A stretch of 45,990 bases of DNA, from positions 1 through 45,990 of the forward strand of contig NZ_JACJQG010000078.1 in NCBI RefSeq assembly GCF_014696435.1. Direction: 5' to 3'. This DNA is from Calothrix anomala FACHB-343. GTDB lineage: Bacteria; Cyanobacteriota; Cyanobacteriia; Cyanobacteriales; Nostocaceae. Of this stretch, positions 1 to 45,990 are shown one piece after another. The position numbers and the translations under genes were made by a program. Below the pieces are notes generated by a model, which saw only the letters and a program-made list of their open reading frames with translations, searched no databases and was not told the DNA's origin. Numbering within the stretch: position 1 is the first letter of the stretch; every line of letters starts with the position of its first letter.

Positions 1-138
1 AACGCCCTCACCCTATAAGGGTGGGGCTAGAAATACGAAGCCTGCCTTCGCAGGCTATCAAACTTTTAGCCTGCGAAGGCAGGCTTTGTTGGTATAGCAA
101 TACCCTTGAGGGTATTGCGTCAAAATTGGGATGCTCCC
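1..138. mobile_element. MITE-like palindromic element, right part (copy 1)
   Basis: Nearly identical to 36790-36928 in this window. It contains nested inverted repeats: a 20-base arm pair around 41-85 built on GCCTGCCTTCGCAGGC, and a perfect palindrome at 98-117. The right terminal repeat TTGGGATGCTCCC is at 126-138. The matching left terminus lies outside the window. It ends 2 bases short of the prfC stop codon and may act as a 3' hairpin for that transcript. It has no coding capacity, so it would need a transposase in trans (inference). Confidence 0.75.
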
Positions 139-140
139 CT

Positions 141-1781
141 TTAACCTGCCCCCTGCCCCTTTTCCTCTTGTTGACCAGAATAAACTGGGGCGATCGCACT
201 TAATGCCAACTCTGGATGATCGCCTTGTAATTGTTGACAATTCCACTCGTTGCGGAATAGCAATACTGGGCGTCCCATGCTGTCTTTAACGGTAGTGGTA
301 TTAAAAATACGTCCCACCTTATTCAAAGCTTCCCAGCCACCTTCTACCCAACGAGCGACGCTATAGGGCAGCAAATCGAGGATGGTTTCCACCCCATACT
401 CATTTTGTAAGCGAAATTGTACGACTTCAAACTGCAATTGACCGACAGCCGCTAAAATAGGGTCGCGTTTAGCTTCATCGGTGGAGTACATAATTTGTAC
501 TGCACCTTCTTCTCGCAATTCGGAAATGCCTTTTTGAAATTGCTTAAATTTAGAAGGGTTAGGATTTCTCAGGGTAGCAAACAATTCTGGGGAGAAGTAG
601 GGAATGCCTTCATATTCCAACTTTTGCCCGGTGTAAATTGTATCCCCAATCGCAAATACACCAGGATTATTTAAACCAATTACATCCCCAGGATAAGCTT
701 CATCAATGGATTCTCGTTCTTGGGCAAATAATTTTTGCGGGCGGGACAGGCGAACTACTTTACCAGTACGGGCGTGAGTTACCGTCATATCCTTTTCAAA
801 CCGACCAGTACAGACGCGAATAAACGCCACGCGATCGCGGTGTTTCGGGTCCATGTTAGCTTGGAGTTTGAAGACAAAGCCAGAAAACTCTGGGTAGGTA
901 GGGGGAACTTCACCGACGCTGCTATTGTGGCTACCGGGTTTGAGAGCGTATTCCAAGAAGGAATTTAAGAATAGCTCCACCCCGAAGTTAGTCATAGCAC
1001 TACCAAAGAACACTGGCGTCATTTTGCCTTGATGTACCAAATCTAAATCAAGTTCTGGGCCGACACCTTCTAACAGTTCTAAGTCGTTTTTCAGTTGGTA
1101 GTAAAGATCCTGTTCTAGGAGTTCTTCAATTCTCGCATCGCCTAAATCGACTATGGTATCTCTAGCTTCGCGGCTACCGTGGGCGCTACGCTCAAACAAG
1201 TGAATTTGTTGTTTATCGCGGTCAAATACACCTTTAAAGCGATCGCCCATCCCAATCGGCCAATTTACCGCATAGGTCTGTAATCCTAATTCTTGCTCGA
1301 TTTCGTCCAATAATTCTAAAGGTTCTCGCCCCGGACGGTCGAGTTTATTCACAAAGGTAAAAATCGGAATACCGCGTAACTTACAAACTTCAAATAACTT
1401 GCGGGTTTGCGGTTCCAAACCTTTCGCCACATCAATCAGCATCACCGCATTATCGGCGGCGGCGAGGGTGCGATAGGTATCTTCACTAAAATCTTGGTGT
1501 CCGGGGGTATCTAATAAATTTACCTGACAGTTACGATAGGCAAATTGCAGTACTGTAGATGTAATGGAAATACCCCGTTGCTGTTCCATTGCCATCCAGT
1601 CAGAGGTAGCTTTACGCTGCGCCCGTCGCGCCTTCACCGCCCCAGCCTCATGAATTGCTCCTCCGTATAACAGTAACTTTTCTGTCAGCGTCGTTTTCCC
1701 TGCGTCTGGGTGAGAAATAATTGCAAAGTTGCGGCGAAGTTCAACTGCTTGTTGCAAATCTACCTGTAGTTCAGTTGACAT
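141..1781 (-). CDS. prfC: Peptide chain release factor 3 (RF3)
   Basis: A translational GTPase that recycles RF1/RF2 from the ribosome after termination; cytosolic. The 546-residue product has a complete GTPase domain: P-loop SHPDAGKT at residues 23-30, DTPGHQDF at 91-98 and NKLD at 145-148. EF-G-like domains II and III follow. The length is slightly above the usual 525-540. The last ten or so residues ([10 protein letters not shown]) are encoded by intergenic-type repeat sequence (CCTGCCCC units), so the native tail probably ended near APVYSG and was extended by repeat growth. A mini-element abuts the stop. The start at 1781 gives the expected short N-terminus ahead of the P-loop. Confidence 0.96.
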
Positions 1782-1850
1782 ATTTGTATTTATCTGCTTC
1801 CTGTGAACTTAATGTAATTTTTCTTTAACTTGGTAAGTCTTTTAATCTTA

Positions 1851-1985
<135 letters not shown>

Positions 1986-1990
1986 TTATC

Positions 1991-2021
1991 CAATGCCCAA
2001 TGCCCAATGCCCAATGCCCAT
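1991..2021. repeat. Heptamer repeat (TGCCCAA)n
   Basis: About four units of TGCCCAA. This is the commonest short tandem repeat in the window, present in either orientation in at least ten gaps. The rest of the gap (2052-2438) is AT-rich, and I see no gene or clear signal in it apart from a degenerate copy of the GTACAGAC...GCGTCTCTG element at 2424-2452. Confidence 0.85.
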
Positions 2022-2438
2022 CACCTAAAGAATCTATTAACTTACAGTTAAATGTAGAGGTTTATGGAAGAATATATGGCAGCATTGCTTTAGCTACACT
2101 TTGGATTTATAACTCCCCTAACAGTTATCAGGGATCTACTTAACCAAAGGCTGACTATTTGGCTCATTTTTGTGGTAATTAGCCCTAGTAAGTACTTCAA
2201 AGATACAAAATTGATTGCTTGAAGTCTTGACTACAAACTGGATCGCTAAATGAACCATACCATTATTACGTTTTGTTTCAGAATCTTTTAACGTCAATAG
2301 TGGTAATTATAAGTGATTAATTTTCGTTTGGTAATTGACAATTGTTTGCTTATCTGTAAGGCAAATAATTCTTATTTCTCCCTCTTCTTCATTCCTTAGT
2401 CATTAATATTGACAAATAACAATTGTACAGACAAGGGT

Positions 2439-2693
2439 TCATCGCGTCTCTGACCAATGACTAATGACCAACGACAAGTTCATGGCAGATATTTGAGGGG
2501 ATTTGTAATCTTTTTTTTGTAGCTTGTCTAACAGATGTCTGCCACGCTGTACAATACGAAATTGCCCCACAGCTTCATCAACAGTAGGGCAAAGGACAGT
2601 TAAGCACTGCTCGTAGTCTGTCCTAGCTGAGTAAGGTTTTTCCTTGCTTTTGTGACGCTTTATTTTGTGTCCATTTGCGTTGTAATTCTTCAT
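2439..2693 (-). CDS. Small hypothetical protein, doubtful
   Basis: An 84-residue open frame diverging from hemB, with its ATG 8 bases from the hemB start. The middle part (TDYEQCLTVLCPTVDEA and on to a basic QRGRHLLDKL stretch) has a protein-like composition. The C-terminal 15 residues are encoded by the dispersed repeat at 2424-2470 and look acquired. I do not recognise a family. The Lys-rich N-terminus and close divergence from hemB fit either a small real gene or a remnant. The short divergent spacing would force the two promoters to overlap the opposite gene. Confidence 0.35.
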   Translation of the reverse strand: MKNYNANGHKIKRHKSKEKPYSARTDYEQCLTVLCPTVDEAVGQFRIVQRGRHLLDKLQKKDYKSPQISAMNLSLVISHWSETR

Positions 2694-2701
2694 AAAACTT
2701 T

Positions 2702-3691
2702 ATGTTTCCAACTCACCGCCCCCGCCGTCTGCGTACCCATCCCCAACTGCGCCGGATGGTACGAGAAAACAGTTTATCGACAAGTGATTTAATTTACCCC
2801 TTATTTGCAGTACCTGGTGAGGGAATTGCCAATGAAGTTAAATCAATGCCTGGAGTTTATCAACTTTCGGTAGATAAAATTGTCGAAGAGGCGAAGGAAG
2901 TTTATGACTTAGGAATTCCAGCGATCATTTTGTTTGGTATTCCTGCTGATAAAGATGTAGATGCTACTGGTGCTTGGCATGATTGCGGGATTGTACAAAA
3001 AGCAGCTACTGCGGTGAAGGAAGCAGTACCCGATTTAATTGTGATTGCTGATACTTGTCTGTGTGAATATACTAGTCACGGTCATTGCGGCTACTTAGAA
3101 GTAGGCGATTTAACAGGCAGAGTATTAAACGATCCAACTTTAGAATTACTCAAGAAAACAGCAGTTTCTCAAGCGAAAGCTGGCGCGGATATTATTGCAC
3201 CTTCGGGAATGATGGACGGTTTTGTGCAAGCTATTCGTGCTGGTTTAGATGAAGCTGGTTTCCAAGATACGCCGATTTTATCTTATGCGGCTAAATATGC
3301 CTCAGCTTATTATGGCCCATTTAGAGATGCGGCGGAATCAACACCACAATTTGGCGATCGCAGAACTTACCAAATGGATCCAGGTAACGCCCGCGAAGCG
3401 ATTAAAGAAATTGAATTGGATATCGCTGAAGGCGCTGATATGTTGATGGTGAAGCCAGCTTTAGCCTACATGGATGTCATTTGGCGGGTGAAAGAAGCCA
3501 GCAACCTACCAGTAGCGGCTTATAACGTTTCTGGCGAATATTCTATGGTGAAAGCTGCTGCCCTCAACGGCTGGGTTGACGAACAGCGCATAGTCATGGA
3601 AACTTTAACCGGCTTTAAACGTGCTGGCGCAGATTTAATTTTGACTTACCACGCCAAAGACGCAGCCCGTTGGTTAGAGTCTAGCAGGTAA
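2702..3691 (+). CDS. hemB: Porphobilinogen synthase (delta-aminolevulinic acid dehydratase)
   Basis: Condenses two 5-aminolevulinate molecules to porphobilinogen, feeding heme, chlorophyll and bilin synthesis. The 329 residues match the family length. The Schiff-base lysines are visible as K198 ([14 protein letters not shown]) and K251 ([10 protein letters not shown]). The metal-binding stretch [14 protein letters not shown] spans residues 118-130. A HIP1-containing hairpin follows the stop. It appears to be a single-gene unit. Confidence 0.97.
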
Positions 3692-3696
3692 ATTAA

Positions 3697-3716
3697 AGAG
3701 AGCGATCGCTCTTTTG
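3697..3716 (+). terminator. Possible hemB terminator
   Basis: A 14-base palindrome AGAGCGATCGCTCT (a HIP1 core with flanks) begins within 10 bases of the hemB stop and is followed by TTTTG. The usable stem is short, so termination strength is uncertain. Confidence 0.4.
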
Positions 3717-3723
3717 TTAACTA

Positions 3724-3786
3724 ATCTCACGCATAGGTATCAAGGTGCTAATTAGATTGAGTATCTTGGTATCTCAGCGTGAGATT
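3724..3786. repeat. Long imperfect hairpin with 22-base arms
   Basis: The arms begin with a perfect 10-base pair, AATCTCACGC and GCGTGAGATT. They continue imperfectly inward through GGTATCAAG and CTTGGTATC, closing a roughly 19-base loop. I saw no second copy in this window. It could be a small mobile-element remnant or a structured RNA. Confidence 0.6.
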
Positions 3787-3863
3787 ATTGTGGGAATTTC
3801 GCAAAGTTTTTGTTGAAGAATAAACTTAAATTCTTGGTCAAACCTGCGTCAGGCGGAAAAAAC

Positions 3864-3899
3864 TAAAAAAGCCCCATTTACTATACAGCTTGAGGGGCT
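3864..3899 (-). terminator. Intrinsic terminator on the minus strand
   Basis: Read on the minus strand, stem AGCCCC/GGGGCT (3870-3899) is directly followed by TTTTTT. No confident minus-strand gene lies to its right, so it implies a leftward transcript arising in 3900-4260, possibly a small RNA. That gap also holds the inverted pair ATCGCGGA/TCCGCGAT at 4086-4122. I reject the 63-codon minus-strand frame at 4021-4212 as protein-coding. Confidence 0.5.
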
Positions 3900-4267
3900 A
3901 GTAAAACTTTTACTGGCATCACTGAACTACCGCACTTCCATAAGCGATTCCAGATGCATTAAGCAATAAATCTCAACAATTAAAATGTTTAGGTGATGAC
4001 TGGAGATCGGTTAATAGAAATTAACTGACTGAAATCCTTACCCACAGAACATTTCTCACTACTAGAATATTTACGGAGATGAGCAATCGCGGACATGAAA
4101 ACAAGTCAAATATATCCGCGATAGTACATAAATATGGGGTGGTTTCGTTTGCCAGATTCGCGGGCGATCGCTTATAAAAGAATATAGTTAATAAAATTTC
4201 CGTAATCGACATTTAATGTCAGCCGATTTAATAAATACAATCTAAGTTTTTCTAGGGAGCATGAGAT

Positions 4268-4555
4268 ATGGATATGCAAGTCCTGAGAGAACGCGCTGGC
4301 CTTAGCCGTGCAGAGGTTGCCTTCAGGCTTGCAATCAGTGAAACTAGTGTGCGCAACTGGGAAGCTGGGCGTACTGAACCGACAATGACACCGAAAAAAT
4401 ATTTAGATGCGTTGCGTCTATTTAAATGCACGCCAGAAGAGTTAGCAGCAGCTAGCGAAAAATCAATTAACCAACGCCATAAACGCAAACCAGGTAGACC
4501 AAAACGCTTCCCAGAAGTTGTCACGCAAGTAGCTGATTCGCCAGTTTGTACTTAG
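4268..4555 (+). CDS. Small XRE-type helix-turn-helix regulator with AT-hook-like tail
   Basis: A 95-residue DNA-binding protein. An XRE/Cro-like helix-turn-helix occupies residues 3-60; the turn and recognition helix are at VAFRLAISETSVRNWEAGR. The tail carries HKRKPGRPKRF (residues 71-81), which has the GRP core flanked by Lys/Arg of an AT-hook, so a second minor-groove contact is plausible (inference). GGGAG upstream supports the start at 4268. The stop TAG merges into a GGGGCTA repeat array. It stands alone, and its targets are unknown. Confidence 0.85.
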   Translation: MDMQVLRERAGLSRAEVAFRLAISETSVRNWEAGRTEPTMTPKKYLDALRLFKCTPEELAAASEKSINQRHKRKPGRPKRFPEVVTQVADSPVCT

Positions 4556-4627
4556 GGGCTAGGGGCTAGGGGCTAGGGGCTAGGGGTTAGAAGGGACAAG
4601 GGAGACAAGGGAGACAAGGGAGACAAG
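4555..4627. repeat. Heptamer GGGGCTA x5 followed by GGGAGACAA x4
   Basis: Five near-perfect GGGGCTA units start exactly at the stop codon of the HTH gene and pass into nonamers like those at 1881-1979. Confidence 0.9.
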
Positions 4628-4632
4628 GAAGA

Positions 4633-4664
4633 TAATTGTACAGACGCGATTCATCGCGTCTCTG
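4633..4664. repeat. Dispersed palindromic element TGTACAGACGCGAT...ATCGCGTCTCTG
   Basis: One of five related copies here (2424, 4633, two near 14000, 26730). The core is the inverted pair GACGCGAT/ATCGCGTC. It is followed at 4686-4727 by another mosaic repeat (GCCCTGAGCGAAGTCG, then GTAGCGTCTCGCAGAG). Confidence 0.75.
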
Positions 4665-4837
4665 AACAAATGCCCAATGCCCACTCGCCCTGAGCGAAGT
4701 CGTTCGCGTAGCGTCTCGCAGAGAAGGGATGCCCAATGCCCAATTACAAATGACTTTTTCAACTAGTGCGATCGCTGACGGTATTTGCCACGGCGGCGCG
4801 ATAAGATTCTATAGCAACAGTTGTATTTAAGATTTAA

Positions 4838-5821
4838 ATGGCAGAGACTCTTTTCTTTAACGCCCTCCGTGAAGCCATTGATGAAGAAATGGCGCGTGAT
4901 TCTAGTGTATTTGTGCTAGGTGAAGACGTAGGACATTATGGCGGTTCCTACAAGGTTACCAAAGACCTGTATAAAAAGTATGGCGATTTGAGAGTTCTCG
5001 ATACCCCCATCGCCGAAAATAGTTTTACAGGCTTGGCTGTGGGTGCAGCGATGACTGGCTTAAGACCAATCATCGAAGGTATGAATATGGGTTTCTTGCT
5101 GTTGGCATTTAACCAAATCTCCAACAACGCGGGAATGCTGCGTTATACTTCCGGCGGTAACTTTAAAATCCCGATGGTGATTCGCGGCCCTGGTGGTGTA
5201 GGTAGACAGCTAGGTGCAGAACATTCCCAACGCTTAGAAACTTACTTCCAAGCGGTTCCTGGGTTAAAAATTGTCGCTTGCTCTACACCTTACAATGCTA
5301 AAGGTTTATTGAAAGCGGCAATCCGCGATGACAACCCCGTATTGTTCTTTGAACATGTTTTACTTTACAACTTAAAAGAAGACCTGCCAGAAGAAGAATA
5401 TGTATTACCTTTAGATAAAGCAGAAGTTGTGCGTCGCGGTAAAGATGTCACAATTCTTACATATTCACGGATGCGTCATCACGTGATGCAAGCTGTGAAA
5501 ACTTTAGAAAAACAAGGTTACGACCCCGAAGTCATTGATTTAATATCACTGAAACCTTTAGATTTTGATACCATCGGTGCTTCGATTCGCAAAACTCATC
5601 GCGTCATTGTTGTGGAAGAAGCTATGCGTACAGCAGGTATTGGCGCAGAAGTTATCGCTTCCATTAATGACCGCTTATTTGATGAGTTAGATGCGCCTGT
5701 ATTGCGTCTTTCATCTCAAGATATTCCCACACCATATAACGGCAACCTCGAGCGTCTGACAATTGTTCAACCAGAACAAATCGTAGAAGCCGTACAAAAA
5801 ATGGTGGCTATGCGCGTTTAA
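4838..5821 (+). CDS. pdhB: Pyruvate dehydrogenase E1 component, beta subunit
   Basis: The partner of the E1 alpha subunit in the pyruvate dehydrogenase complex, which converts pyruvate to acetyl-CoA; cytosolic. The 327 residues begin at the standard family start ([20 protein letters not shown]). The transketolase-type pyrimidine-binding domain (residues 1-180) includes [17 protein letters not shown]. The C-terminal transketolase domain ends with the [11 protein letters not shown] segment. The alpha-subunit gene is not adjacent, as is common in cyanobacteria. There is no clear Shine-Dalgarno sequence before the ATG. Confidence 0.96.
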
Positions 5822-5828
5822 TAATCAA

Positions 5829-6052
5829 GGCAGAGGGCAGGAGGCAGATGGCAGAAGGAATGAAGTTAATCAGCATTCAATTTGCATCATCCCTAGCCTC
5901 AGAAAGATGCAGGGATGAAATTGGACAGATTATTTAGTCTCCTCTGTTTTGTGCGATCGCCAATGGGAAATTTGCTGGCTCTAATTCAGATGTGAGGTGA
6001 AATTTCCACGTGAACCAAACCTTCTGCCCTCTGCCCTCTGCCATCTGCCTTC
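5829..6052. repeat. Gap with GGCAGAGG/CCCTCTG heptamers
   Basis: The 5822-6147 gap has GGCAGAGGGCAGGAGGCAG just after pdhB and the complementary CCCTCTGCCCTCTGCCATC near 6018-6050, so a long-range fold is possible. I see no gene in it. Confidence 0.65.
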
Positions 6053-6147
6053 TTTTACAATAAAAGTTACCACTCTTAACCAATAACTCATAACGATGGA
6101 AAAGAACGCTATTATAGCGTTTGTCAGTTGCGAGTGATGGTTATGGT

Positions 6148-7563
6148 ATGCAAAAACAGCGATCGCTATTAGCGTTAATTGTCGTTTTGATTATTGCTGC
6201 TATTGCAGTGATTCTCACAATTCCCATTCCCTTAGGATTGGATTTGCGCGGTGGTTCACAGTTAACAATTCAGGTGAAACCAACAGCAGAAATTAAGCAA
6301 ATCACCGAAAACGAATTAGAAGGTGTGAAGAAAGTTGTCGAAGGCCGGATTAACGGACTCGGCGTTTCTGAACCGGTAATTCAAACTGTGGGTACAGATA
6401 AAATCCTGGTGCAACTTCCAGGGGTAAACGATCCAGAACAAGCTGAAAGAATTCTTGGCGGTACAGCAGAATTAGAATTTCGTAAACAAAAACCGAGTAC
6501 AGAACCTCAACTATTTGCTTTTAGAGCTTCGCGATTTGAATTGAAGAAAAAGCAAGACGAATTGAGAAATAGCAACGATGCAGCAGCGATCGCTAAAAAT
6601 CAAGAAGAGTTGCAGAAAAATAATCAAGCGATCGCGGAATTATTTGAAAGTACCAATCCGCCCCTCATTGGTAAATATCTAGAAAATGCCTACGGTGAAC
6701 CCACCCAACAAGGTAATAACTGGAATGTGGCCATTCGCTTTAAACCCAAAGGTGGCGAACTGTTTGCCGAACTGACAAAAAACCTCGCCGGTACTGGACG
6801 GGCGATTGGCATTTTTCTCGATAATGAATTAATCAGTTCTCCTAGCGTCGGCCCAGAATTTGCAGCTACCGGGATTACTGGTGGTTCAGCTGTAATTACA
6901 GGTACTTTTACCCCCCAAGAAGCCAATGATTTAGGCGTACAGCTACGCGGTGGTGCATTACCTGTTCCCGTAGAAATTGCCGAAATCCGCACAGTTGGCG
7001 CTACCTTAGGTAAAGACAGTATTCAAAGCAGTATCTATGCGGGGATTGGCGGTCTAATTTTAGTCTTAATCTTTATGGTGGTCTATTACCGCCTACCCGG
7101 TTTAATTGCCAATTTCGCCTTGATTATCTACGCTTTGTTAACCTGGGCTAGCTTTGCTTTGTTGGGTATCACCCTGACTTTACCAGGGATTGCCGGATTT
7201 ATTCTGAGTATTGGCATGGCAGTGGATGCCAATGTACTAATTTTTGAACGCACAAGAGAAGAATTGCAAGCAGGTAAAAGCTTGTATCGTTCTGTAGAAT
7301 CTGGCTTTTATCGCGCCTTTTCTAGTATTCTCGATGGTAACGTCACCACAGTGATTGCCTGTGCCGCACTATTCTGGTTAGGATCTGGCTTGGTCAAAGG
7401 TTTTGCCGTCACCTTGGCTTTAGGGGTAGCCATGAGTATGTTTAGTGCCATTACTTGTAGCCGCACCTTCATGTTTGTCGCTATTTCCATTTCCTCACTA
7501 CGTAAACCAGAATTATACTGTCCGAACCTGCCAACATCGAACAAGGCAGAGGTAGCGCAATGA
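6148..7563 (+). CDS. secD: Protein translocase subunit SecD
   Basis: An accessory subunit of the Sec translocon that uses the proton gradient to pull proteins across the membrane. The first transmembrane helix (about residues 6-26) is followed by [10 protein letters not shown], the SecD D1 signature. A periplasmic domain with an Ala/Asn/Gln-rich insertion comes next, then a C-terminal five-helix membrane bundle starting near [15 protein letters not shown] prefer ATG 6148 because the nine codons before it, opened by a TTG at 6121, have no ribosome site and are not typical of the family. The stop overlaps the secF start (ATGA), indicating translational coupling. Confidence 0.95.
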
Positions 7564-8555
7564 AACTAAGTATTAACAAATCGCGATCGCTTTGGTGGGT
7601 TATTTCGTCTGCCGTTATCCTCGCTGGTATCGCCGCAATGGTGATTTCTTGGCAAAATCCCAACATTAAAGCACCCCTGCGTCCCAGTTTAGATTTTGTC
7701 GGTGGTACAAGATTGCTCCTAGAACGGGACTGCAATAAACCTGGTAACTGCGATCAGCCAATTGATATTAATGTCGTCCGAGATGTAGCTAAAGACAAAG
7801 GACTGGGTGATAGCAGTATCCAAATTGTTGCTGACAGAGAAACTAAAGCCGAAAATGGCATCTTAATCCGGACAAAAACCTTAGATCTCAAACAGCGTAC
7901 TCAGCTGCAAACTGCTTTAAGCGAAAAAATCGGTGCTTTTGACGAAACAAAAAACCAAATTGACACCGTAGGGCCATCTTTAGGACGAGAGTTGTTTACA
8001 TCCGGCATTATCGCCCTGATTGTGTCCTTTGTGGGCATCATTCTTTACTTAACAGTCCGCTTTCAGTTGGACTATGCTGTATTTGCCATTGTGGCGCTAT
8101 TTCATGATGTTTTAATTACAGCCGGGATTTTTTCGATATTTGGTTTAACACTAGGTACAGAAGTAGACAGCTTGTTTATTGTCGCCCTGTTAACAATTAC
8201 AGGATTTTCCGTCAACGATACCGTAGTAATTTACGATCGCATTCGTGAAACCCTGAAAATTAATCCCAACCGTCCCATAGCTGAGATTGTGGATGATGCG
8301 GTTAACCAAACCTTAGGCCGATCCATCAACACAACCTTAACAACCATGCTGCCTTTATTGGCTATCTTGTTTTTTGGGGGAGAAACCCTGAAAAACTTTG
8401 CTTTAGCTCTACTAATTGGCTTTATTGCGGGGGCTTATTCGAGTATTTTTATCGCTAGTACTTTGCTAACTCTCTGGCGAGAACGTACTGGTAAATCTAG
8501 TGCAGGAGCTAGTCCTGAGATGCTCGATACCTCTGCTGGTTCCCAAGATACTTAA
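7560..8555 (+). CDS. secF: Protein translocase subunit SecF
   Basis: The membrane partner of SecD. The 331 residues contain a first membrane helix, the SecF signature DFVGGTRL near residue 42, a periplasmic domain, and a C-terminal five-helix membrane bundle starting around [33 protein letters not shown] is the conserved helix-4 segment. The ATGA overlap with secD gives 1:1 coupling. The Ser/Ala-rich tail after the last helix is unremarkable. Confidence 0.96.
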
Positions 8556-8703
8556 ACTTGCCGCTATTTCCTAGTTGGGTAAATTTGCGATAGATTGGAT
8601 GATTTGCGATTGGTGGCATATCTTAAACAACAGTATCCCCAATCAAAAATCGCAAATCCGCAATTCCCATTAATAGCACTCATATTCTGCCTTCTTCAGC
8701 TCT

Positions 8704-9141
8704 ATGGATCAATCGGAACAACCGTCACTTAATGGCAATAACTTGCACAATCCTGACCCAACTTTTGCCCAACAAGTGCAAAGGCTACATCAGCTGACAG
8801 TCTACGGTCGATGGTTGTTTGTCGGTTGCTTGTGGCTAACCATCGCGCCTATTTGCTTGTGGAACCTCAAAGCAGAAATTGCTCTATGGCGACAATACTT
8901 TACTTGGGTAGCAGTGCGATATGGACTTGTATACCATCCACTGTCTACCTTTGGTTTAGCCTTGTGTATTGGAATGACAACTTCTGTTTTAATTTGGCAA
9001 AGTCGCAATATTTTGATGGGACTACCAGCCAAGGAAAAGCAACAATTAGAAAAGCAAGTATTTCGCATCCGCCAGCAAGGTTCTAGTCATCCTCTGTGGA
9101 AGTGGGTATGTCAGCCAGTAAAAGAAATTAAAGATAATTAG
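8704..9141 (+). CDS. Small two-helix membrane protein, conserved-type hypothetical
   Basis: 145 residues. The polar N-terminus (1-35) is followed by two likely membrane helices, WLFVGCLWLTIAPICLW (about 37-54) and TFGLALCIGMTTSVLIW (about 82-98), then a basic cytoplasmic tail with KEKQQLEKQVFRIRQQ. I do not recognise a function. It lies 148 bases after secF in the same direction but separated by a gap, so membership in that operon is uncertain. Confidence 0.75.
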   Translation: MDQSEQPSLNGNNLHNPDPTFAQQVQRLHQLTVYGRWLFVGCLWLTIAPICLWNLKAEIALWRQYFTWVAVRYGLVYHPLSTFGLALCIGMTTSVLIWQSRNILMGLPAKEKQQLEKQVFRIRQQGSSHPLWKWVCQPVKEIKDN

Positions 9142-9166
9142 AGTAAATATGAATACATTTTTTAGA

Positions 9167-9304
9167 GCAATACAGTTCAGTTAGCCTTGAAAACCTTAAA
9201 CTGTGTAGGTTGGGTTGAGGAACGAAACCCAACATTTCCGAGCTTTTGTTGGGTTTCACTTCGTTCAACCCAACCTACGATTATCCTTAACTGAACCGTA
9301 TTGC
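9167..9304. mobile_element. MITE, about 138 bases, nested inverted repeats
   Basis: The termini GCAATACAGTTCAGTTA and TAACTGAACCGTATTGC are inverted. Inside them, GTAGGTTGGGTTGA...AAACCCAACA and its complement form a second long stem. There is no transposase. The element ends 93 bases before the GNAT start and provides an in-frame but implausible N-terminal extension of that gene. Confidence 0.8.
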
Positions 9305-9397
9305 CCTATAACCAGAGCCAAAATAAGCGCTGCATATTTAGCAAAATCTGTAAAAATAAGGTTGAAGGTAGTAAAAATACTGCTCTGGGTGTTGTCA

Positions 9398-9868
9398 ATG
9401 AACTATTCTCAAATTCAATTTAGCGATCGCAAATCTGAAATTGATCTTCACCAACTACAACAGCTATTTAATCTCTCGGCTTTTTGGGCGAGAGAACGGA
9501 GTATAGAAGATTTGAGTATAGCTATAGCCAATAGCGAACCTGTAATTTCTCTGTGGGATGAGCAAAGGCTCGTGGGCTTTGCGCGAGCAACTTCCGATGT
9601 TATCTATCGCGCGACAATTTGGGATGTGGTGATTCATCCAGAATATCGCGGTCGGGGATTGGGTAGCAAATTAGTGGAAACAGTCCTCAGCCATCCCCGC
9701 GTGAGGTCGGTTGAGCGTGTATATTTGATGACAACTCATCAACAAGAATTTTATGAAAAGATTGGCTTTGAATGTAACAAAACCACGACTATGGTATTAC
9801 ACAACCAATCTGAGTTTAATTCTCTAACGACGGGAGAAATTCAACTTCAGCGATCGCGAGGGGTATAG
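9398..9868 (+). CDS. GNAT-family N-acetyltransferase
   Basis: Transfers an acetyl group from acetyl-CoA to an unknown amine. The 156 residues contain the acetyl-CoA pyrophosphate loop HPEYRGRGLGSKLV near residues 80-93 and a C-terminal FYEKIGFE strand. The start is placed at ATG 9398 because the longer open frame back to 9215 is encoded by the MITE. The last 53 bases overlap the 3' end of the opposing kinase gene. Confidence 0.9.
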   Translation: MNYSQIQFSDRKSEIDLHQLQQLFNLSAFWARERSIEDLSIAIANSEPVISLWDEQRLVGFARATSDVIYRATIWDVVIHPEYRGRGLGSKLVETVLSHPRVRSVERVYLMTTHQQEFYEKIGFECNKTTTMVLHNQSEFNSLTTGEIQLQRSRGV

Positions 9869-10823
9869 ATAGTTGTAATCTGGTAAATTCTGCGGTTTCT
9901 AACTCAGTGCTAGGAGGAACAATTTCTAATTTTCCTCCCATCGCTTCTAATAGTGTTTGATTGAGTAACAACTTCATCCCTGGTGACAAACTCGGCTGAT
10001 TTTGCATTAATACAGATTTGTCTTCTGTATCAATAAACTCTATGGATTTAATGAAATCAATAGATTCACTTCCCGGTAGCGCGTGAACTGGGACATCTAA
10101 CCAAATGTATGCAATATTACCCGCAGTTGCAGTAGTCAGAGAAATACTTCCTTCTTCCATCTGCGCGATCGCTGTATCTATTAAAGTTACCAATATTTGC
10201 CGCAACCAACGCGGATCGGCTAAAACATAAGTTTCTGGATCGGGTGGGGAAATTTGCAAGGGATAATTGCGATTCGCCGCCAGCATGTGAGTTAATTTAT
10301 CAACCTCTTGCAAAATCTCCGCTAATGACAGAGGTTGAATATCTAACTTATTAGTGCCATGCTCTACCCTAGCAACATTGAGAATTTCATCAATCAGCTT
10401 GAGTAGCTTTAATGCTCGTTCGTGAGCTTGCGCCACAAATTCCCGCTCTTCTTCGGGATTTTCACACAAATCCGACAAAATTAACTGATGTAAACCAATT
10501 AAACCATTCAGAGGCGATCGCAATTCATGGGTAGTTCGTGCTAAAAAACCCGCTTTAAACTGGCTCATCTCCTTAGCCATTGCGTATGCTAGCTGAGTTT
10601 CTTGTAAGCTTTGGCGCAATTGTGTTAAAGATTCCGGCGCTATTTCTGGTTTCTGGGTAGTCTCAATTACAGTATCATCCACAGACTTTGATTCTGTAGT
10701 TGCTACCAGGGATGAGCTAGTTATACCCTGGCTAGAACGTCCCCAGAACCAACGAAAACTCAATCCTAAAGCTAGTCCCAATCCTAAATATACCCAGTTA
10801 CTCCAATTCATAGTATTCGGCAA
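9816..10823 (-). CDS. Membrane-anchored histidine-kinase-like protein with degenerate ATP domain
   Basis: 335 residues. An N-terminal membrane helix (about 8-24) is followed by a linker and a HisKA dimerisation domain with the phospho-acceptor H99 in TTHELRSPLNGLIGLHQLIL. Where a HATPase domain should sit, the N-box asparagines are missing (LVTLIDTAIAQ). No DxGxG G1 box is present, and the G2 box reads SPGMKLLLNQTL. ATP binding therefore looks lost, so it may be a phosphotransfer or scaffold protein rather than a kinase (inference). A second Met four codons in (10811) is an alternative start. Confidence 0.85.
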   Translation of the reverse strand: MPNTMNWSNWVYLGLGLALGLSFRWFWGRSSQGITSSSLVATTESKSVDDTVIETTQKPEIAPESLTQLRQSLQETQLAYAMAKEMSQFKAGFLARTTHELRSPLNGLIGLHQLILSDLCENPEEEREFVAQAHERALKLLKLIDEILNVARVEHGTNKLDIQPLSLAEILQEVDKLTHMLAANRNYPLQISPPDPETYVLADPRWLRQILVTLIDTAIAQMEEGSISLTTATAGNIAYIWLDVPVHALPGSESIDFIKSIEFIDTEDKSVLMQNQPSLSPGMKLLLNQTLLEAMGGKLEIVPPSTELETAEFTRLQLSIPLAIAEVEFLPSLEN

Positions 10824-11082
10824 TTATATAATTAGATTCTTTGACCAAAAATAGTCAAAATTAAGTTCCTAATTCTTAGTCTCAGACCTAGATATTGACA
10901 ATGCAGCAATTTTATTATTCCCTGAAGCGTTCTTTAAATTCTATTTACTTACTGCAATAGCAGATTCCGACTGAAAAAAGCAGGGGAGCAGGGAGCAGGG
11001 AGCAAGGGGGATTAATGAATTTTTCATCTGTTCTGCTGTACGCAGTTCACGATCGCTATTTAGTAGATTATTGGCAGATTAT

Positions 11083-11214
11083 AAGTTAAATAAGTACCTA
11101 CGCATAATTATTTAGACATTTTTTCAATACAGATAAAATCGCTGTATTCCTTCCCTGTTCCCTGTTCCCTTGCCTAAATGTATAATTTATTTTGCACGAC
11201 TACTTATTTAACTT
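11083..11214. mobile_element. MITE, about 132 bases, overlapping the Sua5 3' end
   Basis: The termini are inverted: AAGTTAAATAAGTA at 11083-11096 and TACTTATTTAACTT at 11201-11214, with imperfect pairing continuing for about 25 bases. The centre has TTCCCTG heptamers. The right terminus encodes the last four residues and the stop of the tsaC/sua5 gene. The rest of the gap (10824-11082) holds GGGAGCA repeats and no gene. Confidence 0.8.
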
Positions 11215-11790
11215 GATATTGCCTTGGCGTAAAATTTGCCAATTATTTCCTGTCCATTTAGCGACAGTTGAAGGTACACCCCCTGTAGATGTATCTTGGG
11301 AAACTTCTGTGACGCTCAAAGTCAAAGCTTGGGAGAATTGAGACTCAATTTCCGCCATAGTTTGTAAAGGCGGTTGACCAGAAAGATTGGCGCTAGTGGT
11401 AGCTAAAGGGCCTGTTTGGGATAAAATGCGTTGAGCGATCGCGCTATCTGGTACTCTAATTCCAATTGTCGTTGGATCGGTAGGATTCATCACCTTTGGC
11501 ACTAAATCAGAAGCGGGTAAAACTAAAGTCAGTCCACCCGGCCAATATTTATTTGTAATTTCCTGCCAGATTTTATACTCATCTGTTTGACCTTGCACAT
11601 AAGGCCATAAATCTTCAGCTTTCGCACCCATTAAAATCAACGGTTTATCCTGACTGCGTTGTTTAGCCGCAAAAATTAATTCTGCCTTTTCTGGTAAAGA
11701 TGCTAGTGCTGGTACAGTATCCGTAGGAAAACTCACCAATAACCCAGCGCGTGCGCCATCTATTAGTTCTGCGAAGGAAACTTGCGTCAT
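11200..11790 (-). CDS. tsaC: L-threonylcarbamoyladenylate synthase (Sua5/YrdC/TsaC family)
   Basis: Makes threonylcarbamoyl-AMP from threonine, bicarbonate and ATP for the t6A37 modification of ANN-decoding tRNAs. The 196 residues are the short TsaC form without a Sua5 C-terminal domain. Visible motifs are SFPTDTVPAL near residue 19, KQRSQDKPLILM at about 43-54 and TTSANLSGQPP near 130. The C-terminal KLNK and stop codon come from the terminus of a mini-element. It is transcribed alone. Confidence 0.93.
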   Translation of the reverse strand: MTQVSFAELIDGARAGLLVSFPTDTVPALASLPEKAELIFAAKQRSQDKPLILMGAKAEDLWPYVQGQTDEYKIWQEITNKYWPGGLTLVLPASDLVPKVMNPTDPTTIGIRVPDSAIAQRILSQTGPLATTSANLSGQPPLQTMAEIESQFSQALTLSVTEVSQDTSTGGVPSTVAKWTGNNWQILRQGNIKLNK

Positions 11791-11913
11791 ATTGCTAGTA
11801 TTGGCTGTGTAAAACTTAATATCTGATTTTTAAAATACATGTAGGGTGCGCATTACTCAGCAAAACCTAAATCTAAATATCTAATTGTTGTCATTGCAAA
11901 TTACAAATTAGTC

Positions 11914-12525
11914 CTACTTGCGCTTTTTTGCTGATGAATTAGCAACTCTTGACTCAATGGTAAATTCTGGGATTTCTGCCAATTCTACATCACTCAAGCT
12001 ATACTGCTCGCATACCAGACTCAAGCGATAACCGGGGGTTTGCACAGCGTTAACAGAATGGGTTAAATCGCCTTGAAAGTAGAGTAAAGTATTCATTTGC
12101 GGTTTAATTTGCCCAAGTTGGCGTTTTTGCGATCGCAATACCAATTCTCCCCCTTGCATATTCTCTGGTACGCGCACGTACAGAACGCTGACAAATAATG
12201 GCGGCTCAATAGTTTTACAATAGGAACGCAAAGAGCGATCGATGTGCGGATCGACACGAGAACCTTCCTTGAGCAACAAAGGATTGAGGTAAAAAGCGTT
12301 ACAGTTCTCTTTCAGCGCCAAATCCATATAAGGCTTAAAGTAGGGAAATTTTTGTTCTACTTTGGCTATATGTGATTTTTGAAACACTACAGAAAATCCC
12401 TTCGTCCCCACAAAATCGCGGTTGAGATTGTTAACCGCAAAATAAGGACAAGCGTGGATTTCTCCCCATAAGTCGTTGAGATAATTGCTGGGGAAAGCAT
12501 TGGGTTGTAATTGATAGTGTTTCAC
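11914..12525 (-). CDS. 2-oxoglutarate/Fe(II)-dependent oxygenase family protein
   Basis: 203 residues with the double-stranded beta-helix ligand set of prolyl-hydroxylase-like dioxygenases: H94 and D96 in VDPHIDRSL, H156 in GDLTHSVNAV, and R167 in GYRLSLV for the 2-oxoglutarate carboxylate. The substrate is unknown. The C-terminus is Ser/Lys-rich and unremarkable. The gene reads away from the 20-21 base array at 12661-12845, which lies 135 bases upstream of its start. Confidence 0.88.
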   Translation of the reverse strand: MKHYQLQPNAFPSNYLNDLWGEIHACPYFAVNNLNRDFVGTKGFSVVFQKSHIAKVEQKFPYFKPYMDLALKENCNAFYLNPLLLKEGSRVDPHIDRSLRSYCKTIEPPLFVSVLYVRVPENMQGGELVLRSQKRQLGQIKPQMNTLLYFQGDLTHSVNAVQTPGYRLSLVCEQYSLSDVELAEIPEFTIESRVANSSAKKRK

Positions 12526-12660
12526 TGTGACGCGAATAACTCTGTTGAATCGGGAAGAACGATGACCAAGAAATCAATTATGCCATTGCTGTGTATGCAG
12601 GGAAAGCATTCGTAGTCAGGACTTTATTCTTCACTACATCGCCTAAATTCATAATTTCTC

Positions 12661-12845
12661 TCGTAAATTAAGTTTGTGAATTGTATTTTAACTTTTGCGA
12701 CTATTATTTTAGCTTTTGCGATTCGCAAACTAACTTTCTGACTCAGAAACTAACTTTCTGACTCGCAAACTAACACTTACGATTCGCAAACTAACTTTCT
12801 GACTCGCAAACTAACTTTCTGAATCGTATTTTAACTTCACGGATT
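12661..12845. repeat. Array A: nine degenerate 20-21 base tandem units
   Basis: Units such as CGCAAACTAACTTTCTGACT recur with a strict 20-21 base period. At least five are near-identical and the outer ones diverge (TGTATTTTAACTTTTGCGACT). There are no unique spacers and no open frame. The same unit type, with a related core, makes up array B at 23840-24023. Confidence 0.85.
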
Positions 12846-12969
12846 ATATAAAGACTAAAAAAAGAAAATAACCACAACAATAGCTATATTTATTTTGTTT
12901 AAAATTGGATACGCTCTCAGATTGCTGTTATCATTCATTAGCTTTAAACATCGTCCATTTTGAAACCTG

Positions 12970-13054
12970 GAGTAGTGCGGGCAGGGTTCGACTGAGCGCT
13001 CACACCGAAGTCTTGCCCGCTAAGAAGCGCAGGGAGCAAGATGCTCCCACTACT
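12970..13054. repeat. Composite palindromic repeat
   Basis: Outer arms GAGTAGTG and CACTACT enclose GCGGGCA/TTGCCCGC and the tight hairpin GGGAGCAAGATGCTCCC (13031-13047). The rest of the 12526-13113 gap, outside this and array A, shows no gene; I reject the 61-codon frame at 12905. Confidence 0.75.
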
Positions 13055-13113
13055 TTTAAAACTATGGTTCTCAAAATAAATGTGGTTTAATACTCAATTT
13101 TTGGGTGTGGCGT

Positions 13114-13977
13114 TTAACGCAAAATCTGATCGATCGTGCGATTTGCTTGAGAAGCGTAACCACCGCCAAATAAATTGAAGTGATTCAGGATGTGATACAG
13201 GTTATAAAGCGCCTTTCTTTGCTCGTAACCGACATCTAAAGGAAAGACTTCGTTATAACCTTGATAAAATGCGGCGGGGAAACCACCAAATAATTCTGTC
13301 ATAGCGATATCAACTTCGCGATCGCCAAAATAAGTCGCCGGATCAAATATCACTGGTTCGCCAGACACCGTACACCCCGCATTCCCACCCCATAAATCGC
13401 CATGTACCAAAGAAGGTTCTACATCACGATCCGCTAATAATTCCGGGATAGCTGCTAATAACTTCTCTTCCTTAGGAAAACTCCCTCCGCGTCGCCTAGC
13501 TAACTGAAATTGATAACCTAAGCGATGTTTTGCATAAAATTCTGCCCAATCTGCCGTCCAATTATTAATTTGGGGCGTGGAACCAATAGTATTGTTAATT
13601 TTCCAACCAAAACCTTGACTACTAGTCGCTTTATGCATTTGCGCTAGCTTTCGCCCCATTTCTTGAGAAGATTTGGTGTTATTACCCCCCATCTCTAACC
13701 ATTCCAACACAATGTAGCCAGAATTCCCCACAGTTCCCCAGCACAAAGGTTGAGGAACGCGAATACTAGCCGTATTCAGCATTTCCGCCAACCCCAGCGC
13801 CTCAGCTTCAAACATCGCCACCTGGGATGCTTGATTGAGTTTGACAAAATAGGTACGTTCATTATCAGAGACAGCATAGCCTTGGTTAATGCACCCACCA
13901 CTCACCGAGCGCCTTTGCTGACTCTGAAATTTTTCCCCCGTCACCCGGCTAATATGGGCATCAATATCTGTCCACAT
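13114..13977 (-). CDS. Fructosamine kinase family protein
   Basis: Predicted to phosphorylate ketosamine adducts on proteins or metabolites (protein deglycation). The 287 residues match the family length from ATG 13977. A longer frame from 14025 runs through repeat DNA and is not accepted. The kinase-fold signatures are the catalytic loop VHGDLWGGNAG and the metal-site DPATYFGDREVDIAM, with the Gly-rich SGGCINQGY near the N-terminus. It ends 33 bases after a Leu-rich NHFNLFGGGY segment. Confidence 0.92.
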   Translation of the reverse strand: MWTDIDAHISRVTGEKFQSQQRRSVSGGCINQGYAVSDNERTYFVKLNQASQVAMFEAEALGLAEMLNTASIRVPQPLCWGTVGNSGYIVLEWLEMGGNNTKSSQEMGRKLAQMHKATSSQGFGWKINNTIGSTPQINNWTADWAEFYAKHRLGYQFQLARRRGGSFPKEEKLLAAIPELLADRDVEPSLVHGDLWGGNAGCTVSGEPVIFDPATYFGDREVDIAMTELFGGFPAAFYQGYNEVFPLDVGYEQRKALYNLYHILNHFNLFGGGYASQANRTIDQILR

Positions 13978-13989
13978 TGTGTTTATTTG

Positions 13990-14112
13990 CTTTGCTAGAG
14001 ACGCGATGAACCCTTGTCTGTACAAGAGTCATTTGCTAGAGACGCGATGAACCCTTGTCTGTACAATTATCCCCCTTCCATGCCCAATGCCCAATGCCCC
14101 ATGCCCAATGCC
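13990..14112. repeat. Two copies of AGAGACGCGATGAACCCTTG...GTACA plus TGCCCAA array
   Basis: The same 26-base sequence occurs twice (from 13998 and 14038), in reverse orientation to the copy at 2424. It is followed by TGCCCAA/TGCCCCA heptamers up to the M16 protease stop. Confidence 0.85.
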
Positions 14113-15393
14113 CTATTCTGGTTTAATTACAACTACACCATAAGCATCGGGAGAAAGATATTTTTGAGCGGCTTGCATTAAGTCGCTGGCTTCTTGGGCT
14201 TGGATATTGGCGGGGTAGTTGAAGGCTGGTTCTAAATCTCCCAGCATGGACTGATAATAACCATACAACCCAGCGCGATCGCTTGGGGTTTCATTGCCAA
14301 AAATAAATCGGTTGGCGACTCGGCGGCGTACTCGCGCAATTTCTGAGGATTTTACCAATTCTGTTTGTAACATGCGGATATGTTGCGCGATCGCCTCTTC
14401 TACTGCGGCGACATTTTCCACTGGGCACTTAGCAGAAATATAAAATGTCCCTTGTAGCTGATTGCTCATATTGCTCACAGCAATCGAAGAAACTAAATTT
14501 CTTTCTTCCCGCAAATCATGTACCAGTCTGGATGTACGCCCATGGCCTAAAATTCCCGCTAATACATCCAGGGCGTAGGTTTCCTCAATATATTTCAACC
14601 CCGGAACTCGCCACACTATCACCAGTCGCGCTTGTTGAAGACTTTCATCCACAAATTCTTGGCGCACAACTTCTGTAAACGCTGGTTCGGGATGGATTAC
14701 CGATTCTACCCACAATTGGGCATTTTTGCTGGTAATCGTTTCATTAATACCTTGAGCCACAATATCAATTAATTCTTCCGTCGGCAAATTCCCCACAGCC
14801 ACAGCCGTAATCGATGGGGGTTGATACAAACTCCCGTGAAAATCGCGCATTTGCTGCGGTTTAAGTTGAGAAATCACCGATTCCGGCCCCAATACCGGAC
14901 GACGATAAGGTAAGCGTTCAAAAGCCATTTCCATCGCCCGCCGAAAAGTCCGCCGTTGGGGATTATCTTCAGAACGGCGAATTTCTTCCAACACTACCAA
15001 GCGTTCCCGTTCAAAAGCATCATCCTCAATACTAGGATTAAACACCACATCCATTTGTAGCGGCGCAAGTTCGGCAAAATCCTTGGGAGCAGTAGTTATA
15101 TAGTAATGAGTATAATCTTGGCTAGTAGCGGCATTAGTTACCGCACCTCTTTCTTCAATGCGACGTTCAAATTCGCCACTAGCTAGGCGTTTTGTGCCCT
15201 TAAAAATCATGTGCTCTAAAAAATGAGCCATGCCGTTAATAGTATCCGATTCTACCGCCGAGCCTACGTTAATCCACAAGCTGAGGTTTACAGCATCAAT
15301 CGGCATTTGCTCCGCGACTATGGTTAAGCCGTTCGGTAACTGGTGCAGTTTTGGAGCATTGAGACGAGGAAATTTTATCAGGGTTGAGGTCAT
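14113..15393 (-). CDS. M16 family zinc peptidase (processing-protease type)
   Basis: 426 residues, typical of single-unit M16B proteases that act as dimers on unfolded peptides. The inverted zinc motif H57-F-L-E60-H61 is followed by the distal glutamate in VVLEEIRR near residue 136. A second, inactive M16 domain starts around residue 210. The GTKRLASGEFERRIEERG segment is characteristic. A partner M16 gene is not seen next to it. No signal peptide is evident, so a cytosolic site is likely. Confidence 0.93.
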   Translation of the reverse strand: MTSTLIKFPRLNAPKLHQLPNGLTIVAEQMPIDAVNLSLWINVGSAVESDTINGMAHFLEHMIFKGTKRLASGEFERRIEERGAVTNAATSQDYTHYYITTAPKDFAELAPLQMDVVFNPSIEDDAFERERLVVLEEIRRSEDNPQRRTFRRAMEMAFERLPYRRPVLGPESVISQLKPQQMRDFHGSLYQPPSITAVAVGNLPTEELIDIVAQGINETITSKNAQLWVESVIHPEPAFTEVVRQEFVDESLQQARLVIVWRVPGLKYIEETYALDVLAGILGHGRTSRLVHDLREERNLVSSIAVSNMSNQLQGTFYISAKCPVENVAAVEEAIAQHIRMLQTELVKSSEIARVRRRVANRFIFGNETPSDRAGLYGYYQSMLGDLEPAFNYPANIQAQEASDLMQAAQKYLSPDAYGVVVIKPE

Positions 15394-15501
15394 TGGTAGT
15401 AGTGAGTGGTGAGGTGAAAAACGGCCTTACTTCTTTAATCTTATCTATGACTGGTAAGTACTAGTGGGAAAATGGGTATGGGGCATTGGGCATTGGGCAT
15501 G

Positions 15502-15730
15502 GGAAAGAGATATTTTCATATTTGGTTGTAAAATTTTTTCGTGATTGACTAACTTGAAAATGGGCATGGGGCATTGGGCATTGGGCATGGGAAAGACAAA
15601 TTTTCATGCTTGGTTGTGCCAAAACCTGGCGTGAATGGCTAACTTGAAAATAAGCGTTGACTGTTGACTGGGAAGAGATATTTTTATGTTTGGTTGTGAG
15701 ATTTTCTCGTGATTAGCTGTCTTGAAAATA
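15502..15730. repeat. Three direct copies of a 60-base unit separated by heptamers
   Basis: The units at 15502-15560, 15589-15650 and 15670-15730 share GGGAAAGAGATATTTTCAT, TTTGGTTGT and AACTTGAAAAT. TGCCCAA-type heptamers lie between them, giving periods of about 87 and 82 bases. A partial fourth copy lies at about 36946-36990. The remaining 15731-15927 stretch has further TGCCCAA units and no gene. Confidence 0.85.
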
Positions 15731-15927
15731 GTTGTAAGAGATAAGGAGGACAAGAAACTTTAGATTTACGATGCGTGAATTTCAATCTCAAATCCAAAAT
15801 TGTTTCAATGCCCCATGCCCAATGCCCAATGCCCAATGCCCCATGCCCCTTGCATTAACACAAGCATTGATGAAAAAATTGATCCGCGAGTAGCTTCGCT
15901 GTTGCCAAGGGAAGTAAGAGGATATCC

Positions 15928-17202
15928 GTGAAAGTTTTAGTTGTTGGAAATGGGGGGCGCGAACACGCTCTGGCTTGGAAACTGCTGCAATCTAACCAAG
16001 TTGAGCAAGTTTTTTGTGTACCGGGTAATGGCGGTACGGCAAGTATGGCAAATTGCCAAAATATACCTCTGGCGGTAGATGATTTTCCGGGCATTGGTAA
16101 TTATTGTCATCATAATGGGATAAATCTTGTCGTAGTGGGGCCGGAAGTACCCTTAGCGAAAGGAATTACAGATTTTCTTCATAATCAAGGATTAAAGGTA
16201 TTCGGACCTACTAGAGCCGGGGCACAAATTGAAGCAAGTAAGGCTTGGTCGAAGGCTTTAATGCAAGAAGCTGGTATTCCTACAGCGAAAGCCGCCGTAT
16301 TTACCGAAGCCGCAGCTGCTAAATCTTATGTCACCGCCCAGGGCGCACCAATTGTAGTTAAAGCTGATGGCTTGGCGGCTGGTAAAGGCGTCACAGTGGC
16401 GGAAACTGTAGAACAGGCTCACAGTGCCATTGAGGCGATATTTCAAGGACAATTTGGCAGTGCTGGGGAATTTGTTGTTATTGAAGAATGTTTAATTGGG
16501 CAAGAAGTTTCGGTGTTAGCCTTAACTGATGGCTTAACAATTCGCCCCTTATTACCCGCCCAGGATCATAAACGTATAGGCGAAGGCGATACAGGCGATA
16601 ATACCGGGGGAATGGGAGCTTACGCCCCTGCGCCCATTGCCACACCAGAGATTATGGCGCGGGTGCAAACTGAAGTTTTAGAAAGAGCGATCGCGACTTT
16701 AAAAGCTAAAGGTATAGATTACCGGGGTGTACTCTACGCCGGCTTAATGATTGCTCCCAACGGCGACTTTAAGGTGTTGGAATTTAACTGTCGCTTTGGC
16801 GATCCGGAAACTCAAGTCATCCTCCCCCTGCTAGAAACCCCCTTAGAAGAGTTAATTTTAGCCTGTGTAGAACAGCGTTTAGCCCAAACACCAATCGCTT
16901 GGAAACCCGGAGCAGCAGCCACCGTTGTTGCTGCTGCTGGCGGTTATCCTGGAGAGTATGAAAAAGGATATGTAATTACGGGAATTACTCAAGCCACCGC
17001 CACCGGAGTCACCGTATTTCATGCAGGGACAACATTAAACCAGCAACAAGAAATTGTCACCAATGGCGGGCGCGTATTAAACGTCACTGGTACAGGCGCA
17101 AATTTTGCAGAAGCGATCGCCCAAGCCTACAAAGGTTTAGAATCAATTCACTTTACAGGCATATATTACCGTAGGGACATTGGGCATAGAGTGAAGGATT
17201 AG
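15928..17202 (+). CDS. purD: Phosphoribosylamine-glycine ligase (GAR synthetase)
   Basis: The second step of purine synthesis: ATP-dependent joining of glycine to phosphoribosylamine. It starts with GTG at 15928, preceded by AAGAGG. The 424 residues show the N-terminal VVGNGGREHAL loop, the central ATP-grasp domain (KADGLAAGKGVTV, EFNCRFGDPETQ) and the C-terminal GGYPGEYEKGY segment. nblS follows in the same direction after a 214-base repeat-filled gap. I recall the same purD-nblS order from other cyanobacteria. Confidence 0.97.
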   Translation: MKVLVVGNGGREHALAWKLLQSNQVEQVFCVPGNGGTASMANCQNIPLAVDDFPGIGNYCHHNGINLVVVGPEVPLAKGITDFLHNQGLKVFGPTRAGAQIEASKAWSKALMQEAGIPTAKAAVFTEAAAAKSYVTAQGAPIVVKADGLAAGKGVTVAETVEQAHSAIEAIFQGQFGSAGEFVVIEECLIGQEVSVLALTDGLTIRPLLPAQDHKRIGEGDTGDNTGGMGAYAPAPIATPEIMARVQTEVLERAIATLKAKGIDYRGVLYAGLMIAPNGDFKVLEFNCRFGDPETQVILPLLETPLEELILACVEQRLAQTPIAWKPGAAATVVAAAGGYPGEYEKGYVITGITQATATGVTVFHAGTTLNQQQEIVTNGGRVLNVTGTGANFAEAIAQAYKGLESIHFTGIYYRRDIGHRVKD

Positions 17203-17326
17203 GGCATTGGGCATGGGGCATTGGGCATGGGTATTATTAATACTCCCTTGTTCTCCTTGTCCCCCTTGTCCTCCTTGTCCTCCTTGTCCCCCTGCCCCCC
17301 GCCCCCCTGCCTCCTCCTTGACTCTT
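17203..17326. repeat. TGGGCAT heptamers and CCTTGTCCC/CCTTGTCCT nonamers
   Basis: Begins at the purD stop codon. Both repeat types are inverted relative to those at 1881-2021. Confidence 0.85.
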
Positions 17327-17416
17327 GCTTAACTTCTTCACATATTTGTTGAATTAACTGTTAATTTTTTAGTTGTTGGGGTTTAAAACAAGAACTACTA
17401 ACAACTTATATTTAAA

Positions 17417-19306
17417 ATGCTGGCTCTTTTGAAAACAATCCGAGAAACGATCGCAAATTGGTGGTCAGATTTCACCCTCCAGACTAAGCTATTGGCTGCG
17501 GCTACATTAGTAGTGTCTTTAGCCATGAGTGGATTAACCTTCTGGGCGGTGAATACGATTCAGCAGGATGCACAAGTAAATGATACCCGCTTCGGTCGTG
17601 ACCTTGGACTGCTGCTAGCTGCCAATGTGACGCCGTTAATTGCTGAAGATAAACGCCAAGAAGTTGCCCAATTTTCCCAACGCTTCTACAGCAGCACCTC
17701 AAGCGTGCGTTATATGCTCTACGCTGATGAAACTGGGGAAATCTATTATGGGATTCCTTTTTGGGAAACCGAGGTAGAAACCTCTTTAACCATTGAACGG
17801 CGTATCGAACTACCAGAGGATTACGCTAAAGAAAGCGATAAGCCAATGGTACGCCAACACATGACTCCCGATGGTTCGGTGACTGATGTGTTTGTCCCCC
17901 TAATTGCCGATCGCAAATATTTGGGTGTCTTAGCAATTGGCATTAATCCTAACCAAACTGCTGTTATCTCTACCAATTTTACCCGCGATGTCACCATTGC
18001 CGTATTTATTACTATCTGGGTCATGGTAATTTTGGCAGGGGTGGTAAATGCGCTCACCATTACCAAGCCAATTAAAGAACTGTTAGTAGGTGTCAAGCAA
18101 ATCGCCGCCGGGAACTTTAAGCAGCGAATTGACTTACCACTAGGCGGCGAACTAGGAGAGTTAATTCTCAGCTTTAATGATATGGCAAAGCGATTAGAAA
18201 GCTATGAAGAACAGAATATTGAAGAACTCACAGCCGAAAAAGCCAAGCTAGAAACTCTCGTTTCCACCATTGCCGACGGTGCGGTGTTGATTGACAATAA
18301 CATGCAGGTAATCTTAGTCAATCCCACAGCCAAGCGAATTTTTGCTTGGGAAAGTGATGAAGTAGTCGGTTGTAATGTGCTACATCACTTACCGCCAGCC
18401 GTGCAAATGGAAATTAGTCGTACTTTGTATGAAATGGCTGCTGGTGAATCGGAAAGTGCGGAATTTCGCATCGCTTTAAATCAACCTACCCAACGTACTA
18501 TCCGCATTCTGTTAACCACAGTTTTGGATTTACAACGGGAAAGTGTCAAAGGTATCGCCATTACCGTCCAAGATATTACCAGGGAAGTTGAACTCAACGA
18601 AGCCAAAAGCCAATTTATCAGCAACGTATCTCACGAACTGCGCACGCCTTTGTTCAATATCAAATCTTTTATCGAAACTTTGCACGACTACGGCGAAGAC
18701 TTGAGTACAGAACAACGCCAAGAGTTTCTCCAAACAGTTAACCATGAAACCGATCGCCTGACACGCCTAGTCAACGATGTTTTAGATTTATCGAAACTGG
18801 AATCTGGGCGGACTTACAATTTTGATGGTGTAGATTTAAGTCAAGCAATTGAACAAACCCTGCGGACTTACCAACTCAATGCTAAAGATAAAGGTATTGA
18901 ATTAATTCAAGAAGTCAGCGTACCTGTACCTTTAGTTTTGGGTAACTACGATTTGTTACTGCAAGTATTAGCTAATTTAGTCGGTAACGCTCTTAAATTT
19001 ACCCCCGCCGGTGGTAAAGTTGCGATCCGCGCCTATCAATTAAATCCTAAATCCGCAGAGCAAAAATCATCGCCACCAGTGCGCGTAGAAATATCTGATA
19101 CTGGTATTGGCATTGCCAGCGAAGATCAACAAGCAATTTTCGATCGCTTCTTTCGCGTAGAAAATCGCGTGCATACCCTAGAAGGTACGGGTTTAGGGTT
19201 ATCAATTGTCCGCAATATTATGGAACGCCATCATAGTAAAGTTAATTTGGTGAGTGAAGTAGGAATTGGCACAACTTTTTGGTTTGATTTGTCCGTATTT
19301 GAGTAA
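17417..19306 (+). CDS. nblS: Sensor histidine kinase NblS/Hik33 (DspA, Ycf26)
   Basis: A membrane sensor kinase that controls responses to high light, nutrient stress, cold and osmotic stress in cyanobacteria (established for the family). The 629 residues contain transmembrane helix 24-46, an extracytoplasmic sensor region, transmembrane helix 191-213, a HAMP linker 214-265, a PAS domain about 278-390 and HisKA with H406 in NVSHELRTPLF. The HATPase domain is intact: LVGNALKF, DTGIGIA and GTGLGLSIV. Unlike the protein at 9816, every kinase box is present. It is the conserved one-copy kinase of cyanobacteria, located after purD. Confidence 0.93.
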   Translation: MLALLKTIRETIANWWSDFTLQTKLLAAATLVVSLAMSGLTFWAVNTIQQDAQVNDTRFGRDLGLLLAANVTPLIAEDKRQEVAQFSQRFYSSTSSVRYMLYADETGEIYYGIPFWETEVETSLTIERRIELPEDYAKESDKPMVRQHMTPDGSVTDVFVPLIADRKYLGVLAIGINPNQTAVISTNFTRDVTIAVFITIWVMVILAGVVNALTITKPIKELLVGVKQIAAGNFKQRIDLPLGGELGELILSFNDMAKRLESYEEQNIEELTAEKAKLETLVSTIADGAVLIDNNMQVILVNPTAKRIFAWESDEVVGCNVLHHLPPAVQMEISRTLYEMAAGESESAEFRIALNQPTQRTIRILLTTVLDLQRESVKGIAITVQDITREVELNEAKSQFISNVSHELRTPLFNIKSFIETLHDYGEDLSTEQRQEFLQTVNHETDRLTRLVNDVLDLSKLESGRTYNFDGVDLSQAIEQTLRTYQLNAKDKGIELIQEVSVPVPLVLGNYDLLLQVLANLVGNALKFTPAGGKVAIRAYQLNPKSAEQKSSPPVRVEISDTGIGIASEDQQAIFDRFFRVENRVHTLEGTGLGLSIVRNIMERHHSKVNLVSEVGIGTTFWFDLSVFE

Positions 19307-19434
19307 GATAAAAAATCACCAATGCATAAAGATAAACCTGGATTGATAACAGCATTTTATCTACAAATGTAGCGGCACAACAATGTTTTTGCTTCTATCT
19401 ATATAGCAGATTTCATTTGAGTGAGGCATGTCTG

Positions 19435-19460
19435 TAGGGGCACGCACTGCCGTGCCCCTA
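19435..19460. repeat. Palindrome TAGGGGCACG...CGTGCCCCTA
   Basis: A perfect 10-base arm pair with a 6-base loop. It is probably part of a dispersed repeat family; a related hairpin is at 37005-37028. The gap 19307-19650 is otherwise AT-rich with no gene. Confidence 0.7.
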
Positions 19461-19650
19461 AGCATCGTGATATGATAATGTCACTAAAATGCTGATTCGC
19501 TTACTTAATCAAGATAGTTGACAGAATATTAAAACTTTATTAGTATACATTGGTATTTTAGCAAAAATAGTTTATTCATCTGTTTTTAAGTGGATAAATG
19601 CCAAATTTAAGGTATTACTTAGTAAACAAACAATTAATCAAGAGTCAATT

Positions 19651-20436
19651 ATGTCGGCAGCTTTAATTACAGGTGCATCTTCAGGAATAGGTGCTGTTTT
19701 TGCTCAAGAACTAGCTAAACAAAATAAAAATTTAGTTTTGGTGGCTCGTTCTGAAGAAAAACTACAGCAAATTGCTGCAACATTACAAGCACAATATCCC
19801 ATCTCAATTCAAATTATTAAACAAGATTTAACTGAAGCTGATGCAGTTAATCAAATATTTTCTAAATTAGAATCACAACAAATAAATATAGATTTTTTAG
19901 TTAACAATGCTGGGTTTGGGGAATATGGAGCATTCACTCAAACCCAATGGGAACGTAACCAAAAAATGATTCAATTAAATATCTTGGCTTTAGTAGAGTT
20001 GACTTACAAGTTTCTCCCAAGCATGATCCGTAATAATTATGGAAGAATAATTAATGTTGCTTCTATAGCTGCTTTTCAACCTATGCCCTATGTATCTGTG
20101 TATGGGGCGACAAAAGCATTTGTACTGAGTTTTACGGAAGCACTCTGGGCGGAAAATCAAAATACAGGCGTGAACATTCTCGCTTTATGCCCTGGTTCCA
20201 CAAAAACTGAATTTTTTCAGGAAGCTGGCTGGGGACAATACTCTACAAATAGTTCAGCATATCAAAATGCTGATGAACCATTGACTGTAGTAAAAATAGC
20301 CCTGAAAGCTATTGAACAAGGAAATTCGTATTCAGTACCTGGTAACTTTGTCAATCAGATTATCGTTAATATACCGAGATTGTTACCCAGAAAAATGACG
20401 GCTAAATTTGTAGAACAATCGTTTCGCCCTAACTAG
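19651..20436 (+). CDS. Short-chain dehydrogenase/reductase
   Basis: A 261-residue NAD(P)-dependent oxidoreductase of the classical DltE/SDR type. Motifs are TGASSGIG at residues 7-14, NNAG near 88, INVASIAAF with the catalytic Ser, and Tyr-xxx-Lys in YGATKAF. LCPGSTKTEFF follows, as usual. The substrate is unknown. It is richer in A/T than its neighbours and lies next to the DnaA-box cluster; it may be recently acquired, though composition alone is weak evidence. Confidence 0.93.
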   Translation: MSAALITGASSGIGAVFAQELAKQNKNLVLVARSEEKLQQIAATLQAQYPISIQIIKQDLTEADAVNQIFSKLESQQINIDFLVNNAGFGEYGAFTQTQWERNQKMIQLNILALVELTYKFLPSMIRNNYGRIINVASIAAFQPMPYVSVYGATKAFVLSFTEALWAENQNTGVNILALCPGSTKTEFFQEAGWGQYSTNSSAYQNADEPLTVVKIALKAIEQGNSYSVPGNFVNQIIVNIPRLLPRKMTAKFVEQSFRPN

Positions 20437-20602
20437 TAAGCTGTTAAGCATTTAATATGCACATTGAGGGCGCAAGGGAAAAGGTTTGCAGCTTTTCCCA
20501 GCATAAACAATGATGGAATTTAAATAACTATTAGCTTACCGCTACGCAGACTCACTTATCTGTGGCAATACCCTGGAGTTAAGGATACATTGCAGTTTGG
20601 GC

Positions 20603-20885
20603 TGTGGAAATTGTGGATAAATAATTGCTAATTGATTTTTTGGATAGTTTCATAATTTGCTTTCTGTGGAAAACTTGTGGAAAAACCCTATAAGTTTTCC
20701 ACAAGGTAAATATACTTATATGAATTTTTTACGAAAAACTATCAAGTTTTCCCCAAAATTTTCCCCAAATAATCATTTTTTTCCACAGGCGAATAAATTT
20801 TTAATATATTTTTATACTGGGCTTAATATTTTTCGCAAACTGATGGCTGATAAAGCTGATGATTCATAGTCAAGGCTGTGGAAAA
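20603..20885. other. Probable chromosomal replication origin (oriC)
   Basis: The dnaA 3' flank holds five perfect TTTTCCACA boxes: 20665, 20676 and 20877 on the minus strand, 20695 and 20779 on the plus strand. TTATCCACA lies at 20612 (minus), and one-mismatch boxes lie at 20603, 20747 and 20759. An AT-only-like stretch (20791-20830) next to the 20779 box is a good unwinding element. Nine boxes in under 300 bases beside dnaA is the layout of bacterial oriC. I reject the 70-codon frame inside it. Confidence 0.85.
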
Positions 20886-20898
20886 CTTTGAGTCACCA

Positions 20899-22281
20899 TC
20901 AAGTTGCTGGCGAGGATCGGCTATTCATATTGATACGATCGCTTAATTGACGCAGGGTATTTGCTAAAGTGCGATCGCTATCTCGCAATTGGGTAATCTT
21001 ATCACAGCTGTAAATCACCGTTGTATGGTCTTTCCCGCCGAACTCTTCACCAATTCTCGGTAAACTCAAATCGGTATGTTGACGCATCAGATACATCCCG
21101 ATTTGTCGCGCCCAGCTAATCTCTCGCCGGCGAGAATTACTTTTGAGGTCTTCAATGGAAACTTGATAAAAATCTGCGATCGCCTTTAAAATCAATTCTG
21201 GAGTCGCTGCTACATGCTGGTTGGGAGTTTCTAACAGTGGGGCGAGACTAGCAACAGACATCGGTAAACCACAATAAGAAATATAAGCGATCGCCTTCGT
21301 TAAGGCTCCTTCCAATTCGCGAATATTAGAAGTGTAGTTAGCAGCAATATATTCAATCACATCTAAAGACAGCTGAATTTTTTTATCCTCAGCTTTCTTT
21401 TGCAGAATCGCCATCCGCGTTTCTAAATCAGGCGGTTGAATATCAGCAATTAACCCCATCGAAAACCGCGAACATAATCTAGCTTGCAAACTAGGGATTT
21501 GGTTTGGCGGACGGTCGGAAGCAATTACCACTTGCTTACCAGCTTCATGTAAAGTATTAAAAGTATGAAAAAATTCTTCTTGAGTGTACTCTTTACCTTC
21601 CAAAAACTGAATATCATCAACTAACAACACATCAGCAGCTCGATAATGCTGGCGGAAACTTTGCATACTATCCTGGCGGATAGCTGTAATTAAATCATTA
21701 GTAAACTGCTCAGTAGAAACATAAAAGACTTTAGAATCTGGACAAATTTCTCGCCGATAATGTCCAATCGCCCGCATCAAGTGAGTTTTACCTAAACCGA
21801 CACCGCCACATAAAAATAATGGGTTAAACTCTCTTCCTGGCGATTCCGCTACAGCCAAAGACGCCGCATGAGCCATGCGATTGTTAGCACCAACAACAAA
21901 TTTAGAAAATACATAATCTAGATTTAATTCATTAGTGCTTTGTTGATTGGGTGCAATTGTCTGTTTGACATCACTTTGGGCTGGTAATTTCCCATTAACT
22001 TGTGACTCATGGAATTGTCCAACCTCATCACCTTTAGCCACTGTAATGTAAATTTCTACAGGATGACCTACAATATCATGCACAACATCAGCAATAGTAT
22101 TGATGTAATATTTCTGTAACCAATTGCGAGCTAAAGGATCGGGAGTGCATACCACCAAGCAATTATTCTCTAATCGTTCTGCAGTTGCAGTTTTAATCCA
22201 AGTTTCAAAGGTGGGACGGGATAATTCTTTTTGCAATCGCTCTAGTACCTGACTCCACAAATTTTCTAAGAGAATTTCCAT
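20899..22281 (-). CDS. dnaA: Chromosomal replication initiator protein DnaA
   Basis: Binds the adjacent DnaA boxes and opens the origin. The 460 residues include domain I (1-85), linker II with QSDVKQTIAPNQQSTNELNL, and AAA+ domain III with Walker A GGVGLGKT (159-166) and Walker B VLLVDDIQFL. Domain IV carries the helix-turn-helix, with the signature LPRIGEEFGGKDHTTVIYSC. The gene ends 14 bases beyond the last DnaA box, so origin and gene are directly joined. dnaN is not in the window. Confidence 0.98.
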   Translation of the reverse strand: MEILLENLWSQVLERLQKELSRPTFETWIKTATAERLENNCLVVCTPDPLARNWLQKYYINTIADVVHDIVGHPVEIYITVAKGDEVGQFHESQVNGKLPAQSDVKQTIAPNQQSTNELNLDYVFSKFVVGANNRMAHAASLAVAESPGREFNPLFLCGGVGLGKTHLMRAIGHYRREICPDSKVFYVSTEQFTNDLITAIRQDSMQSFRQHYRAADVLLVDDIQFLEGKEYTQEEFFHTFNTLHEAGKQVVIASDRPPNQIPSLQARLCSRFSMGLIADIQPPDLETRMAILQKKAEDKKIQLSLDVIEYIAANYTSNIRELEGALTKAIAYISYCGLPMSVASLAPLLETPNQHVAATPELILKAIADFYQVSIEDLKSNSRRREISWARQIGMYLMRQHTDLSLPRIGEEFGGKDHTTVIYSCDKITQLRDSDRTLANTLRQLSDRINMNSRSSPAT

Positions 22282-22400
22282 TTTTTACCACCTTTGCAGC
22301 TAATAGTCACAATAGAAGTTATAAGCCAGCACCAAGTTAGTATTCATAAACCCTAGCCCTGGAAGCAGCTTTTAAGTTGTAATCATTTTGGGACATACCC

Positions 22401-22418
22401 GGTAGGCAATATCCTACC
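22401..22418. promoter_or_regulatory. Small hairpin in the leader of the DegP gene
   Basis: GGTAGG and CCTACC form a 6-base stem, 33 bases before the ATG at 22451. It could be an operator or leader hairpin; the role is unproven. Confidence 0.35.
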
Positions 22419-22450
22419 ACCCACCGACTAACACGGAGACGCAACGACAC

Positions 22451-23710
22451 ATGAAGATAAACACCTGGATTTGTGCAGCCCAAAGTACTGTTACTCAAGG
22501 TTTACTCCAGCAACAGGGTAAAACCAATGTGATGTCGCTGCTATTGAAGATAAGTTTTTTAATATACCTTGGTGGCTGCTCTTTGCTACCGGGAAAAACT
22601 CTGGAAAGACAACAAAATAATTCAACTCAGTCTCCGGTAGTCTCCCAAAACCCCATTGTTCCCGCACCAATTTTTTCTTCCTCTAATGGCGATCCTAATT
22701 TTGTGGTGGGAGTGGTACAAAAGGTAGGTGGGGCTGTGGTGCGGATTGATTCTTCCAGAACCGTATCTTCCCAGTCAGAAGAATTTGAAGATCCATTTTT
22801 TCGGCGATTTTTTGGCGATACTGTACCATCACAGCCTAGACAACGGGTAGAACGGGGTAGCGGTTCTGGGTTTATTATTAACTCCACTGGGCAAATTTTG
22901 ACTAATTCCCACGTAGTAGACGGCGCTGATGATGTCACCGTCACCCTCAAAGATGGTCGCACTTTTAACGGTAAGGTGCTGGGTGAAGATCCAGTTACCG
23001 ATGTCGCCGTGATTAAAATAGATGCTAATAATTTACCAACGTTAGGAATCGGCAACTCCGATGCTTTGCAACCAGGAGAAGCTGTGATTGCTATTGGTAA
23101 TCCTTTAGGTTTAAACAATACTGTAACATCTGGCATTATTAGCGCCACAGGACGTTCTAGCAGCGATATTGGTGCTAGCGACAAGCGCGTAGATTATATT
23201 CAAACTGATGCAGCAATTAACCCCGGTAACTCTGGGGGGCCATTATTAAATGTGAGGGGTCAAGTAATTGGGATGAATACAGCGATTATTCGCGGTGCGC
23301 AAGGCTTGGGCTTTGCAATTCCCATCAACACCGCCCAAAGAATCGCCCAAGAATTAATTGCTAACGGTAAAGTCGATCATCCTTATTTAGGGGTGCAAAT
23401 GGTGACACTGACGCCAGAATTGAAAGAAAGAATTAACAATGAATTAGGCGATCGCATTACCTTAACAACCAACGACGGCGTATTATTAGTCAATATTGTA
23501 CCTCGTTCTCCCGCCGCCATTGCTGGTTTAAAAAGCGGCGATGTCATTCGCAGTATTAATAATCAACCTGTTACCAAAATCGAAGACGTACAAAAACTAG
23601 TAGAAAATAGCAAAATCGGCGAGCCTTTACAAATGCAGGTAGAACGCAATGGACAAACTACTCAAGTAGCCGTTAAACCTGCGCCTTTACCCGTGCGGCG
23701 TGAAAGTTAG
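22451..23710 (+). CDS. DegP/HtrA-family serine protease, predicted lipoprotein
   Basis: An envelope quality-control protease. The N-terminal hydrophobic stretch ends in YLGGC (lipobox, Cys43), predicting lipidation. The catalytic triad is visible: H154 (TNSHVVDGADD), D184 (PVTDVAVI) and S261 (NPGNSGGPL). One C-terminal PDZ domain spans about 310-400. It is a cyanobacterial HhoA/HhoB/HtrA-type protein; I cannot say which paralogue. ATG 22532 is an alternative start that would give a more typical short signal peptide, leaving the lipobox at residue 16. Confidence 0.94.
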   Translation: MKINTWICAAQSTVTQGLLQQQGKTNVMSLLLKISFLIYLGGCSLLPGKTLERQQNNSTQSPVVSQNPIVPAPIFSSSNGDPNFVVGVVQKVGGAVVRIDSSRTVSSQSEEFEDPFFRRFFGDTVPSQPRQRVERGSGSGFIINSTGQILTNSHVVDGADDVTVTLKDGRTFNGKVLGEDPVTDVAVIKIDANNLPTLGIGNSDALQPGEAVIAIGNPLGLNNTVTSGIISATGRSSSDIGASDKRVDYIQTDAAINPGNSGGPLLNVRGQVIGMNTAIIRGAQGLGFAIPINTAQRIAQELIANGKVDHPYLGVQMVTLTPELKERINNELGDRITLTTNDGVLLVNIVPRSPAAIAGLKSGDVIRSINNQPVTKIEDVQKLVENSKIGEPLQMQVERNGQTTQVAVKPAPLPVRRES

Positions 23711-23839
23711 GGGTTAGGGGAATACAAGAGAGAATAAGTATTAGCGCCTGGGCATAAGTCAGCAGGCGCATTAATTATATTTTTGCCAGTATTTAGCTTA
23801 ATTAGCAGGTTTATCAATCGTGGAGTTAATACAAGATTT

Positions 23840-24023
23840 GTATACTTGATTTACAACTTGTATACTTGATTCACGAATTAGAAAACTTGATTTACAACTT
23901 GTGTACTTGATTTACGAATTAGAAAACTTGATTTACAACTTGTATACTTGATTCACAAGTCGCAAAACTTGATTTACAACTTGTATACTTGATTCACAAG
24001 TCGCAAAACTTAATTTTGGCTTT
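23840..24023. repeat. Array B: nine degenerate 20-21 base tandem units
   Basis: Alternating units of GTATACTTGATTTACAACTT and GAAAACTTGATTTACAACTT type, with a strict 20-21 base period. There are no spacers and no open frame. The final units (GCAAAACTTAATTTTGGCTT) align with the array A unit at 12661-12845. Confidence 0.85.
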
Positions 24024-24044
24024 GCAACATAACCAAATCACATG

Positions 24045-24190
24045 ATTAGGACTTACGCAGTGTCAGATATTTTTCATGCTTTTTGTCAATGGTCAATAGT
24101 CCATAGTCCAAAAACCTAAATTTTGACCATTGACTTTTGACTTTTGACCACCCTTGTGAGGGTTTTTGTGTTCAGTGCGTAAGTCCTAAT
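24045..24190. mobile_element. MITE, about 146 bases, ends ATTAGGACTTACGCA
   Basis: Perfect 15-base inverted termini, ATTAGGACTTACGCA and TGCGTAAGTCCTAAT. The interior has TGACTTT/TGACCAT heptamer-like repeats and a CCCT...AGGG hairpin. It has no coding capacity. Confidence 0.85.
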
Positions 24191-24324
24191 GATGTTGGCG
24201 ACACATCAATATATTCTAGAGGGCACAGCAGTGCCGTTATCCCATTCTTTTTTTCAATTGGTATCAGATCAAATGTAGTGCGATCGCTATTTTATCTGCA
24301 AAACTGCATCCCCTAGTCTAACTA

Positions 24325-24418
24325 ATGACAGTTCATATCTGTCTGTAATATAATTGTAGTATTTCAGCTAATATCTAAATTTTGCTTGGTTTTGGGGTTT
24401 AACAAACTCCAGCCAAGC
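24325..24418 (+). promoter_or_regulatory. Promoter and leader hairpin of the MoxR-type ATPase gene
   Basis: ATGACA (24325-24330), an 18-base spacer and TATAAT (24349-24354) form a sigma-70-like promoter. The roughly 100-base leader contains the nested hairpin GCTTGG...CCAAGC (24384-24418) with an inner GGGGTTT/AAACTCC stem. Confidence 0.55.
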
Positions 24419-24459
24419 TATGGAATACTACATAAAAATACGGACATTTTCCCCGAACC

Positions 24460-25461
24460 ATGACACCAGCAGACCTCAAAGCCTACCTCGATAACCTGTT
24501 GAGTAAAAATATCTCTCTCAGTACGATGATTTGGGGCCCGCCGGGAATTGGTAAATCTAGCATCGTTGCCCAACTAGCGCGCAAACATCAAATTGATTTT
24601 GTCGATGTGCGCCTGTCTCAACTTGCGCCTACCGACTTACGCGGTTTACCTGTAGCTGAAGACGGTACTTCTAAATGGTATCCCCCAGAATTTTTACCCC
24701 GTGAAGGTAAGGGTATTCTCTTCCTCGATGAATTAAACATGGCTCCCCCAGCCATGCAAGGTGTAGCCCAGCAGTTAATTCTTGACCGTCGCGTCGGCTC
24801 ATACGTAGTACCCGAAGGTTGGTTTGTCTGGGCAGCTGGGAACCGTAAAGAAGACCGTGCAGCAGTCTTTGATATGCCTTCGCCCCTAGCCAACCGCTTT
24901 TTACACCTACAAGTAGAAACTGATTTTGATAGTTTTAAAGCATACGCTTTATCTACGGGAGTTCACGAGCAAATTATCGCCTTTCTCTCCTTCCGTCCCA
25001 GCTTATTACATAAACTCGACCCGCAACAGCCATCATGGCCTTCGCCCCGTTCTTGGGTGATGGCGAGTCAATTACACGCCACCGGATTAGATATTACCCC
25101 CGCCGTTGGAGTAGGAACCACCGCAGAATTCAATGCGTTTATTAAGCTGTATCAAAACTTACCAGATTTAACTGAGATTCTCTTGGGTAAAGGCGAGCGA
25201 ATTAAATTTCCCACAGAACCATCAGTTCGCTATGCAGTAACCATAGGTTTAGCCATTAACGCTCAATCTGCAAACCAAGCACATAACGCCTTCAATTGGA
25301 TATCCCAAACAGCCGCAATGGAATGGGTACAGTTATTTGCCACAGATTTATTTCGCAGTATGCGCAGTAAAAAGCAAATTGGCGCATTAGCCCAGCTAGT
25401 GCAAAAAGACCCAAAACTTCAGAAATTTATGCAGGAATTTCAGGAATTGATGGGAGTTTAA
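24460..25461 (+). CDS. MoxR-type AAA+ ATPase
   Basis: 333 residues of the AAA_5/MoxR class. Walker A GPPGIGKS is at residues 26-33, Walker B is ILFLDELNMA, and the sensor-1-like WAAGNRKEDRAAVFDMPSPLANRF contains the arginine-finger region. Such ATPases typically remodel a VWA-domain partner. The next gene encodes a metallopeptidase/VWA-like protein in the same direction, 123 bases away. The specific target is unknown. Confidence 0.92.
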   Translation: MTPADLKAYLDNLLSKNISLSTMIWGPPGIGKSSIVAQLARKHQIDFVDVRLSQLAPTDLRGLPVAEDGTSKWYPPEFLPREGKGILFLDELNMAPPAMQGVAQQLILDRRVGSYVVPEGWFVWAAGNRKEDRAAVFDMPSPLANRFLHLQVETDFDSFKAYALSTGVHEQIIAFLSFRPSLLHKLDPQQPSWPSPRSWVMASQLHATGLDITPAVGVGTTAEFNAFIKLYQNLPDLTEILLGKGERIKFPTEPSVRYAVTIGLAINAQSANQAHNAFNWISQTAAMEWVQLFATDLFRSMRSKKQIGALAQLVQKDPKLQKFMQEFQELMGV

Positions 25462-25476
25462 GAGGAAAAGGGGCAG

Positions 25477-25600
25477 GGAGCAGGGAGCAGGGGAGACAAG
25501 GAGGACAAGGGGGACAAGGAGGACAAGGAAGAAAAATTTCCCATGCCCAATGCCCAATGCCCAATGACAAATGACAAATGACAAATGACAAATGACCAAT
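25477..25600. repeat. GGAGCAGG, GGACAAGGA, TGCCCAA and AATGACA repeats
   Basis: A mosaic of four short tandem repeats fills the gap between the ATPase and its partner. The final AATGACA heptamers contain the start codon of the next gene. Confidence 0.9.
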
Positions 25601-26727
25601 TAAACAAACTTATCAGTGCTTCGATGTTGCGGTTGCGGATGAAATCGCCGTTTTTTGCAACTTTGGCTTTGTTTGCACGAGTGTTAATTACCGAAAGCGT
25701 TCCCACTGCAGCGACGGATGGAGAGGATATTTTTATTAATGCAGATTTTTTGCGATCGCTCTCTTCTTCCCAACTTGATGGCTTATTATTACACGAAGTC
25801 TTACACGCCGCACTTTTGCACGTTCCCCGCCGTGGTGCAAGAGAACGCAATCTTTGGAATGTAGCGGCTGATATTGTGGTTAATGGCATGATTGCCCAGC
25901 AACAAAGTTTTGAATTACCTGCTGGTGGCGTGCGCAACTTAGAGCTAGAGCATTTGAGTGTGGAAGAAATTTATGAAATATTGCTAAAAGATGCTAAAAA
26001 TTGTCCAAAATGCCAAGCTGATTTATTATACGAGCCAAAAGACGGGAAATCTGATGGTAGTTTAGATGCAGCACGCCAGAAAACTTTAGAAAATCATTGG
26101 CGCAATGCCATGCAACAGGCGATCGCAGTTGCTCACAGCTGCAATAATCAAGGTAGTATTCCCGCAGGAATTCAGCGAGAACTCACAGCCCTCACAGAAG
26201 GGCAATTAGATTGGCGTTCTTATCTCTGGCGCTACTTAGTGCGAACACCTACAGATTTTACAGGCTTTGACCGTCGCTTTATCAGCCAGCGACTTTACCT
26301 AGAAGCACTCGAAGGCGAAAGCGTCAAAGTATTTGTGGCAGTTGACACTAGTGGTTCTGTAGGCGAAGCTGAACTGCGGCTATTTTTCAGCGAAGTTATC
26401 GGAATTCTCAATTCTTACCCCCATATTAAATGTCAACTTTATTACGCCGATGCTGAAGCTTACGGCCCTTACGAACTCACCACAAATAGTCCCTTACCCA
26501 AACCAGTAGGCGGCGGTGGTACATCCTTCGTTCCTTTCTTTGATAAAGTTAACGAGCAAATTGACTGGTACAGTAATAGTGTTTGTGTATACCTCACAGA
26601 TGGCTATGGTACATTTCCTGAACAATTGCCAAATCTCCCCGTATTGTGGGTAGTTACTCCCGGTGGACTAAACTTAAATCAATTCCCCTTTGGTGAAGCT
26701 GTAAGGCTGTTGTCAAATGGTCAATAG
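25585..26727 (+). CDS. Putative metallopeptidase with VWA-like C-terminal domain (DUF2201 type)
   Basis: 380 residues in two parts. The N-terminal part has H70-EVLH-74 with a further His at 79 (HExxHxxxxH), a zinc-protease motif. After a CPKCQ-containing linker, the C-terminal VWA-like domain has a metal-site DTSGS, GGTSF and LTDGYG. The upstream MoxR ATPase is its likely partner. The ATG at 25585 lies inside an AATGACA repeat. The family-like LISASMLRLRMKSPFF is near the start, so the N-terminus is short; Met14 (25624) is the alternative. Confidence 0.9.
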   Translation: MTNDQLNKLISASMLRLRMKSPFFATLALFARVLITESVPTAATDGEDIFINADFLRSLSSSQLDGLLLHEVLHAALLHVPRRGARERNLWNVAADIVVNGMIAQQQSFELPAGGVRNLELEHLSVEEIYEILLKDAKNCPKCQADLLYEPKDGKSDGSLDAARQKTLENHWRNAMQQAIAVAHSCNNQGSIPAGIQRELTALTEGQLDWRSYLWRYLVRTPTDFTGFDRRFISQRLYLEALEGESVKVFVAVDTSGSVGEAELRLFFSEVIGILNSYPHIKCQLYYADAEAYGPYELTTNSPLPKPVGGGGTSFVPFFDKVNEQIDWYSNSVCVYLTDGYGTFPEQLPNLPVLWVVTPGGLNLNQFPFGEAVRLLSNGQ

Positions 26728-26729
26728 TC

Positions 26730-26753
26730 AGAGACGCGATGAATCGCGTCTCT
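26730..26753. terminator. Perfect hairpin after the metallopeptidase gene
   Basis: AGAGACGCGAT and ATCGCGTCTCT pair perfectly around a 2-base spacer. It belongs to the dispersed element family of 4633. It has no T-run, so it may block exonucleases rather than terminate transcription. Confidence 0.5.
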
Positions 26754-26790
26754 ACAATTGTCCCCCTTCCCCTACCCCCTGCCTTCTTAG

Positions 26791-27894
26791 ATGAATCTTG
26801 CTATGTCAGATATTTCTTATTCTTTAACTCAAACTGAAATGCTGTCCCTAATACAAAAAGGTGCAGGTTTTTGGAATGAATGGAGAGCAAAAAATTTAGA
26901 ACTATTAGAGTATATATCTGAAGCAGAATTCAGCGAATATTTGGTGTTGAATTTAAGTGAAGTTAACCTCAGTGGAGCTAACTTAAAAAAATTCAACTTT
27001 CGCCAAGTAGATTTAAGTTGGGCAGATTTAAGCGGAGCCGATTTGAGTGGAGCTAAACTTTATAAAGCTAATCTAAGCGGCGCAAATTTGAGTAATGCAA
27101 ATTTAAGTAATGCAAATCTCAATGGTGCTAACTTAACGGCAGCGATTTTACAAGGAGCAAATCTGAGCGGTGCAAACCTTAGCCGCACAGATTTAAGTGA
27201 ATTTGATTTTAGTCAAGCAACTTTAAATAAAGTAAATTTTTTCCGAGCCAATCTCAGCCAAGCTAACTTTAGAAAAGCTAATTTAAGTAAATGTAAATTT
27301 ACAGGTGCAAATTTAGAAGCAGCAGATTTCCGCGAAGCTGATATGACTGGCGTAAAACTGGGCGGAGCTAAATTAGTCAAAGCAGATTTGAGTGAATTAA
27401 ATTTGGCTGGATTAAACTTAATAAGAGCCGATTTAAAAGCAGCTAACCTTAGTAAAACAAATTTAACAGCAGCAAATTTGAGTGGCGCAAATTTGCATGA
27501 AGCAAAAATTAGTGGTGCAAAATTTCACAAAGCTAATTTATGTAATATTATTGTGCAAGCCGTTGACCTCAATGAAGCTGATTTAAGCGGAGCTAATTGG
27601 AAAAACTCTCATATTTGGGGATTTAATTTTAGTGGATTTAATCTTAGTGGTATTAACTTCAGTGGTACAAACTTAAGACAAGCAAACTTCCACAAAACAA
27701 ATCTCATTGGTGCTGATTTCAGCAACGCTAGCCTCCAAAGTGCAAATTTTCAAGAAGCAAACCTCTTAGGCGTAGACTTCAGCCAAGCCTATCTATATGG
27801 TGCTGATTTATCTGGTGCAAATATTTTAGGTGCTGACTTAAGTAGTGCTAAATTGTCAGGTGCAATTATGCCCAACGGGACAAAGTATAAATAA
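26791..27894 (+). CDS. Pentapeptide-repeat protein
   Basis: 367 residues. After an N-terminal segment with SLTQTEMLSLIQKGAGFWNE, about 60 tandem A(D/N)LSx pentapeptides run to the C-terminus, predicting a right-handed quadrilateral beta-helix rod. There is no signal peptide or membrane helix, so it is probably cytosolic. The function of most such cyanobacterial proteins is unknown. Met5 (26803) is an equally possible start. Confidence 0.93.
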   Translation: MNLAMSDISYSLTQTEMLSLIQKGAGFWNEWRAKNLELLEYISEAEFSEYLVLNLSEVNLSGANLKKFNFRQVDLSWADLSGADLSGAKLYKANLSGANLSNANLSNANLNGANLTAAILQGANLSGANLSRTDLSEFDFSQATLNKVNFFRANLSQANFRKANLSKCKFTGANLEAADFREADMTGVKLGGAKLVKADLSELNLAGLNLIRADLKAANLSKTNLTAANLSGANLHEAKISGAKFHKANLCNIIVQAVDLNEADLSGANWKNSHIWGFNFSGFNLSGINFSGTNLRQANFHKTNLIGADFSNASLQSANFQEANLLGVDFSQAYLYGADLSGANILGADLSSAKLSGAIMPNGTKYK

Positions 27895-27904
27895 ATTAGA
27901 ACAC

Positions 27905-28021
27905 AGTTGACTGTTGACTGTTGACTGTTGACTGTTGACTGTTGACTGTTGACTGTTGACTATTGCCCAATGCCCCATGCCCAATGCCCCATGCCCAATG
28001 CCCAATGCCCAATGCCCAATG
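27905..28021. repeat. TTGACTG x8 followed by TGCCCAA/TGCCCCA x9
   Basis: Two back-to-back heptamer arrays fill the gap. The last TGCCCAA unit supplies the start codon of the next gene. Confidence 0.9.
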
Positions 28022-29188
28022 CCCAAACAACAACGTTGCATCGTCTGCAAAGCAACTTTTTTACAAGAGCATAATTTTTACAATGGCGTTTGTGTTAATT
28101 GCGGAAACATTAACTACAGCAAACGTCATCAAAGCGCTGATTTGCAGGGGATGACGGCTGTTGTCACCGGGGCTAGGGTAAAAATTGGCTATGCTGTAGC
28201 GTTGAAATTGTTACGAGATGGTGCTGCTGTCATAGTTACAACGCGCTTTCCTCATGACGCTGCAAAACGATACGCTGCTGAACCTGACTTTGAAAAATGG
28301 CGCAATCGGTTGCAGATTTATGGGCTAGATTTGCGACATCTCCACAGTGTTGAGCAATTTACTCAACATATCCTCAAATTTTATCCGCGACTCGACATTA
28401 TTATTAACAACGCCGCACAAACAGTACGCCGTCCGCCAGCGTTTTATCAGCATTTAATTGAGTTTGAATCATTACCCGTGCAAGATTTACCGCCAGAATT
28501 GCCAAGTTTGCTAAGTCAGACTCATAGTTTAAACGCCGCAGAAAGTGAGAATTTGCTGCCAAAGGTAGCTAGTGAAGATATTAAACCAGAAAAATCAGCT
28601 TTTCTCTCACAAATTCCCCTAATTCCTGAAGATAATTTAGATAATTCCGCTTTATTTCCACCGGGAATGTATGGCGATGATGGACAACAGCTTGATTTGC
28701 GTCCGTTTAATAGCTGGCTGATGAAAGATGATGAAGTCAGCATTTTGGAATTACTGGAAGTGCATATCATTAATGCGATCGCACCTTTTGTCATTAATAG
28801 CAGACTCAAGCCGTTAATGAGCAACCAAAAAGAAACCGCCAAATACATCATCAACGTTTCCTCAATGGAAGGACGATTTAACGACGTTGATAAACCTTGG
28901 CGACATCCCCACACCAACATGGCAAAAGCTGCACTTAACCAAATGACTCGCACCTGTGCCAAAGAATATGCCAAACACCGAATTTTTATGAATGCAGTAG
29001 ACCCCGGTTGGATTAGCTTTCAACATCCTTATCACCAAGCCAAATCCATGCAAGAACGCGGCGTAAGTCCCCCTTTTGATATTATTGACGCAGCCGCGCG
29101 AATCTGCGATTTAATTTATTTGGGAATCAATCAAGGAAAGACCCCTTTTGGTAAATTATTTAAAGATTACATAGAAACAGACTGGTAG
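28019..29188 (+). CDS. Zinc-ribbon/short-chain-dehydrogenase fusion, atypical active site
   Basis: 389 residues. The N-terminal C7-x2-C10...C25-x2-C28 is a zinc ribbon. A Rossmann dehydrogenase follows, but the nucleotide loop reads TGARVKIG instead of TGxxxGIG. The NNAA and NVSSMEG strands are present. The usual YxxxK is replaced by TNMAK, so the catalytic Tyr is missing while Lys stays. A roughly 100-residue insertion lies between NNAA and the NVSS strand. Classical SDR chemistry is doubtful. The start ATG 28019 lies in a TGCCCAA array; earlier in-frame ATGs encode only repeat. Confidence 0.87.
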   Translation: MPKQQRCIVCKATFLQEHNFYNGVCVNCGNINYSKRHQSADLQGMTAVVTGARVKIGYAVALKLLRDGAAVIVTTRFPHDAAKRYAAEPDFEKWRNRLQIYGLDLRHLHSVEQFTQHILKFYPRLDIIINNAAQTVRRPPAFYQHLIEFESLPVQDLPPELPSLLSQTHSLNAAESENLLPKVASEDIKPEKSAFLSQIPLIPEDNLDNSALFPPGMYGDDGQQLDLRPFNSWLMKDDEVSILELLEVHIINAIAPFVINSRLKPLMSNQKETAKYIINVSSMEGRFNDVDKPWRHPHTNMAKAALNQMTRTCAKEYAKHRIFMNAVDPGWISFQHPYHQAKSMQERGVSPPFDIIDAAARICDLIYLGINQGKTPFGKLFKDYIETDW

Positions 29189-29197
29189 AGGAAAAAG

Positions 29198-29375
29198 GAC
29201 AAGGGAGACAAGGAGGACAGGGAGGACAAGGGAGACAAGGAATATTAGATTTTAGATTTTAGATTTTAGATTTTAGATTCAAACCCAATCCAAAATCGCA
29301 AATCCAAAATCCAAAATTGTTTCAATGCCCAATGCCCAATGCCCAATGCCCAATGCCCAATGCCCAATGCCCCAT
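29198..29375. repeat. GGGAGACAA, ATTTTAG and TGCCCAA arrays
   Basis: Three arrays in succession: GGAGGACAAG nonamers, five ATTTTAG heptamers with a partial inverted counterpart (TCCAAAA), then seven TGCCCAA units directly before the first tRNA-like gene. Confidence 0.9.
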
Positions 29376-29384
29376 ACCCATCAC

Positions 29385-29456
29385 GGCAGTGTAGCTTAAT
29401 GGTAAAGCACGTGTCTGCCAAACACGAAGACAACCGTTTGATTCGGTTCACTGCCA
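29385..29456 (+). tRNA. tRNA-Gly(GCC)-like, unusual T-loop (module copy 1, first gene)
   Basis: All four stems pair perfectly: GGCAGTG/CACTGCC, GCTT/AAGC, CGTGT/ACACG and AACCG/CGGTT. The anticodon loop CTGCCAA gives GCC. The T-loop is TTTGATT, so the near-invariant C56 is U, which should disturb the G19-C56 contact. CCA is not encoded. It differs from the typical cyanobacterial tRNA-Gly(GCC) as I remember it. Confidence 0.75.
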
Positions 29457-29457
29457 C

Positions 29458-29529
29458 AGTAACGTAGTTCAAATAACAGAATTCCTTGGAGTAGACCAGG
29501 AGATGCGGGTGTAAATCCTGCCGTTGCTA
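29458..29529 (+). tRNA. Degenerate tRNA-like gene (module copy 1, second gene)
   Basis: Starts 1 base after the previous gene. The acceptor AGTAACG/CGTTGCT and T-stem GCGGG/CCTGC pair with wobbles, and the D-stem is GTTC/GAAT. The D-loop lacks GG. The anticodon stem CCTTG/CCAGG has a U-C mismatch around loop GAGTAGA (position GTA, but A at 33). The T-loop TGTAAAT is non-canonical. It may not be aminoacylated. Confidence 0.5.
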
Positions 29530-29561
29530 TTTTTGTGCAAATGCGATAATATATGTATTAA

Positions 29562-29682
29562 GTCCGGGTAATTACTTATTATTAATTCTCCCCGCGTCCT
29601 CGCTTCCCCGCCGCCCCTAATCCCCAATCTGTGCGGTTCCCGAGTCCCCCGCGTCATCCCTAATAGTAAGTTTTAACCGGAC
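29562..29682. mobile_element. MITE, about 121 bases, between the two tRNA-like modules
   Basis: The termini GTCCGGGTAATTACTTATTA and the complement of GTCCGGTTAAAACTTACTAT are imperfect inverted repeats. The interior is C-rich with no open frame. Confidence 0.65.
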
Positions 29683-29709
29683 ACAATAATTAACTAAAGT
29701 CAATAACTA

Positions 29710-29783
29710 GGCAGTGTAGCTTAGTGGCAAAGTGCCTACTCTTCAAGTAGGAGACGACCGTTTGATTCGGTTCACTGCCACCA
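29710..29783 (+). tRNA. tRNA-Glu(UUC)-like with encoded CCA (module copy 2, first gene)
   Basis: A diverged copy of 29385-29456 with the same acceptor GGCAGTG/CACTGCC, the same T-loop TTTGATT, and a new anticodon stem CCTAC/GTAGG. The loop TCTTCAA places UUC at the anticodon but C at position 33, normally U. The 3' CCA is encoded (29781-29783). Changed identity in an otherwise conserved body is unusual. Confidence 0.6.
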
Positions 29784-29854
29784 GCAACGTAGTTCAAACA
29801 GCAGAATTCCTTGGAGTATACCAGGAGATGCGGGTGCGAATCCCGTCGTTGCTA
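29783..29854 (+). tRNA. Degenerate tRNA-like gene (module copy 2, second gene)
   Basis: A copy of 29458-29529 with a perfect 7-base acceptor AGCAACG/CGTTGCT and T-stem GCGGG/CCCGT around loop TGCGAAT. The D-loop again lacks GG. The anticodon-arm mismatch is conserved (CCTTG/CCAGG, loop GAGTATA). It shares its first base with the CCA end of the preceding gene. A bulged 6-base stem TCC(T)TGG/CCAGGA is an alternative fold. Confidence 0.5.
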
Positions 29855-30075
29855 TTGAGAATCCATGATTTTATCTACTGCAACACAAGCTTGATGAAAG
29901 CGTTCTTCCCAGGAACCGTTAATGATGATGTATGGTCTATTTCTGGATTTTAATTCACAAATACAGCGATCGCGAAATTTTGTTCTTAAATGAGGTAAAA
30001 ACCTTTGGCTATCATCTGCTTGACTTCTTCTAGGGTTTCACCAACACCACTAAATAATGCATATTCATTAGCCAA
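29852..30075 (-). pseudogene. Frameshifted gene remnant
   Basis: Read on the minus strand, a TTG-started frame (ANEYALFSGVGETLEEVKQM) overlaps the stop of the upstream gene. It runs to AKGFYLI and stops. A -1 shift at the T-run near 29997 restores a sensible frame, through PYIIINGSWEERFHQACVAV to IMDSQ. The stop lies in the last bases of the tRNA-like gene. I do not recognise the family. Two short genes rather than one broken gene is possible. Confidence 0.45.
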
Positions 30076-30676
30076 TCGGATGATTACCAGGGTTTACCGC
30101 ATGAATATACTCGCTACCAGAATGCGGTCTTCCGCGTTTATAATAAGCTTCTTGTGGTTGTCCCCAGCCTAACTGTAAAATAATTTCTAAAAAGTTAGAA
30201 TTTTCCCATTTCCATAAACTAGCCCATTCTGTTCTTTGGGCAATTCTTTCGACATCAATTTTATGAATGCGTTCGTGTTGTTTGCTATTATTAAAACTCA
30301 GATATAAATCCATATCCGAAGTAACTTCATACCAAAATTGTAAGATTGAATCTTTGGCGGATTGTAATATCTCTAAATCCTGATTTAAAGCAATTAATTC
30401 ACTATCTATTTTCGGATAATGTACAGTTTTCCCTTTGACATTCACTTCATGCCAAATGATGCCTGACACGTGATTTTCTCTTTGATAGTCGTGAATAGCA
30501 GCTTTAAAATCTTGATAGGCAGTAAACTTTTGCAGTCCATCAGTTCTGATAAACTGGTCAATTATTGGATTGCCAGAAACTGTTACTTCTAATTTTAGGC
30601 GTTCTCCCTTCAAGCAAGCTTGACGTTCGGCTGCTAAAATTTGGATGAGTTCTTCGGTAGTATAAACCTTTGACAT
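30068..30676 (-). CDS. Conserved-type hypothetical protein
   Basis: A 202-residue soluble protein with no signal or membrane helix. The N-terminus KVYTTEELIQILAAERQACL is predicted helical; the rest mixes short strands and helices. I do not recognise a domain. I place the start at ATG 30676 because the longer frame begins in an AATGACC repeat. The remnant at 29852-30075 follows directly with overlap, so they were probably co-transcribed. Confidence 0.75.
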   Translation of the reverse strand: MSKVYTTEELIQILAAERQACLKGERLKLEVTVSGNPIIDQFIRTDGLQKFTAYQDFKAAIHDYQRENHVSGIIWHEVNVKGKTVHYPKIDSELIALNQDLEILQSAKDSILQFWYEVTSDMDLYLSFNNSKQHERIHKIDVERIAQRTEWASLWKWENSNFLEIILQLGWGQPQEAYYKRGRPHSGSEYIHAVNPGNHPIG

Positions 30677-30811
30677 CAGAACACGCTCTAATTGGTCATT
30701 GGTCATTAGTCTTCTAATATGGACTATAGACTATGAAGTAAGTTTTTTTTGTTAAATCAGATTATTTACAGATTATCTCTTGACGAAATTGACAATGTAG
30801 TATCAGATATG

Positions 30812-30846
30812 ACTAAAAATTAGGGCAGACCAATTTGGTCTACCCT
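30812..30846 (-). terminator. Intrinsic terminator of the thioredoxin-fold gene
   Basis: On the minus strand, stem AGGGTAGACCAAA/TTGGTCTGCCCT is followed by AATTTTTAG, 6 bases after the stop at 30852. Confidence 0.85.
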
Positions 30847-30851
30847 CAAGG

Positions 30852-31439
30852 TTACTTACTTAACTCACTACTGAATTCATTGAAGGAACGCCGCTTTAAC
30901 TGTACTGACTCGGAACGAGGTAATAAATCAAACACTTCACGAAAGCGATCGTCGATTTCTTCAAAAGGTACTTGACCTTGTTTATTTAAAACTACTTTAC
31001 CGGATTGATCGAAGACTACAACTTGAGGTACTGCCCCAGAATAATAATATCTTGGATCGGTAGGGTCATTAGTTTTTTGAGATGAGAAGGTATCTACACT
31101 AATGGGGATAATTTCTGCAACTTTACCGTAAAATTCCTGTACTCGCGAAATTGTAATGGCATATTCCTTACAATCTTTGCTGTCATCGACATAAAAAGCC
31201 AAAAACACTGGTTTATGCTCTTGTAGAGACTGTGCTAATGTCTGTCTGGGAGGAATTAGCGAACCATTACCAGCATAAACTACGAAAATGTTGCCTTCAT
31301 AATTGTCTTCCTTAATACCAGCAGATGCTGGTTGGATATTGAGAATCAACAAGCACGCAAGCAGCACCAAAGCTTTAGAAATCAATTTTTGCCAATGAGT
31401 TTTTTTCTGTAAAAAAGGAAACTTTAAGCCATTCATCAA
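30852..31439 (-). CDS. Thioredoxin-like thylakoid protein (photosystem I accumulation-factor type)
   Basis: 195 residues. A basic N-terminus and a hydrophobic helix (KALVLLACLLILNIQPASA, about 27-45) act as signal or anchor. A thioredoxin fold follows, with PVFLAFYVDDSKDCKEYA and the cis-Pro segment AVPQVVVFDQSGKVV. A single Cys stands where CxxC would be expected, so disulfide-reductase activity is unlikely. It resembles the cyanobacterial family I recall as thylakoid photosystem I accumulation factors. The role is therefore by analogy only. Confidence 0.8.
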   Translation of the reverse strand: MMNGLKFPFLQKKTHWQKLISKALVLLACLLILNIQPASAGIKEDNYEGNIFVVYAGNGSLIPPRQTLAQSLQEHKPVFLAFYVDDSKDCKEYAITISRVQEFYGKVAEIIPISVDTFSSQKTNDPTDPRYYYSGAVPQVVVFDQSGKVVLNKQGQVPFEEIDDRFREVFDLLPRSESVQLKRRSFNEFSSELSK

Positions 31440-31550
31440 AAGAAACCTTGTGAGCTACTATTTTGTGAGTTTTTGCTGAATTCAGCAAGTAGCGCTGGAT
31501 ATATGATTACGTCCTTGCACCATTTTTTAAGATAACGCCTATGGGGACTA

Positions 31551-31740
31551 GGGGCTAGGGGCTAGGGGCTAGGGTGCAGAGGAAGCAGAGGAGGCAGAGG
31601 AAGCAGAGGAGGCAGAGGGGGTAAATAAATACTTAATGCCCAATGCCCAATGCCCCATGCCCCATGCCCAATGACAACTGACTATTGACTATTGACTATT
31701 GACCATTGACCATTGACTATTAACTATTGACAAAATTAAT
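31551..31740. repeat. GGGGCTA, GAGGCAGA, TGCCCAA and TTGACTA arrays
   Basis: Four heptamer-type arrays in a row fill the gap before murT. There is no gene in the gap 31440-31757. Confidence 0.9.
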
Positions 31741-31757
31741 TTAAGCTATTAATTACT

Positions 31758-33098
31758 GTGGCAAACAAATTACATCTTATAGATAGAATCAAACTAGGTT
31801 TGGCGGTATCGGTGGCGAAAAGCGTGACTTTGATGGTGCGATCGCTCCGCCTCGGTGCTGCTAGTGTATTACCAGGGTCGATTGCGCGTAAAATTGAACC
31901 GAAGTTGTTGCAATTGTTGAGTCAGCAGGTAAAACAAGGGGCGATTCTCATTGCTGGTACTAATGGTAAAACTACTACGTCCCTACTTTTACGAGAAATT
32001 TTAGAGCGCAAGGGCTACCGTGTGGCGCATAATTCCACAGGCGCGAATTTGGAAAATGGGTTGATGACGGCGCTGATGGATAACGCCAGCTTAACGGGTA
32101 GCTTGGATGTGGACTATGCGATTTTAGAAGTTGATGAGAATATCCTACCCAAGGTATTAGCACCGATTCAACCAAAGCTGATTCTGTGTTTAAATTTGTT
32201 CCGCGATCAACTCGATAGGTACGGGGAAGTCGATACTATTAGTAAACGCTGGGGAAGTGCGATCGCAACTTTATCACCCCAAACTATTGTAGTTGCTAAT
32301 GCTGACGATCCTACCATTTGCTATCTCGGTCAACAATTAACTCAACAGCGCGTCTCGTTTTTCGGTTTGAGCGAACCAGAACATTATTTAGAAGCGATTC
32401 CCCATGCTGTTGATTCTATCTATTGTCCCAGATGCGGACAAGCTCTCAACTACGAAGGCGTTTATTTGTCCCACATGGGCGAATATAGTTGTGGTAATTG
32501 CGGCTTTAGTCGCAGTCAACCCAGCCTCAACAGCAGCGAATGGCCGCAAATTTTGGTGGGGTTATATAACAAATACAATACCTTAGCTGCTGCCACAGCC
32601 GCCCAAGAATTAGGAGTTGATGCGGCGACTATCCGCGAGACTATTCCCAACTTCCACGCAGCTTTTGGGCGTGCGGAAGAATTGGAAATTAACGGGAAAA
32701 AGGTACGGATTTTATTATCAAAAAATCCTGTGGGGACGAATGAAACAATTCGCGTCGTTACTCAAAGCACAGATAAAACTACATTGCTGGTGTTAAACGA
32801 CAGAGTGCAAGATGGTGAAGATGTATCTTGGATATGGGATGTCGATACAGAGAAACTAGTCCAGCGTGGAGGTACTTTAGTTGTGAGTGGCGATCGCGCT
32901 TATGACATGGCTTTACGTCTGCGTTACAGCGATCCTCAGCCTAATAATAATTTTAACCTAATTGTGGAAGAAGATTTACGCAATGCCATTAACACAGCAT
33001 TAGACCGTACACCCAACAACGAAACGCTGCATATATTACCCACATATACAGCCATGTTGAGTGTACGTGAAGTTTTAACTGGGCGGAAGATTTTGTAA
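31758..33098 (+). CDS. murT: Mur-ligase-like lipid II amidotransferase subunit MurT
   Basis: The ATP-dependent partner of GatD; in Gram-positives the pair amidates the D-Glu of lipid II (established). The 446 residues start with GTG 31758. P-loop GTNGKTTTSLLL is near residue 66. A Cys4 ribbon, CPRCG...CGNCG around residues 223-252, is typical of MurT. The C-terminal DUF1727-type domain follows. gatD lies 950 bases downstream in the same direction. Whether cyanobacterial peptidoglycan is amidated by this pair is inference. Confidence 0.9.
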   Translation: MANKLHLIDRIKLGLAVSVAKSVTLMVRSLRLGAASVLPGSIARKIEPKLLQLLSQQVKQGAILIAGTNGKTTTSLLLREILERKGYRVAHNSTGANLENGLMTALMDNASLTGSLDVDYAILEVDENILPKVLAPIQPKLILCLNLFRDQLDRYGEVDTISKRWGSAIATLSPQTIVVANADDPTICYLGQQLTQQRVSFFGLSEPEHYLEAIPHAVDSIYCPRCGQALNYEGVYLSHMGEYSCGNCGFSRSQPSLNSSEWPQILVGLYNKYNTLAAATAAQELGVDAATIRETIPNFHAAFGRAEELEINGKKVRILLSKNPVGTNETIRVVTQSTDKTTLLVLNDRVQDGEDVSWIWDVDTEKLVQRGGTLVVSGDRAYDMALRLRYSDPQPNNNFNLIVEEDLRNAINTALDRTPNNETLHILPTYTAMLSVREVLTGRKIL

Positions 33099-33250
33099 TT
33101 GGGCATAGGGCATGGGGCATAGGGCATTGGGCATTGGAAAAATTTTGGATTTTAGATTTTAGATTGAAATCCAAAATCGCAAATCTAAAATCTAAAATTG
33201 CTTGTCCCCCTTGTCCTCCTTGTCTCCCTTGTCCTGTCCCCTCTAGCCCT
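33098..33250. repeat. TGGGCAT, TTTTAGA and CCTTGTCCC arrays
   Basis: TGGGCATAGGGCATGG units begin at the murT stop, followed by ATTTTAGA and nonamer repeats. There is no gene. Confidence 0.85.
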
Positions 33251-33261
33251 TAGCCCCTAAA

Positions 33262-33663
33262 TTACTGCAACTTCACAGCTGCGCGCTGAATTGGTAACAC
33301 TTCTTCTAAAGTCATCTCATGGTCAGCTGTGAGATGACTACTACAGCAAATTGTACTAAAGAAAACTTTTTGACCAACTAATTCTGAAAAATACTGTTGT
33401 AAAAGTAAACGAGAGGTAATATCTCCTAATAATTCGCCCAAATCTTTGGTGAGTTGGTCTTTATCATCGCGGTGTACCATTCTATATTTAAAATTGGTTT
33501 CACCGACTAAATCTTTAACAGCAGAATCAAAATTATCTTTTTTACCTTGAACATAAGCAAAAGCTTGTTCTTCCAAAAAATGCCAAGCTTCTGGGAAAAT
33601 CTCCCGAATTTTTTCGAGATGATTCTCTGTTTGGTAGACTAATGTAGCAGTTTTACAATCCAT
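33262..33663 (-). CDS. Small hypothetical protein between murT and gatD
   Basis: A 133-residue soluble protein, mostly predicted helical (ENHLEKIREIFPEAWHFLEEQAFAYVQ). It is acidic to neutral with no signal, membrane helix or metal motif apart from two adjacent Cys near residue 100 (STICCSSH). The start at 33663 is preferred over 33690 because the extra nine residues are untypical. It opposes the flanking murT and gatD. I do not recognise it. Confidence 0.7.
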   Translation of the reverse strand: MDCKTATLVYQTENHLEKIREIFPEAWHFLEEQAFAYVQGKKDNFDSAVKDLVGETNFKYRMVHRDDKDQLTKDLGELLGDITSRLLLQQYFSELVGQKVFFSTICCSSHLTADHEMTLEEVLPIQRAAVKLQ

Positions 33664-33997
33664 ATAGTAATATTTCAGTTTGTGACACAAACCTTTGACA
33701 ATCTGTAATCTTACGACTCAACAGGAAAAGTGAAACTGAATTTTTGTATTCCCTGATAACTCTCTTGGGATTATCGGCAAAATGTTACTGCAAAACTGTT
33801 ACATAAACTACGAATAAACATAGCATTTAAAACCAATGTGCGATATGCTTACCCAAAATCTAGATATACACCGGATTCGCCAATCGTAAATTGAAAAATA
33901 TATGAATGATTCATTTATTCAAGAAACATAACTCAGCATAAAAACTTTTTAGTTAGATGGTTATGTGCTACATCACACAACCAGGGTATTAAAATCA

Positions 33998-34032
33998 ATG
34001 CCCAATGCCCAATGCCCAATGCCCCATGCCCT
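33998..34032. repeat. TGCCCAA heptamers before gatD
   Basis: Four to five units directly before the gatD start create an in-frame but repeat-encoded extension, rejected as coding. The gap 33664-33997 shows no gene. Confidence 0.85.
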
Positions 34033-34046
34033 ATTTCCAACATTAT

Positions 34047-34865
34047 ATGACTTCTCCAAAATTTGAAATTACAATTGGTTGGTTATATCCAACGCTGATG
34101 AGTACCTATGGCGATCGCGGTAATGTAATTACTATAGAACGCCGCGCTCAATGGCGGGGATACAGCGTGAAAGTTTTACCGTTGGATCAAAATGCTACTG
34201 CCGATGAGATTAAATCTGTAGACTTGATTGTCGGTGGTGGTGCGCAAGATAGACAGCAGGAAATTGTCATGCGCGATTTGCAAGGTGCTAAAGCCGATGC
34301 TATGCGTGACAAAATAGAAAATGGTACGCCAGGAGTCTTTACCTGCGGTTCGCCTCAGTTACTCGGACATTATTACGAACCAGGATTAGGACAACGGATT
34401 GAAGGTTTAGGAATCTTAGATTTAGTCTCAGTTCATCCTGGTGAAAATACTAAACGCTGCATCGGAAATTTGGTAATTGAAGTTACAGCCTCACGCCTAG
34501 CCCAAGATTTAAAAGCAATGACAGGTAGCACGCCTTATTTAGTCGGCTTTGAAAATCACGGCGGACGCACTAAGTTGGGGAAAGTAGAAGCGTTAGGAAA
34601 AGTCGTTTACGGTTTGGGCAATAATGGTGAAGATGGTACCGAGGGAGCATTTTATCAGAATGCGATCGCTACCTATTCCCACGGCCCCTTGTTACCCAAA
34701 AATCCCTTTGTTGCAGATTGGTTAATTCAAACAGCGTTGCGGCTGAAGTATCAACAGCCAATTACCCTAGAACCCTTGGATGATACCTTAGCAATGCAAG
34801 CACGGGAAGCTATGTTTAAGCGGTTGAAAGTAAATTTACCCACACCAGCAGTCGCAAAGGTTTAA
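34047..34865 (+). CDS. gatD: Glutamine amidotransferase subunit GatD
   Basis: The glutaminase subunit of the MurT-GatD complex. The 272 residues start at ATG 34047. The N-terminal TIGWLYPTLMSTYGDRGN is typical of GatD, followed by LIVGGGAQDRQQ. The nucleophile C100 lies in VFTCGSPQLLG, and the catalytic His in ATYSHGPLLPKNP. It belongs with murT by function and order, although an opposing gene and long repeat stretches now separate them. Confidence 0.9.
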   Translation: MTSPKFEITIGWLYPTLMSTYGDRGNVITIERRAQWRGYSVKVLPLDQNATADEIKSVDLIVGGGAQDRQQEIVMRDLQGAKADAMRDKIENGTPGVFTCGSPQLLGHYYEPGLGQRIEGLGILDLVSVHPGENTKRCIGNLVIEVTASRLAQDLKAMTGSTPYLVGFENHGGRTKLGKVEALGKVVYGLGNNGEDGTEGAFYQNAIATYSHGPLLPKNPFVADWLIQTALRLKYQQPITLEPLDDTLAMQAREAMFKRLKVNLPTPAVAKV

Positions 34866-34892
34866 AATTCCCCAAATATAGTCTTTAACGTA

Positions 34893-34923
34893 GGGTGTGT
34901 TAGGCATTCCGCCATAACGCACC
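34893..34923. repeat. Palindromic repeat GGTGTGTTA...TAACGCACC
   Basis: Imperfect 9-base arms, probably a dispersed-repeat remnant. The remainder of 34866-35216 is AT-rich, with no gene or clear signal. Confidence 0.55.
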
Positions 34924-35216
34924 GACGACCATATCTGAAGCTACATCAAGAAGATATTACAACAAGCGATCGCTCAATACTCTATTTCTGTTCAGCCCTA
35001 AACTAGAACTATCTAAGCGGCGAAAATGTATTTATTAATACAATTAATTACGCTGTTTTATACTTATAAAAATCAGCTTTAAATTAAAAACGCAAAATCT
35101 TTATCAAATTAACACAGAACTTTATACCTAGAAAATGCTAGGTATTACTGTAAATCATCTTGGCTGCATCCCAATACAGTCATGTTTAAGATAGTTAATA
35201 TTCTGTAATACTTAAC

Positions 35217-36569
35217 ATGATAGAGGAAAATGAACAAAATCTTAAAAATATTCTCCAGCAAAAACTCACACATTACCTGGAGAAGTTATCCCTGAGCCGA
35301 CAAAGCCAAAATCAGCAAGAAGAACTGACTAGCTTAAGCCAGTTAGCAGCCATATATGAACAATTATTTGAGTTTTCTCAAGCTTTACAATATTATAAGC
35401 TTTTATTTGCTCTATCTCAGCAAATAGATGCTAGTGATTGGCAAGAAGTTGCTCTCTACAACATCGGCAATTGTTACCTACAACTCTGCCAATATCAGGA
35501 TGCAATTAAATATTTTACACAACTACAAAAAATTACTTACAAAACAGGAAATAGAGTCCTACAAATATCAGCTATCTGGGGATTAGGAACTAATTATCAA
35601 AATCTTGGTAAGTATCCTCAAGCGATTGAATATTTTCAACAGCAGTTGGTAATTAGTTGTGAAATTGATGAACGGATTTATGAAAAAAGTGCTTTAGGTT
35701 CTTTAGCCAATGTTTATCAGTGTCTTGGAGATTATCAACAAGCACTGGATTATGGACAAAAGGCGCTCCTGATTGCTCAAGAAATAGAAGATATGCAAGC
35801 AATAGGGGATTCGCTTGCTAATATTGGCGGAATTTATCTTCACTTAGAAAATTGGCAAAAAGCTATTATTTATTGTCATCAATCACTTTTGATTGCTAGA
35901 GAAATTTCCCATCAAAATCTTGTAATGATTAGTCTCCACATTCTCGGTCAAGCACATAAAGAGATTGGAGACTATGAAAAAGCAATGGAATTTTTGCGAA
36001 CATCTCTAGAGATTTCTGCAAAGATTGGCGATCAACGAGTCCGCAGTGCAATTTTGCAAGGTTTAAGTGATGTCTGTAGTCAACTAAATTTACTACAGCA
36101 AGCAATTGAATACAATATAGAAGCTTTAAGCGTTACTCGCCAAACAAAAAATAAATTAGGCGAAGCCTCTGCACTAGCTAAGATAGGTGCTATATATCAA
36201 AAGTTAGAGAGAAACGATCGCGCTTTAATCTACTATCAACAATCTTTAGAAATTGTGCAGGCTCTGGGAGTTAAACACAGTCAGCAGAAATTACTATTTA
36301 AAATCGGTCTTATCTATTATTATGACAGTAAATTCTATGAATCTAGGGATTATTTACAATCTGCGCTTGTGATTGCTCAAGCTAGAAAAAATAATTATGA
36401 AGAAGCGCAAATATCCCTGATGCTCAGTGCAAATCTGCAACAGTTAAACCGTTATCAAGAAGCAATTTATTATGGCTATCAATCCTATAGACTTTATAAG
36501 TCTTTAGGAGACGAAATCCAAGCAGCACAAATGTGGCAATTTCTCCACAAATTAGGAGCTAAATTTTAA
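35217..36569 (+). CDS. Tetratricopeptide-repeat protein
   Basis: 450 residues composed of about ten 40-residue TPR units of the long LGN/Rapsyn-like type (repeated LANVYQCLGDYQQALDYGQKAL-like segments). This predicts a superhelical protein-binding scaffold. There is no catalytic domain, signal peptide or membrane helix, and the partner is unknown. The coding sequence is more A/T-rich than its neighbours. It stands alone. Confidence 0.92.
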   Translation: MIEENEQNLKNILQQKLTHYLEKLSLSRQSQNQQEELTSLSQLAAIYEQLFEFSQALQYYKLLFALSQQIDASDWQEVALYNIGNCYLQLCQYQDAIKYFTQLQKITYKTGNRVLQISAIWGLGTNYQNLGKYPQAIEYFQQQLVISCEIDERIYEKSALGSLANVYQCLGDYQQALDYGQKALLIAQEIEDMQAIGDSLANIGGIYLHLENWQKAIIYCHQSLLIAREISHQNLVMISLHILGQAHKEIGDYEKAMEFLRTSLEISAKIGDQRVRSAILQGLSDVCSQLNLLQQAIEYNIEALSVTRQTKNKLGEASALAKIGAIYQKLERNDRALIYYQQSLEIVQALGVKHSQQKLLFKIGLIYYYDSKFYESRDYLQSALVIAQARKNNYEEAQISLMLSANLQQLNRYQEAIYYGYQSYRLYKSLGDEIQAAQMWQFLHKLGAKF

Positions 36570-36615
36570 TTTAGTTCATGCTAATGCCCATTTAAATTGC
36601 ATAACTACTAATAAA

Positions 36616-36665
36616 GGCAGTCAACAGTCAACAGTCAACAGTCAACAATCAACAATCAACAACCC
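36616..36665. repeat. AGTCAAC/AATCAAC heptamer array
   Basis: About six tandem heptamers, the complement of the TTGACTG type at 27905. CCTTGTCC nonamer pieces follow at 36738-36760. Confidence 0.85.
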
Positions 36666-36767
36666 TCATGATGGATTGTGCAACTTCAAAGCAGAATATA
36701 GCAATCCGTTGACGAGTTACAAACACCTATCTTCGTTGTCCCCCTTATCCTCCTTGTCCTTTTTGTG

Positions 36768-36928
36768 GGGAGCATCCCAAATGTGCAAAAACGCCCTCAC
36801 CCTATAAGGGTGGGGCTAGAAATATGAAGCCTGCCTTCGCAGGCTATCAAACTTTTAGCCTGCGAAGGCAGGCTTTGTTGGTATAGCAATACCCTTCTAG
36901 GGTATTGCGTCAAAATTGGGATGCTCCC
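36768..36928. mobile_element. Complete 161-base MITE with target duplication (copy 2)
   Basis: Terminal repeats GGGAGCATCCCAA (36768-36780) and TTGGGATGCTCCC (36916-36928) are perfect over 13 bases. The 8-base direct repeat TTTTTGTG lies on both sides (36760-36767 and 36929-36936). The interior matches 1-138 almost base for base. Confidence 0.88.
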
Positions 36929-37004
36929 TTTTTGTGAGCATGGGAAAGAGAGATTTTCAAGTTTGGTTATGATACCAATTTGAAAAAATAATGGGACAGA
37001 TGGT

Positions 37005-37059
37005 AGGGGCATGGCATTGCCATGCCCTCTAGAATATTAGGGTGGGCAATGCCTACCCT
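37005..37059. repeat. Two adjacent palindromes
   Basis: AGGGGCATGGCATTGCCATGCCCT (split over 37005-37028) and AGGGTGGGCAATGCCTACCCT (37039-37059). Both belong to dispersed hairpin families, and they sit just after the SLH-like gene, where they may end its transcript. Confidence 0.65.
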
Positions 37060-37073
37060 ACAGCAATATATTA

Positions 37074-37388
37074 TTATTGAGTCTGCTGTTGTTTGGGTAA
37101 TTGCTGCGGATCTTCCGTGGGTTTAAATCGGGGAAATAAAGCAGGTGGTGTAGCTTGACGAAACGCTCCACAATAGTGCATAGTCATCACTGCTTTAAAA
37201 GCCCAATGATCTGAGGGTACATCGCTAAAAGGATTGGGTAAAGTTTCTGCCTTATTTTCAATGCAAGCATTAATTACTGGATTGGATTTAGCCGCTTCAT
37301 TATTAATCGATTCTTGAGCTTGTACAGGTTTAAAAAAACCAATATTAGCAACTAATAAAACTGACACCAAAATTTTTTTATGCATCAT
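37074..37388 (-). CDS. Small secreted protein with a single SLH-like motif
   Basis: 104 residues. A cleavable signal peptide (about 1-25, ending PVQAQ) is followed by a spacer and one partial S-layer-homology motif, NPFSDVPSDHWAFKAVMTM. The tail is Pro/Gln-rich. Full SLH modules are longer and usually triplicated, so this is a short or reduced relative. It probably acts in the periplasm or outer envelope; the function is unknown. Confidence 0.75.
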   Translation of the reverse strand: MMHKKILVSVLLVANIGFFKPVQAQESINNEAAKSNPVINACIENKAETLPNPFSDVPSDHWAFKAVMTMHYCGAFRQATPPALFPRFKPTEDPQQLPKQQQTQ

Positions 37389-37645
37389 ATAAAGCCTAAA
37401 TAAATTTAGAATAAATCTGCTTGTTTATCTAACTTAAATTGATAAGTTTTGGCTGCGAAACTCCAAAATTAACAGAGTTAACATAGAGTAATATCAAGGT
37501 TATTCCAGGCAAATCATTATTAAAACTCTATTAATTGTACCAAGCTTTACTATATGCCTATTGGTTAGAAAATATCGTTCTTAAACTAGATGAACAATAG
37601 CTTAACTATAAGCTAATTCTAAACTATGAGCTAAGTAAATAAATT

Positions 37646-37912
37646 ATGGTGCAACAAATTAGATCTAATCAACCACAATACGTTTGCATGATTCCGATTG
37701 AGAGCCTAACAGGTAACCAAGAAGAAGAAATTATGACTTTTGGTGTATCTCAGCATAAAGTTAAAAGAAAAGCTGAACAATTATTAGCATCTACCTATGG
37801 TTGTAATTCTGCACAAGTTCAGGAATTGATGTTGCTAGCAAAAATTGAACTGATTACTCCCTGGTGTACGCCAACTCAACCAACACAAGATGAATTAGGT
37901 AGTTCCAACTAA
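37646..37912 (+). CDS. Small hypothetical protein
   Basis: An 88-residue soluble protein with a Gln/Glu-rich centre, a helical KVKRKAEQLLASTYGCNSAQVQELM segment split by a turn, and a Pro/Thr-rich tail. There is no signal or known motif. The start is preceded by TAAGTAAATAAATT and has no clear Shine-Dalgarno sequence. It is probably real, given an intact frame in an otherwise stop-rich region. Confidence 0.55.
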   Translation: MVQQIRSNQPQYVCMIPIESLTGNQEEEIMTFGVSQHKVKRKAEQLLASTYGCNSAQVQELMLLAKIELITPWCTPTQPTQDELGSSN

Positions 37913-38108
37913 ATATACTATCGCTTTTTTGTCCAGGGGGCAGGGAGCAGGGAGAGAAAGAAAATATCATCTCCTAAATTGGATATTTTATTTTCTGGAA
38001 GTCCCTGATACTCAACTCGAAAAGCGATCGCTTAAGTTTAAACTTGAGGATAAAATTGTTGAGCTTGTTCTCCCACACTTTCACGAAAATTGTGAGTTTT
38101 TCGCCATC

Positions 38109-38546
38109 ATGCAAATATTTAAAACTCTCCTCCGGGTTCGTCACTACGAAATGGATGCCCTTGGACATGTCAACAACGCTGTCTACCAAAATTACCTAGA
38201 ACAAGCAGCGATTGAACATTCAGAAAATTTGGGTTTAACCTTCGATGTCTACCGCGAATCAGGTGGTGTATTTGTGATGCGCCGAGTAGAAATTGATTAT
38301 CTGCGTCCAGCCGTTGCAGGTGATACTTTAGAAGTTACAACATGGTTGCGGGAAATACGGGGTACGCGTGCTTTCCGCAAATACGAAATTCGTAAACAAG
38401 ACCAAGCAGATTTGTTAGTTACAGCCGAAGCACTTTGGGTGTGGGTAGATGGGAAAACAATGCGTCCAAGACCAATTCCCAGTCTGATATTAGATAAATT
38501 TCAACAATCTCGCAATCAGGAGTTTAGCCCTACATTTCCGGGATAA
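38109..38546 (+). CDS. 4HBT-fold acyl-CoA thioesterase
   Basis: A 145-residue hotdog-fold thioesterase of the YbgC/FadM type. RVRHYEMDALGHVNN contains the catalytic Asp, and AVYQNYLEQA forms the hot-dog helix. It hydrolyses an unidentified acyl-CoA; in cyanobacteria related enzymes act on DHNA-CoA for phylloquinone. The start is set at ATG 38109; the longer frame to 37929 is encoded by repeats and non-family sequence. Confidence 0.9.
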   Translation: MQIFKTLLRVRHYEMDALGHVNNAVYQNYLEQAAIEHSENLGLTFDVYRESGGVFVMRRVEIDYLRPAVAGDTLEVTTWLREIRGTRAFRKYEIRKQDQADLLVTAEALWVWVDGKTMRPRPIPSLILDKFQQSRNQEFSPTFPG

Positions 38547-38719
38547 TTTAATTATATTTCTGGAAAAAATATTAGACTTTTTCGCCTTTACTATGTAAAT
38601 TTGATACAGTTAGTAAAATCAATCCCGATAGTCGAGATAATGATGTGAAATATACAACATATCAAGCTGTAGTCACACCACTCAAGATTATGCCAGTAAA
38701 TTCAGATTTCCAGGTCAAG

Positions 38720-38968
38720 ATGATGGAGCAAAACCAACAAGAAGAAAGAGAAACTGCGGCGCAAGAGTTTGAAGCAGCCTTGGATGAATTGGAGGAGATT
38801 TTACAAGACAAGTTTCCTGAAGCTAAAACCAAGGGCAGTTTCTATGATGGCAGCGTTAGTGATGCCCAACTAGCACAAGAAGAACAAGATTTAGCATCTA
38901 TTGATATCGCCGCCTTTGAAGATGCAGTGGCAGATATTGAGCAATATTTAGCCGAACGCTACCGATAA
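38720..38968 (+). CDS. Small acidic hypothetical protein
   Basis: About 82 residues, rich in Glu/Gln/Asp and strongly helical (EFEAALDELEEILQDKF, FEDAVADIEQYLAERYR). I chose ATG 38720 because AGG lies 5 bases before it; ATG 38690 or GTG 38645 would add 10 or 25 residues. It ends 9 bases from the opposing methyltransferase gene. I do not recognise the family. Confidence 0.6.
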   Translation: MMEQNQQEERETAAQEFEAALDELEEILQDKFPEAKTKGSFYDGSVSDAQLAQEEQDLASIDIAAFEDAVADIEQYLAERYR

Positions 38969-38977
38969 ATGCGCTAT

Positions 38978-39757
38978 TCATGCATTTTTTTGCCGTTGGG
39001 CTTCGTATAACATTAAAGCAGCTGCGATCGCCACATTCAAAGACTCTACGCCTGGACTTAGAGGAATTTTTACTTGCCGATCTGCCATTGCGGCGATTTC
39101 TGCTGATAAACCAGCACCTTCATTGCCCAATAAAATCAAACTAGGTTTGCGCCAGTCTACTTCCCAGTAAGTTAAAGTTGCACTGGGTAAGGTGGCGATG
39201 ACTTGCATACCCGCTTGCTGACTTGTGTGAATTGTCTGTGGTAAATTTTCTGTCACTGCCATTGCTAGACGAAACCATTGTCCAGCAGAAGCGCGTAAAA
39301 CTTTTGGGTTATCTAAATCGACACTATCCCCACTCAGCCATAATCCTGAAGCTCCAGCCGCCGCCGCAGTGCGAATAATCGTCCCCAAATTACCGGGATC
39401 TTGCAAAGTTTCCACGGCTAGGACAATACCATTCATGGGTAATTGGGAAGTGCGATCGCTCTTTTTGGCTGTGGCGACTACACCATCTGGTTGGACTGTC
39501 GTAGCGATCGCGGCGAGAACTTCCGGACTGACAATTTCCGCGCGATCGCAGCGCCTACAAGCCTCCTCCCACAGTCCAAAATGATCTGCTTGCCATTCTG
39601 GGGTACAACACACCGCCTGCAACGGATAATTCACAGCACAAGCTTCTTCCAGCAAATGCGTCCCTTCTAATAAAAATAGCTGCTGCTTGTGTCGCTCCTT
39701 TGCGGAGTGCAATTTGCGAATTTGCTTGACTAAGGAATTTTGTAAACTGGTCAACAC
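38978..39757 (-). CDS. SpoU/TrmH-family RNA 2'-O-methyltransferase
   Basis: 259 residues. An N-terminal substrate-binding domain (KQIRKLHSAKERHKQQLFLLEG) precedes the SPOUT knot. Its three motifs are LQDPGNLGTIIRTAAAAG, LILLGNEGAGL and IPLSPGVESLNVAIAAAL. It methylates a ribose in rRNA or tRNA; the exact target is not predictable. The start is GTG at 39757. Confidence 0.94.
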   Translation of the reverse strand: MLTSLQNSLVKQIRKLHSAKERHKQQLFLLEGTHLLEEACAVNYPLQAVCCTPEWQADHFGLWEEACRRCDRAEIVSPEVLAAIATTVQPDGVVATAKKSDRTSQLPMNGIVLAVETLQDPGNLGTIIRTAAAAGASGLWLSGDSVDLDNPKVLRASAGQWFRLAMAVTENLPQTIHTSQQAGMQVIATLPSATLTYWEVDWRKPSLILLGNEGAGLSAEIAAMADRQVKIPLSPGVESLNVAIAAALMLYEAQRQKNA

Positions 39758-39897
39758 GATTTTAGATTTTAAATTTTGCAGCCATTGCCTTCAGTCGCCT
39801 GACTTTAATCATCTGCAGTCAGCTTCCCTGGGTTTGCAACTGGCGATATCTTAGATTAATCCAAAATCGACAATCCGTCTTGAAAAGTTCAGATTGC

Positions 39898-39966
39898 CGG
39901 AAGCCGACGCTCCGACGCCAGTCGGCTCAAGTCGCCAAAGCCGCCCAAAGCGCTAGCTCGACTTTT
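39898..39966. repeat. G/C-rich mosaic repeat
   Basis: GGAAGCCGACGCTCCGACGC, then CAAGTCGCC...GCCGCCCAAAGCGC. It is related to 42828-42866 and to common Nostoc intergenic repeats. Confidence 0.6.
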
Positions 39967-39986
39967 CGCAAAATCCAAAATTCATA

Positions 39987-40068
39987 TGCGGAACCCGGGA
40001 CTTGAACCCGGAAGCCTTGCGGCACTAGAACCTGAATCTAGCGCGTCTGCCAATTCCGCCAGTTCCGC
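39987..40068 (-). tRNA. tRNA-Leu(CAG)
   Basis: Acceptor GCGGAAC/GTTCCGC, long variable arm TGCCGCAAGGCTT, anticodon stem CTAGA/TCTAG and loop TTCAGGT giving CAG. T-arm CCGGGTTCAAGTCCCGG is canonical. CCA is not encoded. Confidence 0.93.
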
Positions 40069-40364
40069 TGGCAATTATTTACAATCGACAATTCCTAACT
40101 ATTACTCATTTATCTCTATTTGTCAAGTCATTGCTCCATCTGTTACGGAGTATAGAGTTTTGCCCCAGACAAAATTTCGTAGCGATCTTGTCAGAATAAT
40201 TTTTGAATTCCCCAAAAGCTTACCCTGAATAGTTTTGAGCCTTTACTACCCAGGCAAAACCACCTTTTATTGACCCCCGATTCCCCTACAAAATGTAGAC
40301 AAATCAAATCTTTACTGTAGAATCAAAACCAACTTCAACCCTTTAAAATTGACGTATTTATTCT

Positions 40365-40370
40365 GGAGGT
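40365..40370 (+). promoter_or_regulatory. Shine-Dalgarno sequence deciding the murA start
   Basis: GGAGGT, 6 bases before ATT 40377, is a strong ribosome site; none precedes the in-frame TTG at 40437. Confidence 0.7.
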
Positions 40371-40376
40371 AGGCTT

Positions 40377-41756
40377 ATTAATCCTTCTAGCAGCTTACCA
40401 GATGCCAAGTCCCCCCTTGAAGCAGACTCCGCAGTCTTGCAAATTTGGGGAGGGCATCCTTTGCGAGGTCATGTAAAAATTAGTGGGGCAAAAAATTCAG
40501 CCTTGGTAATCATGGCTGGAACCTTGCTATGTTCAGGCGATTGTCGCATCCGTAATGTCCCATTATTAGCGGATGTGGAACGCATGGGTCAAGTTTTATC
40601 AGCTTTGGGCGTGGGCTTAAGTCGGAATGGTGACATTCTAGACATCAATGCCAGGGAAATTACCACATCTAAAGCCCCCTACGAATTAGTTACCCAACTG
40701 CGGGCGAGCTTTTTTGCCATCGGCCCAATTTTGGCAAGGCTGGGAGTAGCCCAAATGCCATTACCAGGCGGTTGTGCCATTGGCGCTAGGCCTGTAGATT
40801 TGCATGTTCGCGGACTGCAAGCAATGGGAGCCGAAGTCCAAATTGAACATGGTATTTGTAATGCCTATGTTCCTGGCAGCAATGGCAGATTAAAAGGAGC
40901 CAGAATTTACCTGGATACTCCCAGTGTGGGAGCAACAGAAACATTGATGATGGCTGCTACCCTAGCGGATGGCGAAACCATCATCGAAAATGCTGCGCGG
41001 GAACCGGAAGTAGTCGATTTGGCTAATTTCTGTAACGCAATGGGAGCCAAAATCCAAGGTGCTGGTAGCAGTACCATTACCATCGTCGGTGTGAATAAGT
41101 TGCATTCAGTCGAATACAGCATTATTCCCGATCGCATTGAAGCTGGTACTTTTTTAGTCGCCGGTGCAATTACACGCTCAGAACTGGCTCTCTCTAGCGT
41201 GTGTGCCGATCATTTAATTCCCGTAATTGCCAAATTACGCGATATTGGCGTGACTATTATCGAGGAAGGAGCAAATTCCTTACGGGTTCTCCCCGCCACT
41301 AGCCTCAAAGCTACCGATATCGAAACTCTACCCCATCCCGGCTTTCCCACAGATATGCAAGCGCCGTTTATGGCCTTGCTGACTTTGGCAGAAGGTGACA
41401 GCCTAATCAACGAATCTGTGTTTGAAAATCGCTTGCGTCATGCTTCTGAGCTGAACCGCTTAGGCGCAGATATTCGCGTCAAAGGCAATACAGCCTTTGT
41501 TCGAGGAGTGCCGATGTTATCAGGCGCACCAGTATTAGCTACAGATTTGCGGGCATCCGCAGCTTTAGTTTTAGCTGGTTTAGCAGCAGAAGGCACAACA
41601 ATAATACAGGGATTGCACCACCTCGATCGCGGCTACGATCAACTGGATCTGAAGTTGCAGCAATTGGGCGCAAAAATCTTGCGAGTCAATGAACCAACTA
41701 CCAATGCAGAACTGACTCCCAGCCCTAACAACTCGGCTGCATCGATAACGACATAG
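40377..41756 (+). CDS. murA: UDP-N-acetylglucosamine 1-carboxyvinyltransferase, probable ATT start
   Basis: The first committed step of peptidoglycan synthesis (enolpyruvyl transfer to UDP-GlcNAc). It has about 459 residues. [20 protein letters not shown] opens the fold, the active-site Cys lies in [13 protein letters not shown], and the EPT domain ends with [11 protein letters not shown]. The reading frame before the TTG codon at 40437 encodes [19 protein letters not shown], which matches Nostoc MurA N-termini as I remember them. No ATG, GTG or TTG occurs there; ATT 40377 sits 6 bases after GGAGGT. Confidence 0.9.
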
Positions 41757-41763
41757 TTTGGTA

Positions 41764-41780
41764 GGTGGGCAATGCCCACC
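41764..41780. repeat. Palindrome GGTGGGCAATGCCCACC
   Basis: A perfect 7-base stem directly after murA, similar to the hairpins near 37039. There is no T-run. Confidence 0.65.
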
Positions 41781-41868
41781 CTTACTAAATCGTTATACTA
41801 GCTTTAGGGAGGCTGTTTATCTAATTAACAGCGTTCCATAATGCTATTATTTTCAAGCTCGTTACACC

Positions 41869-42741
41869 ATGTCATTCTTCAAAACGCCGCTCATTGGTTT
41901 AAAAGCTGACTCCTTTCGTCATCCCTTAGACTTGGAAGCTACCAAAACTCTCAAGCAAATACCAGGTTTGGATATGATGGTACGGAATTGGCTAGGGCCA
42001 ATGGCAGAGCAGGTTTTCTATGTAGAAAATATTGCCTCCAGCGTGCTTGTGGGTGAAAATCAACTGCCAGATTTACACAAATTGTTGGTAGAAGCTTGCA
42101 AAGTATTAGATATCGAGCCTCCCCAGTTGTACGTTAGGCAACATCCAGCCCCTAACGCCTACACCTTTGCCATGCGGGGTCAGCAACCGTTTGTGGTATT
42201 GCATACCTCATTAATTGATATGCTGACACCAGAGGAAATTCAAGCAGTCATTGCCCATGAGTTAGGACACCTCAAATGTGACCACAGCGTTTACCTAACT
42301 CCAGTAAATTTATTAATCTTAGCCGCCACCATTGTTCCCAATGTAGGTGCAGTCATTGCCCAAGCTATCCAGACACAGCTTTTAGAATGGGTACGCTGTG
42401 CTGAGTTTACCTGCGATCGCGCCGCTTTACTAGCTACCCAAAATCCCAAAGTCGTCATGTCAGTATTGATGAAGCTGGCAGGTGGTTCCCCCACCTTAGC
42501 ACCCCAACTCAACCTTGATGCTTTCGTAGCTCAAGCCCGCGCCTACGATGATATTAGTAAAACAGAACTAGGCGAAATGGTCAAAGCAGCTCGCACCGCC
42601 CAATTATCTCACCCCGTACCAGTATTACGCGCCAGAGAAATCGACCGTTGGGCGAGTAGTAAAGAATATCAAAATTTATTGCACAATCACGGGCAGAAGT
42701 CCCAAGAAATTACCTCTAAAGGGGGATGGCGGAATTGGTAA
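41869..42741 (+). CDS. M48-family metallopeptidase
   Basis: A 290-residue HtpX/Ste24-like zinc protease. HELGH in VIAHELGHLKCDH and the third ligand in CAEFTCDRAALLA are present. A hydrophobic segment between them (VNLLILAATIVPNVGAVI) may dip into the membrane. The N-terminal FRHPLDLEAT stretch resembles that of cyanobacterial M48 relatives. The substrate is unknown. Confidence 0.92.
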   Translation: MSFFKTPLIGLKADSFRHPLDLEATKTLKQIPGLDMMVRNWLGPMAEQVFYVENIASSVLVGENQLPDLHKLLVEACKVLDIEPPQLYVRQHPAPNAYTFAMRGQQPFVVLHTSLIDMLTPEEIQAVIAHELGHLKCDHSVYLTPVNLLILAATIVPNVGAVIAQAIQTQLLEWVRCAEFTCDRAALLATQNPKVVMSVLMKLAGGSPTLAPQLNLDAFVAQARAYDDISKTELGEMVKAARTAQLSHPVPVLRAREIDRWASSKEYQNLLHNHGQKSQEITSKGGWRNW

Positions 42742-42866
42742 GTTAATAGTCAATGGTCAATAGTCCATAGTCAATAGTCAATAGCAGCAAACAAACTCTT
42801 CCATTCTTCTTTGCGTCTTTGCGCGCCAGTTGCTACAAGTCGGCGGAGCCGCCCAACGCACTGGCT
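42740..42866. repeat. Heptamers (AATAGTC) and nested palindrome
   Basis: AATAGTCAATGGTC-type heptamers are followed by a nested hairpin, CCAGT...CGGCGG-AG-CCGCC...ACTGG (42828-42866). There is no gene. Confidence 0.75.
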
Positions 42867-42915
42867 TGCCTTTTTGTGAGATTCTAAAAATATTTCACAT
42901 CTAGGCGAAAATCAC

Positions 42916-44016
42916 TTGCAACCAATTAACCTTTTTGAATACGAACAGCTAGCAACACAGCACCTCTCACAAATGGCGCTGGATTATTACAGTAGCGGCG
43001 CGTGGGATGAAATTACATTACGAGATAACCGCGCCGCTTTTGAACGCTGGAAATTACGCCCGCGTATGTTAGTTGATGTAAGCGATCGCAATTTAACTAC
43101 ATCTATATTAGGACAGCCCCTAGCACTACCTTTACTCATCGCACCGATGGCTTTTCAATGTCTAGCCCATCCTGATGGAGAAATCGCCACAGCCAAAGCA
43201 GCCGCTTCCGCAGGTGTTGGGATGGTTTTGAGTACTTTAGCCACGAAAACTATTGAAGAAGTCGCAGCCGTGGGGCAAAATTTTCCCAACGCTCTGCAAT
43301 GGTTTCAGTTGTATATACATAAAGATAGAGGTTTAACTCGCGCTTTAGTCGAAAGAGCCTACACCGCAGGTTACAAAGCATTATGTCTGACGGTAGATGC
43401 ACCTTTACTCGGACAAAGAGAACGCGATCGCCGTAACGAATTTTCTTTACCATTAGGTTTACAAGCTGCCAATATTGCAACTATCAAAGACTTAGATATT
43501 CCCCATGCCCAAGGGGAATCTGGCTTATTTACTTACTTTGCCGAACAACTCAACCCCGCCTTGACTTGGAAAGATTTAGCATGGTTGCAATCAATTTGTC
43601 CTCTACCCTTGGTAATAAAAGGTATCTTACGCGGAGATGATGCTATACGTGCAGTAGAGTGCGGAGTCAAGGCAATTATTGTCTCTAATCATGGTGGCAG
43701 ACAATTAGATAGTGCGATCGCATCTTTAGATGCCTTAGCAGAGATTGTCACTGCTGTAGATAATCGAGCTGAAATACTAGTAGATGGGGGTATTCGCCGG
43801 GGTACAGATATTCTCAAAGCCTTAGCATTAGGCGCAAAAGCAGTACTCATCGGCCGCCCAATTTTATGGGGACTAGCTGTGGCTGGAGAAGTTGGTGTAT
43901 CTCGTATCCTCACAATGTTAGAAAATGAGTTCAGCCTAGCTATGGCTTTGAGCGGCTGTCAAAAGCTACAGGATATCGATTCTTCTTTAATTACTCTTCC
44001 TCATGGCTCTAAATAA
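42916..44016 (+). CDS. FMN-dependent alpha-hydroxy-acid oxidase (lactate/glycolate oxidase type)
   Basis: Oxidises an L-2-hydroxy acid with O2 to the keto acid and H2O2. The 366 residues start with TTG 42916. The active-site residues of the GOX/LOX family are visible: Tyr24/25 (DYYSSGAWDE), Y133 (QLYIHKD), K235 (VIKGILRG), and H259 and R262 (SNHGGRQ). Heterocystous cyanobacteria have an L-lactate oxidase of this family thought to remove O2 near nitrogenase; the substrate cannot be settled from sequence. A tRNA-Leu gene follows. Confidence 0.93.
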   Translation: MQPINLFEYEQLATQHLSQMALDYYSSGAWDEITLRDNRAAFERWKLRPRMLVDVSDRNLTTSILGQPLALPLLIAPMAFQCLAHPDGEIATAKAAASAGVGMVLSTLATKTIEEVAAVGQNFPNALQWFQLYIHKDRGLTRALVERAYTAGYKALCLTVDAPLLGQRERDRRNEFSLPLGLQAANIATIKDLDIPHAQGESGLFTYFAEQLNPALTWKDLAWLQSICPLPLVIKGILRGDDAIRAVECGVKAIIVSNHGGRQLDSAIASLDALAEIVTAVDNRAEILVDGGIRRGTDILKALALGAKAVLIGRPILWGLAVAGEVGVSRILTMLENEFSLAMALSGCQKLQDIDSSLITLPHGSK

Positions 44017-44028
44017 TTAGAAAAGTAC

Positions 44029-44058
44029 TTGTCAGAAACCAAATGAATATATTATGAT
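44029..44058 (+). promoter_or_regulatory. Promoter of tRNA-Leu(CAA)
   Basis: TTGTCA (44029-44034), an 18-base spacer and TATGAT (44053-44058), placed 17 bases before the tRNA. Confidence 0.6.
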
Positions 44059-44075
44059 AGGAAAGTTGCATCCAA

Positions 44076-44159
44076 GGGCGGGTGGCGAAACTGGTAGACG
44101 CACCACACTCAAAATGTGGCGACCTTGCGGTCATAGGAGTTCGATTCTCCTCCTGCCCA
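44076..44159 (+). tRNA. tRNA-Leu(CAA)
   Basis: Acceptor GGGCGGG/CCTGCCC, long variable arm CGACCTTGCGGTCAT, anticodon stem CCACA/TGTGG and loop CTCAAAA giving CAA. T-loop TTCGATT is canonical. CCA is not encoded. Confidence 0.94.
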
Positions 44160-44635
44160 CTGTTAACAAGCTAAGTTATTAGCGCAAAGGATTTTCCACT
44201 AACTCTAGCATTCTGCATATAGTACAGACCTAAGGTATACACATATAAACCTAGGTTCCTTGATGCAGTTTTGGCAGTTGCTAAATATTTTTTCCTCAAA
44301 AGGAACTTAATTTCCGGGAAACGTGTCTATTGTCTTGTATGAAATAACATGAGTCAATATCCAAAGCTCAAACTGTAACTTTTAATATTCAGTAATTTGA
44401 CAAAATTCCAGTTATGGTTGAGCAAATGGAAGATTTAACCAGTAAATCATCACAACTTGCAAAATGTGCCATGAGTTTTATTGAGGTGCTTTATCTAGCA
44501 CTTAGATAATAATTTTGGTCAAATTTTATACTATTATTTTTGCGCCCAGCGAATATTTGTGTATAAAATTTACACAATAGATGCGTATTAACACTTGTAT
44601 TCTTTCCGTATTAAGAATGGGTTATGTGTTCAAAT
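44160..44635. other. Gap with no confident gene
   Basis: AT-rich. A 31-codon frame starts at ATG 44414 (VEQMEDLTSKSSQLAKCAM) and ends near 44509, with a GTGCT/AGCAC hairpin over its end. I cannot support it as a gene. Confidence 0.3.
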
Positions 44636-44665
44636 TTGCTAATCAAGATATGAACAATGTATAAT
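44636..44665 (+). promoter_or_regulatory. Promoter of the small basic gene
   Basis: TTGCTA (44636-44641), an 18-base spacer and a perfect TATAAT (44660-44665). Initiation near 44672 would leave a leader of about 20 bases, ending in the Shine-Dalgarno AAAGGTG at 44680-44686. Confidence 0.65.
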
Positions 44666-44691
44666 CGTAATTAATCATAAAAGGTGAACCT

Positions 44692-44913
44692 ATGAGATTA
44701 AAAAGGTGGGAATCTCCTCGCAGAGAAGGAAGAAACGATAAGGGTAAAGGCGGATCGGCGAGAAAACGGCAACTGAAAAAACAAAGGCAGATGTTGCGGC
44801 AAAAACTTAAGCAAGAAAATAAAGCAGACGATACAAAAAATAATGGTAAGAGAGAAGATAAATCAATCTTCTCTTTTTTTATTCTTATTCAAGAAGAAAA
44901 ATATTTATTTTAA
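44692..44913 (+). CDS. Small basic protein with in-frame terminator; candidate ArfA/BrfA-like ribosome-rescue factor
   Basis: 73 codons, very rich in Lys/Arg. The motif DKGKGGSARKRQ at residues 16-27 recalls the KGKGS motif of the alternative rescue factors ArfA and BrfA, followed by a basic helix (LKKQRQMLRQKLKQ). A perfect intrinsic terminator covers codons 54-63, so most transcripts should lack the stop codon at 44911. This arrangement in arfA and brfA makes expression depend on tmRNA failure (established there). The family assignment here is inference from a short motif plus architecture; no search was run. A promoter and strong Shine-Dalgarno sequence support real expression. Confidence 0.65.
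   Translation: MRLKRWESPRREGRNDKGKGGSARKRQLKKQRQMLRQKLKQENKADDTKNNGKREDKSIFSFFILIQEEKYLF
44848..44880 (+). terminator. Intrinsic terminator inside the reading frame
   Basis: AGAGAAGAT (44851-44859), a 6-base loop and ATCTTCTCT (44866-44874) pair perfectly, followed by a run of seven T including the last stem base. The stop codon of the surrounding ORF lies 31 bases further on. Confidence 0.88.
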
Positions 44914-45824
44914 ATATAAATTCTTGCCCTGTTACATAAGTAACAAATAAGCGGTTAATATAACTTAATATTATTATTTTGCTGTTAATAAATCGAATTT
45001 TTGATTACTTGAATTTATCCCCTTTAGGATAGATGCCGATATTTAGTTAGATATTGTACAGAAGTATTATCTGATTGTAAAAACCGGAAAATTTAGGTTT
45101 TATAATTTGCAATTATGCGCTGTAATCCTTGATATATAAGGCTTTGTAGATTAGATAATCAACAGATGTCAAAAATTGTAGATATTAAATATTCTAATTA
45201 ATGATCGAGTTCAGGTGCAGAAATCTCTGGATATAGGTGAATTCTCCCAGTAAATATATTTTCTTGGTTGTAATTAAAACTTTTACTAACTAGATTATTG
45301 CCATCTGTACTCATAAATCAGTCAACAAATAGCCTTAATCCTAATCAAAAATATTTAGCGATCGCTATTTCCATTAACCAAAATTTAACCTAATTTCCTA
45401 TTCTCTGTTATAAGGTATATGGCTTAACTAAATTTACAGATTTAACACACTTGGCTTAAAAAATTCAATATTAATTCGCTAAATAACCAATAAGTAATTA
45501 AACAAAATAAATCATGAAATTTAATTTATCAAAAATATGAAGTTTACATCAAGACCACATGAATCAATTATAAAGTAACTATAAAGTTTGTGATGAGTAT
45601 TGGGAAAATCCTGATATCAGCGTGTAAGCTTATATACGGTGGTAATTTATTTTAAAATACCAGGGTTACCAGAATTTACTGATAAAGCTATTGCATCTCC
45701 ATGTATGTGTGCCAGGCCATGCCATAAGCTTAGGAAGAAAATCAGCAATAGTACCACCTAATTGTTCCCGTAGGAAATGTACTAGTTGATGTTGATAATT
45801 TTGTCTTTGACACAGGAGGAATTT
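44914..45824. other. Long AT-rich gap without a supported gene
   Basis: About 900 bases, strongly A/T-rich with one HIP1 site near 45359. A minus-strand open stretch across roughly 45660-45850 reads QLVHFLREQLGGTIADF but has no start codon, and might be a gene fragment. I see no tRNA, strong terminator or repeat array. Confidence 0.4.
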
Positions 45825-45896
45825 ATGCGAGAGATAGCAATGTTGCCGACAAAAGAAGTTCTGGATTTTCCGATTACTGCCTTAGAGGATGTTTGA
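45825..45896 (+). pseudogene. Gene 5' end cut by an insertion sequence
   Basis: AGGAGGA lies 4 bases before ATG 45825, an excellent ribosome site. Twenty native codons (REIAMLPTKEVLDFPITAL) run up to 45884, where the insertion sequence begins; the frame then stops at 45896 inside the element. The rest of the gene, if kept, lies beyond the window. The family is not recognisable from 20 residues. Confidence 0.55.
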
Positions 45897-45990
45897 AAAG
45901 TCGGACAGATTGTAAAAAAGCTCTCTCGGTATACGCTGTGAATAGATAGTAGACAGCACCGAGAGAGCAACATGAGTAAAGCATATCCCA
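45885..45990 (+). mobile_element. 5' end of an insertion sequence (IS5-like)
   Basis: Begins with GAGGATGTTTGAAAAGTCGG, which resembles termini of cyanobacterial IS5-type elements. A strong hairpin, GCTCTCTCGGT/ACCGAGAGAGC (45920-45968), precedes the transposase start and may shield it from read-through. The element runs off the window end. Confidence 0.7.
45972..45990 (+). CDS. Transposase, first six codons only
   Basis: ATG 45972 opens a frame MSKAYP cut by the window edge. The N-terminus and the position after the element's hairpin fit an IS5/IS4-type transposase. Confidence 0.6.

Follow-up and report, generated by a model that had tools for sequence, protein, structure and literature searches.

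The small gene for a basic protein described here, from Calothrix anomala FACHB-343, has a reading frame that stays open into an intrinsic-terminator hairpin, and this stop-less form is found in at least 21 cyanobacterial families. It lies in a window (the whole stretch of DNA analysed) of 45,990 nucleotides, which is contig C121 of a 9.24-Mb genome. Judged from the comparison of relatives, the non-stop architecture of the gene is very nearly certain. We consider it probable that the complete explanation also holds, namely that the gene is a non-stop-encoded, tmRNA-repressed back-up ribosome rescue factor; the rescue activity of the product is something we infer from the regulatory logic and from the size, charge and motif of the protein. 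The family was found through its gene architecture. It is like ArfA and BrfA in layout and probably also in logic.

All features of the gene are on the forward strand. The ORF extends from the ATG at 44692 to the TAA at 44911-44913 and has 73 codons, of which codons 17-22 (44740-44757) encode KGKGGS, an ArfA-like motif seen in the ORF translation and in a 40-row alignment. A Shine-Dalgarno-like AAAGGTG can be read directly from the sequence at 44680-44686. In these respects the original prediction, which was made from the sequence of the window alone, was accurate. It had also named a promoter, TTGCTA-18-TATAAT. This promoter-like element is present at 44636-44665, with 10 of 12 matches, but such sites occur at chance level in the region (13 found, compared to 10.6 +/- 2.5 expected from shuffles) and among ten upstream regions inspected only L001 and L002 carry it and L126 carries a variant. 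A tRNA-Leu(CAA) gene is located upstream of the gene in the window. Of 35 loci that were scanned for tRNAs, 29 have one in their 1.5-kb flanks.

The first part of the ORF, at 44692-44811, is a conserved 40-residue core that we propose to be the functional part. It is followed by a variable hydrophilic linker (44812-44850), which is still coding and free of in-frame stops, and then by the in-frame hairpin with its T7 run (44851-44880), where the 3' end of the mRNA is predicted to lie. The frame past the terminator, up to the stop (44881-44913), is predicted to be mostly untranscribed. The hairpin arms AGAGAAGAT (44851-44859) and ATCTTCTCT (44866-44874) form 9 bp around a 6-nt loop (44860-44865), and the T run occupies 44874-44880. 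Hairpin and T run are placed exactly where they had been predicted, in frame and upstream of the stop; the spacing is 30 bases (44881-44910) and not 31. Folding of 44840-44885 gave −15.3 kcal/mol compared to −6.4 +/- 2.0 for 200 shuffles, none of which was as good (z −4.4). A terminator scan of 43500-45990 returned this hairpin as its one site. Shuffles give 1.5 sites on average, and a single hairpin by itself therefore proves nothing. As far as sequences can tell, it is conservation in relatives that shows the in-frame hairpin not to be a product of chance.

Orthologues were searched for a conserved in-frame terminator, as had been suggested for the original prediction, and the terminator is kept in 21 cyanobacterial families. 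The hairpin and a T-rich tract end before the first in-frame stop in 193 of 202 distinct loci. The other nine consist of three loci without a hairpin, one that is cut short, and five classed the other way. Four of these five are broken or shifted copies; the fifth, L044, has its stop beyond the 420 nt that were read, and when it is read to 700 nt the stop falls after the hairpin. Counted phylum-wide with one locus per genome, the first stop comes after the hairpin in 89 of 93 genomes: at least 9 nt past it in 85 (21 families, 50 genera) and 0-8 nt past it in 4, where the mRNA might just include the stop. No hairpin was found in three more genomes (one at a contig end), and one has a broken start. 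Related rows are not independent in any count of loci, genomes or phages given here. Two counter-examples, L077 (41 codons from the core start) and L245 (50 codons), have an ordinary stop and no hairpin was found in them, so the stop-less architecture is not indispensable.

The reading frame was compared to its alternatives in 194 of the 202 loci, leaving out L077, L245 and L086 (no hairpin), L080 (contig end) and L082, L084, L088 and L244 (broken or shifted). Between codon 41 and the end of the hairpin, none of the 194 loci has a stop in frame 0, although shuffles predict only 83 to be free of stops, and stops occur in 51 and 167 loci in frames 1 and 2. From the hairpin end to the first stop, the mean distance in frame 0 (18.0 codons) is similar to that in the other frames (16.7 and 14.9), and the position of the stop varies in relatives. 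Across 442 locus pairs with equal hairpin coordinates and 75-97% identity, pN/pS rises from 0.05 in the core to 0.38 in the linker and 0.44 in the hairpin, and reaches 0.85 past it. Nucleotide identity drops to 59% after the hairpin; this value and the pN/pS of 0.85 were taken over 12 codons beginning about 9 nt past it. Synonymous change is halved in the hairpin (0.22 versus 0.41-0.45). By the pattern of pN/pS together with the open frame, coding selection therefore reaches the terminator and largely ends there. A hairpin of −12 kcal or better is present at 90-330 nt in 190 of the 194 loci, and the same stem position pairs as G-C, A-T, T-A or C-G across loci, these pairs being taken from each sequence's own fold and so paired by construction. 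The hairpin detector did not respond to E. coli arfA, and so it misses some real cases.

Searches with the window protein gave no match in Pfam, NCBIfam or the PDB, and 40 family members gave none beyond chance level in Pfam and NCBIfam; five members had no match in PHROGs at 0.001. A PDB profile match to nucleolar protein 14 (E 0.073) and an Rfam match to psbJ (22 bits, compared to a cut-off of 53) were both set aside as chance-level. The family protein is present in 84 of 99 related genomes. The search itself gives 86 at E up to 0.1, from which G067 and G093 were discounted (E 0.014 and 0.064; L085 and L087) as the core query finds nothing there. The 84 include G032, G042 and G050, in which the copy is shifted or broken or differs at its N terminus; L086, the weak second match of G066, was not counted as a member. 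Genome G005 carries a second, decayed copy (L088), and in genome G044 an identical protein is encoded by two loci, L025 and L089, in opposite orientation about 13 kb apart. Among 386 genomes sampled across the phylum, profile A1 finds the protein in 93, and the same tally is obtained with A3, a profile that includes phage rows and leaves out A1 rows 24 and 32. Absences in this survey are soft because no more than 16 to 18 candidates per genome were scored in its first look. The GTDB contig set has 365 places with a family match. We take the best 80 of the 365 to be all cyanobacterial by title or genus name, and the closest named match among these 80 is Calothrix brevissima NIES-22, at 97% identity.

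Alignment A1 has 40 rows, two of which (24 and 32) have wrong first residues that were guessed and are omitted in A4. Its 17 invariant positions lie in the segment LKRWESPRREGRNDKGKGGSARKRQLKKQ and in the helix after it. K17 and G18 are invariant in all 40 rows, and most of the host rows have KGKGG or KGRGG, so that the KGKG motif of the original prediction is retained in orthologues. Loss of this motif or of the hairpin among orthologues had been named as grounds for rejecting the prediction, and the comparison did not reject it on those grounds. AlphaFold2 places a single helix at residues 21-49, after the KGKGG loop, with confidence up to about residue 40 (mean pLDDT 73, pTM 0.40).

Cores of this type are also found in cyanophages. 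The window protein alone matches no phage record (none at E up to 1 in the phage and plasmid collections), and the phage link was made through profile matches in viral contigs. Profile A1 identified 4 viral contigs with core-only ORFs (tblastn 3e-13 to 2e-9, values that are relative to candidate stretches only). Proteins from two of these contigs match 8 of 50,697 phage records, from 6 different phages, at E 2-4 and 0.008-7, and all 8 are cyanophages of Synechococcus, Prochlorococcus or Acaryochloris. The same 8 are matched more strongly by phage-type queries (S-CREM1 at 1e-5, DSL-LC02 at 2e-5), and the S-SSM4 protein as query finds DSL-LC02 at 2e-6. In IMG/VR, A3 found 21 loci and a phage-only profile found 32, the two sets overlapping. 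Among plasmids, the viral core as query gave one weak match, an ORF of a Gloeobacter plasmid (E 6), which was kept only for its good alignment. Of ten proteins scanned in the neighbourhood, seven have a match to a PHROG family, and L292 adjoins a baseplate hub/tail lysozyme gene and a 2OG-Fe(II) oxygenase gene, the same as in S-SSM4. Host and phage cores share K4, E7, P9, R10, R14, N15 and Q27; because of these residues and the host range, homology of the two is likely. KSPKRS stands in place of the KGKG motif in 10 of the 17 phage rows of A5, and the fact that many phage copies do not keep the motif is a point against our explanation.

Removal of 31 duplicates from 63 viral and phage loci left 32 distinct copies. 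The majority of these (26/32) have an ordinary stop within 52 codons with no hairpin found before it, four are clearly stop-less and host-like, and two (L336 and L337) are doubtful, with a stop 4 nt after the hairpin and a short T run. As phage homologues mostly extend little beyond the core and end at an ordinary stop, the core of about 40 residues would be the working part, and the linker and hairpin a regulatory addition. A phage core with an ordinary stop would also escape tmRNA control. We hold evenly balanced a wider, joint reading, in which the family would be a phylum-wide cyanobacterial rescue class unrelated to ArfA, BrfA (by description), ArfT and ArfB, the phage core would be a rescue factor freed from host tmRNA control in infection, and one phage lineage (L303, L304, L309-L311) would keep or have re-evolved the stop-less form. 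Phage-borne rescue factors have precedent, as a pelagiphage carrying ArfA has been reported (PMC12753301). In the case of L303, a promoter-like TTGACA-17-TATATT (11/12; L303:3145-3173) has its start within the in-frame hairpin of the terminator, and the ORF that follows (L303:3197-3424) starts inside the extent of the stop-less reading frame. Two diverged cores, L294 and L295, are found about 7 kb apart on one 119 kb IMG/VR contig.

Genes of comparable layout have been described in other bacteria. The B. subtilis gene for BrfA has a terminator inside its coding region, and its product is reported to be seen only without SmpB (PMC6881298). For both BrfA and ArfA, the non-stop mRNA is described as a substrate of trans-translation whose product is tagged and degraded (PMC6881298, PMC6299226, PMC8012679). 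E. coli arfA mRNA is reported to be cut by RNase III (PMC8012679), and a conserved hydrophobic N-terminal part of ArfA is reported to bind RF2 (PMC5378476).

The original prediction had called the gene a functional counterpart of arfA and brfA. Comparison of relatives lends strong support to a stop-less gene, but orthology to ArfA was not found by sequence. ArfA (E. coli YhdL, PF03889) is described as a small basic protein with a KGKG-type motif and a hairpin before the stop, made from a tmRNA-repressed non-stop mRNA (PMC6299226, PMC8012679), and at the sequence level the family shares the KGKGS-type motif in a basic segment and the hairpin or terminator before the stop. However, neither the window protein nor the 40 members match ArfA in Pfam, and when profiles were compared, E. 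coli ArfA could be aligned over only 15 columns, those around the motif, with a probability of 2%. The family has 16 mostly charged or polar residues before the motif, which is near the N terminus, and a long basic helix is predicted after it; the hydrophobic RF2-binding N-terminal part of ArfA is not seen. By sequence, then, the family is not an ArfA orthologue. BrfA (B. subtilis YqkK) is alike in its intrinsic terminator within the coding region and in length, with about 62 translated codons compared to about 63 here; compared by description only, it differs in its N-terminal helices and in being reported from a subset of Bacillaceae (PMC6881298). ArfA and BrfA themselves have been termed convergent in one report (PMC6881298) and homologous, at 21.5% identity, in another (PMC11633108). 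ArfT of Francisella is described as having about 40 residues, as in the phage core, and a KKGGSTNKK-type basic segment, but arfT is reported to lack a terminator before the stop and to occur only in close Francisella species (PMC6299226). An ordinary stop with no preceding terminator is a trait of most phage copies and not of the host copies. ArfB (YaeJ) differs in having its own catalytic GGQ domain; the family has no Pfam match, and GGQ is absent from 39 of the 40 A1 rows, the remaining row having RGGQ in place of the KGGS motif.

In the mechanism that we propose, transcription would end at the in-frame terminator, and the resulting mRNA, which would contain no stop codon, would yield a short basic protein. 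When trans-translation is working, tmRNA-SmpB would rescue the ribosomes at the mRNA end, and the product would be tagged with ANNIVKFARKEALVAA and degraded. When trans-translation is overloaded or absent, untagged protein would accumulate and serve as a back-up rescue factor. The basic KGKGG loop and the helix may enter the empty mRNA channel, and a class-I release factor, assisted by the WESPR segment at the N terminus, would release the nascent chain. The AlphaFold2 model would suit a placement with the basic tail inside the mRNA channel and WESPR close to the decoding centre, although this placement is a guess. Since there is no conserved GGQ, the protein would need RF1 or RF2.

The most serious competitor of this mechanism agrees that the gene is non-stop and tmRNA-repressed and makes its product another binder of ribosomes or RNA, such as a translation inhibitor, a hibernation factor, or an inhibitor or sensor of trans-translation. 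All of the comparative evidence bears on regulation and selection, and no homology to any rescue factor was found in Pfam, NCBIfam, the PDB or the ArfA profile comparison. Phage copies could serve host take-over. L077 (genome G083), a host copy that lacks the hairpin and ends at an ordinary stop shortly past the core, is directly upstream of an ORF that is presumably RimM, which suggests ribosome biology in general. On the other hand, ArfA and BrfA, which have exactly such a gene layout together with a basic ribosome-channel segment, are rescue factors, and we regard a different binding function as rather unlikely.

The rescue systems of the host genomes were surveyed as well. The window genome encodes a full-length tmRNA bearing the tag ANNIVKFARKEALVAA, SmpB, RF2 and a second release-factor-like gene, and also a separate ArfB gene (NF006718). 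That the host already has ArfB, and that the factor and ArfB are not complementary, is a further point against the rescue explanation. Complementarity was not found over the 386 genomes: 43 carry both, 50 the factor only, 76 ArfB only and 217 neither, with the absences soft. Family f41 makes up 58 of the 76 ArfB-only genomes and none of the 93 factor-bearing genomes; the factor was not found in it even though the core is carried by phages of Synechococcus and Prochlorococcus. Pfam ArfA (PF03889) was found in 0/99 related genomes (the E. coli control was positive), in agreement with a published survey of Cyanobacteriota (n=162) whose table lists arfA in 0, arfB in 90 and rqcH in 161 (PMC11633108 Table 1). 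Because ArfB was not found in the 50 factor-only genomes and ArfA was found in none of the 99 relatives, the factor may be the sole Arf-type back-up in those 50 of 386 genomes.

The original prediction had known of no described member in cyanobacteria, and a search of the open-licence PMC literature yielded no account of such a factor from either cyanobacteria or cyanophages. If the protein is active, the self-regulating circuit of ArfA and BrfA would have one more origin in this family, and its phage copies would connect ribosome rescue with cyanobacterial infection. The architecture also provides a search rule, namely conserved small basic ORFs whose frame is open into a terminator.

An ordinary small gene could also have a terminator overlapping its coding end through genome compaction, or the ORF could be a leader with an attenuator, and in either case the stop-containing product would be the functional one. 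The downstream neighbours offer some support for this: in 47 of the 77 loci with a downstream ORF of at least 90 aa, the next gene belongs to one same-strand cluster, and six examples are 450-559 nt away. The other 30 neighbours fall in 23 further clusters, however, and 18 of the 77 are on the opposite strand. This variety, together with the strong protein-level selection on the core, unlike that of a leader peptide, weakens the leader or attenuator idea. The frame after the hairpin is conserved in neither sequence nor length, which argues against a functional product that includes it. As a control, 162 distinct ORFs of at least 120 aa (family excluded) were taken from the flanks of relatives, and 1 of them shows such a layout, namely a terminator-like hairpin that reaches −12 kcal or better and whose T tract falls within the 120 nt preceding the stop. 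Of the 6 long family ORFs met in the flanks, the identical test picked up only 3, probably because the hairpin can sit further from the stop. Taken together, we consider an ordinary gene or leader very unlikely. Least probable of all is that the hairpin of a still non-stop gene is mainly a ribonuclease cleavage site and not a terminator, as the RNase III cut reported for E. coli arfA (PMC8012679) might suggest, because host loci have a T-rich tract after the hairpin (the scan's own criterion; T7 in the window).

In several marine cyanophage copies (L255, L333-L337), a hairpin of 11-15 bp abuts or nearly abuts the stop and no long T tract follows; a processing site is possible there, and these copies lend the cleavage idea what support it has. 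In the window itself, at 45826-45990, an ORF beginning MREIAMLPTKEVLDFPITALEDV is cut after 23 codons, with a stop at 45894-45896. It resembles the downstream neighbour found in 47 of 77 relatives, which we take to be of a WecG/TagA-like family. From about 45897 to the contig end, the window looks like an inserted element.
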